Below, in pieces: positions 1 to 64,000 of a stretch of DNA of 64,000 bases. The DNA comes from Fibrobacter succinogenes. Its GTDB lineage: Bacteria > Fibrobacterota > Fibrobacteria > Fibrobacterales > Fibrobacteraceae. The position numbers and the translations under genes were made by a program. How positions within the stretch are numbered: the stretch's first letter is position 1; every line of letters starts with the position of its first letter. The stretch lies in the NCBI GenBank assembly GCA_902768715.1, contig CACXMH010000009.1, forward strand, positions 1 to 64,000. The letters run 5' to 3'. Under the pieces are notes generated by a model. The model was not told the DNA's origin and did not search any database. It worked only from the letters and a program-made list of their open reading frames with translations.

Positions 1-37
1 GTTGTTTGTACAAGTATAGGAGCTAGAAGGAGTCCTT

Positions 38-1369
38 GTGAGTCAGTTCGACGTGTATAAAGTCAAAACGGAAAATGCAGATTGGCAGGGAATCTGTTCC
101 TTGAACGGAATCGACTTTGATTCTTTTTGGACCAAGCAGGAATTTACCTCGCTAGCCAAATTGTTGAAACCTGGTGAATCGGTTCTTGGTTTTACTGCCG
201 GAATGGTGCGGGTTACGGTATCGGGAAAGACAACTTTGTTAGGGAAAGACTCTTGGCTTGTTGCCCTGACCGATATGAGACTTCTTTTGGTAACGACAAC
301 GCCGCTGAAAGGAACGGTCAAAAGCAAAAGTATCGATATAAAGAAAGTGTCGGGAATGGTTGCTTCGCAGAACAGGGCCTTGGGCCAATTGGTGATTGTG
401 TCAAATGGTGGAATAGTCACTATTGAAAATTCCATGGTGAATACGGTCAAGAGCATAGAAAGCCTATTCAACAAAATAAAGGACATCGTCAAACCGCCTG
501 AAACGACAAATCAGAAAGAAATTGTCCCTAATACAGAAACTCTTAATTCGCAGGAACAGGCGGTTCAAGAGCCCAGGCAAATGAAAGTGCAGGCGAGAAA
601 AGAACCTGTAGCGAATCCTTTTTCCGACGAATTGGATGAATACGAAGAAAAGGCCGAATCAGATGTAAATTCAGTGGTTGCCGTTTTGGTGGCTTTTTTC
701 TTTGGAGGTGTTGGAGTCCACGATTTTGTTTGGGGTCGAGGCATTTTTGGAATAGAGAAAATTGCTTTTACTATTGCTGCGTGGCGGTCTGCTGCTAACG
801 GACATGAAATCATTTCGGCTTTGTTCGTCTTAGGGCTGACTGTTTGGATTTTTATTGACATATTACGAATGCTGAATGGAAAGTATTTTAAAGGACGGAC
901 TTACTCACGGATACCTCATTTTTTTCGTATAGTAACCTTTGTTATGTGTGGTATTGGGATATTGTTTAGTGTAGGGTCGCTTCTTTCGGAAATTAGTGAT
1001 AATTCAAAAAAAGATTATGGTGGTCATATTTACCATGATGAAATAGTTATGGCCTATAATCAGAATGCGGCTCAGGCTAAGGTGAAATACGAAAATAGAC
1101 GTTTCAGTATCATAGGACAGGTCGGCTCTGTAGAAAAAAATGTTTGGGGTGATTATTTGATAAAACTGGAATCAGGTGGCCTTGGATACGCGAACCCTAC
1201 GAACAAGGTTAAGGAAATGGATCTCTACTTTTCAAGTAGGCAGTCAAAAGAAATTTTGCGATTGCAAAAGGGGAACCGTTTTGCTGCGAGTTGTATCGGT
1301 CGTGGCTTGACTTTTGGAACATATACGGCAGAAAAATGTATTTTGAAACATGTTGTTCAGTATAAATAG
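38..1369 (+). CDS. PH-like / TM2 / OB-fold membrane protein
   Basis: I read three modules in this 443-residue protein. Residues ~1-150 look like a bacterial PH-like (YokE-type) beta domain ending in a helix. Residues ~212-285 form a TM2 domain, two membrane helices joined by a short turn containing GVHDFVWGRG. Residues ~335-440 resemble a tRNA_anti-like OB fold (FSIIGQVGSV ... RFAASCIGRG). A charged linker rich in Glu, Gln and Pro joins the first two. The GTG start follows AGAAGGAG with normal spacing; I saw no in-frame ATG near it. The function is unknown. Family knowledge suggests an inner-membrane stress or envelope protein with a soluble domain on each side. Codon use is AT-rich, like the next gene, which begins 12 bases downstream and is probably cotranscribed. 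Confidence 0.72.
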   Translation: MSQFDVYKVKTENADWQGICSLNGIDFDSFWTKQEFTSLAKLLKPGESVLGFTAGMVRVTVSGKTTLLGKDSWLVALTDMRLLLVTTTPLKGTVKSKSIDIKKVSGMVASQNRALGQLVIVSNGGIVTIENSMVNTVKSIESLFNKIKDIVKPPETTNQKEIVPNTETLNSQEQAVQEPRQMKVQARKEPVANPFSDELDEYEEKAESDVNSVVAVLVAFFFGGVGVHDFVWGRGIFGIEKIAFTIAAWRSAANGHEIISALFVLGLTVWIFIDILRMLNGKYFKGRTYSRIPHFFRIVTFVMCGIGILFSVGSLLSEISDNSKKDYGGHIYHDEIVMAYNQNAAQAKVKYENRRFSIIGQVGSVEKNVWGDYLIKLESGGLGYANPTNKVKEMDLYFSSRQSKEILRLQKGNRFAASCIGRGLTFGTYTAEKCILKHVVQYK

Positions 1370-1381
1370 ACGAATTACTTG

Positions 1382-3001
1382 ATGCAATATATCGCTTTTT
1401 TGCTTGGTGCCTTCGCGTTATTTGCGTTTTCTGCTTGCTCCGAATATCCCGAGATGGAAAATGACATTTTGGCTTATCATGTATTCAATGAAGGACAACT
1501 GGATGTAGCGAATGACGACAGTTCCTATGTGGACTTGGTCGCTCGTTCCTTTGGGATTAGCCCCAAAGAAGTTCGCAAAGTTCAGAAGTATATCGTAAAA
1601 AAGGGGACGGAGACAAACTTGCGCTTTGCTTACGAGGCGATGCTACATGCTAAGGTCGTGGAATTACTTGATAGAACTGGAAATGGCGCTAGAAAAGATT
1701 ATGTGGTGAATGTACTTGCTCCGTACTTGAATTCCCTGACAAAAAATGAACCTTATAAATCGGGAATTGATCGGGAAATATTTGAAAATGATTTGGTTTG
1801 CCTGTTTGGAAAATTCTTTGGAAGTCCACATGTGCTTAGGGACTTTGTTGTTGATTTGCACCGTTACAACAATGGTGGCGTTTCCAGTACGGATAATCTC
1901 AATGCCCTAAATAAGGTTCTTGTGGAATACAATCTTTTTGTGGTGCTGAATCAGCGGAGCAACCTGAATGTATTAAAGGTTGATGATGTTATTTTGCCTC
2001 CATCTGAATACAAATGGAAAAGTATTTCTGTACTGAACCTGAAACGGATTATGCCGGGATTGCTGCCTCCTCTGCAAGGTTTTTACACGGCGGGAGAAAA
2101 TCGTGTTGTCGTAATAGACGATATGGTAAAAACGAATGTTGAAGAAATTGCCGCCGAGATAGAACAAGGCAAGTTCTTTTCAAAGTACGAAGACAGGCGA
2201 TTTGATAAATTCTGGCATTCTATAGGGTTGAATTTAAATGTGGAAAAGGCCAGTAAAATATATAAGACCCTGATGAAAAAAGATTTCGCAGGACATACGA
2301 AAACATATATCAAGACGGCGCTTTCTATGGAAACCGCTATTCACGAGGCGAAGCATCTTGTGGACCAGATTGAACATCCTGAATTGACATTGAATTTGGA
2401 TGCGGAGTTCTCTGCACATGTAACATCGGCGATATTCAATCCAGCTCCACGGGCTGCCTTGCTTTCCGCAATACGTCGTATGGAAAATTATGCCATGTAC
2501 CATCGGCTTTCACGCATGAACGAGGTAGCGCGTAAACTATGGGAAATGGCCATGCGTTCTGCTGGGGGAGAAATCTATACAGAGGATTCCCTAAGGCGTG
2601 ATTTAATCCACTTGTACAATGACTACCGAACTATACGAGAAAATGCTTTTTTTGAACCTTTGGGCGATTTTAATGAAAAAATTGTGAGAAAAATCGCAGA
2701 ACATTATGGTTTTGCAAACCCCGGTGATTCTATTGATTTAAGTTCTCCAAACGAGTCCATGGTTAAGGCTCCTTCAAAACTCTTTGCCCCCTTACAAATC
2801 CCGTCTCAACAAATCACGAATAGGTATATGCCAGAAATCCAGGTTAAGGGTGATGCTGATTCTAACCGTAACTCCAAGAAGTTTGACAATGCCTATTATG
2901 GAGGAGTCAAGTCTATCGAGAGTGGAAATTCACCAGGAATAGTCATTCGCGAAAGTGATTCTAAGAAAATTGTGGTTCATGACGCTCCTATTTCGTATTG
3001 A
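1382..3001 (+). CDS. lipoprotein with HEXXH zincin-like motif
   Basis: The first residues form a lipoprotein signal (hydrophobic stretch, then lipobox FSAC), so the 539-residue product is probably anchored in the envelope. Around residue 320 it has AIHEAKHLVDQ, a zinc-peptidase type HEXXH motif. About 20 residues further on, LDAEFSAH supplies a candidate third ligand (Glu). The rest is alpha-helical with no family I recognise. A TTG codon lies directly before the ATG used here; the ATG gives the cleaner signal peptide. It follows the PH-TM2 gene at 12 bases and is followed by 64 bases to the GLUG lipoprotein. Protease activity is an inference from the motif alone. Confidence 0.65.
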   Translation: MQYIAFLLGAFALFAFSACSEYPEMENDILAYHVFNEGQLDVANDDSSYVDLVARSFGISPKEVRKVQKYIVKKGTETNLRFAYEAMLHAKVVELLDRTGNGARKDYVVNVLAPYLNSLTKNEPYKSGIDREIFENDLVCLFGKFFGSPHVLRDFVVDLHRYNNGGVSSTDNLNALNKVLVEYNLFVVLNQRSNLNVLKVDDVILPPSEYKWKSISVLNLKRIMPGLLPPLQGFYTAGENRVVVIDDMVKTNVEEIAAEIEQGKFFSKYEDRRFDKFWHSIGLNLNVEKASKIYKTLMKKDFAGHTKTYIKTALSMETAIHEAKHLVDQIEHPELTLNLDAEFSAHVTSAIFNPAPRAALLSAIRRMENYAMYHRLSRMNEVARKLWEMAMRSAGGEIYTEDSLRRDLIHLYNDYRTIRENAFFEPLGDFNEKIVRKIAEHYGFANPGDSIDLSSPNESMVKAPSKLFAPLQIPSQQITNRYMPEIQVKGDADSNRNSKKFDNAYYGGVKSIESGNSPGIVIRESDSKKIVVHDAPISY

Positions 3002-3065
3002 ATAATATATATTAACGAACAACGTAGTCCTGATTCGCAAGTCGGAAGGGCTAGAAGGGGTTTTT

Positions 3066-4628
3066 ATGCGCAAGGCGTTATTTGCAATCTTCGGAATGGC
3101 GGCAATGTTTGCCGCCTGCTCCCAGACGGTGTCGGCGTCTTCCAACGATGACGAAGAAAAGGCTTCTGCCACGGACAGTTCGGATAGCAAGGGGACTGGC
3201 GCCGGCTCGTCGGGCTCGGCCAGTTCAGAAGACGCGCTGGACAAGGACTGCGTTGGTGAACCGGGCAAGCCCTGGGACGGCACAACGGCAAAGGAATTCG
3301 CCTGCGGTTCTGGAACCAAGCTGAGCCCCTATATCATCTTGACCGCCGAGCAGTTGGCAAAACTAGCCTTTATCGTCGGGGCAAACGAGAAGGAATACGA
3401 GGGCAAGTATTACAAGCTGGCAGCCGACATCAAGTTGAACGAGGGCAAGGTCATCGATGACAAGGGCGCCCTGGTCGCAGATTCCGCCAAGCTCCACAAG
3501 TGGACGCCCATAGGTAATTCCAGCGTCGCCTTTACGGGAAATTTTGACGGCAACGGGCATACGGTCAGCGGCATGTTCATCAATACCACGAGTTCACATA
3601 ACGGATTGTTTGGAAATTCCAGCGGAACGGTGCAGAACGTGACGGTGGCGGATTCCTGGGTGACGGGAGGGGAATGCACCGCTGGTGTTATAGGCAGTAA
3701 TGGCGGCTCAGTAGTAAATGCTAACAACTATGCATCTGTAGTTGGTTTGTCTGATTATGTTGGTGGAATTGCAGGGCAATCAAATGGTTCGTATTCAACC
3801 ACAACTATAGTAAAGAATTCAAAAAATTATGGGGTCGTTCAGGGTAAGAATAATGTTGGTGGAATTACAGGACGTGCGTATCAAGCGTCTATGGAAAAAG
3901 TAGAGAATCATGGATTGATCGAAGGAAACGAAGAGGTGGGTGGAATTACCGGCAGAGGAGGATATACATACATCAGTGTGTATTTATTTGATTGTAAATA
4001 TGCGATTAATACAGCAAGCATAACTGGGAAAAGTAGTGTTGGTGGAATAATGGGTGCTGCGGGTTATGCTAGTCCGAATATATCAGGGAATAAAATAATT
4101 ACAACTCTTGATAATGCAAAAAATTCTGGGAAAATTAATGGAGAGAAATATGTGGGAGGTGTAATCGGATCTGCAAACCAAACATCAATATGTAGAGTAG
4201 GAAATACGTCCTCAATAGAAGGAAAACAAAATGTTGCTGGGGTTATCGGTAATATTGTTTCGTCAACAACTTCTTATATGTATAATGTCGGAAATGTAAG
4301 TGGTTTAGGGTATGTTGGTGGTATATTTGGAAACAACAAAGAAGGCGTAACCAGCTCCGCCTATTCCACCGGCAAAGTCGATGGCGATTCCCTTGTGGGC
4401 CTAATGATTGGCTACAACTACAATACCACTATGGCGGATTACTATTATCTGAAACAAGGCGACCAGGAACCCTTCGGCCAAAATAACGGCGGGGGCGTGG
4501 CAACTCCCAAGATTGCGTCCGAAATGAAATCTGCCGATTTTGCCAAACTCCTCGGTGCCGACTTTGTCTATGACAGCGGCCTGAACGACGGCTATCCCGT
4601 CCTTGCCTGGGAGAAGAAATTAGAGTAA
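3066..4628 (+). CDS. GLUG-repeat surface lipoprotein (mosaic)
   Basis: The 520-residue product starts with a lipoprotein signal (MFAAC lipobox) and a Ser/Asp/Gly-rich linker. From residue ~150 it is a run of GLUG-type beta repeats, recognisable by recurring VGGITG, VGGIAGQ and VGGVIGS turns. Such repeats build beta-helical stalks in surface adhesins and peptidases. Start: ATG after AGAAGGGG. Oddity: the two ends are GC-rich with C/G-ending codons, while the middle repeats (about 3715-4345) are AT-rich with A/T-ending codons, so the gene seems assembled from two sources. A role in adhesion or substrate contact is inferred from architecture. No catalytic domain was seen. Confidence 0.75.
   Translation: MRKALFAIFGMAAMFAACSQTVSASSNDDEEKASATDSSDSKGTGAGSSGSASSEDALDKDCVGEPGKPWDGTTAKEFACGSGTKLSPYIILTAEQLAKLAFIVGANEKEYEGKYYKLAADIKLNEGKVIDDKGALVADSAKLHKWTPIGNSSVAFTGNFDGNGHTVSGMFINTTSSHNGLFGNSSGTVQNVTVADSWVTGGECTAGVIGSNGGSVVNANNYASVVGLSDYVGGIAGQSNGSYSTTTIVKNSKNYGVVQGKNNVGGITGRAYQASMEKVENHGLIEGNEEVGGITGRGGYTYISVYLFDCKYAINTASITGKSSVGGIMGAAGYASPNISGNKIITTLDNAKNSGKINGEKYVGGVIGSANQTSICRVGNTSSIEGKQNVAGVIGNIVSSTTSYMYNVGNVSGLGYVGGIFGNNKEGVTSSAYSTGKVDGDSLVGLMIGYNYNTTMADYYYLKQGDQEPFGQNNGGGVATPKIASEMKSADFAKLLGADFVYDSGLNDGYPVLAWEKKLE
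3715..4345 (+). other. AT-rich cassette inside GLUG gene
   Basis: Within the lipoprotein gene, base composition falls sharply from about 3715 and returns to GC-rich at about 4345 (GTAACCAGCTCCGCC). The reading frame is kept throughout and the cassette carries most of the GLUG repeats. The boundaries are by eye, to within about 30 bases. It suggests replacement of the repeat region by recombination. Confidence 0.55.
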
Positions 4629-4810
4629 GATGGCTTTTGTTTCGGATTGTGCAAAAAATCTTTTTTGCAAACAATTGTTGCTTAATGATCGAAAAACGGA
4701 CCGACCTCTTGTTTTTGTAAAGAGAATTAGGTATATTTTGATTAGGAACCACTAGGGGTTGCCACCCAGGCTTGTGCCTGTTACCATATGGACAAAGCAA
4801 AAGAGGAACT

Positions 4811-5029
4811 ATGGCTCGCGAAATTCGAGAGACTCCGATTTTGTACGGTGAGGATGCTCGCCGGTTTTTAGCCCGTATGCAGGAACGGCGCACCGAACCT
4901 CCAGAAATTCGTGAACGTCGTCTTCGCAATTACGAGTTCATGAAAAAAGCCTATGAGCGAGGCATGGCTAAAATGCGTGCCCGCGAAGCGGCCAATGGAG
5001 GTGATGATCCGTGCTTCAGAACGGTATAG
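4811..5029 (+). CDS. small partner of GNAT enzyme, antitoxin-like
   Basis: The 72-residue, highly charged protein begins MAREIRETPILYGEDARRF and is otherwise helical (many Arg and Glu). It has no recognisable ribbon-helix-helix DUF1778 signature, the usual partner of GNAT toxins. It overlaps the downstream acetyltransferase by 19 bases, so the two are translationally coupled. An upstream in-frame ATG at 4772 would add 13 residues; 4811 gives the family-like N-terminus. Small upstream partners with a TPxLxGxDAxxF-like N-terminus recur before GNAT genes in my recollection of Bacteroidota genomes. The antitoxin role is an inference from size, order and overlap. Confidence 0.55.
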   Translation: MAREIRETPILYGEDARRFLARMQERRTEPPEIRERRLRNYEFMKKAYERGMAKMRAREAANGGDDPCFRTV

Positions 5030-5580
5030 ACAAGAATAGGCTTGATTTTATTAGGCTCCGCGAGGCCAAGGCTATTAGTCATTTTGATTGCGGAGATGCC
5101 GACTTAAACGATTTCATTCTCAACCGAGCCTCGGCTTACCAAAAGCAAAAGCTTGCCGTTAGTTATGCTTGCGTTGATTCCAACGACGCAAGCAGGGTTT
5201 ATGCCTATTGCAGTCTTGCAAACGACAAGGTGGCTTTGGACGATTTCAAGGACAAAACGGAATTCAATCGTTTCCGCAAGAAACAAGGGTTTCCAAACGA
5301 GAAACGGCTTAAAAGCTATCCTGCGGTCAAGTTGTGCAGGTTGGCTGTTGAAAACTCCGTCAAGGGAAAGCAAATTGGAACGTCTGTCATTGATTTTATC
5401 AAATCTATGTCCGCATTGGACTGCAATGCCGGCTGTAGATTTTTGACGGTAGATGCCAACCTGAATGCTGTTCCTTTCTATGAAAAGAACGGTTTTGTCC
5501 GAATGAATGCCAAAGACGACAATCCTTATACCCGTCTAATGTTTTTTGACCTCAATGATATTGCGGGAGACCGTGTTTGA
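5011..5580 (+). CDS. GNAT family N-acetyltransferase (TA-like)
   Basis: The 189-residue protein has the GNAT fold order. Motif A is KGKQIGTSVIDF (acetyl-CoA pyrophosphate loop), followed by strand FLTVDANLNAVPFYEKNGF, whose Asn-Ala-x-x-FYEKNGF is typical of motif B with the Tyr proton donor. Early residues SHFDCGDADLNDFI match the start of TacT/AtaT-like toxins and relatives. The GTG start at 5011 has a strong GGAGGTGA site at 4997-5004. If it belongs to the toxin group, it would acetylate the amino acid on charged tRNA. A simple metabolic acetyltransferase is the alternative. A hairpin terminator follows at once. Confidence 0.75.
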   Translation: MLQNGIDKNRLDFIRLREAKAISHFDCGDADLNDFILNRASAYQKQKLAVSYACVDSNDASRVYAYCSLANDKVALDDFKDKTEFNRFRKKQGFPNEKRLKSYPAVKLCRLAVENSVKGKQIGTSVIDFIKSMSALDCNAGCRFLTVDANLNAVPFYEKNGFVRMNAKDDNPYTRLMFFDLNDIAGDRV

Positions 5581-5590
5581 ACCTTTGTAC

Positions 5591-5612
5591 AGGGGGAGGC
5601 TTCCCCCTTTTA
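5591..5612 (+). terminator. hairpin terminator after GNAT gene
   Basis: AGGGGGA at 5591-5597 pairs with TCCCCCT at 5602-5608 around a 4-base loop and runs into TTT. A very similar GGGGGAA/TTCCCCC hairpin lies at 8299-8316, so this may be a recurring element. Confidence 0.6.
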
Positions 5613-5652
5613 TGTTATAATTCCTATATTTCTTGCAAACCAAGGAGTTTTT

Positions 5653-6837
5653 ATGGCTGAAATCGGTACACCTCTTAGTTCTAGCGCCACCAAGGTTCTT
5701 TTTTGCGGTGCGGGCGAGCTGGGCAAGGAAGTCATCATCGAGATGATGCGTCTCGGCGTCGAAGTGGTCGCCGTGGACCGCTACGCTAACGCCCCGGGCA
5801 TGCAGGTGGCCCACCGTTCCTACGTCATCAACATGCTGGACGGTGCCGAGCTGCGTCGCGTGATCGAGCAGGAAAAGCCGGACTTTATCGTGCCGGAGGT
5901 GGAGGCCATCGCTACCGACACGCTTGTGGAACTGGAGAAGGAAGGTTTCCACGTGATTCCTACGGCCAAGGCCACCAAGCTGACCATGAACCGCGAGGGT
6001 ATCCGCCGCCTGGCCGCCGAGGAACTGGGCCTTGCTACCAGCCCCTACCGTTTTGCAGACAGTTACGAGGATTTCAAGAAGGCCGTCGCCGAGATCGGCA
6101 TCCCCTGCGTGGTGAAGCCGGTGATGAGTTCTTCGGGCCACGGCCAGAGCACGGTGAAGACCGAGGCCGACGTGGACAAGGCTTGGGAGATTTCCCAGAC
6201 GGGTGGCCGCACGGGTGCGGCGAGTCGCGTGATTGTGGAAGGCTTTGTGCCTTTCGACTACGAAATTACCCTTTTGACGGTGCGCCACGTGGGCGGTACC
6301 AGTTTCTTGCTGCCGGTGGGTCACCATCAGGTGGGCGGCGACTACCAGGAATCCTGGCAGCCCCAGCCCATGAAGCCCGAACTGCTGGAGCAAGCGAAGG
6401 AAATCGCGAAGAAGGTCACCGACGCCCTGGGCGGCCGCGGCATCTTCGGCGTGGAACTGTTCGTTTGCAAGGACAAGGTGCTGTTCAGCGAAGTGTCCCC
6501 GCGCCCCCATGATACCGGCATGGTTACCATGATTTCCCAGGACCTTTCGGAGTTTGCCTTGCATGCCCGCGCAATACTTGGCCTGCCTATCCCCAACATC
6601 GCCTTCCACGGCCCCAGCGCTTCCAAGGCTATCGTGGTGGAGGGCGAGTCCGACCACGTGAAGTTCAGTGGTCTTGAGGATGTTCTTGCCGAGCCCGACA
6701 CGGCGCTTCGTTTGTTCGGAAAGCCCGAACTGAAGGGCCACCGCCGCATGGGCGTGCTCCTTGCCCGCCGCGACACGGTGGAAGAGGCCAAGGCCTGCGT
6801 CATGGCCATGCGCGAAAAGGTGAAGGTCACGCTGTAG
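5653..6837 (+). CDS. purT: formate-dependent GAR transformylase PurT
   Basis: This is phosphoribosylglycinamide formyltransferase 2. It ligates formate to glycinamide ribonucleotide with ATP, step three of purine synthesis, without folate. The 394-residue length matches E. coli PurT (392). It has the N-terminal [14 protein letters not shown] nucleotide fold, then the ATP-grasp domain: [15 protein letters not shown] binds ATP, and [24 protein letters not shown] carries the metal-binding Glu and the RPHD signature. ATG at 5653 follows AAGGAG by five bases. It stands alone between two terminators, so it is probably its own transcription unit. In a fermentative gut bacterium this uses formate directly. 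Confidence 0.97.
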
Positions 6838-6896
6838 TTACACTTCTAGTGTGCTGCGTTGCGCCCTTTAATGCCCAACCTCTCTGAAGTTTACGA

Positions 6897-6920
6897 ATCC
6901 TCCCTTGCGGAGGATTTTTT
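6897..6920 (+). terminator. rho-independent terminator of purT
   Basis: ATCCTCC (6897-6903) and GGAGGAT (6909-6915) form a perfect 7-bp stem with loop CTTGC, followed by five T. Confidence 0.85.
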
Positions 6921-7105
6921 GATGGGTGGGGGAGGCCTCCCGCACCACCTAAAGGTGGCCATGTACACTAAGGCCTAAAGGCCAAGTGTCCAAAGGTCGC
7001 TACAGCCTTGCCTTGTTGTCACCCTGGAGGAGCGCAGCGACGATAGGGTCCAAGGTAAGTCTTCCGCTTCCCCCTCTCCTAAGGGGCTCTGCCCCTTAAA
7101 AACCC
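6921..7105. repeat. intergenic repeat patch (GTCAC element, hairpins)
   Basis: No gene seen. 7018-7053 starts GTCACCCTGGAGG and ends ATAGGGTCC. Its ACCCT/AGGGT ends pair, and it resembles the GTCATCCTGGAGG...ATAGGATCC part of the element in exbB (11857-11945). 7081-7097 is a perfect 7-bp hairpin (AAGGGGC, TCT, GCCCCTT) just after the end of the minus-strand RhuM gene. It lacks a T-run in that direction. Confidence 0.5.
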
Positions 7106-8056
7106 CTAGGCTGACGGAGACGATATGTTGCCTCTCATACTTTCTCCCACTTTCGCAATTACTTCTTCGGGGGTTATGAAGTTCAAGACGCTGTAAGCGG
7201 TCATCTCGTTACCCATATCTTTGAAACTCGCTCCGAAATGATACACCGTATCGTCAATGAGCAAGAACCGATCATGAATGGTACGCATGGTTTTGAGATC
7301 CAAATCTGGGTATTGCTTGTTGTGAAGATTCTTAGCGGTTTCGAATTCGGGCGTGATACGGGCGGAATAAATAACCGCTTTCACACCCTTGTTCCGCATT
7401 GCGGCAAACTTCAATACCTCTATTGTGGCAAACGGATCAATGAATATGACGGAGCGTTTCGCAGCCTTTACAAGATCCGCAATCAGTACGAACCCGTCGA
7501 ACCGAGTCCCTGTCGCTAGTATGCCGCCTGTGGGAGTTTGTGCCGACTGAACGAAAAAATCTATGTGTTGTTCAACCGCGGAAAGACGAGAATCCACGTT
7601 TTCCAGTCTTGAACCCTGCTGCTCAATCAGTTGTCGTTGTTCGTGCAATCGGTCCGCAATCTGCAAATCCGTTGCGTTTTTACGCTGGTTTACTGCGTAT
7701 CCTTTGAGCATATAGTCTTTTAGGACTTGATTAGCCCAACGACGGAAAAGCGTTGCGTTTTTGCTATTAACACGATAACCTACCGAAAGAATGGCGTCAA
7801 GATTGTAGTATTTCGTCTCATACACCTGTTTAGAGTCATTACCCATATGTTCCAAAATGGAACATGTGGTATCCTCTTCTATTTCCTGCGAAGCGTAGAT
7901 GTTTTTCAGATGTTTTGTTATTGCAGGACGTTTTGTCCCGAATAAAATGGCAATTTGTGCCTGTGTAAGCCATACAGTTTCGTTTTCTACACGAACTTCT
8001 AACCGCACTTCGCCTTCCGGCTGATACAGCACAATTTCGCCCTTGTTTTCTCCCAT
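7106..8056 (-). CDS. RhuM-like / PLD-like fusion protein
   Basis: The 316-residue product begins with a RhuM-type domain (residues ~5-135): EVRVENETVWLTQAQIAILFG is the hallmark, followed by HLKNIY and YNLDAILSVGYRVNS. A coiled-coil section (~135-165) leads to a phospholipase-D-like half-domain: SVIFIDPFATIEVLKF and then TIHDRFLLIDDTVYHFG, where HxR/K...D is a degenerate HKD motif. RhuM domains occur near mobile and defence genes, and PLD-like domains act as nucleases or phosphodiesterases. ATG at 8056 sits after a weak AAGG. Neighbours are repeats on both sides, with no partner gene on its strand. The activity is unknown; a stand-alone defence or stress effector is an inference. Confidence 0.78.
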   Translation of the reverse strand: MGENKGEIVLYQPEGEVRLEVRVENETVWLTQAQIAILFGTKRPAITKHLKNIYASQEIEEDTTCSILEHMGNDSKQVYETKYYNLDAILSVGYRVNSKNATLFRRWANQVLKDYMLKGYAVNQRKNATDLQIADRLHEQRQLIEQQGSRLENVDSRLSAVEQHIDFFVQSAQTPTGGILATGTRFDGFVLIADLVKAAKRSVIFIDPFATIEVLKFAAMRNKGVKAVIYSARITPEFETAKNLHNKQYPDLDLKTMRTIHDRFLLIDDTVYHFGASFKDMGNEMTAYSVLNFITPEEVIAKVGESMRGNISSPSA

Positions 8057-8114
8057 AGCCTTATCCTATGGAACGCATGCCCCTTGCGGGCCCCTGTCGG
8101 GGGATATGGGAAAG

Positions 8115-8129
8115 GTCGGAAATTCCGAC
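8115..8129. promoter_or_regulatory. perfect inverted repeat upstream of RhuM gene
   Basis: GTCGGAA-A-TTCCGAC is a perfect 7-bp dyad 59 bases upstream of the RhuM start. It is shaped like a repressor operator, but no regulator is known to me here. Confidence 0.35.
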
Positions 8130-8341
8130 AACAAAGCCGAGTAATCAGCCAATGGCTAGAATATAGCAAATTCGCATTGACAAAAGTGACATGAAGTTTT
8201 TTGCCTAGCAACTGTGCCCTTGAGACTCGGATTATTTAGGGGGCGTTGCGGGGGTGTCCCCCGCTAGAGAGGGTAGGCAAAGACTACAGGCTTTGCCGAG
8301 GGGGAAACTTCCCCCTTTCAAGTCACCATATTTTGAATATG
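8130..8341. repeat. hairpin-rich spacer
   Basis: No gene seen. Two strong hairpins face the next gene: GCGGGGG/CCCCCGC at 8248-8264 and AGGGGGAA/TTCCCCCT at 8299-8316. The second resembles the terminator at 5591. They may stop read-through towards the promoter at 8342. Confidence 0.5.
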
Positions 8342-8370
8342 TTGACAAAATCAAATCTTTTAACTATAAT
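8342..8370 (+). promoter_or_regulatory. consensus sigma-70 promoter
   Basis: TTGACA at 8342-8347 and TATAAT at 8365-8370 are separated by exactly 17 bases, a full match to the sigma-70 consensus at both hexamers. It lies 36 bases before the start of the 101-residue gene. Confidence 0.8.
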
Positions 8371-8406
8371 CAAACTTGCCAAGCAACGTCTGAAGGAGAT
8401 TTGAGA

Positions 8407-8712
8407 ATGCTGTATGTCTATGTGAAGGATTCCGAGGGCTTTGTTTTCAAGAAGAAGGAATCGGAAGTTGCTAAGGGTGAAAAGGTCATCTCCGAGAGGG
8501 AGTATCGGAAAAGGTCGGGTCTTGCCCTGTACGAGAAGAAGTTCGGACATGGCGGCGCTCGTGAAAACGCAGGGCGGAAAACGAAATTCGCATCGCCCCT
8601 AAAGTTCCAAATCCGTGTTACGAAAGAGGAAAAGGAATTTTTGTCCTACGCAAGGGATAAGAAATTGGACTTTGCTGCCCTGATGAAAATCGCCATTAGC
8701 GCAAATTTGTGA
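8407..8712 (+). CDS. 101-residue basic protein with GGAxxNAGRK motif
   Basis: The start at 8407 is chosen because GAAGGAGA lies directly upstream and the consensus promoter is just before it. A longer in-frame reading from 8254 would run through the hairpins. The protein has a small beta N-terminus (MLYVYVKDSEGFVF), then GHGGARENAGRK, a glycine/arginine motif common in phage and mobile-element proteins. It ends with a helix pair like a ribbon-helix-helix domain (LKFQIRVTKEEKEFLSYARD). It is probably a DNA-binding regulator or antitoxin-type protein. No partner gene is adjacent on its strand, and its target is unknown. Confidence 0.65.
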   Translation: MLYVYVKDSEGFVFKKKESEVAKGEKVISEREYRKRSGLALYEKKFGHGGARENAGRKTKFASPLKFQIRVTKEEKEFLSYARDKKLDFAALMKIAISANL

Positions 8713-8713
8713 G

Positions 8714-8748
8714 AAAAGCCCCTTTTTGTGGCGAAAATTGGGCTTTTT
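8714..8748 (+). terminator. terminator before TonB operon
   Basis: AAAAGCCC (8714-8721) pairs with GGGCTTTT (8740-8747), giving an 8-bp stem with an 18-base loop and a T-run. It separates the small regulator from the operon. Confidence 0.75.
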
Positions 8749-8774
8749 CACCCCCTTTTTTGTATTTTTCGCCT

Positions 8775-9569
8775 ATGAAATTTCATCCTTTTGTAAAGCT
8801 GTTCCTCTGTGCGGCCCTGCTCGCCCCTGCGGCGTTTGCCCAGGAAACGGTGGAATCCGTCCGTCGCCAGATCAAGGCGGTGGAGGCGGAAACCGCCCGC
8901 GAAAAGTCGCTCCATGACACCGAGAAAAAACGCCACGCCGAATTCGTGGAGGTGGGTCGCAAAAAAGTCCAGGCCCTGGCCGCCCAGAACAAGACCTTGA
9001 AGGCGGAAATCGACTCCTTGAAGGCGGAACTGTCCCATCTAGCCGAGGCCCGCCAGAAAACCGCAGGTACTGTCCGCTGGTTCGAGGGCCGCAAGGCCAA
9101 GTACGGCGAGACCCTCGCGAAGGTCATCGACTCCCTGGCCCCCGTCTTTGAATCCGACTTCCCCTACCGCAACGAAGAAGCCGTCAAGAGCGTCCAGGAA
9201 ATCGCGGGCCAGCTCCACAAGGGCCTCATCGAGGCGGACGACGCCCTGAACCGCACTCTAGAAGTCTTTTATGACCGTATCCGCCTGGGCTACACCACCG
9301 AGGTTTACAAGGGATTTTTGCAGGTGGACGCCCGCAGCGTGCCCGGCACCTACCTCCGCTACGGTGCGGTGGAGAGCATCTTTGTGAGCAACGACGGCAA
9401 CGACGTGCTGTGGCTCTCCCGCGGGGCCGACGGCACCTACCGCTGGAACAACGTCTCCGACAACCTCGCCATGAGAACCGCCCTGAAGGACGTGATGAAG
9501 GTGGCCGAAGGCAAGACCGCCCCGAGACTGGTGACCATTCCCGTGGTTGTTCCGAAGGAGGGGCTGTGA
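8775..9569 (+). CDS. DUF3450 periplasmic coiled-coil protein
   Basis: The 264-residue protein has a signal peptide (residues 1-21, ending AAFAQ), a long coiled coil (~25-95), and a beta C-terminal part. DUF3450 proteins are the first gene of TonB2-type clusters in Vibrio and relatives, placed before the long ExbB-like TtpC. The same order is seen here. It is thought to be a periplasmic partner of the energising complex; the biochemical role is not established. ATG 8775 is preferred to the longer frame from 8709 because it starts the signal peptide. The stop overlaps the next ATG by one base (TGATG). Confidence 0.85.
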   Translation: MKFHPFVKLFLCAALLAPAAFAQETVESVRRQIKAVEAETAREKSLHDTEKKRHAEFVEVGRKKVQALAAQNKTLKAEIDSLKAELSHLAEARQKTAGTVRWFEGRKAKYGETLAKVIDSLAPVFESDFPYRNEEAVKSVQEIAGQLHKGLIEADDALNRTLEVFYDRIRLGYTTEVYKGFLQVDARSVPGTYLRYGAVESIFVSNDGNDVLWLSRGADGTYRWNNVSDNLAMRTALKDVMKVAEGKTAPRLVTIPVVVPKEGL

Positions 9570-11188
9570 TGTTTAGACTAAAGAACGCTTCGTTGCTTCG
9601 CAACTTCGCTACAGACGAAAGACGAAAGATTTTTTTTAGAAATGATGTTGGCAAAAGTTTGCTGAATAGGATTTCTCTCGTCTCTCGTCTCTCGTCTCTC
9701 GTCTTAATCGTCGCTCTTGCCCTGCTTGCTCCCGCAGCCTTTGCCCAGCAGGCTCCTGCAGATATCGACGCCGTCAAGAAACGTGCGGAACTGAACAGCG
9801 CCAAGGCCGACCTGGAAGAAGCCCGCAAAAAGCGGGACATGGCCGTTGCCGCCCGCTGGAAAGACCGTGAGACCGCCAACCAGGAGCGGGAACTTTTCAA
9901 CGAGAAGTATAACGAAAGCAAGGAGAAGGTGGACGCCCTCATGTCGGAGCGGGCCCGCCTCTTCGAAGACGTGCGCGTGGCCCGGGAAGACCTGGCGCAG
10001 GTCAAGTTGCAGGCCGAAAAAGCCCGTGCGGAATTTTTGTCTCTTGCGGCGGGCCCGGAGCGTCTGGAGGCCCTCGCCAAGTTCCAGGAACAGGGAATCC
10101 CCTTCAAGATTTCTGAACGGGTAGAAGTCCAGAACAAGGTCAAGAAGGAAATGGGCCTGTACAAGGACGACCCGGTCCGCATTGCCAGGGGGCTGTTTGA
10201 CGCCGCCCGCGCGGAGATGGACTTTACCCGCGAAATCCAGATGGAGCGGGGGGAACTTGTTTTTGGCCGGTCTGTGGCCCAGGGCATGCGCCTCCGCATG
10301 GGCGGCCTCTACGCCATGGAACTTGCGGATGCCGCCGACGGCCTCACCGGAATCAAGCCTTCGGCCCTGATGCTCCCCGTGGCAGGTGAAAAGAAGCGCA
10401 GTTTCAGCTGGCAAGAAAACCTGACGCCAGAGACCCGGAAAGAGATTGAAGCCGCCTTCGCCCATGCCAAGGATTCCGCCTTCGTCAATGTGCCGGTGGA
10501 CGTGCTCTTGAGTACGGAACTTTCCTCCGAGCTGGCGAACCACCAGGAGACCACCTGGAAAGACGACCTGATGGAATTTTTCAGGAACGGCGGCATTCTG
10601 ATGTATCCTATCGTGACGCTGTTCGGGCTTGGCCTGCTGGTAGCGCTGTGGCGGTTCCTGTGGCTGTTGATCGCTGGCTTTGGCGGACTTTCTACGGGTC
10701 GCACCCTCAAGGCACTCCGGAAGGGCGACCTGGAGACCGCCCGCGCCCAGGTGAAACGGGCCCACGGCAAGGTGGGTCGCGTGCTGAAGACGGTGCTCAC
10801 GAAGGACTATTCTGGCCGGGAAGCGGGGGAGAAGGCTCTGGAAGAACTCTTTGCCCGTGAAGTCCCGAAAATCGAGAGCGGCCTCACCTGGATTTCCGTG
10901 TTTGCCGCTACCGCCCCGCTGCTTGGCCTCTTGGGTACGGTGATGGGCATGATTGAACTCTTTGACGTGATTACCATGCACGGCACTTCTGACCCGAAAC
11001 TCTTGGCGGGGGGCATTTCCATCGCCCTCGTGACCACGGAAGCGGGCCTGATCGTGGCTATCCCGCTGCAGCTGATTCATACCTTCCTTACCAACAGGGC
11101 GGATTCTTTGCGGAGCCGCATGGAAAGCGCAGGCCTTGCGGTGCTGAATGCGCTGTGGGTCAAGGAAAAGTCCCAGGAAAACGCCTAA
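9569..11188 (+). CDS. long ExbB/TolQ-like protein (TtpC type)
   Basis: The 539-residue protein has a signal sequence, a periplasmic coiled-coil region (~65-330), then a MotA/TolQ/ExbB channel domain. That domain has one helix near residue 350, and the paired helices FAATAPLLGLLGTVMGMIELF and ISIALVTTEAGLIVAIPLQL. TtpC in Vibrio TonB2 systems has this extended form and is needed with ExbB-ExbD for energy transfer to TonB. The N-terminus is unusual: residues ~3-47 are encoded by a repeat element (9575-9705), so the front of the signal peptide, SLVSRLSSLVL, is repeat-derived. The start overlaps the DUF3450 stop. Confidence 0.88.
   Translation: MFRLKNASLLRNFATDERRKIFFRNDVGKSLLNRISLVSRLSSLVLIVALALLAPAAFAQQAPADIDAVKKRAELNSAKADLEEARKKRDMAVAARWKDRETANQERELFNEKYNESKEKVDALMSERARLFEDVRVAREDLAQVKLQAEKARAEFLSLAAGPERLEALAKFQEQGIPFKISERVEVQNKVKKEMGLYKDDPVRIARGLFDAARAEMDFTREIQMERGELVFGRSVAQGMRLRMGGLYAMELADAADGLTGIKPSALMLPVAGEKKRSFSWQENLTPETRKEIEAAFAHAKDSAFVNVPVDVLLSTELSSELANHQETTWKDDLMEFFRNGGILMYPIVTLFGLGLLVALWRFLWLLIAGFGGLSTGRTLKALRKGDLETARAQVKRAHGKVGRVLKTVLTKDYSGREAGEKALEELFAREVPKIESGLTWISVFAATAPLLGLLGTVMGMIELFDVITMHGTSDPKLLAGGISIALVTTEAGLIVAIPLQLIHTFLTNRADSLRSRMESAGLAVLNALWVKEKSQENA
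9575..9705. repeat. AGACGAAAGA/TCTCTCGTCT element, copy 1 (coding)
   Basis: It starts AGACTAAAGAACGC, contains GACGAAAGACGAAAGA at 9614-9629 and ends with four TCTCGTC-type heptads to 9705. The two ends are near-inverted copies. It lies inside the signal-peptide region of the long ExbB-like gene and shares its order and sequence with 13106-13201. Confidence 0.75.
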
Positions 11189-11207
11189 GGAACTGTCGGG
11201 AGTTTCT

Positions 11208-11960
11208 GTGGAAACCGTAAGCGAAATATCCGTCATCGAGGCGGCTTTCGGAATCCTCTTTCGGGGAGGGTGGGTGCTTGCGCCCATCTTTGCGCTGGGG
11301 TGGTTCGGATGGTTTTTGATGATCGAGCGCTACGGCTACTACTTTATGCTCAAGGGCGGCAGCGTGAACGGCGTGCTGGGCGGATTCTGGAAGAATCTGG
11401 AAAAGAAGGGGGAGGACGAAGCCTTCAAGAAACTTTCCCGCCGCCCCTACGGTTATTTTTACGCCCTGGCATGCGATGTGCGGAAGTATCGTGACCAGGG
11501 CCCCGTGGCGGTGCGCAACGCCATGGAAGAGACCCGCCACCGCATATCCGTGAACCTTTCCAAGTCCCTGAGGACCATCTCTACCTGTGCGGCCATCGCC
11601 CCCATGCTTGGCCTGTTGGGAACGGTGTCCGGCATGGTGCATACCTTCGAGACTATCCAGCTTTTTGGCTTCGGAAACCCGGTGCTCTTGGCCGACGGCA
11701 TTTCGGAGGCCCTGCTTACCACCCAGGCGGGGCTTCTGGTGGCGTTCCCCCTGATGCTTGCCTACAACTACTTGGCTGGTCGCGTAGAGGATGTAGAAAA
11801 GCAGGCCTGGAGTGAGGCGCTGAAGTACGAATCTCTTGTGTTTGAAAATCCCGGAAGTCATCCTGGAGGGAAGGTCTCTGAGCTTGTCGAAGGGCCGACC
11901 GATAGGATCCAGGACAATGATAATCCCGATTCTCGTGAAAATGACGAGGTGCAAAAATGA
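11208..11960 (+). CDS. exbB: ExbB proton-channel subunit
   Basis: The 250-residue MotA/TolQ/ExbB protein forms, with ExbD, the proton channel that energises TonB in the inner membrane. Three helices are visible: residues ~15-35, and the pair AAIAPMLGLLGTVSGMVHTF and ALLTTQAGLLVAFPLMLAYN. GTG at 11208 follows GGGAG and lies 20 bases after the previous stop. The C-terminal ~30 residues (SHPGGKVSELVEGPTDR...) are polar and unlike ExbB; they are encoded entirely by a GTCAT...ATGAC repeat element at 11857-11945. The stop overlaps the exbD start (ATGA). Confidence 0.93.
   Translation: METVSEISVIEAAFGILFRGGWVLAPIFALGWFGWFLMIERYGYYFMLKGGSVNGVLGGFWKNLEKKGEDEAFKKLSRRPYGYFYALACDVRKYRDQGPVAVRNAMEETRHRISVNLSKSLRTISTCAAIAPMLGLLGTVSGMVHTFETIQLFGFGNPVLLADGISEALLTTQAGLLVAFPLMLAYNYLAGRVEDVEKQAWSEALKYESLVFENPGSHPGGKVSELVEGPTDRIQDNDNPDSRENDEVQK
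11857..11945. repeat. GTCAT...ATGAC element encoding ExbB tail
   Basis: 89 bases run from GTCATCCTGGAGG to ATGAC at 11941-11945. It holds GAGCTTGTCGAAGG and GATAGGATCCAGG, phrases typical of dispersed GTCATCCTGAGC-type repeats. It stays open in the exbB frame. Confidence 0.7.
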
Positions 11961-12361
11961 GTTTTATCCGTAAGCGTTCGCAGGATGGCGGAAAGATAGA
12001 CGTGTCTCCCATGCTGGACATGGTCTTTATCCTGCTTATCTTCTTTATCGTGACTTCGACGTTCACCCGTGAGACCGGCGTGGACGTGACTAAGCCCAAG
12101 GCAAGTTCTGCAAAGGACTTGGCCAAGGAAAGTATTTTGATCGGTGTGACCCGCCAGGGCACCATCCACATCAACGAGACCCAGGTGAACCTTTCCACCC
12201 TCAATACGGTGCTCCGCCAGATGATGGCCGAATCCCCGGACCGGCCGGTGATTATCGTGAGCGACCGGGACGCCCCCAACGGCGTGGTGGTGGACATTTT
12301 GGACGAATGCAACCTGGCCAAGGTCCGCAAGGTTTCCATTTCGGCGAATAAGGAGGAATAG
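11957..12361 (+). CDS. exbD: ExbD/TolR-family subunit
   Basis: The 134-residue protein has the ExbD plan: a short cytoplasmic start, one membrane helix with the proton-carrying Asp in SPMLDMVFILLIFFIVTSTF, and a periplasmic domain of about 90 residues ending in RKVSISANKE. It works as a dimer inside the ExbB pentamer. ATG overlaps the exbB stop by four bases, so translation is coupled. It is the usual length for the family. Confidence 0.95.
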   Translation: MSFIRKRSQDGGKIDVSPMLDMVFILLIFFIVTSTFTRETGVDVTKPKASSAKDLAKESILIGVTRQGTIHINETQVNLSTLNTVLRQMMAESPDRPVIIVSDRDAPNGVVVDILDECNLAKVRKVSISANKEE

Positions 12362-12372
12362 GGTAGTTCAAT

Positions 12373-12428
12373 GTCATTCCCGGCTTGACCGGGAATCTTT
12401 AGGAGATGCCCGCCTGCGCGGGCATGAC
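12373..12428. repeat. GTCAT...ATGAC element between exbD and tonB
   Basis: 56 bases with two hairpins: ATTCCCGG/CCGGGAAT around CTTGA, and ATGCCCGC/GCGGGCAT around CTGC (12406-12425). The ends are GTCAT and ATGAC. It lies in the only sizeable gap in the operon, so it may affect relative expression of exbD and tonB. Confidence 0.8.
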
Positions 12429-12460
12429 ATAAAACGGCAAGGATATAGACCCGATAGAAT

Positions 12461-13102
12461 ATGCTTGACTTTCTCGCAAAATATCTCCGGTTCCCGGTGG
12501 CGTTCGTGCTCTCCTTCGTGGTGAGCGCGGTGTTTTTCCTTGCGGTGCCGGTGCTGAACGCCCTCTTCTTTGACAAGGGTGCCAAGGCGGAAAAGCAGCT
12601 GGAAACCGTTACCGAGGTAGAAGTCCTGGTGAGCGAGAAAAAGCCGGAGGTAAAACAGAAGGTCATCCGCACCATCGTGAATCCCAACCCCTTCAAGATA
12701 TCCTCCAACATGGGGGTCTCCCGCAGCCAGAATTTCCAGATGGACTTGTCCTTGGCCCGCGGTGCCGCAGGTGACGGCGTGGCCGTTGGCACGGGCTCCA
12801 TGGAAAACGTGGTCTATGAGGCCGGCGAGGTGGACGAACAGGCACAGCCCCTGAAAGAGGTGCAGCCCGCCTTCCCGGAGAAAGCGAAAAAGCTTGGCCT
12901 CTCGGGCTACGTGAAGGTCTATATCGTCATCGACGTCTATGGGGACGTGGCCCAGGCAAGCATCATGAGCCAGGACCCGGCAGGTTACGGCTTTGATACC
13001 GAGGCCCTGAAGGCCGTACGTCAATGGAAATTCTCTCCCGCTAAACTTGGCGGCTACCCTGTGGCGCAAAAGGCCACGAAGGAGTTCCGCTTTGTCAAGT
13101 AG
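12461..13102 (+). CDS. tonB: TonB family energy transducer
   Basis: The 213-residue protein has one N-terminal helix (FVLSFVVSAVFFLAVPVLNA), a medium periplasmic linker and a C-terminal TonB domain (~125-213): QPAFPEKAKKLGLSGYVKV, then VRQWKFSPAKLGGYPV. It would contact outer-membrane TonB-dependent receptors. The linker lacks the usual long Pro-Lys stretch, as in TonB2-type proteins. It starts 32 bases after the repeat element at 12373-12428 and its end overlaps the start I chose for the TPR gene. Confidence 0.93.
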   Translation: MLDFLAKYLRFPVAFVLSFVVSAVFFLAVPVLNALFFDKGAKAEKQLETVTEVEVLVSEKKPEVKQKVIRTIVNPNPFKISSNMGVSRSQNFQMDLSLARGAAGDGVAVGTGSMENVVYEAGEVDEQAQPLKEVQPAFPEKAKKLGLSGYVKVYIVIDVYGDVAQASIMSQDPAGYGFDTEALKAVRQWKFSPAKLGGYPVAQKATKEFRFVK

Positions 13103-14150
13103 ATTAGACGAAAGAACGCTCCGCTTACAGCGTCGCTACAGACGAAAGACGAAAGATATTTGGGTCTATTCTCTCGTCTCTCGTCTCTCGTCTCTCGTCT
13201 TGTTGATTCTTCTTCCTGCCTTTTCCCACGCGGCCGAGGATTATTTTTTCAAGGCCAACGAACTTTACGACCAGGGAAAATTCAAGGAGGCGGTGCCGCT
13301 GTACCGTGCCGCCATAGACGAGGGCCGTTACGAGCCTTTCGCCTGGTTCAATTTAGGGAACGCCATGGTCCAGCTGGACCGCAAGCAGGTGGCCCTGGTG
13401 GCCTACAAGCGCACCGTGGAACTGTTGCCCACCTTTGAGAAGGCCTGGATGCTCATGGGGGACCTCTATTACCTGAGCGGAGACGTGGGGGAGGCCATCG
13501 CGTCTTATAACCGGGCCATTGAACTTGGGGTGGAATCGGACCACGTGCACTTTGCCCTGGCGGAATGCTACCTGAAGGGGCGGGACTGGACTTTGGCCCA
13601 GAAGAACTTCGAGCGGGCACTGGCCCTGAACCCCGACCGTATGGATGCCTGGTACGGCCTTGCCGAAGTCTACGAGAAACTGGGGGACTACGAATACGCC
13701 ATCAAGACCCTGCAGAACGCTCTGCAGATGACTGCCACCGCTGGGGCCGATGTCCACTTTACGCTGGCCTATTACTACCGCAGCATGGACTCCACCAGGC
13801 TTTCCCTGAACGAGATGGAAAACGGCCTGCTGATGGACCCCGAAAACGTTTCTGCCAGGCGCTACCTGGCCCAGATGTATGTGCAGAACAATTCCCCGTG
13901 GATGGCCATTTTCACCCTGGAAGAGGGACTCCGTCACAAGAAGGGCAAGGGCGACCTGAATCTGGATTTAGGACAGATTTACTTTAGCCAGAAACGCTAC
14001 GACGAAGCCTTCGAATGCTACATGAAGGCCTGGCTTGCCGGAAATTCCCAGGGCCGTATCGGCGCCGAGAACGTGGGCCACGTGTATTCCAACGCCGGCG
14101 ACACAGAAAAGGCCGAAAGCCTTTACAAGCGTATCCGGGAAAAGAAGTAG
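13092..14150 (+). CDS. exported TPR-repeat protein of TonB operon
   Basis: The 352-residue protein has a signal sequence followed by at least seven TPR units (EDYFFKANELYDQGKFKEAV, AWYGLAEVYEKLGDYEYAI and others). TPR proteins close TonB2/DUF3450 clusters in other bacteria and probably scaffold the complex. Start: no ATG exists in a sensible place. TTG at 13092 has AAGGAG seven bases upstream (13079-13084) and overlaps the tonB stop; the alternative ATG at 13047 lies well inside tonB. The region before the TPRs, ending SLVSRLSSLVLLILLPAFSHA, is encoded by the repeat element 13106-13201. Confidence 0.85.
   Translation: MSSRLDERTLRLQRRYRRKTKDIWVYSLVSRLSSLVLLILLPAFSHAAEDYFFKANELYDQGKFKEAVPLYRAAIDEGRYEPFAWFNLGNAMVQLDRKQVALVAYKRTVELLPTFEKAWMLMGDLYYLSGDVGEAIASYNRAIELGVESDHVHFALAECYLKGRDWTLAQKNFERALALNPDRMDAWYGLAEVYEKLGDYEYAIKTLQNALQMTATAGADVHFTLAYYYRSMDSTRLSLNEMENGLLMDPENVSARRYLAQMYVQNNSPWMAIFTLEEGLRHKKGKGDLNLDLGQIYFSQKRYDEAFECYMKAWLAGNSQGRIGAENVGHVYSNAGDTEKAESLYKRIREKK
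13106..13201. repeat. AGACGAAAGA/TCTCTCGTCT element, copy 2 (coding)
   Basis: It begins AGACGAAAGAACGC, has GACGAAAGACGAAAGA at 13141-13156 and ends with TCTCGTC heptads to 13201. Same order as 9575-9705 but with a shorter middle. It encodes the n-region of the TPR protein's signal peptide. Confidence 0.75.
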
Positions 14151-14777
14151 AAAATCTTCTTGATTTTTCCCAAAAAAGATTGTATATTATGGATGAAACC
14201 GATGAGTACGCTACGGCACGATGCCGTAAAACGGGCTTGTCGGTTTTTCTTTTTTAATGCCTTTATGGCGTCGTCATATACGTTCGGATGAACAGGAAAC
14301 GCGTGGATTCCTGTGGATGAGTATCGTATGGATAGGACGTCAGTAACAACTAGAGCGTCTCGACCGCCAAGTCCAATATTGCATGAGCATTTGACAAGTT
14401 CACTTTTGATGTGTCCATTTTCAAATTCTTGTATGCCTGTTTCGTTTGTTTTTGTTGATTGATGGTTCATACTCGCTGTAAACGCCTCGCTGTCTGGCGA
14501 GGTGCAGCTTTTCTTCTGTTGTCTGTTTTTTCCTAGACTGGGAGTCCAGGTACCCCTTGTTCATAAGCCAAGTTATTTTATGTGGATATGAAAAAGGGCT
14601 TAGGTTCCTAAACCGAAAAGTCCCTGCTTTATGCTAGGACGTGCAACAATATACAAAAAACCTTCGAAATAGCCCTAAAAAGAGGCGTTTTTGAGTATTT
14701 CGCTGAAAACGCCGTATCCATTTGTTTGCATTCCCGTAGAAAATAAGATAGATTACGGATAAGAGAGAGGGATGGAT
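14151..14777. other. long intergenic region, structured, no clear gene
   Basis: 627 bases without a convincing gene. The 5' part holds the nested hairpin listed separately. GCCTCGC/GCGAGG at 14484-14502 forms another hairpin. A minus-strand reading of 115 codons crosses the terminator and has no ribosome site, so I do not call it. The last 80 bases are AT-rich and presumably contain the promoter of the fibro-slime gene. Confidence 0.5.
14196..14256 (+). terminator. nested-hairpin terminator of TonB operon
   Basis: Outer stem AAACCGA (14196-14202) with TCGGTTT (14240-14246), inner perfect 7-bp stem TACGGCA/TGCCGTA at 14212-14228, then a run of T to 14255. It sits 46 bases after the TPR stop. 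The two-level structure is more elaborate than a plain terminator; a small RNA end is possible. Confidence 0.6.
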
Positions 14778-17700
14778 ATGGAACATTTCTTCAAAAGGAT
14801 TTTATTGACGGCACTGGTTGCCGTGGGTGCGTTCAGCGGCGTGGCGGAGGCGGCTTGTGCGGGGACGCTGTATTTTAAGGCTCCGTCGAGTTGGAGCAGC
14901 ATCTATGTGGTTAGGCACCACGAGGCAAATTTGGTTCCTGCAACATTGAAAAACGGTGATTATTACGAAATTGACTTGGCAACGTATGCTCCGGATCAGG
15001 GGTGGGCGGGAGCCAGTGGTTTTGCTTTGACCAGTCAGTCCGCGGGCTGTGGAACGAATGTCTTAGCGGTCAATTCTATGGGATTTAACGTTCCGGAGGA
15101 TGTTTGTATTACGAGTTCGGTTGCGATCAGTTGCCCCGGTGCAGGAAACAAGGTTTACATTGCAGAAGATCCTCTCAATCCAGGAAGAACTTACATAGGC
15201 GAAAATCCCCCGCTTGCCAAGTACCTCTACGTCCTTGTTCCCGACGACAGGGATTGGATCTACGACAATATGATGGTCAGTACCGATGGGGGTGTGACAG
15301 GAACTAAAATGGAAGTTGCTCCAGGCATGTGCGGTTGGTACCAGATGGTATGGGAAAATGCTCCGGATGAGGTGCTGATTTACCCCAAAAATCACCCCGA
15401 CCTAATAATAGGCCAAAATGGCTTGTGGGGTAATGAGGCTGTACCGACGCCGCTACCCTTGAAGACTATTTTGGAAGCCTATGGCTCTGACCAGTTGTAC
15501 TTTATCCCCGACGACGCCCAGTGGGATGAAGGAACCGAAGACCAAATGGGCCTGTTTGTTTCGGACCCTGGTGTAAATGGTGTTTGCTCCTTTGAATTGG
15601 CTGCCGTGATTTACGATACCGACGAGTCCCTATGGACATCCCAGATTGGCCATATCTTCTCGACGGATGAAGACAACGCTGGCTATGCAGGAGAGTGTCT
15701 CGGCGTGCGTACTGGTATTGTCCAGACGGACCTGGGTGCAAACGGCAAGCCCCAACTGAACACTGCTGCTAACGGAAACGGCATAAAGTGTTTTGGCTCT
15801 GCGGACAATTTCAATAAGCTGTTCAACTATGTAGAAGGCCTGAACGAGGTCCAGTGCTACGACATGCCGTTCAGACACTATGGTTCCGATCCCCGCTGGG
15901 CTTTTGACTCGGACTCCGCGACCATGGCGGGAAATCTGGGTGGTTTCCATCCCGTCGATAACACCTCCGATGCCACTGTCGTAACGGAAGTGAGTCCTGT
16001 CGCCTGTCCTACGTGCAGAACGAAACGTTATGCCCAGGGGCCGGTTCCCTTCAACATGGATGCGGATGCCTTTGAAAAGTATTGCAGTGGCCCAGGTTGG
16101 TATGCGGGCATAGATTGTGGACAAGATGTAACGCTTGCTAATGGAATGCAGGGAGGATTGTTTGGAGATAGCGAACATCCTGCGAATATGTGGGATTGGG
16201 GTGCTCCACGCTGGGAAAGTACCACGGGTCACAACCAGCAGTTCTGCTTTGAATCCCATGCTACATTCACCTATCAAGAAGACCAGGAACTTACCTTCCG
16301 TGGCAGTGATGACATCTGGGTGTTCATCAACAAAAAACTTGCTATAGATAATGGCGGAACGCACCTTCCTGCTCCCGGTCATGTGCAGCTGAAACAGCTG
16401 AATAACACCTATGGTGCGGGGTTCTTGGTTCCTGGACAAGACTATCAGTTGGACATTTTCTTTTGCGATCGCCGCACGACTATGAGTGACGTGACTATCA
16501 AGACCAACATTCTTATCAAGCAGACAACGGGTCTATCATCCACGACATCGAAAAACTCCGATGGTTCCGTGAAGTACAACCTGTGCTACGACAAGAGTGG
16601 TGACGGTTCCTGTGCATCGGTGGCTTTGGGCCAGTCTGGCCAGAGTAAGGATGCTGTCCACGCCTGCGGTAAGGATATCGAGAAGTACGGAAGCTTGAAG
16701 TATAGGATTACCACAAGGGCCGGAGAAGAAAAGGCAACGCTGACTGCTGGCGCAAGCGGCCTGCAGTATGGTGGCTTTGACCTTTCGGACCAGTTCAACC
16801 CCAAGATTTATCCGGAGAAGATTAATAAGCTTTCACCGGGCAGCTACCGCCTGGTAATCGAGTTCTGCAACAAGAACGGCATGTGCGAAGAAAAGTCCAA
16901 GACCTATATCAACTTCCGCGTCAAGGAAAACCTTGACGTGATGACCCAGGATTCCAGATACGTGGTGAACGCTGGTGACGAGATGAGCATCTTCTACCAA
17001 AGTGGAACTACCTGGAAGTTCGCGGGCAAGGGCCTTGCAGGCAGTCGCGTACCGGTGTACGTGTCTGCCTTTGCCGATGGAGAAGTTGACCTGCTCGGCG
17101 CCATTGGACAGACTTACACCCTCAGCTTGGCTGCGGGCATGAAAGCTTATAGGACTCAGACAGGCATCGAGGAGATCAAGTTCCCCAAGATTGTCGGCAA
17201 AACGGGCATAGACACCATCTGGGTGTCCCAGGGTCTCGACGGCCTGACTACCACCCCCGAAGAGAAGGTCGTGACCCTCAAGTCAAGGGCCAAGATAAAA
17301 TTCTACGCACCGGAACTTCACTTTGCCGAACCCTTGACCGTGGACGAGAGCGGACATGTAACCAGTTGGAAGCATCCTATTGCTGGCGACCCGGATTTAC
17401 TGGATGGTAATGAATATTTCCACTGGGTTGGGTCTGATGTAGGCCTGTACCTGTTGATTGTCAACCCCATCGACAACTCTATCTGCACGGATTGTCTGGT
17501 GCCACCGGTACTTGTAGATGCTTCGCCCGGTGTGTCCGTGACAGTTGAACCGTTCGCTTCTGAGGGTGGTGTCTATATGGTCTCCGTGCGTTCCAGCAGG
17601 GAGTATATGGATGAATCTGCCTATATCACGATTTCTGCACCCGAAGATGTTAATGGTGTTAATTGGTCCTCTTATGTCAATATGCGATTCCGCCAAACAC

Positions 17701-19202
17701 CGGCTCCCTACCCACGGCTTGTGGATTTGTTTGACACTCGTGGAAAACCCCTGGGCCCCCTTAGTATTCCTGAACCCTATTATTCAGAATCTAGGGACTA
17801 TCTCGATGGTCGTGCGGATTCAATCGCCATTTACTACAGCAGACCGTTTAGACCCAATTCCCAAGGTAGCTACGCAGATTCCCTGCCACACCTGATATGC
17901 TTGGATTGGGACGAAGAAAATTCTGAACGGTTTGATTTCTACAGGAACGGAGTTTCCTTGTCGCGTGCAGATACGGCTGTGCCGTGTTCCTATACTATCG
18001 ATTCTGCTTCTATTTATAGATCGTTTATGGCTCGGTACAGAGCCAATGGAAACAAGAGCGACAGTATTCTCTCCTTTGCGGTAACGGATACGGCGTTTTC
18101 AAAACGGGTAAAAACATCGGGAAAAGGAAAATTGCTTAGCTATGCGAAATATGTCGATAAAGGTAAGCTTGTTAAGTGGCATTTTGACAGAAATGTTACA
18201 GACCGAATCGCCCCGGTGATTGTAAGTGCGAATATAGCTAACATTTCGGAGCGGATTAGCCGTTTGACGGTGACCATGTCCGAACCGGTGAAATTGCTGG
18301 ACGAGACCAACAAGAATGCACCCTTCACTTTCTACATGAACTCTGCGTCAGAAGTTGGTGAAGCAAAACGTTATGCCTCGTCTGTTGCTGTCGCGGCCCC
18401 CACGGGTGTGGGAACCGATAGGATACGCCTGTTTTTCGACAAGACTCTGACCACCAAGAACCCCTCTCCGCACTATGCTGACTATATCCGATTCCGTGCT
18501 GATTCCTGGATGTGGAGCGATACAGCGGACATTGCTGCTGATGGCGTAGAACGCGTTACCAATGATTATTATTGGTATTGGAATTCTCCCACGAATTACA
18601 ATTCCGTATCCAGACTTCCTTCGCCTTGGGTGCGAATTGGGCTAGACGATAGTTATTCTTCTTCCAGTCAGAGTTCTCATAGTACATCTTCCTCTTCGAC
18701 TCGGTCGTCTTCTAGCAAGAATGCTGAAGGTGGCGAATGTACCTTGACCGACAAGGGCGACGGAAGAATCATCCAGAAATGCGGAGACCAGAAAACGGTG
18801 CTGTATAAGGCTCTGTGCGGAAACGAGCCGTACGATCCTGATGGTGATTACTTCTGTTACGGGGTGAAACTTTACGAGAAGTGTGATGATGAAGTTTATG
18901 ATGTCAATTCTCAGGAGTGCGTTGATGATGAGGTGGTCAAAAAAGGCTCCAAGTCTTCAGGCAAGAACAAGTCGCAGGCTATCAAGACGGTGACCCAGGT
19001 TTCGTGGTTGGTTCAAACGAGTGGCCGAACTATCCATATTCAGGGAGTGAAGGTTGGAAGTGCCTATGCCCTTATCGATATGCAGGGACGCGTGCTAAAC
19101 AGAGGCGTCGTGAGCAATAAAAACTTCGCCATACCAGTGGGACTTGGCGGCCAGTACATGCTGAAAATCGGGAACCAAACCCAAGTTGTCAGGGTGTGGT
19201 AA
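14778..19202 (+). CDS. large fibro-slime surface protein
   Basis: The ~1474-residue secreted protein has a signal peptide (ends GVAEA/AC). A cysteine-rich N-terminal region precedes a fibro-slime (PA14-like) domain around residues 430-580, marked by LTFRGSDDIWVFINKKLAI and DYQLDIFFCDRR. Several beta/Ig-like domains follow, then a serine linker, an EGF-size Cys-rich piece, and a C-terminal sorting-type domain (ALIDMQGRVLNRG ... YMLKIGNQTQVVRVW). Fibro-slime proteins are found in Fibrobacter outer membranes and are linked to cellulose adhesion. The second ATG (14778) is preferred over 14772 because AGAGAGGG is then correctly spaced. Confidence 0.88.
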   Translation: MEHFFKRILLTALVAVGAFSGVAEAACAGTLYFKAPSSWSSIYVVRHHEANLVPATLKNGDYYEIDLATYAPDQGWAGASGFALTSQSAGCGTNVLAVNSMGFNVPEDVCITSSVAISCPGAGNKVYIAEDPLNPGRTYIGENPPLAKYLYVLVPDDRDWIYDNMMVSTDGGVTGTKMEVAPGMCGWYQMVWENAPDEVLIYPKNHPDLIIGQNGLWGNEAVPTPLPLKTILEAYGSDQLYFIPDDAQWDEGTEDQMGLFVSDPGVNGVCSFELAAVIYDTDESLWTSQIGHIFSTDEDNAGYAGECLGVRTGIVQTDLGANGKPQLNTAANGNGIKCFGSADNFNKLFNYVEGLNEVQCYDMPFRHYGSDPRWAFDSDSATMAGNLGGFHPVDNTSDATVVTEVSPVACPTCRTKRYAQGPVPFNMDADAFEKYCSGPGWYAGIDCGQDVTLANGMQGGLFGDSEHPANMWDWGAPRWESTTGHNQQFCFESHATFTYQEDQELTFRGSDDIWVFINKKLAIDNGGTHLPAPGHVQLKQLNNTYGAGFLVPGQDYQLDIFFCDRRTTMSDVTIKTNILIKQTTGLSSTTSKNSDGSVKYNLCYDKSGDGSCASVALGQSGQSKDAVHACGKDIEKYGSLKYRITTRAGEEKATLTAGASGLQYGGFDLSDQFNPKIYPEKINKLSPGSYRLVIEFCNKNGMCEEKSKTYINFRVKENLDVMTQDSRYVVNAGDEMSIFYQSGTTWKFAGKGLAGSRVPVYVSAFADGEVDLLGAIGQTYTLSLAAGMKAYRTQTGIEEIKFPKIVGKTGIDTIWVSQGLDGLTTTPEEKVVTLKSRAKIKFYAPELHFAEPLTVDESGHVTSWKHPIAGDPDLLDGNEYFHWVGSDVGLYLLIVNPIDNSICTDCLVPPVLVDASPGVSVTVEPFASEGGVYMVSVRSSREYMDESAYITISAPEDVNGVNWSSYVNMRFRQTPAPYPRLVDLFDTRGKPLGPLSIPEPYYSESRDYLDGRADSIAIYYSRPFRPNSQGSYADSLPHLICLDWDEENSERFDFYRNGVSLSRADTAVPCSYTIDSASIYRSFMARYRANGNKSDSILSFAVTDTAFSKRVKTSGKGKLLSYAKYVDKGKLVKWHFDRNVTDRIAPVIVSANIANISERISRLTVTMSEPVKLLDETNKNAPFTFYMNSASEVGEAKRYASSVAVAAPTGVGTDRIRLFFDKTLTTKNPSPHYADYIRFRADSWMWSDTADIAADGVERVTNDYYWYWNSPTNYNSVSRLPSPWVRIGLDDSYSSSSQSSHSTSSSSTRSSSSKNAEGGECTLTDKGDGRIIQKCGDQKTVLYKALCGNEPYDPDGDYFCYGVKLYEKCDDEVYDVNSQECVDDEVVKKGSKSSGKNKSQAIKTVTQVSWLVQTSGRTIHIQGVKVGSAYALIDMQGRVLNRGVVSNKNFAIPVGLGGQYMLKIGNQTQVVRVW

Positions 19203-19235
19203 AACGGGGAGAGAACCATTTTTGTGAGGTGAAAT

Positions 19236-21017
19236 ATGAAAAAACGACTGACACTCGTCTATTGTCTCTTGTCTCTAGCTTATTTTACCGCCTGCGGTGA
19301 CGACAGCGGTAGCAATAAACTTGTTGAGCCGATTGATGATTCTGCCGAAGCAATTGACACGGAACAAGGTCAAAGCGGGCCTGCCGAGGGCTTATCTAGC
19401 AGTATCAAAGACGATTTTCCGTCGTCTTCTGGAGTGCAACCGTCTAGCGGCAGCAAAGAAGGTTCGTCTTCAAGTGGCGAGTCCAGTGCTCCTGGCAGCA
19501 GTTCTGGTGAGGGACTGTCCAGTTCCGACACCCAAGAAATTTCGTCTAGCAGTGAGGACGCTTCAGAAGGCTGGAGCTGGGACGTGCCGAAGGAGGCCCG
19601 CCTGAACCCGAAAATTAGTTACGGTTCAATGACGGACCCTCGTGACAACAAGGTATACAAGACCGTCAAAATAGGCAGCCAGACTTGGATGGCCGAGAAT
19701 CTGAACTATGCCGATAGTGTGACAACCACAAGCCTGCAGGGCAAGAGTTGGTGCTACAACAATGTGGCGGCAAACTGCGATGTTGGTGGACGCCTTTACT
19801 CCTGGACTGCGGCAATAGATTCTGCCAAACACTACGCGTTTAAGGCTATGGATTGCGGTTATGGCAAGCTTTGCAACGACGGGTTTGATGTAGGCATTGT
19901 GCAGGGCATTTGCCCCAGTGGTTGGCGTTTGCCCACCGAGGCGGACTGGAAGGCCCTGATTGCGGCCGTGGGCGGTGAAGCGGTTGCTGGCACGGTTCTC
20001 AAGTCGCAGAGCGGTTGGTCTAGCAGAAATGGTACGGATGATTATGGTTTTTCTGCCCTTCCCGCAGGCTACTACGGGTTTCTCGGTGCCGACAACTCCC
20101 AGGGCAACAATGCGGGCTTTTGGGGTACCAAGATGCATATCGGTGGTGCCAGTGCCTACTATATGTCCCTAGTGTCTTATGAAGACGATGCGAATTTAGG
20201 CTACAGACTCACAAACTCTGGTGCCTCGGTCCGCTGCCTCCAGGGCTATCCAGATTGGGGCTGGGACGTGCCGAAAGAGGCCCGCCTGAATCCGAAAATT
20301 AGTTACGGCTCAATGACGGATTCCCGTGACAACAAGGTATACAAGACCGTGAAAATTGGCACCCAGACCTGGATGGCCGAAAACCTGAATTACGACGATA
20401 GCGTGACTACCACAAGCCTACGGGGCAAGAGCTGGTGTTACAACGAAGATGTAGTGAAATGCGCCACTAGTGATGATGGCTATAGTTGGTGCTATGACGT
20501 TGTGCCGTCGAGATGTGAGACTGGCGGTCGCCTGTACACTTGGACTGCGGCTGTGGATTCTGCCAAGCTTTATGCGGACAAGTCCCTGGACTGTGGTTAC
20601 CTTAAATTTTGCACCTTGCCCGATACGGTGTACGGAATTTGCCCGCCGGGCTGGCATTTGCCGGATACTACGGAATGGAACACCCTGATGGCGACTGTGG
20701 GGGGTGATAAATCGGCTGTTGGCAAGGCCCTCAAGTCGCAGAGTGGCTGGTATGGCCTTGAAAAAAATGGTACGGATGATTATGGCTTTTCTGCTTTCCC
20801 TGTTGGTTTTCGTTTCGGCGAAGGCAGTCTTAGTAATGATACAGAACTCTTTTACGCCGAGGGCAAGGAGGCGATTTTCTGGAGTTCTACTATGCTCGAC
20901 CCAGGGTATGGGTGGGAAGCGGGTACTATGGCTGTCTACTCATATCCTACTAGTAGTGGTAACCTGGGTCTCCTTAAATTAAACGGTGCGGCTTCAATCC
21001 GTTGTCTAAAGAACTAG
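19236..21017 (+). CDS. lipoprotein with two tandem FISUMP domains
   Basis: The 593-residue lipoprotein (lipobox YFTAC) has a Ser/Gly linker (residues ~25-110) and two copies of the Fibrobacter succinogenes major paralogous domain. Each begins GWSWDVP or WGWDVPKEARLNPK, continues YKTVKIGxQTWMAENLNY and ends in a C-type-lectin-like VRCL/IRCL. The copies are near-identical over their first ~60 residues, so the duplication is recent there. Copy two has an extra WCYNEDVVKC/WCYDVVPSRC duplication. The function of the domain is unknown; surface binding is suspected. It starts 33 bases after the fibro-slime gene, so it is probably cotranscribed. Bases 19253-19276 in its signal peptide form 7-nt-period TGTCT repeats. 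Confidence 0.88.
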   Translation: MKKRLTLVYCLLSLAYFTACGDDSGSNKLVEPIDDSAEAIDTEQGQSGPAEGLSSSIKDDFPSSSGVQPSSGSKEGSSSSGESSAPGSSSGEGLSSSDTQEISSSSEDASEGWSWDVPKEARLNPKISYGSMTDPRDNKVYKTVKIGSQTWMAENLNYADSVTTTSLQGKSWCYNNVAANCDVGGRLYSWTAAIDSAKHYAFKAMDCGYGKLCNDGFDVGIVQGICPSGWRLPTEADWKALIAAVGGEAVAGTVLKSQSGWSSRNGTDDYGFSALPAGYYGFLGADNSQGNNAGFWGTKMHIGGASAYYMSLVSYEDDANLGYRLTNSGASVRCLQGYPDWGWDVPKEARLNPKISYGSMTDSRDNKVYKTVKIGTQTWMAENLNYDDSVTTTSLRGKSWCYNEDVVKCATSDDGYSWCYDVVPSRCETGGRLYTWTAAVDSAKLYADKSLDCGYLKFCTLPDTVYGICPPGWHLPDTTEWNTLMATVGGDKSAVGKALKSQSGWYGLEKNGTDDYGFSAFPVGFRFGEGSLSNDTELFYAEGKEAIFWSSTMLDPGYGWEAGTMAVYSYPTSSGNLGLLKLNGAASIRCLKN

Positions 21018-21032
21018 GCTTGTAAGCGTAAG

Positions 21033-21089
21033 GGCGGTCAGTACATGCTGAAAATCGGGAGCCAAACCCAGGTTGTCAGGGTGTGGTAA
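21033..21089 (+). pseudogene. orphan copy of fibro-slime C-terminal end
   Basis: 57 bases match the last 57 bases of the fibro-slime gene (19146-19202) at 54 positions and would encode GGQYMLKIGSQTQVVRVW plus stop. No open frame leads into it. It is a leftover of a duplication or of an insertion that displaced the gene end. Confidence 0.8.
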
Positions 21090-21135
21090 GGCGTCTGCGT
21101 TAGGGATCGTTGCACGCATTTCTACATTTACCCAC

Positions 21136-22257
21136 ATGGCAAAGAAGAAAAAAGTTTTTAAGTCGGCGGCCCTTTCCCAGGCGAACCGCAGCAGGGAACA
21201 GCGCCTGCGTGAAAATCTTGTTCAGGTGGTGAACGGCCAGAGCCGTTTGTTGAACCGCCCCGAAGACCTGTACGGGATGCTGGCGGATGGTCTTGACGAC
21301 ATCGAGACCTTCAAGGACCCTCGGGAACAGCTGGAACTTTTGGCCTGGACCTTGCGGGCGGACTTTATCGCCTTCAAGGCGGACACCGACGAGGAGAAGG
21401 AAGGCTGGGATGCCCTCTTCTACGATGCGGGAACCTTTTTTGTGGAGCTAGCCTCCCAGTACACCGACAAGGATTACGTGGCGGATCTGGTCCATGACCT
21501 TGCGCTAAGGCATGTGGGTGGCGAGGGCCGTTCCGTGGTGTTCCTGAGCGTGGAGGAGTTCTTGCCCAAGGAGCGGGCCCAGGCCCTACTGGCGGAACTT
21601 CTGAATGCCGTGACGGAAGTGGACCAGGGCAATCGGGAAGACATCCTGGATGCCATCTGCGACATGGCGGATTCCATCAAGGATGCGGCCACCTTCGCGA
21701 AGGCGGCCCTGCTGAAGGACCCCGACAAGAGTAATGCCACACTTATCGACATTGCTAATGCCCAATTTATGGCAGGGAACTTAGAATTGGCCAAGCAGTG
21801 GCTTGGCGACGTGCGGAATCCCGGCGCCGAAGACGAGGAGGCCTATCTGGATTTGCAGGCGGCCATCGCCGACAGGGAAGGTCGCAAGTCCGACTGCATC
21901 AAGATGGCCCACGCCCTGTACGAGAAATTCCCGAAGGTGGTGAACCTGGGGCGTCTCTGCGCGTTCGTGTCGGCACAGGAGGCCACCAGCTTACTGCAGG
22001 AATACGCCCGCTTCCGCAGCGGAAACGGCCTGGAGATGGACTTTATGCAGTTGCTGGTGAGCCTGAAGGCCTACACCGTGCTGGAAGAATACCTGGACAT
22101 GTTCGAGAAGGAACTCACCGTGCAGGATGCCCAGGACCTGAACGAGATTTCCGACGCCCTGGAAAAAGACGGCCAGAAGGCCCTGGCACAAAGGATTCGC
22201 GACTGGACGGTAGAAGAACCCGAAGAAGCCGAAGGGTTTGATAACGCAGGACGGTAG
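21136..22257 (+). CDS. uncharacterised alpha-helical repeat protein
   Basis: The 373-residue, mostly helical cytoplasmic protein starts with a basic segment (MAKKKKVFKSAALS). I see TPR-like helix pairs such as ANAQFMAGNLELAKQWLGDV and CIKMAHALYEKFPKVVNLG. It resembles helical repeat DUFs (for example DUF6880-like), but the match is not firm. ATG 21136 is used because the upstream frame overlaps the orphan fibro-slime tail. It converges on the GH9 gene with 8 bases between stops. I cannot assign a function. Confidence 0.7.
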   Translation: MAKKKKVFKSAALSQANRSREQRLRENLVQVVNGQSRLLNRPEDLYGMLADGLDDIETFKDPREQLELLAWTLRADFIAFKADTDEEKEGWDALFYDAGTFFVELASQYTDKDYVADLVHDLALRHVGGEGRSVVFLSVEEFLPKERAQALLAELLNAVTEVDQGNREDILDAICDMADSIKDAATFAKAALLKDPDKSNATLIDIANAQFMAGNLELAKQWLGDVRNPGAEDEEAYLDLQAAIADREGRKSDCIKMAHALYEKFPKVVNLGRLCAFVSAQEATSLLQEYARFRSGNGLEMDFMQLLVSLKAYTVLEEYLDMFEKELTVQDAQDLNEISDALEKDGQKALAQRIRDWTVEEPEEAEGFDNAGR

Positions 22258-22265
22258 AAACCGCT

Positions 22266-24497
22266 TTACCTGATGGCGATGGGAATGCTCTTTGCGGCAT
22301 TCCCGTTAGTGATGCGGGCGATGTAGTAGCCCTGGGGCAGCGCATCGAGGGAAATCCGCTTGTTTCCAAGGACGCGTTCCTGGATGGATTCCACTTTGTT
22401 GCCCTGCATGTCAAAAATCTGGATATGGACTACGGATTCCCGCGATACATTGACCAGAATGGCGTTGCGCACGAAATGGACGCTAGTGACGACAGGCCCG
22501 CTGATCATTAGGGATTCTGACTTGTCTTTGCTTGAAGAACTGCTATTCGTTGCGCTGCTGCTTTCGGCGGTATTTGCCGCGGAACTGGACGAGGACTCGG
22601 TATCGATTTTTTCGCCGATATCGACGCCCTTTTCTTGAACGAAATTTGAAATCAGGCGGATGTAGTAGGTCTGGTAGCCGAGACTCGGTTCCGTGAGTTC
22701 CCAGGAATCGATGGGCCAACCACTGTTGATGTTGCTGTACATTTTTTCGTGGGGTTCCCCTACAGGGATAGAAACCGCATAGCAGAGGGCATTGTTGCTT
22801 GCACTTCCACAGCCTTTTGCCGAATGGTCGGCGTCGTATTGCTTGCAGCAATCCGCCCAGGTGTAGCGGGAGTTGGCGCCTCCTACCAGGTATCCGGGCG
22901 CAGGATTGTCGTCGTTAAACCAGCCGTGGTAAAAGGCGGTGACGCTTTTTTCTGCCCCGTAGCTTTTCATGTTGGAAAGGTACACCATGCCGAAGGGGTT
23001 TACGCCATGCAGATAGTGCAGGTAGTCTTCGGCGGCATCGTGGTTTTCCATTTTTTCGTAGAGAAGTCCGCTCGATGCCTTGGCGGAGTTGGAGCCCCAA
23101 TTGTAATCGCGAATGTAGGCCCGGTAACCGTCTTTGCCCAATCCATCGACGATATAGTTACTTGTCTTGAACACCGAAACGAATCTTTCTTGGACAAGAC
23201 TTTTTGTTTCAGCATTGGCGTCTTTGTAGTTCAGGTAAAGCAGGTAGAGCAAATCGTGGGCGATGCGGTATTGGTCCAGGGCCCAATTGCCGTATTGGCG
23301 CATTAGGGGCAGACTGTCGGTTGCGCCCTCGAAACGCTTTAGGTACTTGGGGTCTTCGGTCATTTCGTACATGGCAAAGTCAGCGGCAACTTTTACCACG
23401 AAACGGGCTCCTGTCACGTAGTTGGTGTCGATTTCTTGTTGGCCTGCTGCCAGGTCCTTGGTCCCGTATTCGGCTTTGTTGTTGTAGAACATGGAATCCG
23501 GGTGGGCCTCGGCCCAACTGAAGGCTCGTAGGGCGGCATCTTTCAGTGTGGCCGCATAGGTGGTATTCCCCCGCTTGTCGGCAACAATTGAACCCAGGGC
23601 GAAGGCCTTGGCGGCGGAGTAGGCCGACATGGCGTTGGGAGCTCCGTAGTAACTGTTGCCCATGGCAGCCGAAGGCGGCGAGGCGTGGTCTTCGTCAACT
23701 ACTGAAAGTACGGAGCCGTCTGTATTCTGCATGCGGAGCAGGTGGTCCATGCCCCACTTGACCTCGTCCAGGATATCGGGAATGCCGTTTCCGGATTCGG
23801 GAATGTTGTAGTCGTCGGTAAAGGCCCTTGGTTTTTCTAGATAGGCCCGCAAGAGCATCTCGATGTAGTTGCCGTTCCAGATGGTGTACTTGTTGAAGTC
23901 TCCGGCATCGAACCAGCCTCCGCTAACATCTCGTTCGGTGGCGGCATTGGTGCTGTCCGTAAACAGGCGAGCGTGCTTGTCCTGCTCGTGGTTGATAGCG
24001 TCGGCCCATTCCGAACCTGCGTACTTGGCTTCTTTAGCCATGCCTACCCGTTGGTAAAACATCATACGCATGGCGGCCTTCAAGATGTCGTTGTAAACGT
24101 CGTCCTTGATACGGAAATAGAAGGATTGCTTAAGGTTGTCGGACTTGTCCCGCACGTAGTAGGTGCCTGGCGTAGTGACGCTGGAAAAATCGAACCACCA
24201 GATTTTGTCGCCTGAAGCGGTGTCAATAGCCCCTTCTTGAAAGGCGACGGGAGCGCCTGAAAATACCACCGTCGATGTAGCGGAATCTATCACTTCCATG
24301 GTGGTTCCGGGGGTGTAGGAATGGGATGCGTCAAAGCCCCTTTCGGGAGACCTGAGTACGGCGATTTTTTTGTCCGAAGGGCGGTAGCCGAACTGGTCCA
24401 CCGTGATGAAAACGTCTTGGGCGAAGGAAAAAGAAACCCCGGCTAGGATAAAGTAACGCCAAATGCGCCCTAAGTAGCTGTTTTTTGAAAACCCCAT
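22266..24497 (-). CDS. family 9 glycoside hydrolase (endoglucanase)
   Basis: The 743-residue secreted enzyme cleaves beta-1,4-glucan. It has a signal peptide (ends SFSFAQ), then an N-terminal Ig-like domain (residues ~28-130). The GH9 catalytic domain follows: GGWFDAGDFNKY gives the catalytic base Asp pair, and SWELTEPSLGY lies where the acid Glu is expected. A Ser-rich linker and a secretion-type C-terminal domain (VHIQIFDMQGNKV ... GYYIARITNGN) complete it. The second ATG is the start, since GGAGGT of the first codons serves as its ribosome site. Export by a type IX-like route is inferred from the C-terminal domain. Confidence 0.95.
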   Translation of the reverse strand: MGFSKNSYLGRIWRYFILAGVSFSFAQDVFITVDQFGYRPSDKKIAVLRSPERGFDASHSYTPGTTMEVIDSATSTVVFSGAPVAFQEGAIDTASGDKIWWFDFSSVTTPGTYYVRDKSDNLKQSFYFRIKDDVYNDILKAAMRMMFYQRVGMAKEAKYAGSEWADAINHEQDKHARLFTDSTNAATERDVSGGWFDAGDFNKYTIWNGNYIEMLLRAYLEKPRAFTDDYNIPESGNGIPDILDEVKWGMDHLLRMQNTDGSVLSVVDEDHASPPSAAMGNSYYGAPNAMSAYSAAKAFALGSIVADKRGNTTYAATLKDAALRAFSWAEAHPDSMFYNNKAEYGTKDLAAGQQEIDTNYVTGARFVVKVAADFAMYEMTEDPKYLKRFEGATDSLPLMRQYGNWALDQYRIAHDLLYLLYLNYKDANAETKSLVQERFVSVFKTSNYIVDGLGKDGYRAYIRDYNWGSNSAKASSGLLYEKMENHDAAEDYLHYLHGVNPFGMVYLSNMKSYGAEKSVTAFYHGWFNDDNPAPGYLVGGANSRYTWADCCKQYDADHSAKGCGSASNNALCYAVSIPVGEPHEKMYSNINSGWPIDSWELTEPSLGYQTYYIRLISNFVQEKGVDIGEKIDTESSSSSAANTAESSSATNSSSSSKDKSESLMISGPVVTSVHFVRNAILVNVSRESVVHIQIFDMQGNKVESIQERVLGNKRISLDALPQGYYIARITNGNAAKSIPIAIR

Positions 24498-24511
24498 ATA
24501 CACCTCCATAA

Positions 24512-24533
24512 GGGAATATAAACAAAAATTCCC
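24512..24533. promoter_or_regulatory. inverted repeat in divergent spacer
   Basis: GGGAAT and ATTCCC flank a 10-base AT-rich loop in the leader of the GH9 gene, between two divergent genes. It may be an operator or leader hairpin. Confidence 0.25.
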
Positions 24534-24621
24534 GATTCGCCCGTTATGTATGAAAAATGAATTGTTTTTCTTTTGAGGAATGTTATTTTTAAGATGTTAT
24601 TTCATACTAGAGAGGGTTCCC

Positions 24622-25209
24622 ATGAAATCTGATGTTTGTGAGCTTTCCGTCAATGCCACTGACCTTAAAACCGTACTGAAAGAAACGGCCAAGTCCGCCG
24701 CCTATAGGGAACTGGACAAGAAGGAAACCTACCGTCTTCGCCTGCTGGCCGAGGAACTGGTGGAAATGCTTCCGGCCCTGCTTCGCTTTTCCGAAGGCAA
24801 GTTCTGGGTAGAAAGCGAAGGTAAAAGTTTCGAACTTCACGTGACCTTGCGCCCGAACCAACTCCTAACCGCGGAACGTCGTGAAAAGTTGTTGGATGTT
24901 TCGACTTCCAAGACCAATGCCGCTGCTGTAGGTATTATGGCCAAAATTCGCCTGGCTGCCGAGTTCATGCTGGTGGATTACGAAAGGAGCGCCAGCATGT
25001 CGGAAACCTTCTATATCCCGGGAACACCATCGGTGGTCAGCCTTGCCGACCCTCTGTGGACACTCAATGCTTACCGTGAAGGGGCAAAGAAAGCCAAGGG
25101 CGAAACCTGGGACGAACTGGAAAAGTCCATCGTGGCAAACCTGGCCGACGACGTGGTGGTAGCCCTGCAGGGCGGTCAAGTTGATATTGTGGTAAAAAAA
25201 GCTTTTTAA
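24622..25209 (+). CDS. histidine-kinase-like ATPase domain protein
   Basis: The 195-residue protein resembles anti-sigma-type GHKL ATPases: YRLRLLAEELVEMLPAL is like the N-box helix, and GKFWVESEGKSFELHVTL follows as the next strands. The later STSKTNAAAVGIMAKI segment is shared with uncharacterised ATP-binding proteins I recall from Firmicutes. The glycine-rich boxes are weak, so ATP binding is uncertain. ATG 24622 follows AGAGAGGG; the longer frame from 24580 lacks a site. It is 27 bases upstream of the HD-GYP gene and probably in one transcript. A signalling pair is inferred. Confidence 0.6.
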   Translation: MKSDVCELSVNATDLKTVLKETAKSAAYRELDKKETYRLRLLAEELVEMLPALLRFSEGKFWVESEGKSFELHVTLRPNQLLTAERREKLLDVSTSKTNAAAVGIMAKIRLAAEFMLVDYERSASMSETFYIPGTPSVVSLADPLWTLNAYREGAKKAKGETWDELEKSIVANLADDVVVALQGGQVDIVVKKAF

Positions 25210-25236
25210 ACAAGACGAACGAAGTAGGTTTGGCAA

Positions 25237-26538
25237 ATGGAAGTGTTCCGTTCACAGATCAGCGACATCATCGTCAAGGACATGATGGAAGGCGTCATTG
25301 CCGTCAACTGCGAAGGTGTTATCAGCTATGTGAACAACGCAACCGAAAAGATTCTCGGAAAAAAGCGGGACCAGCTGGAAGGCAAACCCGTGGTGACCGC
25401 TTTCTTTGATTCTGAAATCAACGACGAATTCAACCAGACCATCATGGATGCCATCTATGATAGTGAGGGTGCGGTCCATGAAAAGCTGGTGCCCTATTTT
25501 TCTAACGGGAACGTGGTCCAGTTGCACATGATTGCCTCTGTCTTGCGGGATGGTGGCAAGAAAGTGGGAATTATCGTGGTGGTGGGCGATGTGACGGAAC
25601 TGGTGGAGCTGAAACTCCGTGCCGCCGAGCAGACCAAGAAACTCCTGGACTCTGTCGTGCGAACCCTTTCGCAGGCAATCGATGAGCGCTCCTCTTACAC
25701 GGCAAACCATACCCGCAACATGGTCCAGATTGCCGAAGAATTTTTGGATTGGTTGGACAAAACAGATAATCCTTGGAAGTTTGGGGATTCCCGTCGTCGC
25801 AGTTTTCTTATGAGTGTCTGGCTTCACGATGTGGGTAAGCTGGCTGTCCCTCTGGAAATCATGGACAAGGAAAGCAAGTTGGGCGCTCAGATGAAAACGA
25901 TTGAGGAGCGCTTTGTCAAGATTTCCCTGTTGGATGAAATAGCCGCATATCGCGGAGAAATTACCGCCGAAGAAAAAGAAGTCCGCAAGAAGGAACGGGA
26001 TATTGCCTTGGACGAAATTCGTCGCATCAACCGTGCGGAATTTGTTCCTGACGAGAAATTGGAACTCCTGAAAAAAATTATTGGAGAAAAGTACCGCGAT
26101 GAAAGCGGCGAAGAAAAACCGATTTTGACAGACGAAGAAATCGAGAACTTGTCGATTCGCAAGGGAACGCTGAACGACAGGGAACGAGCCATTATTCAGA
26201 GTCATGCTGTTGTTACGGGTCGAATTCTCGATCAGATCCAGTTCCCTGATGAATACTGTCATGTGCCGATATGGGCGTCTGAACATCACGAACTTTTGAG
26301 TGGTCGCGGCTACCCGTATCATTTGAGTGGCGACCAGATTCCAAAGGAGGTTCGTCTGCTGACCATTTTGGATATCTTTGAAGCCCTGACGGCAAAGGAC
26401 CGCCCCTACAAGAGGCCCATGCCTGTGGAAAAGGCTTTTTCCATTTTGGAAAGTATGGTGAAGGCTGGCGACCTAGACGGTGAAATTCTCGGCTTTTTCA
26501 AGGAAAGTAAGGCCTGGGAAAAGGTGACTCTGGACTAG
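25237..26538 (+). CDS. PAS / HD-GYP phosphodiesterase
   Basis: The 433-residue cytoplasmic protein has an N-terminal PAS domain (~10-125; MEGVIAVNCEGVISYVNNATE) and an HD-GYP domain. The metal ligands are visible: WLHDVGKLAVP (HD), SEHHELLSGRGYPYHL (HH and GYP), and the final LLTILDIFEALTAKDRPYK. HD-GYP enzymes hydrolyse cyclic di-GMP. An insertion of about 100 charged residues separates the HD and GYP halves, longer than usual. No membrane segment, so it senses an internal signal. It is downstream of the ATPase-like gene and followed by an AT-rich hairpin. Confidence 0.93.
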   Translation: MEVFRSQISDIIVKDMMEGVIAVNCEGVISYVNNATEKILGKKRDQLEGKPVVTAFFDSEINDEFNQTIMDAIYDSEGAVHEKLVPYFSNGNVVQLHMIASVLRDGGKKVGIIVVVGDVTELVELKLRAAEQTKKLLDSVVRTLSQAIDERSSYTANHTRNMVQIAEEFLDWLDKTDNPWKFGDSRRRSFLMSVWLHDVGKLAVPLEIMDKESKLGAQMKTIEERFVKISLLDEIAAYRGEITAEEKEVRKKERDIALDEIRRINRAEFVPDEKLELLKKIIGEKYRDESGEEKPILTDEEIENLSIRKGTLNDRERAIIQSHAVVTGRILDQIQFPDEYCHVPIWASEHHELLSGRGYPYHLSGDQIPKEVRLLTILDIFEALTAKDRPYKRPMPVEKAFSILESMVKAGDLDGEILGFFKESKAWEKVTLD

Positions 26539-26556
26539 TTTTTTTTCAGCAGCCTG

Positions 26557-26573
26557 TAATTATTTCATAATTA
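26557..26573. terminator. AT-rich hairpin between convergent genes
   Basis: TAATTAT/ATAATTA with loop TTC lies between the HD-GYP and rluE stops, with T- and A-rich flanks. It could end transcripts from both sides. Confidence 0.5.
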
Positions 26574-26595
26574 TAAGATTTTTGCTGTGGCTGTA

Positions 26596-27147
26596 TTAAA
26601 TTACTTTGTCGGTAATCCGACACCACTGACCGGGCTGTAAATCTCCAAGGGCGATGTTCCCGATTTTTATACGGACAAGCCGAAGGGTCGGGAATCCGAC
26701 AGCGGCGGTCATGTGCCGTACCTGACGGTTCTTGCCCTCGATAAGGGTCAGCTGCACCCAACTGGTGGGAATGTTTGCTCGGAATCGCACCGGCGGGTTG
26801 CGAGGCCAGAGCCAGCCTGGTTCAGAGGCAATTTCGGCCTTGCAGGGTTTGGTACGGTATCTCTTGATGGTGACGCCCTTTTGCAGTTGCCTGATGGCCT
26901 CTTCGGTAATTTGCCCTTCGACCTGGGCCAGGTAGGTCCGGGGGTGTTCAAATTCCGGATCCAGGAGCTTCTTGATAAGCTTGCCGTTGTCCGTCAGGAG
27001 CAGGGCCCCTTCGCTGTCGTGGTCCAGCCGGCCTGCCGCATAAACACCGGCAGGGAATCCGAAGGTGTCCAGGGCGGGGTGGTCCGCTTCGGGAGTGAAC
27101 TGACTCAGTACTCCGTAGGGCTTGTTGAAAAGGATGACAGTGGACAT
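26596..27147 (-). CDS. rluE: 23S rRNA pseudouridine synthase, RluE-like
   Basis: The 183-residue enzyme of the RsuA/RluB/E/F family isomerises uridine in rRNA. GRLDHDSEGALLLTDNG contains the catalytic Asp, and EGKNRQVRHMTAAVGFPTLRL is the signature closing motif. It lacks an N-terminal S4 domain, as RluE does, and its length is near that of E. coli RluE. RluE modifies U2457 of 23S rRNA in E. coli; the same target is inferred. ATG 27147. Confidence 0.9.
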   Translation of the reverse strand: MSTVILFNKPYGVLSQFTPEADHPALDTFGFPAGVYAAGRLDHDSEGALLLTDNGKLIKKLLDPEFEHPRTYLAQVEGQITEEAIRQLQKGVTIKRYRTKPCKAEIASEPGWLWPRNPPVRFRANIPTSWVQLTLIEGKNRQVRHMTAAVGFPTLRLVRIKIGNIALGDLQPGQWCRITDKVI

Positions 27148-27175
27148 TTGACAGAAATGTAGGTAAATTTATGGA

Positions 27176-27261
27176 ACCTACACAAGCCTCGAACCCCGAA
27201 CCTCTTGCAACCTGCAGCCCTAATACCTACAACCTATAACCTACTACCTAACCCTTAACCC
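27176..27261. repeat. CCTANNN heptad array upstream of HD gene
   Basis: From about 27212 the spacer is CTGCAGCCCTAA followed by CCTANNN units at exact 7-base spacing up to the ATG at 27262. The part before 27212 is looser. The array replaces any ribosome site. Confidence 0.75.
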
Positions 27262-27765
27262 ATGCTCGACTTTACCGGACTTTTAGATTACGCTTTTGCG
27301 GAACGCCTGTATGATTCAGCCTACCATGGGCTGGAACATTGGCATCAGGTGGAGTTCAACGGGCTGTTGCTGGCGTCCAAGACTGGGGCGGACATTACGG
27401 TGGTTCGGCTTTTTGCCCTGTTCCATGACTGCAGGCGCATGGACGACGCCTACGACGGCGAACATGGCCCTCGTGCGGTGGAATTTATAGACCGTTGTAT
27501 TGCAGAAAAAAGGCTTGAATTAGACGCTGATCGGCTAGAAAAACTCCGCAGGGCTTGCCGCTTGCATACCACGGAACGGCAAACCGGAGATATTACCGTA
27601 GATACCTGCTTTGACGCAGACCGTCTGGACTTGGGCCGTGTAGGGATTTACCCCATGGAAGAGAAAATGGCCACCGATGCCGGCAAAAAAGTCGCCCGCA
27701 AGTTAGCTCAGGCAGGAGTGCCTGTATTCCACCAGCGAGAATGGATTAGGGCCTTCAGGTTTTAG
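27262..27765 (+). CDS. HD-domain phosphohydrolase
   Basis: The 167-residue protein has HD-domain ligands: YHGLEHWHQV (first His), LFALFHDCRRMDD (HD pair), and a late Asp in TCFDADRLDLGRVG. These small stand-alone HD proteins are metal-dependent phosphohydrolases of unknown substrate, often nucleotides. The ATG comes directly after the heptad array with no Shine-Dalgarno sequence. Its 3' end overlaps the convergent nth gene by 11 bases. Confidence 0.82.
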   Translation: MLDFTGLLDYAFAERLYDSAYHGLEHWHQVEFNGLLLASKTGADITVVRLFALFHDCRRMDDAYDGEHGPRAVEFIDRCIAEKRLELDADRLEKLRRACRLHTTERQTGDITVDTCFDADRLDLGRVGIYPMEEKMATDAGKKVARKLAQAGVPVFHQREWIRAFRF

Positions 27766-28414
27766 CTTTTGCGACACTGTTTCCGAATTTAGCACGGACG
27801 GTCGCGCATATAGGGCAGTCTTCCACCTTATGGCCACGGGCCTTGCAATAGGTTCGTCCGTAGTAGATAATCTGCAGGTGGCGTTTTTCCCACTCGCTTT
27901 CGGGGAAGATTTTCTTCAGGTCTTTTTCGGTCTGTTCAACGCTACTGCCGTCGCTTAGGCCCCAGCGCTCTGCCAGACGGTGGATATGCGTATCCACCGG
28001 AAAAGCGGGAATCTTGTAGGCGTGGCTCATGACCACGCTTGCGGTTTTGTGGCCTACGCCGGGCAGGGCTTCCAGTTCTTCGAAGGTGCAGGGGACTTTC
28101 CCCTTGTATTTTTCGACCAGGGTCTTGGACAGGTTGAAAATGTTCACGCTCTTGGTGTTGAAAAATCCGCATGGCTTGATGATTTCGGCAATGCGTTTCA
28201 CGCCCAGCTTGACCATGGCGGAGGGTGTAGAGGCTTCCTTGAAAAGAACCTTGGTTACCTGGTTTACCCGTACGTCGGTACACTGAGAGCTGAGCACAAC
28301 GGCTACCAACAACGTGTAGGGGCTTTTGAAATCCAGCGGAATAGGCGGGTTCGGGAAAAGTTCGTCCAGCTTTTCCCCGATAAACTTGATCTTGTCCGAC
28401 TTTGTGTTGGCCAC
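27755..28414 (-). CDS. nth: endonuclease III
   Basis: The 219-residue DNA glycosylase/AP lyase removes oxidised pyrimidines. It has the helix-hairpin-helix LEALPGVGHKTASVVM, with the catalytic Lys in GHKTA, and the catalytic Asp in FPVDTHIHRLAERWG. The C-terminal cluster loop is atypical: Cys-x9-Cys-x2-Cys and no fourth Cys, where E. coli has Cys-x6-Cys-x2-Cys-x5-Cys. GTG start at 28414 shares one base with the cysE stop, so the two are coupled. Confidence 0.93.
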   Translation of the reverse strand: MANTKSDKIKFIGEKLDELFPNPPIPLDFKSPYTLLVAVVLSSQCTDVRVNQVTKVLFKEASTPSAMVKLGVKRIAEIIKPCGFFNTKSVNIFNLSKTLVEKYKGKVPCTFEELEALPGVGHKTASVVMSHAYKIPAFPVDTHIHRLAERWGLSDGSSVEQTEKDLKKIFPESEWEKRHLQIIYYGRTYCKARGHKVEDCPICATVRAKFGNSVAKAKT

Positions 28415-29202
28415 TACCTACAGTCCCGCGTAAAGTCCTGCTGCATGTTGAAGCTGGGCGTCTCGTCGTCGGGGTGGCCCACTTCTACGGCAGGGACCCC
28501 TGCGTAGGTGGTGTGGGGAGGCACGTCGGTCAGCACCACCGCACCGGCGCCAATTTTTGCGCAGTCGCCGATGTGGATGTTTCCCAAAAGCTGAGCGTGG
28601 GCTCCAAGCATCACGCCGTTTCCGATTTTCGGATGACGGTCCCCGACTTCGTTGCCGGTACCGCCCAGGGTCACTCCATGCAAAAAGCTCACGTTGTTCC
28701 CGACTACGGCGGTTTCGCCGATGACGATATTGGTGGCGTGATCAACAAGAATTCCGTGGCCAATCTTTGCCGCCGGGTGGAAATCCATGCCGAACTTGCG
28801 ACTGATGATGTTCTGGAGCATCTTGGCCGGGAACTGTCGGTCTTCTTCCCAGAGCACATGAGCTACGCGGTAGGCTTGCAGGCCCTGAAAACCCTTGAAA
28901 AGCAGAAGCGGTTCCAGATATCCGGTGCAGGCGGGGTCGCGAAGTACGGTAGCCCGCAAATCGTGTACGGCATCGTCCAAAAGTTCCGGATGCTTGACGT
29001 ACAGTTCTTTGAAAATCTTTTCCAGTTCGGCTCGGTCAATGACTTCTCCTGCCAGCTGGCAGGCAAGCGTTACCGAAAGCATTTCCGCAAAGTTCTTGCG
29101 GCTCAGGATTTGTTCTTCTAGCATCAGGCGGGAAAGGGGTTCCCGCTTTACAAGTTCCTGTGCGTCTTTCCGCAGTTCCTTTTCGATTTCGTCTATAGTC
29201 AT
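28414..29202 (-). CDS. cysE: serine O-acetyltransferase
   Basis: The 262-residue enzyme acetylates serine, the committing step of cysteine synthesis. An N-terminal helical domain (~1-135) precedes the left-handed beta-helix: DFHPAAKIGHGILVDHATNIVIGETAVVG, then FLHGVTLGGTG with the catalytic His. The length fits CysE. ATG 29202 is used; a TTG nine bases upstream is possible. Neither has a good ribosome site. nth follows immediately. Confidence 0.94.
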   Translation of the reverse strand: MTIDEIEKELRKDAQELVKREPLSRLMLEEQILSRKNFAEMLSVTLACQLAGEVIDRAELEKIFKELYVKHPELLDDAVHDLRATVLRDPACTGYLEPLLLFKGFQGLQAYRVAHVLWEEDRQFPAKMLQNIISRKFGMDFHPAAKIGHGILVDHATNIVIGETAVVGNNVSFLHGVTLGGTGNEVGDRHPKIGNGVMLGAHAQLLGNIHIGDCAKIGAGAVVLTDVPPHTTYAGVPAVEVGHPDDETPSFNMQQDFTRDCR

Positions 29203-29227
29203 CGCGTTCAAATTTAGAAATTAGGCA

Positions 29228-30868
29228 TTAATAGATAATCATTAAATCCTTGGTTTTGCCGCTGGAGCCCGCCCTATAGCGGTAAACTCCTGGGACCATC
29301 TTGGATTTTATAAAGTTTTCGTCTAAACAGAGGGTTTCGCTGTCGTATTTTTCACGGAAAATCAAGTCGCCCCTGCGGTTACGGACTTCTATGAACTTCT
29401 TGTCTAGTGGCAGCGGGGCAAAACAGAGGTTTCCGTGCCGCCAGGGGGTTGGGTAGGCCCGCAGGGGCTTGGCTTCGAACTTTCCGGGCAGGGGCGACGG
29501 GTTTTCGAAACGGCTGAAAATCCAGAGGAGAGAATCGGCGGAAAAACGTTCGCTTCGCAGAGAATCCAGGGTGTTCATACTTGAAATTTTACGCAGGCGT
29601 GCGTGTCCGTCCTTGAACAGCAAGACAGAGGCTTTCCCGGTGTAGTTTTCTAAATCCGGAAAAACGTCCGCATAGTAATTGTAGGCGAATATGGAGGAAT
29701 CGGGCCTGAATCCTTCTAGAGTGAAAGTGTATGGAACCTTTTTCCAGAAAGGCTGATCCGGGGAGTACCAGGCGCTAGAATCGACGGCCTTGCTGTTCTT
29801 GCCGGAATAGGCCAGGCGCTCCGCAAAGTCCTGAAAAACATCCTGCGGATTTTTCTTGCGGGCTTCGACAGCGCTTGCGAATTGTTGGCGGAAGGAGTTG
29901 TCAGGGTTCTTGGCGAAATTTTCCCAGATGGACTTGTCAAATAGGGAATCTACGCGGTTGTACAGGTACAGGAAAAACAGGGATGCACCGTAGGCCGATT
30001 GATTTTCATCAAGGGGTTTTCCCGTATGTTCAAGGAATTCGGGAATGTAGCGGAAATAGTCGTTCACCTCGGGAGCACCGACCTCTTCCATGCCGGTGGC
30101 AGAGGCCTCGAACCAAAAGTTCAGATGCTCGTAAGGGCTCAGGTAGCGGACTTGAACGGCATGATACAGTTCATGGAATGCGGTGACGCGAATAGCCTTG
30201 TCCCATTTTTCGGCATAGGAATATTTTTCGGTGGCGTGGATGATGGGTTTTGTCGATTTCCAGTAGGAGCATTTCTTGTCGCCCACATCCAGGGTGTCGT
30301 ATTCTGGTTCATAAAAATCAACGACCATAAAATCGTTGTCAATCATCATTTCTGATGTTTGCCAGTTGTTTCTGCCAGAAAAATTCGTGATAGCGAAGCA
30401 AACCTCGCAGAATCCGGAACTGCCATGAACGGCTCTTGGGCTGCGGACAAGGTTTATTTCAAGAACTTCAACCCCGTAGAGGCCCTGCTTTACGGGTTTC
30501 TGGTAATGGACGGTGGTATCCCTGCCCTTGGGAGACCGCATCTTGTTTTTGGTAACATGTAAGTTCCAGGCCTTTTCCAGGTTGACGGCAAGGCTATCTA
30601 CGAATTTTTCCGTAGTGGCGTGTGGACCTTTCAGCACGTAAAAAATTTGGAAATGGGCGGTAGTTCTGGAATAGACGGAGTCATAGTAATCTTCGGCATC
30701 GCAGGATTCCGCAGCGTTTTTGGCCGCCACCGTAATTTTCCCTTTGTTCTCTATCCAGCTTTCCACCGCCTGCATGGTGCCGCAACGCCCATGGGCAAAG
30801 GCAGAAACGGCCAGTGCGGTCGCAAGAACTGTCCAAACAATCGAAATGTTGCGCAAAACCCTGAACAC
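29228..30868 (-). CDS. secreted zinc metallopeptidase with sorting-like tail
   Basis: The 546-residue protein has a signal peptide (SIVWTVLATALAVSAFAHG). Its gluzincin motif VTAFHELYHAVQVRYL (HEXXH) is followed by FWFEASATGMEEVG, which supplies the third ligand. The C-terminal ~60 residues (FIEVRNRRGDLIFREKY ... GVYRYRAGSSGK) look like a type-IX-style sorting domain. Start: GTG at 30868 has TAGGAG five bases upstream. The longer frame overlapping the UbiD gene is rejected. It is 8 bases from the UbiD stop. Extracellular protein or glycoprotein degradation is inferred; the family was not identified. Confidence 0.82.
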   Translation of the reverse strand: MFRVLRNISIVWTVLATALAVSAFAHGRCGTMQAVESWIENKGKITVAAKNAAESCDAEDYYDSVYSRTTAHFQIFYVLKGPHATTEKFVDSLAVNLEKAWNLHVTKNKMRSPKGRDTTVHYQKPVKQGLYGVEVLEINLVRSPRAVHGSSGFCEVCFAITNFSGRNNWQTSEMMIDNDFMVVDFYEPEYDTLDVGDKKCSYWKSTKPIIHATEKYSYAEKWDKAIRVTAFHELYHAVQVRYLSPYEHLNFWFEASATGMEEVGAPEVNDYFRYIPEFLEHTGKPLDENQSAYGASLFFLYLYNRVDSLFDKSIWENFAKNPDNSFRQQFASAVEARKKNPQDVFQDFAERLAYSGKNSKAVDSSAWYSPDQPFWKKVPYTFTLEGFRPDSSIFAYNYYADVFPDLENYTGKASVLLFKDGHARLRKISSMNTLDSLRSERFSADSLLWIFSRFENPSPLPGKFEAKPLRAYPTPWRHGNLCFAPLPLDKKFIEVRNRRGDLIFREKYDSETLCLDENFIKSKMVPGVYRYRAGSSGKTKDLMIIY

Positions 30869-30876
30869 GGTCGCTC

Positions 30877-32712
30877 CTACAAAATGCCCTTCAACTTTTT
30901 TAGGGCTGATTCCCTGACGGCCTTGTCGAAGGTAATGGCTTTCTGGTGGTGGGGCTTGATTCGGGCATCTACAATCAGGGGAGCTTCGCAGGCCCAGTGC
31001 TTGTGGACATAGCGCTCGTTTAGGCCGTACAAATCCCGGGCCGGGTCCGACCGGGTAAAGGTCAGCCACAAGAAATCTTGGAGGTTTGTCTGCGGGTGTT
31101 CCATGCCCAATGTAGCTGTGTCATCTACGATGCTTGCCCATGGGTAGTTCTCGCGGCAATTCCAGTTCGCAAGGGAATCCCGCAAGGCGGCAATTCCGCT
31201 CTCGAAAGATTCCGCCATGTCGCTGTTCCATTTCAGCACAACGACTCCAGGCATTACAATTTTGGCATCGGTAAAGGCAGCTGGCAGATGTAGGCTCTGC
31301 AGGTCGGCGGTATCGTTTCGCAGGTCGCGAATCTTGGGTCCTGCGGCGGCAATGACCAGCTTGGAGCCGTGATTTAGGGAATCGCCCGTGTAGTCCAGCG
31401 TGTCCGTGGTAGTTTCTGTCTGAAAATGTAAATCCCTGTCCGTGCGGAGTCGTTCCAGAACGTGGCCGAAAAACTCCGGAATCTTGTTCACGTCCAGCTT
31501 TGGATTGTCCTCTTTGGCGGCAATCATCAGGTACTTGGTAAGGCTCACCTGGTTAAATCCGAGAAGAGCGTTTGCCGTCTTCAAAAGCTCCATGGGTTCC
31601 CGTTCTTCGGGCTTTACGTAGGGCCTGAAACTTTCCGAGCCAAGGGCTAGGCAAAGCGGGTGCACGCCCGCCGCATCTACGGCATGTACGGCGTGGACTC
31701 CCGGCAAAGACGCAGGCACCATGGGCTTTGTCACCTTGTGGATGAAATTCCCGAAAAGGGTGTCTTCTTGCGGCGGGCGGCCTACTACGGTAAAGGGGTA
31801 GATGGCGTTCTTTTTGCAAAGGACTTTCTTTACCTTCAGATAGGGGAACAGGTGCTTTCCGGAGTAATAACCCACATGGTCTGCGAAGGGGCCTTCCGGC
31901 TTCAAGTCCGGTGCCACCTCTCCCAAGATGCAAAAATCTGCGTCGCTTGAAACCAGGTAACCGTTATGGACAAAATAGCGGAATCTTCGGCCGGAGAGCA
32001 TTCCTGCGAAAAGCAGTTCCGACAGGTTCTCGGGCATGGGCATGATGGCGGCGATGGTGTGTGCCGGTGGCCCTCCCAAGAAAATGCTGACCTTCAGCGG
32101 GCGGCCTTCTTCTATCGCTTTTTGGTGATGCCTGGCGATGTCCCGCTTGATCTGGTAATGGAGCCCGCATTCGTCGGGACTGTATTCGTTGCCGGAAATC
32201 TGGATGCGATACATGCCCAAGTTCGTGGTCATGACGCTTGCGTTTTTGCCTGGGCGGCTTGCCACCTGGGGTAACGTGAGGAATGCTCCGCCGTCGTCGG
32301 GGGCGCATTTGATTTGCGGCAAGTCTTGCAGAGTGCATTCTTCGAAGTCGGCCATGCTTCCGCTTCTAACGGGCAGGCTGTGGAGTCCGGCTTTTGCCGC
32401 CAGTATCAAATTCCCCAGATGGGGGTGCTTGAAAAAATCTACGGGATTCGACTTGAACAGCACGGCGGCCTTGGTACTTTCCAGGGTGTCCCGGAACAAA
32501 AAGTCCATGCGCTGTTGCGTGCCGTAAAGGTTTGCCACCGCCGGAAACTTGCTGCCTTTCACATTCTCAAACAGCAGGGCTGGCCCGCCTTTTTCAAAGG
32601 CGATTCGTGCCATTTCGGCCATTTCCAGGTTCGGATCCACCTCGTCGTGGATGCGTTTCAAAAGCCCTGCTTTTTCCAAATCAAGCAGGGCTTGTTCTAG
32701 AGTGGCGTACAT
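30877..32712 (-). CDS. UbiD-family decarboxylase
   Basis: The 611-residue protein belongs to the UbiD family of prenyl-FMN-dependent (de)carboxylases. EGPFADHVGYYS carries the catalytic Glu, and GMYRIQISGNEY and KVSIFLGGPPAHTIAAIMP match cofactor and metal-binding motifs. It is longer than E. coli UbiD (~497). Members without ubiquinone serve the futalosine menaquinone route or aromatic-acid metabolism; menaquinone is the likelier role in this phylum, but unproven. No ubiX partner is in the window. Confidence 0.88.
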   Translation of the reverse strand: MYATLEQALLDLEKAGLLKRIHDEVDPNLEMAEMARIAFEKGGPALLFENVKGSKFPAVANLYGTQQRMDFLFRDTLESTKAAVLFKSNPVDFFKHPHLGNLILAAKAGLHSLPVRSGSMADFEECTLQDLPQIKCAPDDGGAFLTLPQVASRPGKNASVMTTNLGMYRIQISGNEYSPDECGLHYQIKRDIARHHQKAIEEGRPLKVSIFLGGPPAHTIAAIMPMPENLSELLFAGMLSGRRFRYFVHNGYLVSSDADFCILGEVAPDLKPEGPFADHVGYYSGKHLFPYLKVKKVLCKKNAIYPFTVVGRPPQEDTLFGNFIHKVTKPMVPASLPGVHAVHAVDAAGVHPLCLALGSESFRPYVKPEEREPMELLKTANALLGFNQVSLTKYLMIAAKEDNPKLDVNKIPEFFGHVLERLRTDRDLHFQTETTTDTLDYTGDSLNHGSKLVIAAAGPKIRDLRNDTADLQSLHLPAAFTDAKIVMPGVVVLKWNSDMAESFESGIAALRDSLANWNCRENYPWASIVDDTATLGMEHPQTNLQDFLWLTFTRSDPARDLYGLNERYVHKHWACEAPLIVDARIKPHHQKAITFDKAVRESALKKLKGIL

Positions 32713-32736
32713 GGAAATCCCCAGGTTTTGAGGGCC

Positions 32737-33231
32737 TTAACGTGCGGTAGCGCTCTGGTCCAGGGCCTCGATGGACTGGGTCTTCTTCTGGGCTTCGTAG
32801 GCCAGCATCACGTCGCGAGTGTCCTTGCGGGAATAGATGCCATAGACGATGTTTGCCTTGTCGATAATCTCGGCGAAAACTTCTTCGGGAATATCCGTGA
32901 ACCCCTGGAAACTCATCTCGTCGTAGCAGGCGGTCATGTTCCCTTCGTCAACAAAGCTGTGCTTTGCGGTGAACCCGCGGAAGGGGCCTTCGCCAAGACG
33001 CACGGTAATCTTGTTTTCTTTGACGGAACTGACAATGCCGGTCCACTTCAAGGTCTTGAACCCCCACTGGAGGTTGTAGCGCACCGTGGCGCCCGGTTCA
33101 AGATTTTTGGGGAATGTGTAGTGCAACTGGGGGTTCTTACCCATGGTCAGGTTCATCGGGGCGTATTGCAGCGTCTCCAGAACGTTCTTCAGGGAGAACT
33201 CTTGCCAGGATGTTTGACTCAGTTGGACCAT
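32737..33231 (-). CDS. SRPBCC-fold protein
   Basis: The 164-residue protein has the pattern of a START-like ligand-binding domain: hydrophobic strands LEPGATVRYNLQWGFKTLKW, KITVRLGEGPFRGF and ACYDEMSFQG, with a C-terminal helix. No catalytic residues are evident. It lies 24 bases upstream of the UbiD gene on the same strand, so it could bind a lipid or quinone-like substrate, by inference. ATG 33231. Confidence 0.72.
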   Translation of the reverse strand: MVQLSQTSWQEFSLKNVLETLQYAPMNLTMGKNPQLHYTFPKNLEPGATVRYNLQWGFKTLKWTGIVSSVKENKITVRLGEGPFRGFTAKHSFVDEGNMTACYDEMSFQGFTDIPEEVFAEIIDKANIVYGIYSRKDTRDVMLAYEAQKKTQSIEALDQSATAR

Positions 33232-33249
33232 ACGTAAAAAATGTAGTAA

Positions 33250-33457
33250 AAAGGGAAGGGATTAGGGGTTAGGATTTAGGGGCTAGGGGTTTGAGGTCGC
33301 TTCGCTTTGAGGAATGTCATCCCCGACTTGGTCGGGGATCCGCTGGATTGCAGTAAGCGGATGTTCGTCTGCGCGAACATGACGAATTCTTTTTCCATAC
33401 CACACACCACACACCTCACACCTCAAAGGGGCGAAGCCCCGACCTCACGCCTCATTT
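33250..33457. repeat. composite: NNNTAGG heptads, GTCAT element, CACACCT heptads
   Basis: Three repeat types in a row: NNNTAGG units at 7-base spacing (33251-33296), then a GTCAT...ATGAC element (33317-33384) with two hairpins, then CACACCA/CACACCT and CCTCACG heptads (33397-33457) around a GGGGC/GCCCC hairpin (33429-33441). The same order is found at 38183-38331. Confidence 0.82.
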
Positions 33458-33775
33458 CTAGAACTCGAAATCTACCGCTCGGCGTTCGGTGACTACCTTC
33501 TTCACGAAGGAGACGATGGCCTGGTGTTCCGGGTGGCCTTGATAGAAATCGAGGGCTTCCTTGGTGCGGAAGGTGGTGTCCAGGGCGATGTCGTATTCCA
33601 CGTCGCCATTCCCGAGTTCGGCCTTGCCGAAGTTCAGGCCGGATTCGATGCTCACGAGACCGGGAATTTTACCCTCCAGGGCGTGGAAGGCGTCCACCAT
33701 CTTTTGGCCGTTTTCCTTGGCGGTGGCGCCTTCGGCTTCGGCCTTCAGTTTCCAGAATACGATGTGTCTGATCAT
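33458..33775 (-). CDS. Dabb (stress-responsive A/B barrel) protein
   Basis: The 105-residue protein starts MIRHIVFWKLK and continues with the ferredoxin-like barrel pattern, ending FVKKVVTERRAVDFEF, as in Dabb-domain proteins. These are small dimeric proteins, often of unknown role. Its start overlaps the glycosyltransferase stop by four bases, so it is translated from the same message. No active-site clue was seen. Confidence 0.85.
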   Translation of the reverse strand: MIRHIVFWKLKAEAEGATAKENGQKMVDAFHALEGKIPGLVSIESGLNFGKAELGNGDVEYDIALDTTFRTKEALDFYQGHPEHQAIVSFVKKVVTERRAVDFEF

Positions 33776-34971
33776 GAGTTCCTCTTTTCTTGATAAAGTT
33801 TTTGGTATAGGTCGAGCTGACGCCCGAAACAGTCGTTCCAGCTGAATTTTTCGGCGTAGGCTCGGGCCTTTTGTTTCATGGCCTGCATGTCGGAGCGGTA
33901 CAGTTCCACGATGGCCTCTGCTAGGGCGTGGGGCGTACGTTCTTGCAGGACCTTGCCTGCTCCCGATTCCGTCACGTGTTCAAAGGCGGCTCCGGTGGAG
34001 GCACCAATCTGGGCATTTCCGCTGGCCATGCTTTCCAGGATAGAGAGCCCGAAAGTCTCCCAGCCCGAAAGGGCAAGCCCCATATCTACGCTGGCGTAGT
34101 GACGGGCCATTTCGTCGATGGACTTGATAAAGCCTACATAGCGGATGTGCTTGTACTTTTGTACAGCCTCTCTAACTTGGGGCAGGTACGGCCCAGTGCC
34201 CGCCAAGATGATTTCCGGTTCAACGCCCAGCCGCTCTGTCAGTTCGTCGTAAGCTCCAAGCAAAAGTTCAATGCCTTTTTCTTCGCAGAACCGGTGCGGG
34301 AAAAATATGGTAAGCCTGTCGGGGTTTCCGCTCTTGAAGTCGGCCACCAGGGCCTCGTCCCGCTTGGAGGGCGAAAACATCTGGATGTCGCAACCTAGGG
34401 GAATCCAGTGGCTGTGGGGAAGGTGGCGCTTTTCCAGCCGGTCCATCACCTCCTTGCAAGAGACCTGAATTCCGTCGAACTTCTTGAATTCCTGCTTGGC
34501 GTACCAGAAAGCGACCCGCTCGGCAATGCTTCCGAAAAAGCGCCCTAGTTTGTTTGCAACAGGGCGGCCCACATAGGTGACAGGGAAGTCGGCGTGCCAG
34601 AAACTGAGGAGTATGGCTTCAGGGCAAATCCTCTTGGCGGCCCTGCGGACTACAGTCGGTAAAATGTAGGGAGAACCCACCTCGATGACCTGGGGCATGT
34701 ACTTTTTCAGGATGGGGCGGATCTGTTTTTGCTTCCAGATAAAGCGGTATTCCCAGTTTCCGGGGAATCGGTAGGCGTCAACATGCTCGATAATGAGCCC
34801 CGTCCCTCTTTTTTCGGTGAAGGTGCGGCTGTCGGGCATCACGAATACGCTCAGCACATCCTGGCGGTTTTCGTAGAACGCCATTTTTTGCAGGTGATAA
34901 CGCCGAACGCCACCTCCGGAAGGACTCCAGAAGTTGTTGAAATCGACGATGGTGAAGGGCGCTTGCGGCAT
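33772..34971 (-). CDS. family 4 glycosyltransferase
   Basis: The 399-residue GT-B enzyme has the N-terminal loop SPSGGGVRRYHLQKM. The C-terminal donor domain has the phosphate-binding LTIFFPHRFCEEKGIELLL and the GT4 E-x7-E motif in SGWETFGLSILESMASG. It would transfer a sugar from a nucleotide donor; acceptor unknown. It lies 10 bases after the primase-helicase gene and overlaps the Dabb gene, giving a three-gene unit whose logic is unclear. No membrane segment. Confidence 0.93.
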   Translation of the reverse strand: MPQAPFTIVDFNNFWSPSGGGVRRYHLQKMAFYENRQDVLSVFVMPDSRTFTEKRGTGLIIEHVDAYRFPGNWEYRFIWKQKQIRPILKKYMPQVIEVGSPYILPTVVRRAAKRICPEAILLSFWHADFPVTYVGRPVANKLGRFFGSIAERVAFWYAKQEFKKFDGIQVSCKEVMDRLEKRHLPHSHWIPLGCDIQMFSPSKRDEALVADFKSGNPDRLTIFFPHRFCEEKGIELLLGAYDELTERLGVEPEIILAGTGPYLPQVREAVQKYKHIRYVGFIKSIDEMARHYASVDMGLALSGWETFGLSILESMASGNAQIGASTGAAFEHVTESGAGKVLQERTPHALAEAIVELYRSDMQAMKQKARAYAEKFSWNDCFGRQLDLYQKLYQEKRNS

Positions 34972-34981
34972 GGAACGCAGA

Positions 34982-36865
34982 CTATTCCGCTTCTTGCATC
35001 TTGTTGGACATGGGGTCGATGAAGATGGGGCATTTGTACTTGTGGCTTACGCCCAGCCTGTTGGAATTCACGGACAGGGTGAGGGTCTTGTTCTGGGAAT
35101 CCAGCCAGTAGATGGCGTCGGAATCACGCAGGTAGGGCCTCGGGCCTTCAAAGCCTTCTTCGGTGGGTATCAGTTCTCCGCCAAGGAACAGGGGAATGTC
35201 CAGGCTCTTGTACAGGTCCAGCATCACGAAGGACCTGCGCTCGTGAATGTCGTCCAGTTCAAGCCGTCCGTCTATCTTCAGGTGGTCCAGACCGTCAATC
35301 ATCACGATGAGGTCGGAATTCTGTTTCCGCTCTTCTTTCAAGATGCTCATCATCTCGTTGTTGTCGAAGGTGGGGTAGTCTTCCCAGATTTCTAGACGGT
35401 TTGTCCGGACCAGGTTCATGAGCTTTTTGGTGGCTTCGAGAATCTTGCCGTTAATCGCATCGTCTTCGTTTTGCTTTCGCACCGTAAGGATAGATTCGCC
35501 TGTTTCCATGGCCACCATGCGGTCAAAAATCTGCCGGCGGGGCGTTTCCAGGGCGATGTAGATAATCTTCAAGATGGGGTTGCTGTCTATAAGATCCAGG
35601 GCAAGGCTAGACAGGAGCGAAGTCTTGAGGCCAAAGGGCTTGGAAGAAACGAAGAAACAACCGGACTGGATACCGTCGATTTCCTTGGTGAGTTTCGGGA
35701 AATTGTTCAGGGCGTAGCCCACGCAGGTGTCTGGAGGGCAGCCCATGGCGGCATCGTAGTTCTCCTTGATATCCTGGAGCAGCATAGAACGGCGGTGGGT
35801 GTGAACCGTGTCCTCTTCGGTCTTGTCGATAAGGTCAAGCAGGTAATCGGCGCCCTTGTCGCGGACCAGTACATCTACCGTTTCGTCCTTGGACAGCACG
35901 ATAGACTTGAAACGCATGTCCAGTTCTTCGGCCATTTTCAGATAGCCCTGGATACGGTATTCCTGTTCGCGTCGGTTGTCTTCGCGCCTGAGAATGACGG
36001 TAGCAGAATCGGCACCGCAGGCCTTGAGCTTGAGCAGATGGCTCAGGGTCAGTTCCTGGTACATGGTGGAAACCACGCCGGGAATTCCCGCCAGGTCTGC
36101 AGTCAGGGCATCAAAAAATCCTTCTACGATGATGGGGCTTGTATTTTCGGGCTGGATATTGAAGGGAATGTCGCTTGGGCCCGAAGCAAAAGAAACATAG
36201 GGGTGAGGTTTGCCGTCGTCTTCCATGAGGCGGCCATACACAGAATGGATGAGTCCTTTGGAATTGCGTGCGGGGATGGTAATTCGAGGTTCGTGGTAGG
36301 CTTCCAGGTTGTCCAGGTAGAAACTGACCTGGTGGCGTTCTAGCCCAGAAAGCATGCAATAGCTAAAGAAGGGCTCCGGGTCGCCGCTGTAGTAGCCCAG
36401 ACCGTAGAGTTGGGCTTGCCCGATGCTCCAGCCCCTGGACTGCAGAAATTCTTCGGAAGAAGGGCTCTTGCAGGCGGCCCAGTGACAATAGCGGACAAAG
36501 CATTCCAGGACCTTGGACTTTTCGCCACCGACTTCCTTGAGCAAAAGATGGTCGTCTTTCTTGGTGTCCTGCTCCTGTTCGAGTCCGCCCAAAAATTCCA
36601 GGGCTTCGGCCCGCGCAGTAGGCTCATCCATGCCGTTGAATCGGCTCCGCATCACGAATTCCACCAGGTCGCCTTCGCTACCGCACTGGAGGCAGCGGTA
36701 ACGCCAGTAACCTAGGGCGTCATAGAAGAACAGGGAGGTCTCTTCGGGAGCATGGAACGGACAACTGGAAATCAGGTTCCGGCCCCACCGGCTGAGGGGA
36801 ATTCCCAACTGACGGGGGTGAGTCTTTACATGTACAAAACCTGAGTTTTCCTGGTCGATAAGCAT
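34982..36865 (-). CDS. DnaG/DnaB-like primase-helicase fusion, degenerate
   Basis: The 627-residue protein has a CHC2 zinc finger (CPFH at 35-38, Cys58 and Cys61), then the DnaG core (HEPRITIPARNSKGLIHSVYG at ~191-211). A TOPRIM domain with the EGFFDAL glutamate (~248) precedes a DnaB-like RecA domain (~385-627). Two positions are altered. The TOPRIM Asp pair expected near 290-300 reads LRREDNRREQ. The Walker A reads SKPFGLKTS (408-416), with Leu where Gly precedes Lys. Walker B is LIVMIDGLDH. The plan recalls phage T7 gp4 and Twinkle. It faces ruvC across 79 bases. A non-catalytic or domesticated role is possible. Confidence 0.85.
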   Translation of the reverse strand: MLIDQENSGFVHVKTHPRQLGIPLSRWGRNLISSCPFHAPEETSLFFYDALGYWRYRCLQCGSEGDLVEFVMRSRFNGMDEPTARAEALEFLGGLEQEQDTKKDDHLLLKEVGGEKSKVLECFVRYCHWAACKSPSSEEFLQSRGWSIGQAQLYGLGYYSGDPEPFFSYCMLSGLERHQVSFYLDNLEAYHEPRITIPARNSKGLIHSVYGRLMEDDGKPHPYVSFASGPSDIPFNIQPENTSPIIVEGFFDALTADLAGIPGVVSTMYQELTLSHLLKLKACGADSATVILRREDNRREQEYRIQGYLKMAEELDMRFKSIVLSKDETVDVLVRDKGADYLLDLIDKTEEDTVHTHRRSMLLQDIKENYDAAMGCPPDTCVGYALNNFPKLTKEIDGIQSGCFFVSSKPFGLKTSLLSSLALDLIDSNPILKIIYIALETPRRQIFDRMVAMETGESILTVRKQNEDDAINGKILEATKKLMNLVRTNRLEIWEDYPTFDNNEMMSILKEERKQNSDLIVMIDGLDHLKIDGRLELDDIHERRSFVMLDLYKSLDIPLFLGGELIPTEEGFEGPRPYLRDSDAIYWLDSQNKTLTLSVNSNRLGVSHKYKCPIFIDPMSNKMQEAE

Positions 36866-36944
36866 AGGGAGCCTCCATATAGGAATCTAATAAAAAATAC
36901 CCGGAATGGAACACTTTTTAGGTCATTTTATCTACTTTTTGGCT

Positions 36945-37511
36945 ATGGTTATTCTCGGCATCGACCCGGGCTCTATTACGACAGGATACGCCTTTCTGGA
37001 AAAGAATCCGAAGGGGTTTTCGGTGCTGGAATACGGCACCATCCATTCACCGGCATCTAAGTCGTTGGAGGACCGTCTATTACAGATTATCACCAAGCTG
37101 GAATCCCTGCTGGACCAATACCGGCCGGACGCCCTGGCCATGGAAGGGGTGTTCTTTGCCAAAAATGCCAAGAGCGCCCTGGTACTCGGACATATCCGCG
37201 GGGCGGTTCTTGTGGCTTGCCGCAAGCGGGGCATGAGCTTTGACGAATACCCGCCCAAGGTGGTCAAGCAGTCCGTTACCGGCGATGGTGCTGCCTCTAA
37301 GGAACAGGTGGCCCACATGGTCTTTGCACAGCTCGGGATACAGGGCTCTGACCTTCCGCTGGACGCTTCGGACGCCCTGGCCATCGCCTGGACCCACGGA
37401 AATCCGCCGCCCTTGACTGCGGCTCTGAAAAAACGGCCTACGGTCCGCAAGAAAAAGGCCTCTGTCCAGCAGTGGAAAGACCTGATCAAGAAAATGGGAG
37501 TGGAAATTTAA
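36945..37511 (+). CDS. ruvC: Holliday junction resolvase RuvC
   Basis: The 188-residue endonuclease cuts four-way junctions during recombination. Acidic residues are in place: GIDPGSITTGYA (first Asp), LAMEGVFFAKN (Glu), and LDASDALAIAW (final Asp pair). ATG 36945 gives the standard N-terminus MVILGIDPG; the frame from 36906 adds 13 unlikely residues. The C-terminal ~30 residues are a basic tail. The stop overlaps the next ATG (TAATG). ruvA and ruvB are not in the window. Confidence 0.96.
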   Translation: MVILGIDPGSITTGYAFLEKNPKGFSVLEYGTIHSPASKSLEDRLLQIITKLESLLDQYRPDALAMEGVFFAKNAKSALVLGHIRGAVLVACRKRGMSFDEYPPKVVKQSVTGDGAASKEQVAHMVFAQLGIQGSDLPLDASDALAIAWTHGNPPPLTAALKKRPTVRKKKASVQQWKDLIKKMGVEI

Positions 37512-38182
37512 TGACCGAAGATTTGTTGCCCTACGGACTTGGAAAACCGAACCTTGTAGAGGCGGCTCCCGGTTACCTTGTGGATGCCGAAATCCTGCCG
37601 TTTTTGAACAAATTAAAAAATGTGGCTGCGGCGGAGGGCTTTGAACTCCGGATAGAATCGGCCTACCGCCCTTTTGAACGGCAGCTTTCCATCTGGAACC
37701 GCAAGGCCCGTGGGGAATTGCCCCTGCTTTCGGCAGAAGGTGTTCCCATGGAACGGCCTCAAGACGAAGAAGAACTGATGTATGCCATTCTCACCTGGTC
37801 GGCCCTTCCGGGGGCGAGCCGTCATCATCTTGGGACAGACCTGGACGTGGTAGATGGGCGAGCCTGTCCCGAAGGTTACGAAGTCCAGCTTACGCCGGAG
37901 GAGTGCTCCGGAATGTTTGCCGCTTTCCACAAGTTTTTAGATGAACGCTTTGCCACCGACGGGGCTTTCGGTTTTGACAGAGTGTTCGTCCCAGGCCGCG
38001 GGAAAATCCGGCCCGAAGGCTGGCACATCGCCCACCTGCCTACCTCCCGCAAGCGTCTGGAGCATTTCTCGCTGGACACGCTCCGCAAGATTTACGAAGG
38101 TTCGGACATGGCTTGCAAGCGGGTTGTCCTTGCACATCTCCCTCAACTGGCGGAGGAATATATCTATCCGTATTTTGTCTAG
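37511..38182 (+). CDS. LAS-family D,D-carboxypeptidase-like protein
   Basis: The 223-residue protein has the VanY/M15B motifs: RIESAYRPFERQLSIWN, SRHHLGTDLDVVD (SxHxxGxxxD zinc site), and EGWHIAHLP (catalytic Glu and second His). Such enzymes trim D-Ala from peptidoglycan peptides. No signal peptide is seen, so it may work on recycled peptides in the cytoplasm, or be exported by another route. It overlaps ruvC by one base and precedes mpaA, another peptidoglycan-peptide enzyme. Confidence 0.85.
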   Translation: MTEDLLPYGLGKPNLVEAAPGYLVDAEILPFLNKLKNVAAAEGFELRIESAYRPFERQLSIWNRKARGELPLLSAEGVPMERPQDEEELMYAILTWSALPGASRHHLGTDLDVVDGRACPEGYEVQLTPEECSGMFAAFHKFLDERFATDGAFGFDRVFVPGRGKIRPEGWHIAHLPTSRKRLEHFSLDTLRKIYEGSDMACKRVVLAHLPQLAEEYIYPYFV

Positions 38183-38331
38183 GTTTTAGGTGATAGGTTT
38201 TAGGTATTAGGGCTGCAGGGGACAGGAGGTGTCATTCTCGCGAAGGCGAGAATCTACTAAAACGCAGCTAACGGATCCTCGCCTGCGCGAGGATGACGAC
38301 TCACAACTCATAACTCACAACTCACAACTAC
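38183..38331. repeat. composite: NNNTAGG heptads, GTCAT element, CTCACAA heptads
   Basis: NNNTAGG units (38181-38209) lead into GGGCTGCAGGGGACA, then a 67-base GTCAT...ATGAC element (38231-38297) with GATTCTCGCC-type hairpins, then CTCACAA/CTCATAA heptads (38300-38328). It fills the whole spacer and has the same order and orientation as 33250-33457. Confidence 0.85.
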
Positions 38332-38336
38332 TTTCC

Positions 38337-39029
38337 ATGCTTTCCGGTTCCATCAAATTAAAATACAAGCCTTACGGCACCAGCGTTCTCGGTGCGCCTC
38401 TCCTGTATTTTCCTTGCAAGGGGGCTTGCCGCTTACTTGTAATGGCGGGTATCCACGGCGAAGAACCGGAGACCACATTCCTCTTGAGCCGAGCCTTGCG
38501 CGTCTTTGATGACAACTTGGAATCGATAGCGTTTATCCTGTGCGCGAACCCCGATGGGGTGACTCTTGGAACCCGCGGAAACGCCAACGGTGTTGACCTG
38601 AACCGGAACTTCCCGACAGAAAACTGGAGTGGGGCACCGGTGCATTCCCGCTCCATCTTGGAGGCGGAACGGGATATGGAACTTTCTACGGGAAAGGTTC
38701 CTGCAAGCGAGCCGGAAACAAGTGCGTTAATCCAGTTAGTGGATACACTTGCGCCGCAGGCAGTGGTGGCACTCCACAGTCCCATCGGCTGTATTGATGC
38801 TCCCGAAGAAACGCCTCTTGTGAAAAATCTCCAGGCGGTGTTCAATGTTCCATATGTCAAGGATATCGGATACAAAACGCCAGGCAGTTTTGGTACCTGG
38901 TGCAAGGAACGTAATCTGGAATGTGTTACGGTGGAACTTCCTCGCCTTGCTCCCGAACTTTTGTACGAACGCTACGGGTTAAGCTTTGCGGAATTTCTAA
39001 AAAAATACCCCGGCACGCAGCCGGGGTGA
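38337..39029 (+). CDS. mpaA: murein-peptide amidase (MpaA-like, M14)
   Basis: The 230-residue zinc carboxypeptidase has AGIHGEEPET (zinc His/Glu), NPDGVTLGTRGNANGVDLNRNF, ALHSPIG (zinc His) and VTVELPR (catalytic Glu). MpaA cuts the bond between gamma-D-Glu and diaminopimelate in the cytoplasm during peptidoglycan recycling. ATG 38337 directly follows the repeat array, without a ribosome site. The last residues (YPGTQPG) and the stop are formed by a repeat hairpin at 39008-39030. Confidence 0.88.
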   Translation: MLSGSIKLKYKPYGTSVLGAPLLYFPCKGACRLLVMAGIHGEEPETTFLLSRALRVFDDNLESIAFILCANPDGVTLGTRGNANGVDLNRNFPTENWSGAPVHSRSILEAERDMELSTGKVPASEPETSALIQLVDTLAPQAVVALHSPIGCIDAPEETPLVKNLQAVFNVPYVKDIGYKTPGSFGTWCKERNLECVTVELPRLAPELLYERYGLSFAEFLKKYPGTQPG

Positions 39030-39030
39030 C
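39008..39030. repeat. hairpin repeat overlapping mpaA stop
   Basis: CCCCGGC/GCCGGGG with loop ACGCA, followed by TGAC, is a single half of the GTCA-type repeats in reverse. It supplies the mpaA stop and, with the following A-run, could end the facing pssA transcript. Confidence 0.65.
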
Positions 39031-39051
39031 ATCAAAAAAAGATCCTAAGCC

Positions 39052-39855
39052 CTAGTCATTACTTTTCGAAGCCTTTGCTTCTTCGATAATCTTGCTGCGG
39101 TTGATTAGGCCTACGCTAAAGCCGATGACTAGGTAGCAGCCACCGAGAACAAGCAGGTATTCCAACACGTAGGGGACCTTTTCGGAAATGAACATGAACC
39201 CGGCAATGTAGGTGAGTACGATCAGTACACCCTGGAAAATATTGAAGGCCTTGTTCTTGCGGGGCTGAAGCTTGGGCAAGAACAAGGGGCTCACCATCAG
39301 GATACCTGTAGCAAGCATCACCACAACGGGGATAAATACCAGCGCAGAGTTGGGGTCGGTAAAGATTCCCTTGGATTTCAGGAATACGACCAGGGTGGCG
39401 TTGATGGCACCTGCAAAGGTGGAGGGAAGTCCGGAAAAATGATGGTGGTAAGTGTCGGAATCGCAGGCGTTGTACTTGGCCAGGCGCATGGCGGCGCAAA
39501 GAACGTAGATAGAGAAGGTCACCACCAAAAGGGCCGCGTTCTGTTCAAAGAACTGGGGGGCGCAAATCTTGTAGGTGAAGAACACGCAAAAGGCAGGAGC
39601 AAGTCCGAAGGCAATCAGGTCGGCAAGGCTGTCGAACTGGGCGCCGAATTCAGAGCTGGCGTTTACCAGGCGTGCGGCAAAGCCGTCCAGCTTGTCCAAA
39701 AGCATGCTGAGCATCACGAAATAGGCGCCCATGCGGAGCGTGTCGGTAGAGGTGAAAGAATCAAAGGCTCCCGTCACCCAGCATATGGCAAAGACGCCCA
39801 ACAAAAAGTTCATGCTGGTAAATGCATTCGGCAATATAAAACGAGACTTTCCCAC
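39052..39855 (-). CDS. pssA: CDP-diacylglycerol-serine phosphatidyltransferase
   Basis: The 267-residue membrane enzyme joins CDP-diacylglycerol and serine to phosphatidylserine. The CDP-alcohol transferase signature is complete: DKLDGFAARLVNAS, then EFGAQFDSLADLIAFG (D-x2-D-G-x2-A-R-x8-G-x3-D-x3-D). Seven to eight membrane helices are visible. GTG at 39855 follows AAGGAG by six bases; the longer reading starts at an isolated TTG. No decarboxylase (psd) is adjacent. Confidence 0.95.
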   Translation of the reverse strand: MGKSRFILPNAFTSMNFLLGVFAICWVTGAFDSFTSTDTLRMGAYFVMLSMLLDKLDGFAARLVNASSEFGAQFDSLADLIAFGLAPAFCVFFTYKICAPQFFEQNAALLVVTFSIYVLCAAMRLAKYNACDSDTYHHHFSGLPSTFAGAINATLVVFLKSKGIFTDPNSALVFIPVVVMLATGILMVSPLFLPKLQPRKNKAFNIFQGVLIVLTYIAGFMFISEKVPYVLEYLLVLGGCYLVIGFSVGLINRSKIIEEAKASKSND

Positions 39856-39935
39856 GATCAACTCCTTGTTTTTACAACACAAATCTAAAAATTTAATTCT
39901 GGACAGATCCTAATTACGAAATTCGAAATCCGAAA

Positions 39936-41696
39936 TCATTTTACGGCCTGAATTTCCCACAGAGCTTTCACTCCGGCGGCAACAATTAGGTGCTGCGGCG
40001 GTGCGTAGGGATTCTCTTCGGTGGGAAAATTAGTCCAGTGCTTGGTGGAGAACTGGTAGTACTGGGTCGGCCTGTACATGACCGGAAGAACCGGTATGGT
40101 TTCCATGAAAATCTTGTTCAGCTCGCGGTAGGCAAGTGTAAGTTCCGCTTCGTTCCGTATTGTGGGAATCTTGTCCAGGAGCTTATTTGCGGCGCTGTTG
40201 CTGAATCTGCCCTGATTAGAGAAGGCGTCCTCGCCAAGAGGCCTGAGACCGATGGGACCCATGACTTGTGAAAATCTCGTCCAGGGCGTTGCTGCAGAGA
40301 GCTCTGCTGTTTGGGTCTTCATAGCGAGGTCGAAACTCCCTAGGCGCAGGTCCTTGTCCCAGACGCCGTAATCCACGAAATACTCTTCGGCGGGAATTCC
40401 GATTTCCTTAAAGGTTCCGGCGATAACTTTGATGGCGTCTTCCCAGTCGGTCCATCCTTGGGGGCATTCCAACTTGATGGGGCGGATAGGGACGCCTTCG
40501 GGGTCTAGAAGAGCTCCTTCGGAATTCCAGGAGTATCCCGCACTTTTCAATATGTCACGAGCCTTGTCCAAATCGAATTCGTAGCCGTACTTCTCTGCAT
40601 CTTCTTTGTTGAAGAACTTGCTTTCTGTGCCGAAGGGCAGAATAAAGCCAGATTGCATGGCCGGCGTATAGTTGGAAATGGCTCGGGACTTGACTTTCTC
40701 GAAGTTGATGCTGTGGGCAAGAGCCCTGCGGAAGGCGACATCACTAAATGGTTTTTGGTGATGGGCTATCAAAAGCGTAGTAATGGACCCCGGCTGGTGG
40801 TACGGCTCGTTCCTGCTCCAGGCGCGAATGCTGTCTTTGACCTTGTCCCAGATTCGAGGAAGGAAAATGGAGGACACGTCCAAATTGCCCTTGACCATGG
40901 CGCTGTTGAAGTGGTTGTTGCCGTTGTACAGGGAGTGAATGATATACTTTGGTGCAGGCTTTTTGCCACCGTGCTTTGCGTTGCCCCAGTAATCGTCGTT
41001 TCTTTCCAAGACAATCTTGTCGGGGGAAAACGCTTTTAGTTCATAAGGGCCGGACGCTACAGGATGGTCATCGTTTTTGAAAGCCGTAACCTTGGCCATG
41101 TCGTATGTCTCGTTGTTCACTGCTCCCAGAATAACAGGGCCAAAGACTTTTTTGGGGAGAATGGAAGTTTCCGCTATGGCGTTTAGAAGAATCAGGGGGT
41201 TCCTGTTTTCCTTGTTCAAGGAGAACGTAATGTTGTTATCGTTGTCTGCCGAAATACTCTTGATATAGTTCCAGTTGCCATGCCTTGGGGTGGGGAGGAT
41301 AGAATCGATGAAGAATGAGAAAATAACATCGTCCACGGATACAGGTTCGCCGTTATTCCATTTGGCTCTTTCGTCTAGGTGGACGATGATAGCGTCGTCG
41401 GTTTGCTTGAAACTGTCGGCAAGCATGGGCTCCAATTCGCCACTTAGCTGGTTGTAAGTGACCAGGGTTTCGTACATGAGCCGCACATTCCCGTCGATGG
41501 GGAAGTTGGGGTCGTAGTCCAACGGGTTGAACGTTGACGGAGGCGCCCAGTCAAAGCCGCCAATGTAAAGTGTCTCGCTTCTAGGGTATTCCTGCTGATC
41601 TTGGGCAACTTCGGCCTTTTCTTCGGTCTTGCAACCGGAGAAAGTAAGCAGGAAACCGGCAAAGGCAATGGTGCTGAAAATGCTAAAGCAGTTCAA
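39936..41696 (-). CDS. family 5 solute-binding lipoprotein
   Basis: The ~586-residue lipoprotein (lipobox FSGC) is an oligopeptide/nickel-type ABC substrate-binding protein: SVDDVIFSFFID, SGPYELKAFSPDKIVLERNDDYWG and AFRRALAHSINFEKV are typical. It should bind peptides or short oligosaccharides outside the inner membrane. No permease or ATPase genes are next to it. Start: TTG 41696 with AGAAGG nine bases upstream gives a compact lipoprotein signal; GTG 41729 would add 11 residues. Confidence 0.88.
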   Translation of the reverse strand: MNCFSIFSTIAFAGFLLTFSGCKTEEKAEVAQDQQEYPRSETLYIGGFDWAPPSTFNPLDYDPNFPIDGNVRLMYETLVTYNQLSGELEPMLADSFKQTDDAIIVHLDERAKWNNGEPVSVDDVIFSFFIDSILPTPRHGNWNYIKSISADNDNNITFSLNKENRNPLILLNAIAETSILPKKVFGPVILGAVNNETYDMAKVTAFKNDDHPVASGPYELKAFSPDKIVLERNDDYWGNAKHGGKKPAPKYIIHSLYNGNNHFNSAMVKGNLDVSSIFLPRIWDKVKDSIRAWSRNEPYHQPGSITTLLIAHHQKPFSDVAFRRALAHSINFEKVKSRAISNYTPAMQSGFILPFGTESKFFNKEDAEKYGYEFDLDKARDILKSAGYSWNSEGALLDPEGVPIRPIKLECPQGWTDWEDAIKVIAGTFKEIGIPAEEYFVDYGVWDKDLRLGSFDLAMKTQTAELSAATPWTRFSQVMGPIGLRPLGEDAFSNQGRFSNSAANKLLDKIPTIRNEAELTLAYRELNKIFMETIPVLPVMYRPTQYYQFSTKHWTNFPTEENPYAPPQHLIVAAGVKALWEIQAVK

Positions 41697-41818
41697 GAGT
41701 TTTTTCCTTCTAAAATCCCAAATATACACGAAAAATGTAATGTTTTTTTTAGGGAAAAACTACTGCGTTTTCTTTAAAAACTGTCCAAATTGGACTAATT
41801 GTGGCACAAATTGCCCGT

Positions 41819-44344
41819 TTATAAGGAAAAACCGTAAAGAAGCCGTTTGGATGAGGCGCTGAAAAGGGTCTTATTCAGAATAAACGGAGTCCCTGCCCCT
41901 CCAGGAGTGCTGAAGCGCTTAGCAGGCTTTCCGTCTGAAAGGGAGATGGCGATGACTTCGTTTCCCTGATCCAGCCAGGCGACGTCTTCATCGACAAAGG
42001 GCTTGGAAAAGATGGAACTTTTCCCTTGGTATTTCCACAGGGGTGTTCCGGCGATTGTATATAGAAGGACACTTTGGTTGGCAAGTCCTACCAGGATGAA
42101 GTCTGTTCCTTGACGTTTGAATGCTTGTAAGGAGGCGATAGGGGATTCCATTAAAATCTGTAGAGGGTCCTTGTCCGGGTGTCTAGAATCGAAAATGAAC
42201 AACCTGTTGTTATTTGTGGCGAGAATCATGATTGAATCGGCATAGGTCATTTGGGAAACCCCGGTTTGGATTCGACCGGATTCCTGCTTGATTAATCCTG
42301 AGCCTTCCCAGAGGTGGGTGATGTTTCCTTCTAGGCTTGTCGCTATGATTTGAGAATCATCCTTTGCAAAAAGGAAGGGTAGATCAAAAATTTTTCGTGA
42401 CCAGGCGAGCTTCCCGTCGGGCCTAATGAGCTTCATTAAAAATCCATTCCATGTGGATATGTAAATGGCGTCGGTTTCGAGAACGATATTGAACGCCTTT
42501 CCTGGAAGCTGGAGGGTTGTTTTTTTACCGTCTTTGTTGAGTTCATAAACGCTCAGGTTGTATCCAGAAGCTAATAGCAATGACTTTTCATCGCTGCCAA
42601 TGACGGGGCTGTTATCCATCTTGGATAGGGCCCTTGTCCATCGTTGTTCTCCGGTTTCTGCATTGATGCAAATGAGGCGGCTTGCGGCAGGGTCTATGGT
42701 GTAGAGGTTTTTCTTGCTACCGAAAAACTGCGGGTATTTTGTTTTGGGCGAAACGTTTAGCAGGCTCACAAATTTGGCTCCAATGGCCTTGCTGTAACGG
42801 TTAAGTATGAGAGGGGTTATTTGGGGGTTGCTGACGGAAAGTCTGACCGCTTCAGACCAAGCCTTTTGACGATCCTGCTCCTTACCTTGGGAGTTTTCCA
42901 ATTGTAGCGCTTTGAACAGCCACGCCTCGGCGTTGCCGGGCTCTAATTTTAAAAGAGAATCTAAAATGGAAGAAAGCTTGTCCCATTGGGATGTTTCTGC
43001 AAGAATTGCCGCACGCTGGGAAAGAATGGAAGAAGCAAGGGGTGTCTTGCCGTAATAGTGAGCGGCGATACCTTGTAGTGAAAGACCGTCAAAACTCAGG
43101 TAGATGTTTCCATCGGTATGTATGGGTTCAACAGAGATGGGCCGCGCAAAATTAAAGTTCCAAAGAGGACGAAGCAGGGTATCGACTACGATAAGAGCGC
43201 CTTCGCTGGTAAAAAGGCCAAGAGTTCCTGTCGCCAAAGTGTGTATTCTGTCGGCATCGCTTCGTATGGCAGTGATGGTCTTACCGGTTGCTAAATCGGT
43301 TAGGGATATGCGACCAGAAGCTTCGAGAACGGAAATATTCTTGCCGAAGGGGACGATGTATTCCACATTGTTGAACGGTTCTTTCCAGCGGGGTTCTGTT
43401 GAAATTTGAGGGGTATAACAGAAAAGGTTTCCTCCGGAATAGAAGATGATGCTGTTCTTGATAGAAGTTATGCGCTGGATTGCGTCGTATTGACTTATGG
43501 AGAATGATTCCGAAAGATTTTCTTCAGATAAAAAATGGAGGGCGTTGTCTGGGCAGTTCATAACAAAATGCCCAGTGGAGGCGAAATACATTTCCAGTTG
43601 GCATTCTCCGTATTTGTCGCTAGATTGCTCCAAGTCGCCTTTCTTGTTGATGAGGATGATTGCGTAATCGCCTTGAACAAGGGCCTTGTTTTCGCTGATG
43701 GCAATGCCTTTGGGATTTTTTATGGGGAAAGATTTTGCCTTGTGGATGTTGTTTAATGGCTTGAAAAGAATGCTGTCCGCCTCTGGAGTAGAGTACCAAA
43801 TGCCGGTGTTGTTGATTTGCAGGATGTCATTTTTTTCTTGAAGCCCGGTGGGAACATTTATCAGGGAGTCGTTCAGAATTTTGAAGACGCTCCCGTTTTG
43901 CAAATAGATAAATGTCTGGTTTCCCCTGAAAACTTTTTTTAGGGGGGACTTTAATCGAAGTGTTTTTTTCTGGACGTATTCGGGCTCATTTGCTGTTGCG
44001 GCTATTCTTTCGGCGACCCAATAGGCCTTGTCTGGACTTTCTTTAGATTGGAGGCTCTGTCTATAATAGAGGTTGGCCGATTGCCTGTTGCCCGCCAACT
44101 CCTGGATTTTTCCCAAATAAAAGCTGGCTTGTTCCTTGTCCTCTGAATCGCCTTCACTGACCACTTTTTCTAAAATACCGATGGCCTTTGAAAATTCTCC
44201 CTTCATTTCGAAGCGGTACAGGGCCTCTTGAATAGAGGATTCCATCTTTTTGGCATCTGCAAACGATACTATGCCGAACAGCCACACAAGCATTATTGCC
44301 GTGTGTATTGCGAAATGTCCTATGTCCAATCTGCGGTTCAGCAT
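41819..44344 (-). CDS. TPR / beta-propeller envelope protein
   Basis: The 841-residue protein has an N-terminal helix (signal or anchor, ending SFADA), then TPR-like helices (~35-110). Propeller-like blades follow (repeated LLVDTLLRPLWNF and LICINAETGEQRW type strands, PQQ-propeller style), with a second TPR patch (~435-510). It is probably an envelope scaffold. ATG 44344 comes straight out of a heptad repeat and an A-run with no ribosome site. It follows the two-component operon at 176 bases. Confidence 0.72.
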   Translation of the reverse strand: MLNRRLDIGHFAIHTAIMLVWLFGIVSFADAKKMESSIQEALYRFEMKGEFSKAIGILEKVVSEGDSEDKEQASFYLGKIQELAGNRQSANLYYRQSLQSKESPDKAYWVAERIAATANEPEYVQKKTLRLKSPLKKVFRGNQTFIYLQNGSVFKILNDSLINVPTGLQEKNDILQINNTGIWYSTPEADSILFKPLNNIHKAKSFPIKNPKGIAISENKALVQGDYAIILINKKGDLEQSSDKYGECQLEMYFASTGHFVMNCPDNALHFLSEENLSESFSISQYDAIQRITSIKNSIIFYSGGNLFCYTPQISTEPRWKEPFNNVEYIVPFGKNISVLEASGRISLTDLATGKTITAIRSDADRIHTLATGTLGLFTSEGALIVVDTLLRPLWNFNFARPISVEPIHTDGNIYLSFDGLSLQGIAAHYYGKTPLASSILSQRAAILAETSQWDKLSSILDSLLKLEPGNAEAWLFKALQLENSQGKEQDRQKAWSEAVRLSVSNPQITPLILNRYSKAIGAKFVSLLNVSPKTKYPQFFGSKKNLYTIDPAASRLICINAETGEQRWTRALSKMDNSPVIGSDEKSLLLASGYNLSVYELNKDGKKTTLQLPGKAFNIVLETDAIYISTWNGFLMKLIRPDGKLAWSRKIFDLPFLFAKDDSQIIATSLEGNITHLWEGSGLIKQESGRIQTGVSQMTYADSIMILATNNNRLFIFDSRHPDKDPLQILMESPIASLQAFKRQGTDFILVGLANQSVLLYTIAGTPLWKYQGKSSIFSKPFVDEDVAWLDQGNEVIAISLSDGKPAKRFSTPGGAGTPFILNKTLFSASSKRLLYGFSL

Positions 44345-44520
44345 TTTTTTTTAGGTGTTAGGTAATAGGTTGTAGGCATTAGGAATTGAGGCTCTGGGTT
44401 GGGATTTAGGAGTAGATGATTTGTAAAGAGTTGCTTTGTAAGTGCTCGGCTTTGGCGAAATATGTACATCTTGAAATCATCAACTCTAAAACCTAAGACC
44501 TAAAACCTATAACCTGGTGA
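44345..44520. repeat. two inverted heptad arrays
   Basis: NNNTAGG units at 44351-44412 and CCTANNN units at 44482-44516 face each other across a 70-base spacer, so the region could fold into a long imperfect stem. It separates the response-regulator gene from the propeller gene. Confidence 0.75.
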
Positions 44521-45228
44521 CTATACATCAAACTTATATCCGGCACCTCTGATAGAAAGAATTATTTTCGGGTTGGCCTGGTCGTCTTCCAGTTTTTTGC
44601 GAAGGTTCACAATGTGGTTGTCAATAGTTCTGGTAGAGGGCATATTGTCGGTGGTGTAGCCCCAGATGTCTTGCAGCAGGTCTTCTCGTAGGACTACTTC
44701 GCCCTTGTGCTGCCAGAAATACTTGAGAATCTGGAATTCCCTGGCGGACATTTCCAGGGGTACTCCCCCCTTGGTGGCTTCGTATTTTTTGAAATCCAGG
44801 TGGATGTCTGCAAAATCTACTACATCGGTAGAAGCCGGCGCTTGTGCAGGGGCGGCGTCTGTATCGACTCGCCGGAGGAACGCCTTGACGCGGGCCAAAA
44901 GTTCCAGGATGGAGAATGGCTTGGTCACATAGTCATCTGCACCCATTTCAAGTCCTGCCACCTTGCTGGTCTCTTCGGTCTTGGCGGTCAGCATGATGAT
45001 GAACGTTTGCGGGTGTTTCTTGCGGATGACTCGGCAGACCTCGAACCCGCTTTTCTTGGGAATCATCAAGTCGAGGATTACCAGGTGAGGCATAAAGGAA
45101 TCCGCCTTGGCAATGGCTTCTTCACCATCGGCTGCGGTTTCTACGATGTAATTTTCCAGTTCGAAATTGTCTTGCAGTCCGAGCCGGATGATTTCTTCGT
45201 CTTCTACGATGAGGATTTTGTGTTGCAT
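44521..45228 (-). CDS. OmpR-family response regulator
   Basis: The 235-residue regulator has a receiver domain with acidic pocket VEDEE, phospho-acceptor Asp in LVILDLMIPKKSG, and Lys in DYVTKPFSI. A winged-helix DNA-binding domain follows (SAREFQILKYFWQHKG, STRTIDNHIVNLRKKL, IRGAGYKF). The stop of the kinase gene is one base before its ATG, so the pair is coupled. Targets are unknown; no repeat site was recognised nearby. Confidence 0.96.
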   Translation of the reverse strand: MQHKILIVEDEEIIRLGLQDNFELENYIVETAADGEEAIAKADSFMPHLVILDLMIPKKSGFEVCRVIRKKHPQTFIIMLTAKTEETSKVAGLEMGADDYVTKPFSILELLARVKAFLRRVDTDAAPAQAPASTDVVDFADIHLDFKKYEATKGGVPLEMSAREFQILKYFWQHKGEVVLREDLLQDIWGYTTDNMPSTRTIDNHIVNLRKKLEDDQANPKIILSIRGAGYKFDV

Positions 45229-45229
45229 G

Positions 45230-47272
45230 TTAATCCACCTTTCTAAATCTTACCGTAAAGTTGGAACCCTTGCCGGGCTTACTTACCAGGGAAATGGTCG
45301 CCTTGTGGGTTTCCGCCACACGTTTCACAATGGCAAGTCCAAGTCCAGAGCCTTTTGTGCTGCGGGTCATCTCGTCACCAACCCTGTAAAAATCATTAAA
45401 TATATTTTTTTGTTCCGAAGAGGGAATGCCCACGCCCGTGTCAATTACTGAAAATACGGCGCGGTCGTCTTCGTTATAGACCTTGATTTCGATATCGCCG
45501 GGAGCATTGGTGTACTTGATGGCGTTTTCAATCAAATTTTGGGCGAGGCTGTAGAGGGCTGTATAGTCTCCCATGACATAAACATTTGGGTCGAAATGGG
45601 TTTTGAAAGAAAGACCTTTTTCCACCCCGATATCTTCCACGGCTTCAAAGACTTTTTTTGCACATACAGAAAAATCCAGTTTTTCCCATTTGAAAGCCCC
45701 AGTTCCGTGTTCCATGCGGGTGTAGTTCAGAATGGCCCCGATTAGGTTTTCTAGTCGGGAGGCTTCCTTGTTGATGAGCCCGGAGTATTCCTGAACTTTC
45801 TCGACCTTCATGACGCGGCCACGGGCCATCATTTCGGCAAACATCTTGATAGAAGTTAGGGGTGTTTTCAACTCGTGAGAAACGCTGGAAAGGAAATTTG
45901 CCTTCATGGCCAAAAGCTTGTGCTCCTGGATAAAGAAACGTAACATGAAAAATGAACCGAATAAGACTGTAACAAGGGAGAAAAATAGAAGACTGTACAT
46001 CAGGAACATCCGATGCCTGGATTCTTTACGGATCTCACCCACATCTTTTTCGTAAAGGCTCAATTGCCAAGAGGGAATGGCGTTAAAGGCAACCTGAGAT
46101 ATCACATTTGCGCTATCAGGAATAGACCCCAATATTAGGGAATCTTTTGCGTCTGAAATAGAAAAGGGCACATTATTCCACCGTTGTGCAATATTTTTTA
46201 ATTTGTCTAAAATTCGATTGGAATAGGCGTCTTCGTCTATCTTGGCGATGACGATTTGGTTTCCCGAAAGCAATGGGTAAGACATTCTGAAAAGGGTTAC
46301 GTTTCCTTCGGATTTGAACAATATTCCCGCTTTAGAAGAATTGTCGCTGTGTAGCGTGTTTTGAAACAATTCCTGATTGTGCATCAGGATTTCTGTATAG
46401 CCCAGCTGACGGTTGAAATTGCTTCGAAGATTCCAGAAGGCCTCCCGCTTGTCCTGTTTTAGGTTTTCGAAAGAAAGAATCTGGGTAAAGGCGGTTTCAA
46501 AAAAGAATCTCGTGGAGGGAATGTCTTCAATGGTCTGCTCTTGCAGGAACTGGTTCAATACGGATAGGCAGTAGTCTTCGGCTTCTTGATGTTTTTTCAT
46601 CTTGACCAAGATGTCAAAATGAAGCAGGTTGATGGACCGGGTGAGATCCGAATGCAGGTAGCCCTGCAACTTGGGCTTGCTTTCAAGAATTTTTAGAAGA
46701 CGTAGGGATTCGTTGTAGTCTTTGCTCTTGTAGGCGATGCGAACAAGGCCGAGCACATTCAGTGCTTGTTCCTTAGGAGAAAGCAGGGGGCTGTGAGCAA
46801 GCATTTCTCGGGAGAACATTGCTTCTGGCAGCCTGTCGTTGTCCTGTTCGCTTTGGTATAGGGTGGCTTCTGCAAGGGTCGGTTTTGTGCTGGAAAAATG
46901 TTCGGTGTAAGAAAACAACTTGGAAGAAATGTCTGGATAGACCAGGGATCCGTTGTTGTAAAGGAAAATGGCTTCGATTCCGTTCACATCCTTGAAATTT
47001 GCGGCGTTACCGAATTCGAGAAGGCTTTTGGGTTGTTCGTATAAAAAGAGGGAGGCCGCCTTGGTTTCTTGAAAAATCTTGCCCTGTTCTTTTTCAAGGG
47101 CTTCTTCTAGCTCCTTTTGCAAAGACGCACGGTTTTCGTCAAAGTTCTTCTGAATGAGGTAGTTCTCGTTCTGGATGTTGCGGAAGCTTAAATACGAAAG
47201 AATCGCCATCGGCAAAACGATGGCTCCAGCAAAAAAGCCAAAGAACAGGAGGTTGTTGCGTGAGATTCTCAG
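45230..47272 (-). CDS. sensor histidine kinase, CTG start
   Basis: Helix 1 (residues ~7-30) and helix 2 (~422-446) frame a large periplasmic region with TPR-like helices (~165-245). The kinase core follows: SSVSHELKTPLTS (phospho-His ~466), NLIENAIKYTN, DTGVGIP and GSGLGLA. No ATG, GTG or TTG lies between the upstream in-frame stop and TTG 47215, and TTG 47215 would cut helix 1 in half. CTG at 47272 has AGGAGGTG at 47277-47284 and restores the full helix, giving 680 residues. Confidence 0.88.
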   Translation of the reverse strand: MRISRNNLLFFGFFAGAIVLPMAILSYLSFRNIQNENYLIQKNFDENRASLQKELEEALEKEQGKIFQETKAASLFLYEQPKSLLEFGNAANFKDVNGIEAIFLYNNGSLVYPDISSKLFSYTEHFSSTKPTLAEATLYQSEQDNDRLPEAMFSREMLAHSPLLSPKEQALNVLGLVRIAYKSKDYNESLRLLKILESKPKLQGYLHSDLTRSINLLHFDILVKMKKHQEAEDYCLSVLNQFLQEQTIEDIPSTRFFFETAFTQILSFENLKQDKREAFWNLRSNFNRQLGYTEILMHNQELFQNTLHSDNSSKAGILFKSEGNVTLFRMSYPLLSGNQIVIAKIDEDAYSNRILDKLKNIAQRWNNVPFSISDAKDSLILGSIPDSANVISQVAFNAIPSWQLSLYEKDVGEIRKESRHRMFLMYSLLFFSLVTVLFGSFFMLRFFIQEHKLLAMKANFLSSVSHELKTPLTSIKMFAEMMARGRVMKVEKVQEYSGLINKEASRLENLIGAILNYTRMEHGTGAFKWEKLDFSVCAKKVFEAVEDIGVEKGLSFKTHFDPNVYVMGDYTALYSLAQNLIENAIKYTNAPGDIEIKVYNEDDRAVFSVIDTGVGIPSSEQKNIFNDFYRVGDEMTRSTKGSGLGLAIVKRVAETHKATISLVSKPGKGSNFTVRFRKVD

Positions 47273-47288
47273 CCGTCACCTCCTAAAT

Positions 47289-47405
47289 CTAGAAGGGGAG
47301 GTGCGACGAGATACTGGGGAACAGCAATATGAGGACGCTGGTCCCCATCAGTAAAGTGACCAGCGAAAAGGCCAGGGCCGATATGGCGATCAGTGTTTTT
47401 GTCAC
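47289..47405 (-). CDS. 38-residue membrane protein
   Basis: GTG at 47405 overlaps the upstream TGA (GTGA), and the frame runs 38 codons to TAG at 47289. The product begins MTKTLIAISALAFSLVTLLM and is one or two short hydrophobic helices ending PSISSHLPF. The kinase ribosome site follows its stop. Overlap on one side and tight spacing on the other support a real gene in the two-component operon. It may modulate the kinase, by analogy with small membrane partners of sensors. Confidence 0.6.
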   Translation of the reverse strand: MTKTLIAISALAFSLVTLLMGTSVLILLFPSISSHLPF

Positions 47406-48503
47406 TTGGCTATTTGTGCTCTATGGGTGACAGAAACCTTGTGACCCATCTCTACGCGGCGGTTGTTGGAATAGATTTCACGAATCAGCACGGCTGCCTC
47501 GTGATCGGTAGCGCGAGCAATAATGCCGCGTCCAAGCAGACGAGGCGGAATGCTTTCGTCGGACCTGTCCGGTTCCCAGATGGCGATGGCGTCCCCTGTG
47601 CGGAACTTGTCCTCTTTACCCTTGTCAATGAGTACGTAAGAGTAGGCTCCGATTATCAGCGAGGGGTCCATGGAGTAGCGGATAGTGGCCATTTCTTTGA
47701 TGTCAACCTTCTCTTCCTTGCCGTATCCGGAAACATTAAGAACTTTTGGAGCCTTTTTTAGGCGCGCCTTGGACTGGTGGATCTTGATTTCCCTGAAACT
47801 CTGTAAAATTTGTGCACGGGACAAGGTATCGCCAACGGCGGTAATCTTTGCTAAACCAGAAAGCCTGAGCATGGCATAGGTGTCGAAACTTTTTTGGTGC
47901 TGGCCGGGAACTTCAATAGGACGAGCGTCTAGAATTTCTATTAGATCGCCTTTCTTTGCCTTAAGGTCTGTCTTTTTGCCGATGCCTACCACTACTTCCA
48001 TTTCTGGAATGTGAAGGATGGGTTCCTTGCGCTCGCCCGAACGGATTGAGAAGAACCGCTCGTCTTTCTTCAATCCTTCGATATCGTAAATTTCGGGTGC
48101 AAGAATTTGGTAGTAGCCATTGAAAATTTTGGGTGCAGGACGTTTATTGTAATAATAGACATCTTCATTTTTGATTTTTTTCGGGCGCTTGTCGCGATTG
48201 CGCAGGTCACCCAACATGTTTTCGAAGTCGCCGTTGCGAGCGTCGCCCTGGTCGCAACCTACGGCAGAAACGCCCTTGGGAAGGTTGGTGTCGGCGATGG
48301 CGCCACCGCAAGGATAGCGGTTTTGGGTGGTGGGGATTGCCACAGGTTCCTCGCGGGTGCTGTCCCCGAAGTAAATGGAGTCGCCGGGATAAATCCAGTG
48401 GGGGTCCTGGATGTGCCTGTTGTTTTCCCACCTTGACGATATAGGCAGACGCAACCAGCACTCCCAGACCGAGGCACAAAGTCGCAGTTTTCAAAAATCC
48501 CAT
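47402..48503 (-). pseudogene. LysM-type exported protein, frameshifted by deletion
   Basis: ATG 48503 with AAGGA upstream begins a good signal anchor (MGFLKTATLCLGLGVLVASA) and the start of a LysM domain (YIVKVG). The frame then drifts off. In another frame the second half of a LysM domain continues (WENNRHIQDPHWIYPGDS) and reads on for ~330 residues to 47402. About 20 residues of the usual LysM core (GDTLW...LW) are missing at the junction near 48430, where GTGGGA-like microhomology fits a deletion. The main part could still be made from a TTG at 48454 without a signal. The operon position suggests an envelope sensor partner. Confidence 0.7.
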
Positions 48504-48548
48504 AGTAATCCTTGTAACTCTTTGAACGTGAACAAGTTATGTAATAAT

Positions 48549-49808
48549 TTAATCTTTTCTTTGCCTAAAAGTAGGGGCTTTTTGCACAAAAAGTGTTTTA
48601 TGGGCGGGTTTTATGGGATTTTGGGCTGGTTTTTGCCTTTTTCCGCCAAGTAACCCCGCCCGATCCGGCACGAAAATGGACAAAATCTCGAATTTCCCGC
48701 GGCCAGGCTCCAGATAAAGGGGGATGGTCTTGCGGAGCACGTACCCCTGGTTCCTGAACTGCTTGATGAGTTTTTGGGCCTGTTCCAGGTCGGCGGTTTC
48801 GATCAAGATGCGCTCGGGCCTGACTCCGGCGATTGTTTCGACAGACCCTGCCGGTAAGGGCTCCCCTTCGGGCAGGTTGAAATAGAAGGTCCAGCGCCCG
48901 TCGTTGTCGGACTTGGAAAAGAACTTGGTGAGAAATCCCGGGTCAAAGAACCCCCTGTGGAACCGCATGTTTTCTTGTGGGGCGAGGCGGCTGTTCTGCC
49001 GGCTGGACTCCATGGAGGTTTCGCGGCAGTCCAGACTCTCCACTTGAGCGAACAGAGGAGAAAGGGTGGCTGCAACAAAGCTTGAGCCCGAGTAAAACTC
49101 GAAAAACTTGTCCCCCTTTGCAGGATGGATAGCGCCGGCAATTTTTTCCGAGAGCTTTAGCCAGGCGTCTTTGATGCGGGGGGCCCAGTCCAGTACGTGC
49201 ATGCAGAAACCGGAATCGCCTAGGGGCATAAAGTCCTTGCCGAAATTGCACCTGGATTCGATGCGGGTGCTTTGATGTATGCTCGGGTCAAAGGGCACAA
49301 AAGGTTGGCACTGAATTTGGTGGCAGCTGATGACTTCGGGGCAGGAACGTTCCAGAAAATCTACGAAGGTCTTGCATTCGTGGGCGGAATTCTTTCCACG
49401 GAGGTTCGCCTGCACTACCAGGGCGAAGTTGCCGTTGCCACAGGCCCTGAACCAAATGGTACGGATGGCCTTGCGAAAATTGCGCAGGTGTTCTTTTTTG
49501 ATTTGTTCGAAAATTTGCGTGACGACTTCGGGTGTGTCCATCCCCTTTGCGGGAGCATCCAACAGCAGGCTTTCGTGACCATTTATGAGTTTGTTGTAAA
49601 TTTTCCAGTCGGAATTTTCGGGTTTGGCCTCTGCGGTGAACCAGGCCTGGACTTTTCCAGGGATTCTCATGTCGTGGGTCCAGGAACTGAACTGCTTCTG
49701 GATGTCTTCGAAACTTGCCGCTCTACGGACAACCGGCTTTGGTGCGGCTTGCGGAGTTTCTTGTTGTGGACGTTTTCTCACGTCACCCTTTTTTACAAAA
49801 TGATTCAT
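48549..49808 (-). CDS. TrmA-like RNA methyltransferase, degenerate
   Basis: The 419-residue protein has the order of class I uracil-C5 RNA methyltransferases (TrmA/RlmD). An RNA-binding front region is followed by GDSGFCMHVLDWAPRIKDAW (like GxFxQ) and the SAM-binding FFEFYSGSSFVAATLSPLF. The C-terminal half lacks the DPPRxG motif and the nucleophilic Cys loop; PERILIETADLEQAQKL stands there instead. A binding-only or altered role is possible. ATG 49808. A charged N-terminal tail (~1-30) precedes the fold. Confidence 0.7.
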   Translation of the reverse strand: MNHFVKKGDVRKRPQQETPQAAPKPVVRRAASFEDIQKQFSSWTHDMRIPGKVQAWFTAEAKPENSDWKIYNKLINGHESLLLDAPAKGMDTPEVVTQIFEQIKKEHLRNFRKAIRTIWFRACGNGNFALVVQANLRGKNSAHECKTFVDFLERSCPEVISCHQIQCQPFVPFDPSIHQSTRIESRCNFGKDFMPLGDSGFCMHVLDWAPRIKDAWLKLSEKIAGAIHPAKGDKFFEFYSGSSFVAATLSPLFAQVESLDCRETSMESSRQNSRLAPQENMRFHRGFFDPGFLTKFFSKSDNDGRWTFYFNLPEGEPLPAGSVETIAGVRPERILIETADLEQAQKLIKQFRNQGYVLRKTIPLYLEPGRGKFEILSIFVPDRAGLLGGKRQKPAQNPIKPAHKTLFVQKAPTFRQRKD

Positions 49809-49859
49809 TTCTTTCCTATTCTAATGGCGGAGGACCCTGGTTTGTAGATTTCTCTGGAC

Positions 49860-49961
49860 AGGATCCTTCGCAACCCTATCCCCTAGATCCTAGCCCCTAA
49901 CCACTAACCACTAACTTCTTGTCCCCTGCAGCCCTAAAACCTACAACCTAATACCTAACCT
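49860..49961. repeat. CCTANNN heptad array
   Basis: CCTANNN and ACTAACC units at 7-base spacing (49874-49915), a spacer GTCCCCTGCAGCCCTAA (49921-49937), then more CCTANNN units to 49960. The CTGCAGCCCTAA core recurs at 27212 and, inverted, near 38205. The array ends at the stop of the primase-like gene. Confidence 0.8.
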
Positions 49962-51680
49962 CTACACCCAGAATCTCGGGTAAATCCAGGAGCAGTCCCG
50001 AGCCAGCAGTTTCGGGAATTCCCTGAAGGAACCGTTAATCTGGAACTGGTTCAGGCCGCCTTCTACCGGCGTGAGTTTCAGCACGCTGTCGGCACGGGAT
50101 TCCAGGTAGGGGTATTCGTCATTGTTGCAGGCGGCCACTACGGCGCAGCCCGTGAGGGCGATGATGGTGTCCACCATCTGCATCAAAATCTGGTGGGGAG
50201 CCCCGGTGATGCGCATGGCTTTCGGGTTGTGGAACACCGCCGAAATGGGGTCGATGACGATAGTGCGGTAATTGTGGTTTCCCATCTTCTTTGCACCTTC
50301 TACGCGCTTTGCGATAAGCTGTGCCGTCTCCAGCGGAGAAAGGGCAACACCTCGCAGATTCAAGAAACCGAAGTTTCCAGTGCTGGCGGGAAGCCCGCGC
50401 TTGTTGGCCAGTAGGTATAGACGGTTCAGGAACACGGACTTGGTAAGTTCGAAGTTGATGAACAGCACGTCGCTCATGGTGGTGGCGTTTCCGAACCATT
50501 CCTCGCCGTAGCAAAGCGAAAGACCCAGATCCATCAGGGCCATGGACTTTCCGCATTTCGGGGGAGCGGTGAACAAGAAGAATTCACCGGCCTGGAGCAT
50601 GTTCTGGATTAAGACTTCGTCTTTTTTCGGGGCCTCTTCGCTGTCGCTGGCAAGCTCAATGAGGGGCTTGCCGTCTAGGGAGTATTCCACCCACTGTTTC
50701 CATTCGACGAAGTTCTTGGCGCCTTGTTCCAAGCTGATCAAGTACTGCTGCTTTCCGCCACGGAGCACGCCCGGCATGCGGACCATCATGCCCGGGTTCC
50801 TGTTGCTGGAATCCACCAGGAAACCTTGGGAAGCAAGGGTGCTGAACAGGAAATCGACCCGTTCGTCGTATTCCTCTTGGTTGTCGGCTCCAATCTTTAC
50901 CCAGGCCTGCACGGAGTTTGCGCCGGTGTTGATGAGGGCGGCGCAGGGGAGGTTCAACGCCTTGAAATAGGCCAGCTGCTTGGCTAGCGTCATCTTGGGG
51001 TTATCTACCATCACGTAGCGGTATTTCCAACTCTCGTCGGAGGCGTCTTCGCCACCCTTGGTGGCGTTGATGCAGATAAGGGCTCCTTCGGGGCTGTCCA
51101 GGCTCTTCATGATTTTCTTGATGGCGTCGTCCTGGCCTACGATGTTGGACACCAGCTCCGACGTGGCGGTAGGCGTGTCCGAAATCTTGAAGTCAACGGT
51201 TTCGTCTTCTTCGAAAGTCGCTTCCAGAAGCTTGGCCAGGTCCTTACGCCAGTCGGCGGCAGGCCATGGGATGGACAGGGCTTCGGGGTCAATCTTGAAA
51301 TTCTGTAACAGTTCCAGGGACTGGGTGTCAAGACCCATGGCCAGCATTTGTTCCATGGGAATCATGCTGGCGTTGAATGCCGGCATGATGGTGGTCTGTG
51401 GCGGCACCGCCTGGGAGGATTCCTTATGGGCTTCGGCTTTTACTTCTTCCCGTTCAGAAGAGCGCTTTTCGCTGGAGAAGGCCCTGCGCAGAATCTGTTC
51501 CACTTCGTCGTCGGCCATGCCCCGCTCACGGGCAAGTCCTCCAATCTGGAAGGATGTGTCCATAAAGGTCCAGCCGTCTTCCATGGCGGCTTCGGCGGCC
51601 TTGTACAGCTCGCTCTTTAGGTCCTTGTCCTCGAATTTTCCCTTCAGGAACTGGTTGACAATCTTTCTTGCGCTTTCCAT
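49962..51680 (-). CDS. AEP-primase-like / RepA-like ATPase fusion
   Basis: The 572-residue protein has a helical N-terminus like a PriCT module (~1-70). An archaeo-eukaryotic-primase-like domain (~190-320) follows: VMVDNPKMTLAKQ, NTGANSVQAWVKIGA and DSSNRNPGMMVRMPGVLRGG match the three motif regions of plasmid prim-pols. The RepA/AAA_25 ATPase domain (~355-560) has intact Walker A TAPPKCGKS (371-379) and Walker B TIVIDPIS. The motif-II His of the primase is Gln257 here, and motif I lacks a clear acidic pair. ATPase intact, primase doubtful. It lies among housekeeping RNA genes with no phage genes nearby. Confidence 0.8.
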   Translation of the reverse strand: MESARKIVNQFLKGKFEDKDLKSELYKAAEAAMEDGWTFMDTSFQIGGLARERGMADDEVEQILRRAFSSEKRSSEREEVKAEAHKESSQAVPPQTTIMPAFNASMIPMEQMLAMGLDTQSLELLQNFKIDPEALSIPWPAADWRKDLAKLLEATFEEDETVDFKISDTPTATSELVSNIVGQDDAIKKIMKSLDSPEGALICINATKGGEDASDESWKYRYVMVDNPKMTLAKQLAYFKALNLPCAALINTGANSVQAWVKIGADNQEEYDERVDFLFSTLASQGFLVDSSNRNPGMMVRMPGVLRGGKQQYLISLEQGAKNFVEWKQWVEYSLDGKPLIELASDSEEAPKKDEVLIQNMLQAGEFFLFTAPPKCGKSMALMDLGLSLCYGEEWFGNATTMSDVLFINFELTKSVFLNRLYLLANKRGLPASTGNFGFLNLRGVALSPLETAQLIAKRVEGAKKMGNHNYRTIVIDPISAVFHNPKAMRITGAPHQILMQMVDTIIALTGCAVVAACNNDEYPYLESRADSVLKLTPVEGGLNQFQINGSFREFPKLLARDCSWIYPRFWV

Positions 51681-51721
51681 AATGAATCCTTCTTAGTTAC
51701 TATCCCTTCCAAAATAAATAA

Positions 51722-52627
51722 TTAATTCTTGATGCGGAGTCTTGCGTATTCGTACAGGCCCAAAGATAGGGCCACGGAGGCGTTGTAGGAGTGTGCTTCG
51801 GGCATCATGGGAATCCGGAGCACGGCGTTGCACTGTTTTTTCACGAAAGGCGGCAGGCCCACATCTTCGCCGCCTACGGCAATGACTGCATGGTCTGCAA
51901 AGTCGAAACCGGCCAGGTTCGTCTCGGTGTCGGCGTCCAGGCCCAGAATCTGGTAACCCGCCAGTTTCAGTTCCCCGATGGCCCCTTCCAGGTTGTCAGG
52001 CCTGCAAATCCGCATTTTTTGTAGCGCTCCGGCAGAGGTCCGCTCTACGCTTGGCGTAATTCCGCACATGCCTTTTGCGGGAATCATGAACAGGTCCACG
52101 CCCAGGGCGAGGCAGCTACGGATGCAGGCTCCCAGGTTTCGCGGGTCTTCGATGTTGGTGGCTACGGCGATAAGCTTTCTTTCGCCGGTATCGCGGGCGT
52201 TGAAAAATTCTCCCCGCACGTCTTCCCAGGCAAGCAGTTCCTTTTCGTTCATCAAGGCCACCACGCCCTGATTCGGTCGCGCATAACTGTCTAAAATTTT
52301 AGAATCCACCTGTTGCACATGCACATGGGCCTTTTTGGCCAGCTTCTGCAGGCTGTAGAGCTTGGGGTTTTTGGACTGGTGCATGAACAGCACCCGATGG
52401 ACTTTCAGGGGCTCGTTCTCGAGTAGGGCTTCTACCTCTTTAAGGCCGCCTACGGCTACTTGCGGTGCTGCGTCCTTGTCGCCGATGGCCCGGACCACGT
52501 TTTCTGGGCGCGGGCGGTCAAAGCGGGGCTTGTCAAAACGGGGCCGCGCCGCATTTGCCTGAGAAAAACGCCGTTCTTCTCCGAGGCCGCGTCGTTCGAA
52601 TTTCTTGTCGTTGTTTTCGAAACTCAT
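51722..52627 (-). CDS. SpoU/TrmH-family RNA 2'-O-methyltransferase
   Basis: The 301-residue protein has an Arg/Pro-rich N-terminal tail (~1-45), a substrate-binding domain (~55-130) and the SPOUT knot. The three SpoU motifs are present: ATNIEDPRNLGACIRSC, AVIAVGGEDVGLPP, and IPMMPEAHSYNASVALSLGLYE. It methylates a ribose in rRNA or tRNA; RlmB-like 23S G2251 is the commonest target, but not proven. ATG lies one base after the FCL stop, so RNase D, FCL and this gene form an operon. Confidence 0.93.
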   Translation of the reverse strand: MSFENNDKKFERRGLGEERRFSQANAARPRFDKPRFDRPRPENVVRAIGDKDAAPQVAVGGLKEVEALLENEPLKVHRVLFMHQSKNPKLYSLQKLAKKAHVHVQQVDSKILDSYARPNQGVVALMNEKELLAWEDVRGEFFNARDTGERKLIAVATNIEDPRNLGACIRSCLALGVDLFMIPAKGMCGITPSVERTSAGALQKMRICRPDNLEGAIGELKLAGYQILGLDADTETNLAGFDFADHAVIAVGGEDVGLPPFVKKQCNAVLRIPMMPEAHSYNASVALSLGLYEYARLRIKN

Positions 52628-52628
52628 A

Positions 52629-53213
52629 TCAATACCTCTCTCTGCAGGCGATAACGGAATTCATCTGGATGTCCGTCGGTTTCTGCTCTAGGGGTGTGTC
52701 GGAAATTTGTGCCGGGGTGGCAATACCCGCCTTGTAGGCGCTGGGGAACTTGGCCAGGTACCGGTCGTAGTAGCCTTTGCCATGACCCTGTCGGCTTCCG
52801 TCCCAGTTGAACTTTGTTCCCGGAACCAGGAATACAGTGATGGGGCCTTCCCAGGGGGCGATTCCTTCACGGGGCTCCATGATGCCGAAGTGGCCCTGAA
52901 CCAAATCTTTTTTCAGGTTTTCGATGGGGTAGAATTCCATGGTGGTTTCGCCCGTCACCTTGGGCAGTAGAAGCCTGCCTTCCATGGAGAGTTCCTGCAC
53001 GATGGGCAAAATATTGGGTTCTCCCTTGAGGGGGTAGAAGGCCGCCACTTTTCGAGCATCCCGGTAGCCTGGAATCTGGTGGATTTCAACCCAGGGTTCT
53101 TTGATAATGGATTCTCCCGTCTTTTCATGGCGTTTCTTTTGGATCAGTTCCACGATGGCGCTGGAACTGAATACGAGAATGACAAGAATTGCAATAGCGA
53201 TGGAGGCGGCCAT
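52629..53213 (-). CDS. 5-formyl-THF cyclo-ligase with membrane anchor
   Basis: The 194-residue protein is recognisable as 5-formyltetrahydrofolate cyclo-ligase: FLVPGTKFNWDGSRQGHGKGYYDRYL is the signature ATP/folate loop. It converts 5-formyl-THF to methenyl-THF. Unusually, the N-terminus is a hydrophobic helix (ASIAIAILVILVFSSSAIVEL) in place of the normal Arg-rich helix that helps bind ATP. It starts three bases after the RNase D stop, and no internal start gives the usual N-terminus. It may be membrane-attached. Confidence 0.85.
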   Translation of the reverse strand: MAASIAIAILVILVFSSSAIVELIQKKRHEKTGESIIKEPWVEIHQIPGYRDARKVAAFYPLKGEPNILPIVQELSMEGRLLLPKVTGETTMEFYPIENLKKDLVQGHFGIMEPREGIAPWEGPITVFLVPGTKFNWDGSRQGHGKGYYDRYLAKFPSAYKAGIATPAQISDTPLEQKPTDIQMNSVIACRERY

Positions 53214-53216
53214 TGG

Positions 53217-54371
53217 TTATTCTCCTATCCTTTCGGCCTTGTCCAGGTGTTCCTGCAGAATCTGGTTCCACACGTTTTTTTGCCAGCCCAGCAGGTGGGC
53301 GTTTTCGTACCGGGTTTCCCAGGGAGTGTTTCCTGGAACGGCAAGCCACACCAGCTGGTTCTTGTTGGCCACCAGGCACGTGTCCAGGTTCAGCTGTTCG
53401 GCCTTTTCGTCTCGCCAGAGCTTTAGGGCGGCCAGCAGTTCCGAATGGGGGATGACCGCAGGGGGAGCTGACCTAGGGAGCTTTTCGGGCCATTCGCCCT
53501 CGGGAGTGTCAATCGCCTGCTGAAGCATGGCCATGAAGGAATCCAGCCGTTCTTCCCTGAAATTCCGGGGGAGTCTGGGGAGCCGTTCTTGTTTCAGGTC
53601 CGGGTAATCCCGCATCACATGCCGGATAATGGAAAGCATGAGTTCGGCGGGCATGACCTTGTATGGAGGACGGTCCATGGCTTCGGCCTCTCTTTCGCGC
53701 CATTCCCACACATGCTTCAAAATGTTCAGTCCCAAGGGCGGGAAAATGTTGGAACCGGGAATCCTCCAGGGGTCCTTTTTCACGTGACCCTGTTCCTTGG
53801 AGTGCTCAATCAAGGCGTCGCACTGTTCCATAAGCCATTGCAGGCGGCCGGCCTTTTGCAGTTTTTCGGCCAGGATGGCGCACAGCTCGTGCAGGTAAAA
53901 GGTGTCGTGGATGGCGTATTCGCACATTTCCAGGGGGAGCGGCCGTATGGACCAGTCCGCCCGCTGGTTCTCTTTTTTCAGTTCGTCGCCAAAGTACTTG
54001 CGGACAAGGTCGGCAAGTCCCAGATGTTCCTCGCCCAGGAACTTGGAAGCGAGCATGGTGTCGAAAATCTTCTTGGGAGAAAAACCGAAGGTCTGCCACA
54101 AAAGCCGCAGGTCGTAGTCCGCCCCATGAAAAATCAGGGTCTGCATGGCCCTGGCCTTGAAAAGACGGGAAATGTCTAGCCCGCAGAGAGGATCTACTAT
54201 ATAGTGATGGTCACCGATGGTAATCTGTATCAGACAGAGTTTTGATTCGTAATGGTGCATGGAGTCGGCTTCGGTATCTACCGCCGCCATGTCGTAGAGT
54301 TCCAGGTCGGCAAGCAGGTTTGCGAGGCTGTCTTCGCTATCTACCAGTATGTATTTCTCGTCTTTGAGCAT
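53217..54371 (-). CDS. rnd: ribonuclease D
   Basis: The 384-residue 3'-5' exoribonuclease of the DEDD family trims tRNA precursors. Exo motifs are visible: AAVDTEADSMHHYES (Exo I), LIFHGADYDLRLLWQ (Exo II) and CEYAIHDTFYLHEL (Exo III). The C-terminal half holds one or two HRDC-like domains. The length matches E. coli RNase D (375). It is first in a tight minus-strand operon; the divergent trpS starts 62 bases away. Confidence 0.94.
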   Translation of the reverse strand: MLKDEKYILVDSEDSLANLLADLELYDMAAVDTEADSMHHYESKLCLIQITIGDHHYIVDPLCGLDISRLFKARAMQTLIFHGADYDLRLLWQTFGFSPKKIFDTMLASKFLGEEHLGLADLVRKYFGDELKKENQRADWSIRPLPLEMCEYAIHDTFYLHELCAILAEKLQKAGRLQWLMEQCDALIEHSKEQGHVKKDPWRIPGSNIFPPLGLNILKHVWEWREREAEAMDRPPYKVMPAELMLSIIRHVMRDYPDLKQERLPRLPRNFREERLDSFMAMLQQAIDTPEGEWPEKLPRSAPPAVIPHSELLAALKLWRDEKAEQLNLDTCLVANKNQLVWLAVPGNTPWETRYENAHLLGWQKNVWNQILQEHLDKAERIGE

Positions 54372-54433
54372 TGCAGGGTGAAATGTAACAAATAAAAAAA
54401 TGTGGTAAATGAAAAAATGCTAACTTTGCGCTC

Positions 54434-55429
54434 ATGAAAAAGATTTCCCTTACGGGCATCAAGCCCACCGGCACGCCGCACTTAGGCAACTACCTGGGCG
54501 CTATCCGCCCCGCTCTTGAACTTTCCAAGACCTACGATACGGTCTATTTTATCGCCGACTATCACGCCCTCACCACCGTGCAGAACGGTGCCGAGATGCG
54601 TGCCAACATCTACAAGATTGCAGCCACCTGGCTTGCTCTTGGCCTGAACCCGGAAGAAGGCCTGTTCTACAAGCAGAGCGACATTCCCGAGATTTTCGAA
54701 CTCAGCTGGGCACTTAGCTGCTTTACGCCGAAGGGCTTCATGAACCGTGCCCACGCCTACAAGGCGAAGGTCGAGGCGAACAACGCCGCCGGCGAAGACC
54801 CGGATGCCAACGTGAACATGGGCCTCTACTGCTACCCGTGCCTGATGGATGCCGACATTTTGATGTTCAGCGCAGATATCGTGCCGGTCGGTAAGGACCA
54901 GAAGCAGCATGTGGAATTTGCCCGAGATATCGCCATCAAGTTCAACAAGCATTTTGGGCAGGACGTATTCACGATTCCGGAACCGGTGTTCCAGGAAACT
55001 ACAGGCATTATCCCGGGTCTCGATGGCCGTAAGATGAGCAAGTCTTACGACAACGTGATTGACATTTTCCTCGAGAGCAAGGCTCTCAAGAAAAAGATTG
55101 GCAAGATCGTAACGAACTCCCAGGGCATTGAAGAACCGAAGGATCCGGATACTTGCAACGTGTTCAAGCTGTACAAGCTCTTTGCCACTCCGGAACAGAC
55201 CGAAGCGCTTGCCGCCCGCTACCGCGCCGGTGGCATGGGCTGGGGACACGCGAAGCAGGAACTCCAGAATGTTCTCGAAGAACACCTGGGCCCTGCACGC
55301 GAAAAGTACTTCTACCTGCTGAACCATACCGAAGAAATCGACAAGATTCTCGCTTACGGTAAGGAAAAGGCTCGCGTCAAGTCTAAGGCGATGATGGAGA
55401 AGGTCCGCAGCCTGCTTGGCACGTATTAA
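54434..55429 (+). CDS. trpS: tryptophanyl-tRNA synthetase
   Basis: The 331-residue class I synthetase charges tRNA-Trp. The HIGH-equivalent TPHLGNYLG lies near residue 14, GRKMSKSYDN is the KMSKS loop, and the length is typical (E. coli 334). The 62-base spacer to RNase D must hold both promoters. No T-box or attenuator structure was seen in that short leader. Confidence 0.97.
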   Translation: MKKISLTGIKPTGTPHLGNYLGAIRPALELSKTYDTVYFIADYHALTTVQNGAEMRANIYKIAATWLALGLNPEEGLFYKQSDIPEIFELSWALSCFTPKGFMNRAHAYKAKVEANNAAGEDPDANVNMGLYCYPCLMDADILMFSADIVPVGKDQKQHVEFARDIAIKFNKHFGQDVFTIPEPVFQETTGIIPGLDGRKMSKSYDNVIDIFLESKALKKKIGKIVTNSQGIEEPKDPDTCNVFKLYKLFATPEQTEALAARYRAGGMGWGHAKQELQNVLEEHLGPAREKYFYLLNHTEEIDKILAYGKEKARVKSKAMMEKVRSLLGTY

Positions 55430-55433
55430 TAAC

Positions 55434-55554
55434 CGCTCGGGCTAGAATCCGGTAACCGGATGCAGGGCTGGCCCTCGCTCTCGTCACCGCGCCTCGTTAA
55501 TACGAGTCGCTTGTGACTCACGAAAACCCGCTCGGTAAACGCTCGGGCTAGAAT
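55434..55554. repeat. 15-base direct repeats after trpS
   Basis: CGCTCGGGCTAGAAT occurs at 55434-55448 and 55540-55554, with a partial copy at 55529-55535. Between them are a CCGGTAACCGG dyad (55449-55459) and an AGGGC/GCCCT hairpin (55464-55475). The second copy contains the stop of the next minus-strand gene. The hairpins may end trpS transcription. Confidence 0.6.
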
Positions 55555-56075
55555 AAGTTCACCATGTAACCCATCCTCCAGGTGAGGGTGGGTTCGTCGT
55601 GTTTGCGGAAATGGTAGAGGGGGTAGCCCACCTGGCTATAGAAGCCATAAAGATGGGCGCGGATTTCTACACCGACATCTAGGGATTCCTTATAGTTGTA
55701 AGGAAATACGACCGTAAGATTGTTGGCGTCATTCAATGCTTGGTGCATCCCGTTAGGGGCTCGTGCGTATTCGTAGCCGCCGCTAACGCCCAAGTCCAGG
55801 TTGAATGGCTTGTTCCAAAACAGTGTCCAGGACAGGTTGCCTCGCAGGCCACACCAGAAATCGTTGTCGCCCTTGTGGATTCCCATGCCTTCCACATACA
55901 GAATGGCGTTATGGTAGCCGAGTCCGAGGGTCGCCATAATAGGAGTCTGTCTGCCGATAGAAACGCCGGCGACTGCGCGCAAGGGGCCGCTTTCGGGTAG
56001 AATATCCCCGAAAGAAAGTCCGGCGAGCAGGAATAGCGTGAATGCAATTCGCCGAATGAAACTCCCATAAAGCAT
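55548..56075 (-). CDS. small outer-membrane beta-barrel-like protein
   Basis: The 175-residue protein has a signal peptide (ends GLSFG) and alternating amphipathic strands (VAGVSIGRQTPIMATLGLGY, LDLGVSGGYEY). It finishes in aromatic MVNLF, a usual end for barrel proteins. No family is recognised. It is divergent from the DUF3078-like barrel gene. ATG 56075. Confidence 0.6.
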   Translation of the reverse strand: MLYGSFIRRIAFTLFLLAGLSFGDILPESGPLRAVAGVSIGRQTPIMATLGLGYHNAILYVEGMGIHKGDNDFWCGLRGNLSWTLFWNKPFNLDLGVSGGYEYARAPNGMHQALNDANNLTVVFPYNYKESLDVGVEIRAHLYGFYSQVGYPLYHFRKHDEPTLTWRMGYMVNLF

Positions 56076-56147
56076 GATTCAATAATAGCAAAGGTGTTGC
56101 AAAAAAGTGCAAAAGTTCTATCTTTCTCCGCATAGAGAGGAAATACC

Positions 56148-57026
56148 ATGAAACTGAAATCTTTGATTTTGTTTGGTCTAGCCGCTTTGGCTTCTGCAAC
56201 AACCGCCCATGCCGAAGGTGGCATGTTCGAAGGTGCCCTGCCTGAAAACTGGACCGCCGACGTGGTGGCCGGTGTCAAGTACACCCGTATGCAGTTCAAC
56301 AACTGGCAAGAAGACGGAACTTCCATGTACACTTGGCTGGTGACCTACTACGCCGATGTGCAGGGTAAGTGGTCTGTGGCCAACTGGCGTAACTTGATTG
56401 ACCTTCAGCTCGGGCAGTCCTGGACTGATGGTCTCGGCAAGCGTAAATCTGTAGATAAGATTTTCTGGGAATCCACCCTGGACTTCAACATGACGGAAAT
56501 GTTCAAGCCCTATATTGGCGCCCGTTACGAGACCCAGTTCCTAAAGGGCTACAAGTATAGCGAAGACGAAGAGACTGGCGATGAAATTAAGACCGCTGTT
56601 TCTTGCTTCATGGATCCGGCTTACCTGACCCAGATGGTGGGTATCGCCTTTATTCCCAACGACAACTTTAGCCAGCGCGTGGCCTTTGCAAACCGCATGA
56701 CCATTTCTCACGGCTACGGCTATGCAGACGATCCGGATACCGAAGACGAAATCGAAGAGGTGAAGGATGAACCCGGTATGGAAACCATCACCGAGTTCAA
56801 GTACGCTCTTTCCGACATTGTAAGCTTCAAGACCCGCTTGTGGACCTTTACCAACTTCAAGGGCAAGGACGAAATCGATGCCAAGTGGGAAAACCTTCTG
56901 GCCGTGATTATCGCCCCGCTTATCGAACTCCAGGTGGGCTATGACATGGTCTATGACAAGGACCAGGACAAGGATGTCCAGTATAAGAACATGGTCTTGT
57001 TCGGAATCACCTGGCGTTGGTTCTAG
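56148..57026 (+). CDS. DUF3078-like outer-membrane protein
   Basis: The 292-residue protein has a signal peptide (ends TAHAEG) and beta strands. The NNWQEDGTSMYTW segment and the tail LFGITWRWF are typical of DUF3078 barrels in the Bacteroidota/Fibrobacterota group. Function unknown. A GAGAGGAAATACC leader precedes ATG 56148. A terminator hairpin of GTCA-repeat type follows. Confidence 0.82.
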   Translation: MKLKSLILFGLAALASATTAHAEGGMFEGALPENWTADVVAGVKYTRMQFNNWQEDGTSMYTWLVTYYADVQGKWSVANWRNLIDLQLGQSWTDGLGKRKSVDKIFWESTLDFNMTEMFKPYIGARYETQFLKGYKYSEDEETGDEIKTAVSCFMDPAYLTQMVGIAFIPNDNFSQRVAFANRMTISHGYGYADDPDTEDEIEEVKDEPGMETITEFKYALSDIVSFKTRLWTFTNFKGKDEIDAKWENLLAVIIAPLIELQVGYDMVYDKDQDKDVQYKNMVLFGITWRWF

Positions 57027-57052
57027 CGGTAGGCAAAGAAACGGTTTAATTC

Positions 57053-57080
57053 GTCACCCTCGCGAAGGCGAGGGTCTTTT
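57053..57080 (+). terminator. GTCA-type hairpin used as terminator
   Basis: ACCCTCGC (57056-57063) and GCGAGGGT (57068-57075), loop GAAG, then CTTTTGTTT. The preceding GTCA shows it is one half of the dispersed GTCAT element. Confidence 0.8.
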
Positions 57081-57093
57081 GTTTGGCGTGGGT

Positions 57094-57711
57094 TTACTTT
57101 TCCACCGTCAGCAAATCCTCGACCCAGGCGTCACGCTTTTTGCGGAGAGCCTCCAGGGACTTATCGTCGGCACCACTTTCGGCACAGGCCTCTACAAGTT
57201 GCGTATAACTTAATAGAAGTTGCCCCGCCTTAGGGTAGTCCGGTTCAAGCTGTTTAAGGGCGTCTTCGATGGCCTCGTCGGAATACAGTCTGGAAATACC
57301 CTCTAGACTGCGGACGATATAGGTTTCCGTATCGCCAGCATCTCTAGCGGATTCGGCCTCGACGAACTCCAACGGGCGAATCTGGTCCAACCAGTGGCTT
57401 TGCTCAACGTAGAGCTTGTCCCATTCGGCGAGGCTCTCCTTCTTGTCTGCTAGTGTTAGTTGCCTCTCCATCATGGGCTTGTAGGACTGGACGTCCAGGT
57501 CCGACCCGATTTCCTTGAGAAAGTTTGCCAAATTCTGAAGGTTTCCTTCTGTAGGGTTGTTCAGTAGGCACTCTTTCAATACGGCCAGTTTGTCCATGGA
57601 GGGCAGGTTTTTGAATGCTTCGGTTTGCGCATTGTTGGCTTTTACATGTGCCCAGAAAATGCGGACAAAGAGCAGTACAAAGAGCAGGGTTATAATGAGA
57701 GTCCAGTTCAT
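57094..57711 (-). CDS. membrane-anchored helical repeat protein
   Basis: The 205-residue protein has an N-terminal helix (TLIITLLFVLLFVRIFW) and then a helical domain with TPR-like pairs (AVLKECLLNNPTEGNLQNLA). It is probably an inner-membrane protein facing the cytoplasm. ATG 57711 starts at the membrane helix; the frame from 57780 would add 23 residues without support. Function unknown. It is convergent with the DUF3078-like gene. Confidence 0.65.
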   Translation of the reverse strand: MNWTLIITLLFVLLFVRIFWAHVKANNAQTEAFKNLPSMDKLAVLKECLLNNPTEGNLQNLANFLKEIGSDLDVQSYKPMMERQLTLADKKESLAEWDKLYVEQSHWLDQIRPLEFVEAESARDAGDTETYIVRSLEGISRLYSDEAIEDALKQLEPDYPKAGQLLLSYTQLVEACAESGADDKSLEALRKKRDAWVEDLLTVEK

Positions 57712-57902
57712 GGCGGAAATTATAGGAAAGTGTAAATCGTTTTTAACAAAATGTCGCGAAAACCAATTGTTTTGGGTCACGGAAAAATGCCAAAGCCTTT
57801 TTTTTGGGGTGGATTTTAAAAAAAAGATGGCAAAATGGTCTTTTTGGGGTTATATTTACACAGTCTAATTGTACCTATCTACATAGGTGGAGATTGAGTT
57901 AT

Positions 57903-60458
57903 ATGAAAACAGTAAAATGGATTGCGGCTTGCGCTTGTGTGGCAGGTTCCGCTTTTGCTGCAGACGCCCAACTGGACATCGTGGTCCGAGATTTTAGCGT
58001 GGAACACGAAGACTTTGAGAACTTCTCGGAAGAATTTGCCACAAGTGATGCAGATGCTGAAGGGAAGTGTGGCGGTCCTTGCTCTAACAAAATGCTGAAT
58101 GATGCGACAAACTATGGGTATGTTGGGTATGATCAGGCCTGGTATGGCAGGTCTGCCCTTCATATGTCTTGTGGAAACCTTCGCTCCAAGACAGGCTCAA
58201 TGATTGGCATTGACGGTAAGCCGATGACGGCGAACCCGCAATTGCCCCCCTACTTGCAGCAAATTAGCGCTGGTCCCGTTTTGAAATACGGTGAATGTGC
58301 CGATAAAACTCGAAATTATGCCAACGGTCAAAATTCCCCTCTTGAGTCAGTCAAGACGGCAAGTTGCGCCCAAGAAGGGCCCTGGTCGAATGAAGTGTAT
58401 TACACACCAGGAATGGTCCAACCTCACTTGAAATTTGATTCCAAGAAATCTGATGGTGAGTACGATATGTACGACGGAGTACATATTCAGAAACTTGCTG
58501 ATTTGTGCGACAACGGTCATTTTGACCAGTGGTACGAAGATGTTGATGGCGTGAACTTCCGTATCAACAAGACCCTGGATTTGCCCTCGGTTGGCCACAA
58601 CCTTTACCAGGTGAACTACAACTACAATAATGGTGGCTACGCTCCTTTGGATTCCGTTGAAAATGGAATTTATGTGGGACCTCCGACATGCAATCCTCAA
58701 GTGCAAGTGAAAGGTGAAAAAAATACTCCTGTCAATCCAAGTTGCCAGCAGTGGGGGCCCCAGTCCCTGGCTATTTTCTGCCCTCCTTACGACTATCGTT
58801 ATGCGGGAGACCAGAAGGGGTCAAGCGAATGTTCTCGTTGGAAGGCTGCTGGAGGACCCAAGTCTCCTACAGCGGCTCAGTCTGTTGGTGCAAACCAGTT
58901 TTTGCGTAACTATGCATTCACCATGATGGGGTATGCCAAGTTCAAGTACAGGGCTGCTAATCAGGAGAATGGTGGCGAAGTGTTTGAATTCGTAGGCGAC
59001 GACGATATGTGGATTTTTGTGGACGGTGTGCTGGTGGTTGACCTTGGCGGTAACCACTTGGCCGCTCCCGGAGCTGTGAATATCAAGACCCTTGCTGAAA
59101 ATAATCATGGATGTCACGCAGGTGAACCTCTGGCTGATTATTCGAACTGCACTGGCGCAAGCGATGCAACCGGTTGGGGTGAAGGCTCCTGGCATCACCT
59201 GCACTTCTTCTATGCCGACCGTCAGACTGACGGTTCCAACATGCTAATCCGTACTTCCCTTTCTGAATTGGCCCCTTCTAAGTATGGCCAACCCACCATT
59301 ACTGAAGCTATTGCTTCTATCGATGGAGGCCAGTCTTCTATTTCTGTTACCATGAACACGGCTCTGGACGAGGCAACTATGACCGCTCTTAAGGCCCAGG
59401 CCGCCGCCAATGCAGGCGCCAAGGTTGGGGGCACGGTTGATCCTGCCTCGACGAGCTACTCTATGCTGGTAAAGCGCATGGTAAATGGCAAGGAGGTGGT
59501 TTATGGTGTGCTTCTTACCGGAGTAACAGAAACCAAGGGTAATGGAGAGGATATTTCTTATGAATTTAAGGGTGTTCTCGTAGATGAAACCGGAAAAATC
59601 GTCGGCAATATTCGCAACGGAGATGGCCTGGCCTTTAACTATACCGGTACCGAAGGCTCTGAGAACATGGTCTATGAATACTGGAATACTCACGCCATCG
59701 ATATCGTGTCTGTTTCTGGCAAGAAAGTGGAAGGATTCCCTGAGGAATGGGCCAAGGTCATGCTTACCGTCAAGTACGAAGAAGCTGTCGTGCAGCAGGA
59801 CAAGGCCATCAACCGTCCGGACTTTACCGCCCAGTCGCAGATTCTTACGAAACTCGCTGGCAGCGACGGACTCCCGAACGACGCCACTGGTGAACTGAAG
59901 ATAATTCCCATTACGCCTGATATGGTGAACGGCGATGATCCGAATAGCATCAATGCTGATTTACAGAAAAAGTATGTGGATGATCCGTCATTAGGTTCCT
60001 ATGCCACCTATGCTGGCAAGAACTCCAAGGACGGCTTGTGCACTCACAATCCCGGAGAAACCGATCCTTGCATCACCTTCAACTTCCTCGCGATGCAGGC
60101 TTTCCGTGTGAATGTTCGCGTGTTTGACCACATGGGCCATTTCGTAAGCCAGTACAGCCAGGAGATGGGCCTTGAAGACTTCAATAAGGCTTTGGATGGA
60201 ACGCCGAAATATAGCGACGACTGTTCTGCAACTAATAAGCTGCATGGAGCAGGTGCAATGCTTGTGGCTATGAAGATGTACCCGGTTGCTCAGAACGGAC
60301 GTAAGCTTGCAACTGGTCCTTACATTTACCAGGTGACGATTGTTCGTATGGATGGTAAGTATTGCGCCATTCAGGCTGGCGAGCCCACCGAAGTGGAATT
60401 CATCTATACCCGTACATCCGAGACTTCTACTCGCGGTTACCATAGGGTAAAGAAGTAA
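57903..60458 (+). CDS. fibro-slime protein, second
   Basis: The 851-residue secreted protein has a signal peptide (ends GSAFAAD) and a Cys-rich front. Its fibro-slime/PA14-like domain (~320-460) has VFEFVGDDDMWIFVDGVLVV, DLGGNHLAAPGA and HLHFFYADRQTDGSNM. A beta-sandwich region (~470-700) and a closing FlgD-like domain (PYIYQVTIVRMDGK) follow. Unlike the first fibro-slime protein, it lacks the usual sorting-type C-terminus and Ser linker, ending RGYHRVKK. A role in fibre adhesion is inferred from the family. ATG 57903 is chosen at the signal peptide. Confidence 0.88.
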   Translation: MKTVKWIAACACVAGSAFAADAQLDIVVRDFSVEHEDFENFSEEFATSDADAEGKCGGPCSNKMLNDATNYGYVGYDQAWYGRSALHMSCGNLRSKTGSMIGIDGKPMTANPQLPPYLQQISAGPVLKYGECADKTRNYANGQNSPLESVKTASCAQEGPWSNEVYYTPGMVQPHLKFDSKKSDGEYDMYDGVHIQKLADLCDNGHFDQWYEDVDGVNFRINKTLDLPSVGHNLYQVNYNYNNGGYAPLDSVENGIYVGPPTCNPQVQVKGEKNTPVNPSCQQWGPQSLAIFCPPYDYRYAGDQKGSSECSRWKAAGGPKSPTAAQSVGANQFLRNYAFTMMGYAKFKYRAANQENGGEVFEFVGDDDMWIFVDGVLVVDLGGNHLAAPGAVNIKTLAENNHGCHAGEPLADYSNCTGASDATGWGEGSWHHLHFFYADRQTDGSNMLIRTSLSELAPSKYGQPTITEAIASIDGGQSSISVTMNTALDEATMTALKAQAAANAGAKVGGTVDPASTSYSMLVKRMVNGKEVVYGVLLTGVTETKGNGEDISYEFKGVLVDETGKIVGNIRNGDGLAFNYTGTEGSENMVYEYWNTHAIDIVSVSGKKVEGFPEEWAKVMLTVKYEEAVVQQDKAINRPDFTAQSQILTKLAGSDGLPNDATGELKIIPITPDMVNGDDPNSINADLQKKYVDDPSLGSYATYAGKNSKDGLCTHNPGETDPCITFNFLAMQAFRVNVRVFDHMGHFVSQYSQEMGLEDFNKALDGTPKYSDDCSATNKLHGAGAMLVAMKMYPVAQNGRKLATGPYIYQVTIVRMDGKYCAIQAGEPTEVEFIYTRTSETSTRGYHRVKK

Positions 60459-60480
60459 TTCTTGCAGAAGACTTTTGAAA

Positions 60481-60505
60481 GGCTCCGCGATGCGCGGGGC
60501 CTTTT
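60481..60505 (+). terminator. terminator after fibro-slime gene
   Basis: GGCTCCGCG (60481-60489) pairs with CGCGGGGCC (60493-60501), one wobble, loop ATG, then TTTTC. Confidence 0.85.
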
Positions 60506-60557
60506 CTGTATGCCCTGTGACATATTACTATATTTACGCGCGAAAAAAGAGGATATT

Positions 60558-61898
60558 ATGGCTCAATTCAATGCCCATTTTAGGAACATCAACGGGGACG
60601 ACACCTACCCGCTGACCGACGTCATTTACCGCAGCAAGGTGGACGGCAGCCTGCTCGAAGTCGAACACGACCGTGCAGCACTTGCCGAGAAGAGCCCCGA
60701 AGAATGGAAGAAGCTCTTTGCCGAACGCCGCATGAGCTTTGAACCCGCCGACATGAGCGGCATCTGGAGCAAACGCGAAATGGTGCTCCCCGACATGCCC
60801 CTCGAAGACATCGTCACCATGCGCGAAGGCTGGAGCCCGCTCTTTGACGCGGCCCCGCTCGCAAAAGAAATGGGCATCAAGAGCCTTAAGGTCAAGCTTT
60901 GCGGCAACTCCCACACCGGTTCTTTCAAGGACCTGGGCATGACGGTCCTCGTAAGTCAGGTGAACCACATCATCAAGAAAAAGATCCACGAAATCGACGC
61001 CGTGGCCTGCGCCTCTACCGGTGACACCTCAGCAGCCCTCAGCGCCTACTGCGCGAAGGCAGGCATCCCGAGCATCGTGTTCCTCCCCGCCGGGAAGACC
61101 AGCGTTGCCCAGCTGATCCAGCCGATTTCTAACGGCAGCATCGTCTTGGCCCTCGACACCGACTTTGACGGTTGCATGAAGATTGTGCAGCAGGTCACCG
61201 CCGACAACCGCATCTACCTCGCCAACTCCATGAACAGCCTCCGCGTGGAAGGCCAGAAGACGATTTCTCCGGAAATCTGCCAGGAAATGGGCTGGAAGGT
61301 GCCCGACACCGTGATTATCCCGGGCGGAAATCTCGGCAACGTGAGCGCCCTCGCCAAGGGTTTCGAAGACTGCAAGGCCATGGGCCTTATCGACCGCATT
61401 CCTCGCATCATCGTGGCTCAGGCCGAAAACGCCAACCCGTTTTTCCAGGCTTACGAACGCGGCTTTGACAAGCTCGTTCCCATGCAGGCCAAGAAGACTC
61501 TCGCCAGCGCTATCCAGATTGGTAACCCGGTCAGCTATCCGAAGGCCGTACGCGCCATCCAGAAGACCAATGGCATGGTCGTAAGCGTCACCGAAGAAGA
61601 ACTCGCCAATGCAGCCCACCGCGGCGACCGCATCGGTCTCTACTGCTGCCCGCATACGGGTGTGGCCCTCGGCGCCCTCGAAAAGCTCGTTGCCGCAGGT
61701 AAGATCGACAAGGAAGAAAACGTGGTCGTCATCAGCACGGCACACGGCCTCAAGTTCACCGAATTCAAGGTCGGCTACCACGAAAAGAAACTCGAGAATA
61801 TCTGCTCCAAGTTCGCGAACCCCGTGTTCAAGGCCCCGGCAGACCTGGGCGCCGTCATGGATATCCTCAAAAAAGAGATGGCTGAACGCAGAAGGTAG
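60558..61898 (+). CDS. thrC: threonine synthase
   Basis: The 446-residue pyridoxal-phosphate enzyme makes threonine from O-phosphohomoserine. The cofactor Lys is in NSHTGSFKDLGM, and the phosphate cup is PGGNLGNVSA. ATG 60558 follows AAGAGGATATT; the frame from 60462 includes the terminator and is rejected. Its codon use is unusually biased to C/G-ending codons, suggesting high expression. It ends 12 bases before the convergent U32 gene. Confidence 0.93.
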   Translation: MAQFNAHFRNINGDDTYPLTDVIYRSKVDGSLLEVEHDRAALAEKSPEEWKKLFAERRMSFEPADMSGIWSKREMVLPDMPLEDIVTMREGWSPLFDAAPLAKEMGIKSLKVKLCGNSHTGSFKDLGMTVLVSQVNHIIKKKIHEIDAVACASTGDTSAALSAYCAKAGIPSIVFLPAGKTSVAQLIQPISNGSIVLALDTDFDGCMKIVQQVTADNRIYLANSMNSLRVEGQKTISPEICQEMGWKVPDTVIIPGGNLGNVSALAKGFEDCKAMGLIDRIPRIIVAQAENANPFFQAYERGFDKLVPMQAKKTLASAIQIGNPVSYPKAVRAIQKTNGMVVSVTEEELANAAHRGDRIGLYCCPHTGVALGALEKLVAAGKIDKEENVVVISTAHGLKFTEFKVGYHEKKLENICSKFANPVFKAPADLGAVMDILKKEMAERRR

Positions 61899-61909
61899 TT
61901 TTTAAAGGA

Positions 61910-64000
61910 TTACTTCTTTCGGTCCTTCCAAATCGTTTCGTTAAAAAGCTGCCCGCTGGTAAGTCCGTATTTCTCCTGGACTCCCGCCATGCGGATGGCT
62001 TTTTCTATTGAAATTTTCCCTTGTATTGCCTGGGCGTAGATCAGGATTTTTTCTCGCGCAATATCTGGGGATTCGTCCAATAGTTCGATTCTAAAATGAT
62101 GGACCTGTGCTTCTTGCAACATAGGCAGGAGCTTTAGAGCCGATTGTGGCTTGCCTACGAACAGTGTGTTCCGGCATTCGGCGTCGCTCTGCAAAAAATG
62201 CCGTTCACCCTTGTGGTCCAAAATTTCCACCTTGTGCTTGGTGCAAATTTTGCCACATTCGGGGAAACGTCTGCCGGTAGTGAGGGCCCGTGCAAAGGCG
62301 CAGTATTCGGAATGGAACGCAGGCATGTACTGGTGGAGCGTGAGTTCCAGTTTATTCCCGTCAATGGTTTTAAGCAGGTCGGAGAGCTGGGAACTGTTCA
62401 GGTCCCAGGAAGGGTGCAGTGTGGAGAGCCCTTGTGAAAGCAACCAGTCGTAACTCAGGCTGTTGGTGGCATTCAGGCTGTAGTCTCCCGCAAGGGGAAT
62501 GCCACTATCTTTTAGAATCGAGAGCGCTCCTAGGTTTCGCACCAGGGCGAAATCGGGGCAAAGTCGCAAGATGTTCTTGATGTAGTGACTTTCGCCAGGC
62601 TTGTGGATGCGGAGGGTGGCCATGCCAGCCTTGAAGCCGAGTTCTCGGATTTGTTCAAGTGATTCGTCATATTTGACACCCCAGTCAAAGTCCATTACGA
62701 TGTTATCTATGCCAAGACCTTCGAGTGCGGCGATTTGTTCAGGACGGCGGACTAGGACTGAGATGAAGGGTCGCGTGGCGTTTCCGCCCGCAACCTTCGT
62801 GCCAAACTTTACGCTGTTGAGAAGTGCCCGTCCTGCATTGGCGCTTGGGTTCAGTTCGTGCCATTCGCAGCGTGCGTTGTCGAGCTGTTCGATGGCCCTT
62901 TGGCGGAGCGTCCGCAGGAGTTTTCCAGGAATGAAAGTACCGCGCTCGATGTCGAGTTCAAGATTCTTGAGGTTGTAGGCTGTGGCGCTCAGTGCTGAAA
63001 GTTCCTTCTGGACCAATTCGCGGAGTGCCTTTTCTGAATCATCATTCTTGTTCCGTGAAGCCTCCAAAAAGGTTTCGCTATCGACAATCACCTTGTTCGG
63101 AAATCCATCGCTTACCTCTAGCCGGAGCTTTTCTCCGATATTTCCCGAAAGGATCATGTCAACGGGAATTCTTTTCATGGATTCCCTGTCGGTAAATGTC
63201 TTGCGCAGTTCCCGTTCCAGGGTGGGGGAGTCGTTGCGGTAGCATTTCATTCCCGCCGTGATTTTGCGGGTGTCAAAGTCCTTGCCGAATGTCAGGGTAA
63301 GCGTCTCGCCTTGTGCCTTGGATCCGTAGAGCCTTGTGCCTATGCTGATATCCTGTTGCGAATTTTCGAAAAGGATTCCGTCGCCGGGGCGGGGAAGACC
63401 AGCGTTGTTTTCAATGTCAATCTGCCCGCGACCCACCTTCATGACCGTTCCAAGGAACATCCCGTGGTGGTTGCTGAAGGTGCCATCTACAAGTTCCTGG
63501 TGGTTGTCTCCGTCTAGCCAACCGGTCCTGAGTCCGCGGCTGAACAAAACTTCGAGAGGCTCGGTGTCTTTGTCTTGCAGGGGCTGGCTGTCAAGAGCCT
63601 TTCGGTAGGCTTTGGAAACGGCCGCTACGTATTCAGGGCTTTTTAGGCGGCCTTCTACCTTGAGAGAATCTACGCCGATTTCTTCAAGGTCTTTCAGTTT
63701 CGGGAGAGCACACAGGTCGTGAGGGCTGAACAGGTATTTGGCGTCGGTATCCCGATATTCCTTTCCGTCCACGAAAATGCGGTAAGGAAGTCTGCAACTT
63801 TGGGCGCACTGCCCCCGGTTGGCGCTGCGGCCTCCAAAGTTCTCGCTGGTAAGGCATTGACCGGAATAGCTCACGCACAGAGCCCCGTGGATAAAAACCT
63901 CTAGTTCCAAATCTGTGGCGGATTTTATGGAGGCGATTTCTTTTAGGGAAAGCTCCCGTGCCAGGACGGCACGGTTGAAACCCAATTGTGCCACCAGGTT
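61910..64000 (-). CDS. U32-family peptidase/RlhA-like protein (partial)
   Basis: The visible ~696 residues lack the N-terminus, which lies beyond 64000. The U32 signature is present: EVFIHGALCVSYSGQC, then SANRGQCAQSCRLPY, with several Cys. A long C-terminal region (~200-690) has repeated barrel and collar segments. U32 proteins include collagenase-like peptidases and RlhA (23S C2501 hydroxylation); the latter function fits a single chromosomal copy best, but this is an inference. Confidence 0.85.
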   Translation of the reverse strand, partial: NLVAQLGFNRAVLARELSLKEIASIKSATDLELEVFIHGALCVSYSGQCLTSENFGGRSANRGQCAQSCRLPYRIFVDGKEYRDTDAKYLFSPHDLCALPKLKDLEEIGVDSLKVEGRLKSPEYVAAVSKAYRKALDSQPLQDKDTEPLEVLFSRGLRTGWLDGDNHQELVDGTFSNHHGMFLGTVMKVGRGQIDIENNAGLPRPGDGILFENSQQDISIGTRLYGSKAQGETLTLTFGKDFDTRKITAGMKCYRNDSPTLERELRKTFTDRESMKRIPVDMILSGNIGEKLRLEVSDGFPNKVIVDSETFLEASRNKNDDSEKALRELVQKELSALSATAYNLKNLELDIERGTFIPGKLLRTLRQRAIEQLDNARCEWHELNPSANAGRALLNSVKFGTKVAGGNATRPFISVLVRRPEQIAALEGLGIDNIVMDFDWGVKYDESLEQIRELGFKAGMATLRIHKPGESHYIKNILRLCPDFALVRNLGALSILKDSGIPLAGDYSLNATNSLSYDWLLSQGLSTLHPSWDLNSSQLSDLLKTIDGNKLELTLHQYMPAFHSEYCAFARALTTGRRFPECGKICTKHKVEILDHKGERHFLQSDAECRNTLFVGKPQSALKLLPMLQEAQVHHFRIELLDESPDIAREKILIYAQAIQGKISIEKAIRMAGVQEKYGLTSGQLFNETIWKDRKK

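Follow-up and report, generated by a model that had tools for sequence, protein, structure and literature searches.

Positions 49962–51680 (minus strand) of the 64,000-nt stretch of Fibrobacter succinogenes DNA analysed here (the window; contig CACXMH010000009.1) encode, from an ATG start, a 572-aa protein in which an AEP (prim-pol) domain is fused to a RepA/RecA-type ATPase, an assignment on which sequence, profile and fold agree. The gene is fixed across nearly the whole family and in a sister family and is constrained, despite having lost residues that are invariant in its phage relatives. Our preferred explanation, to which we give about an even chance, is that this AEP fusion is a domesticated phage primase-helicase turned pseudoenzyme, serving as an ATP-switched DNA-binding accessory.

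Domain architecture and phage relatives

A Pfam scan of the AEP fusion identifies only the ATPase (AAA_25, E 5.1e-19) and leaves the AEP domain unnamed. PHROG 2597, a phage family labelled ‘DNA primase’, covers residues 171–484 (E 4.7e-70), and hhalign aligns residues 145–518 with phage primase-helicases at 100% probability (33% identity, E 1.1e-51). With tblastn, 53 phage records were matched at ~30% identity over 55–67% of the protein, mostly from Firmicutes phages and annotated as primase, primase/helicase or replicative helicase. This large phage family of AEP-RepA primase-helicases has at least 552 confirmed candidate members, while viral contigs scanned with the Fibrobacterales profile yielded no relative. 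Searching solved structures with the single sequence returned no relatives either, and a family profile and a model were needed: the Fibrobacterales profile matches RSF1010 RepA (1g8y) over the ATPase (E 3e-9), and AlphaFold2 modelled both domains of the full-length protein well (mean pLDDT 79.7). For a model of the AEP domain alone (mean pLDDT 90.3), the best Foldseek match is cyanophage S-2L PrimPol (6zp9; E 5.6e-6, probability 1.00), with RSF1010 RepB′ (3h25, 3h20; E 4e-5, probability 1.00) also found. The AEP identity of this domain far exceeds chance. Features of the window are as follows.

49962–51680, minus strand: AEP-RepA-type fusion, 572 aa, a catalytically degenerate and apparently domesticated phage primase-helicase
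51450–51680, minus strand: N-terminal four-helix segment (residues 1–77; AlphaFold2 model), in the position of phage PriCT_2
51273–51449, minus strand: variable linker (residues 78–136), mostly of low confidence (pLDDT 27–55 over most)
50646–51272, minus strand: AEP (prim-pol) domain (residues 137–345; AEP-only model and Foldseek)
50997–51023, minus strand: AEP motif I, YRYVMVDNP (residues 220–228), first acid E to D, second acid D to P
50901–50930, minus strand: AEP motif II, NTGANSVQAW (residues 251–260), His replaced by Gln258
50769–50816, minus strand: AEP motif III/IV, VDSSNRNPGMMVRMPG (residues 289–304), D290 and R301 kept, phage Arg at 298 lost
50076–50645, minus strand: RecA/RepA-type ATPase domain (residues 346–535; Pfam AAA_25, family profile to 1g8y)
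50544–50567, minus strand: Walker A, APPKCGKS (residues 372–379), kept
50244–50258, minus strand: Walker B, VIDPI (residues 475–479), kept
50085–50144, minus strand: site of phage HHHSKG...DRASGSGVFARDPDA, here CNNDEYPYLESRADS (residues 513–532), H3 lost and next loop deleted
34982–36865, minus strand: Toprim fusion, 627 aa, with DnaG-type zinc ribbon, degenerate Toprim and DnaB_C-like domain

The N-terminal segment (residues 1–77) could not be aligned confidently to phage PriCT_2, the profile alignment beginning only at residue 145. The linker has the highest dN/dS within the gene and is its least constrained part; from the C-terminal half, ~200 aa present in phages are absent. A 746-aa phage-type relative (L075, G028:C64, 1476–3713), which has PriCT_2 and a full set of intact catalytic motifs, is encoded on a contig of 5 kb in a Fibrobacter bin that is 8% contaminated, and represents either a Fibrobacter phage or contamination.

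Residues lost and kept

The alignment comprised 82 distinct phage proteins and 80 distinct Fibrobacterales proteins (76 from Fibrobacteraceae, two from genera g16/g21 and two from the sister family, f2). Motif I E-x-D, the motif II His, RLSR and HHHSKG are each present in 82/82 phage proteins. Neither the second motif I acid, the motif II His nor HHHSKG is kept in any readable Fibrobacterales copy, so that a relative with the His, raised in the preliminary description as a possible counter-example, is not found among readable copies in the order.

Motif I of the phages reads E-S-D and that of the AEP fusion D-N-P; D226 as the sole acid and TGANSVQAW as motif II (residues 252–260) agree with the earlier reading of 49962–51680 as AEP-like. 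In Fibrobacteraceae the first acid is nearly always Asp and the second always lost, with Pro, Asn, Lys or Arg replacing it in all readable Fibrobacterales copies. The f2 proteins have E-N-R or E-N-K (D226 is Glu), share the motif II Q-A-W and lack H3. The motif II form SGxxSxHAW, given earlier as usual, needs correction, as the actual phage relatives have SG[GK]KS[LIV]HAI. Q258-A259-W260 is invariant across the Fibrobacterales copies where it is readable, which points to a pocket that is altered, not drifting. The motif III acid is D290 in 73/76 Fibrobacteraceae and Glu in f2; of the three metal-binding acids, the AEP fusion keeps two. The first Arg of RLSR is not Arg in at least 74/76 Fibrobacteraceae, while the second (R301) is kept in 75/76 and is Ala in f2, which thus lacks the motif IV Arg.

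The ATPase motifs had been described as intact; this holds for Walker A, Glu411 and Walker B, but not for HHHSKG (H3) and DRASGSGVFARD, which are replaced or deleted. No His or Lys occurs at the HHHSKG position in the 76 Fibrobacteraceae, and DRASGSGVFARD, which follows H3 and is strongly conserved in phages, has been shortened away in Fibrobacterales. RecA-type helicases carry an Arg finger in the loop following H3, and we take the lost loop to be its probable location.

Distribution, neighbourhood and constraint

The AEP fusion is single-copy in the source genome and was found in 80/80 Fibrobacter genomes searched, in genera g16 and g18–g24 (apart from a few incomplete bins) and in 2/2 genomes of f2 (33–34% identity). 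Neither g15 (one genome) nor g17 (12 genomes, of which four reach at least 90% completeness) carries it, and it is therefore dispensable in part of the family. It is also absent from the remaining families of the class, and a survey of 168 phylum genomes added only a match to the ATPase domain, in G056. In the gene tree all Fibrobacterales copies group together (support 100), apart from phages and on a long stem. A tree of two neighbouring genes (histidine kinase and LysM), rooted on f2, places g15 and g17 together as sister to other Fibrobacteraceae (support 98–100). Genus g17 retains the LysM-histidine kinase pair and a homologue of the adjoining methyltransferase-like gene, and the regions around them contain no AEP remnant; a diverged copy in g17 was rejected, as there is no AEP match in either region. 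The simplest history is probably one capture before the two families split and one loss in g15 plus g17. Transfer between the families is a possible alternative, f2 being a long branch with two genomes.

On the minus strand the gene order is RNase D, 5-FTHF cyclo-ligase, TrmH, AEP fusion, degenerate methyltransferase-like protein, LysM-type protein, histidine kinase and response regulator. The block conserved in the family from the AEP fusion on includes genes for a PQQ protein, SBP, CDP-alcohol transferase, M14, VanY, RuvC, the Toprim fusion and a glycosyltransferase, and the whole block (~13 genes) is syntenic across the family. No phage genes were found in it, the neighbours being housekeeping genes; this conserved setting and the ancient distribution led us to reject a recent prophage remnant. 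The methyltransferase-like protein adjoining the AEP fusion (48549–49808, minus strand) is fast-evolving and has no Pfam match in its window copy. The copy from the sister family (L178) shows a recognisable SAM-binding motif and weakly matches Cons_hypoth95; Fibrobacter copies look degenerate, and the gene persists in g17 without the AEP fusion. In g16 and g21 (L163 and L165) the gene directly upstream of the AEP fusion encodes a distant relative (~30% identity) of an unnamed 613-aa protein at 29228–31069 of the window.

Elsewhere the source genome has an ordinary dnaG (624 aa) and dnaB (477 aa), a check proposed with the preliminary description, and also dciA. Replacement of a DnaB loader (DciA/DnaC role) was rejected, as DciA is present in 60/61 genomes, including the source.

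Comparison with eight congeners gave an overall dN/dS of 0.011–0.044 for the AEP fusion (about 0.03), with 0.02–0.043 for the AEP domain and 0–0.046 for the ATPase; against congeners with measurable divergence, both domains are under purifying selection (dN/dS ~0.02–0.05). Identity to congener G033 is 78%, similar to that of neighbouring trmH (77%) and RNase D (73%). A pseudogene was rejected on the dN/dS of ~0.03 and frames open throughout. Domestication, as suggested earlier, is supported by the housekeeping block, the constraint and fixation across Fibrobacter.

Candidate roles and comparison with known systems

If the preferred explanation is correct, a phage AEP-RepA primase-helicase would have entered the chromosome before the two Fibrobacterales families split. 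Judging from its motifs, its ability to make primers would then have gone, very probably together with translocation as a helicase, and the protein would have been kept under strong selection as a pseudoenzyme. The RecA-type domain, with Walker A, Walker B and Glu411 kept, may still bind ATP and drive assembly or release. The AEP domain, with its altered but conserved pocket (D226, Q258-A-W260, D290, R301), would be a platform for single-stranded DNA or nucleotide, DNA binding being predicted from the retained fold. We infer a cellular role for this platform, which would serve chromosome replication or repair. If it does act in the cell, the AEP fusion would count as a phage-derived pseudo-primase in bacteria, and would offer a way into replication or repair in a rumen phylum for which little genetics exists. 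Ten papers name both Fibrobacter and primase, the latter one to three times each, and judged by title or abstract none concerns such a gene.

The best-surviving of the other explanations, though unlikely, is a mediator of recombination or fork repair resembling RAD51 paralogues, in which a RecA-fold ATPase works with a DNA-binding partner domain with no link to priming. RAD51/RadA filaments are the best structural matches of the full-length model, and Walker A and B are kept while the helicase-type H3 and next loop are lost. However, the match is limited to the generic RecA core, expected of any RecA-fold ATPase, and the only linked recombination partner is ruvC (36906–37511) of the same block.

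The two primase-ATPase fusions had also been proposed as a functional pair. They are indeed of different origin, AEP-RepA type versus Toprim, and both appear impaired at the primase site, the AEP fusion lacking the second motif I acid and the Toprim fusion the DxD, which is replaced, typically by RRE. The Toprim fusion keeps its zinc ligands, and the Toprim Glu in most copies (lost in those of g16 and g21); its P-loop is odd (SSKPFGLKTS, with the glycine shifted) yet shared between genera, and the impairment may thus extend from the primase site to the ATPase. Both fusions occur together in nine Fibrobacteraceae genera, mostly on one contig ~13–17 kb apart, both are unusually diverged in g16 and g21, and both are absent from g15 and g17. 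The Toprim fusion is also missing from f2; in g15, g17 and f2 only a DnaG-type match was found. The independent distribution that would argue against a pair is thus seen in f2 only (two genomes), with its AEP fusion alone. Co-absence maps to a single basal branch, so the overlap amounts to about one evolutionary event and is weak evidence for a pair, and the 13 kb spacing is explained by synteny of the whole block, in which ~13 other genes are equally syntenic. Since g15 and g17 are basal in the family and f2 has the AEP fusion only, the Toprim fusion looks younger, and is related to the AEP fusion by the gene block only. A functional pair is left unsupported: that the two form one complex is distinctly unlikely, as is the broader proposal that an ATP-switched, non-catalytic pseudo-primase was later joined in the same block by a second degenerate primase-helicase of another class with which it cooperates. 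The genomes with the most diverged copies of both fusions (G062 and G128, from g16 and g21) encode extra ATPase-only RepA-type proteins of 361–374 aa (L167, G062:C49, 7657–8739; L168, G128:C24, 2745–3866). Two copies of both fusions, ~95% and ~75–80% identical to the window, are present in G035 (G035:C11 and G035:C15), probably a mixed bin of two species.

Improbable, too, is a still-active primase-polymerase with a rewired site, in which Gln258 replaces His, and D226 and D290, perhaps with another acid, hold the metals. Gln occurs at the motif II His position in active AEPs (Kazlauskas et al., PMC5862659), RepB′ is a top structural match, D226 and D290 (each Glu in f2) and Q258 are conserved, and the AEP domain is strongly constrained. 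Loss of the His, earlier offered as proof of impairment, is therefore weak evidence of inactivation by itself, and His to Gln alone should not be taken as the death of an AEP. The case for inactivation is carried by the absence of the second motif I acid, which is fixed in two families, with all readable copies having Pro, Asn, Lys or Arg instead, and is a stronger sign than the Gln; PolpTN2, also an AEP, is inactivated when both motif I acids are replaced (PMC5862659). Activity is further opposed by R301 being Ala in f2 and by the normal dnaG of the host. Some residual catalysis is possible, given the two remaining metal acids and the tolerance of Gln in some active AEPs.

The least probable explanation is an anti-phage decoy, a dead protein that would poison the hexamers formed by primase-helicases of related phages, either by entering them or by competing for the phage origin. 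Homologues of this kind are widespread in phages, and an intact phage-type copy occurs in one Fibrobacter bin (G028:C64), but at ~30% identity to phage proteins mixed rings are unlikely, and a gene found in every genome of the genus, in a housekeeping block and with dN/dS of ~0.03, contrasts with defence genes, which are usually patchy and fast-evolving.

The preferred explanation, a phage-derived pseudoenzyme retained by its host, can be set against several known systems. Most AEP genes found in bacterial chromosomes are, in one published view, remnants of mobile elements (PMC5862659). PHROG 2597 proteins, from Streptococcus Javan phages, Faecalibacterium phage FP_Lugh and Bacillus phage BCJA1c, have an AEP domain followed by a RepA-type ATPase and the same motif order as the AEP fusion, with 33% identity over ~360 residues (profile alignment). 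However, they are ~740–770 aa, with a further C-terminal region, have an N-terminal PriCT_2 (in the one scanned) and keep the catalytic motifs (82/82 aligned), and their genes sit among phage replication genes rather than in a conserved chromosomal housekeeping block. The PrimPol-PV1 AEPs PolpTN2 and RSF1010 RepB′ (PMC5862659) share the AEP fold and the motif II Gln, but keep both motif I acids, PolpTN2 being active, while the AEP fusion lacks the second. The hexameric helicase RSF1010 RepA (1g8y) likewise has Walker A and B, but carries HHASKG at the H3 position; in the Fibrobacterales protein both H3 and the loop after it are gone. An analogy, and no more, is offered by non-catalytic primase subunits such as archaeal PriX (termed noncatalytic in PMC12019639), which cells keep although they do not catalyse priming; PriX, however, belongs to the host primase, whereas the AEP fusion joins an AEP domain of phage derivation to an ATPase and resides in bacteria.
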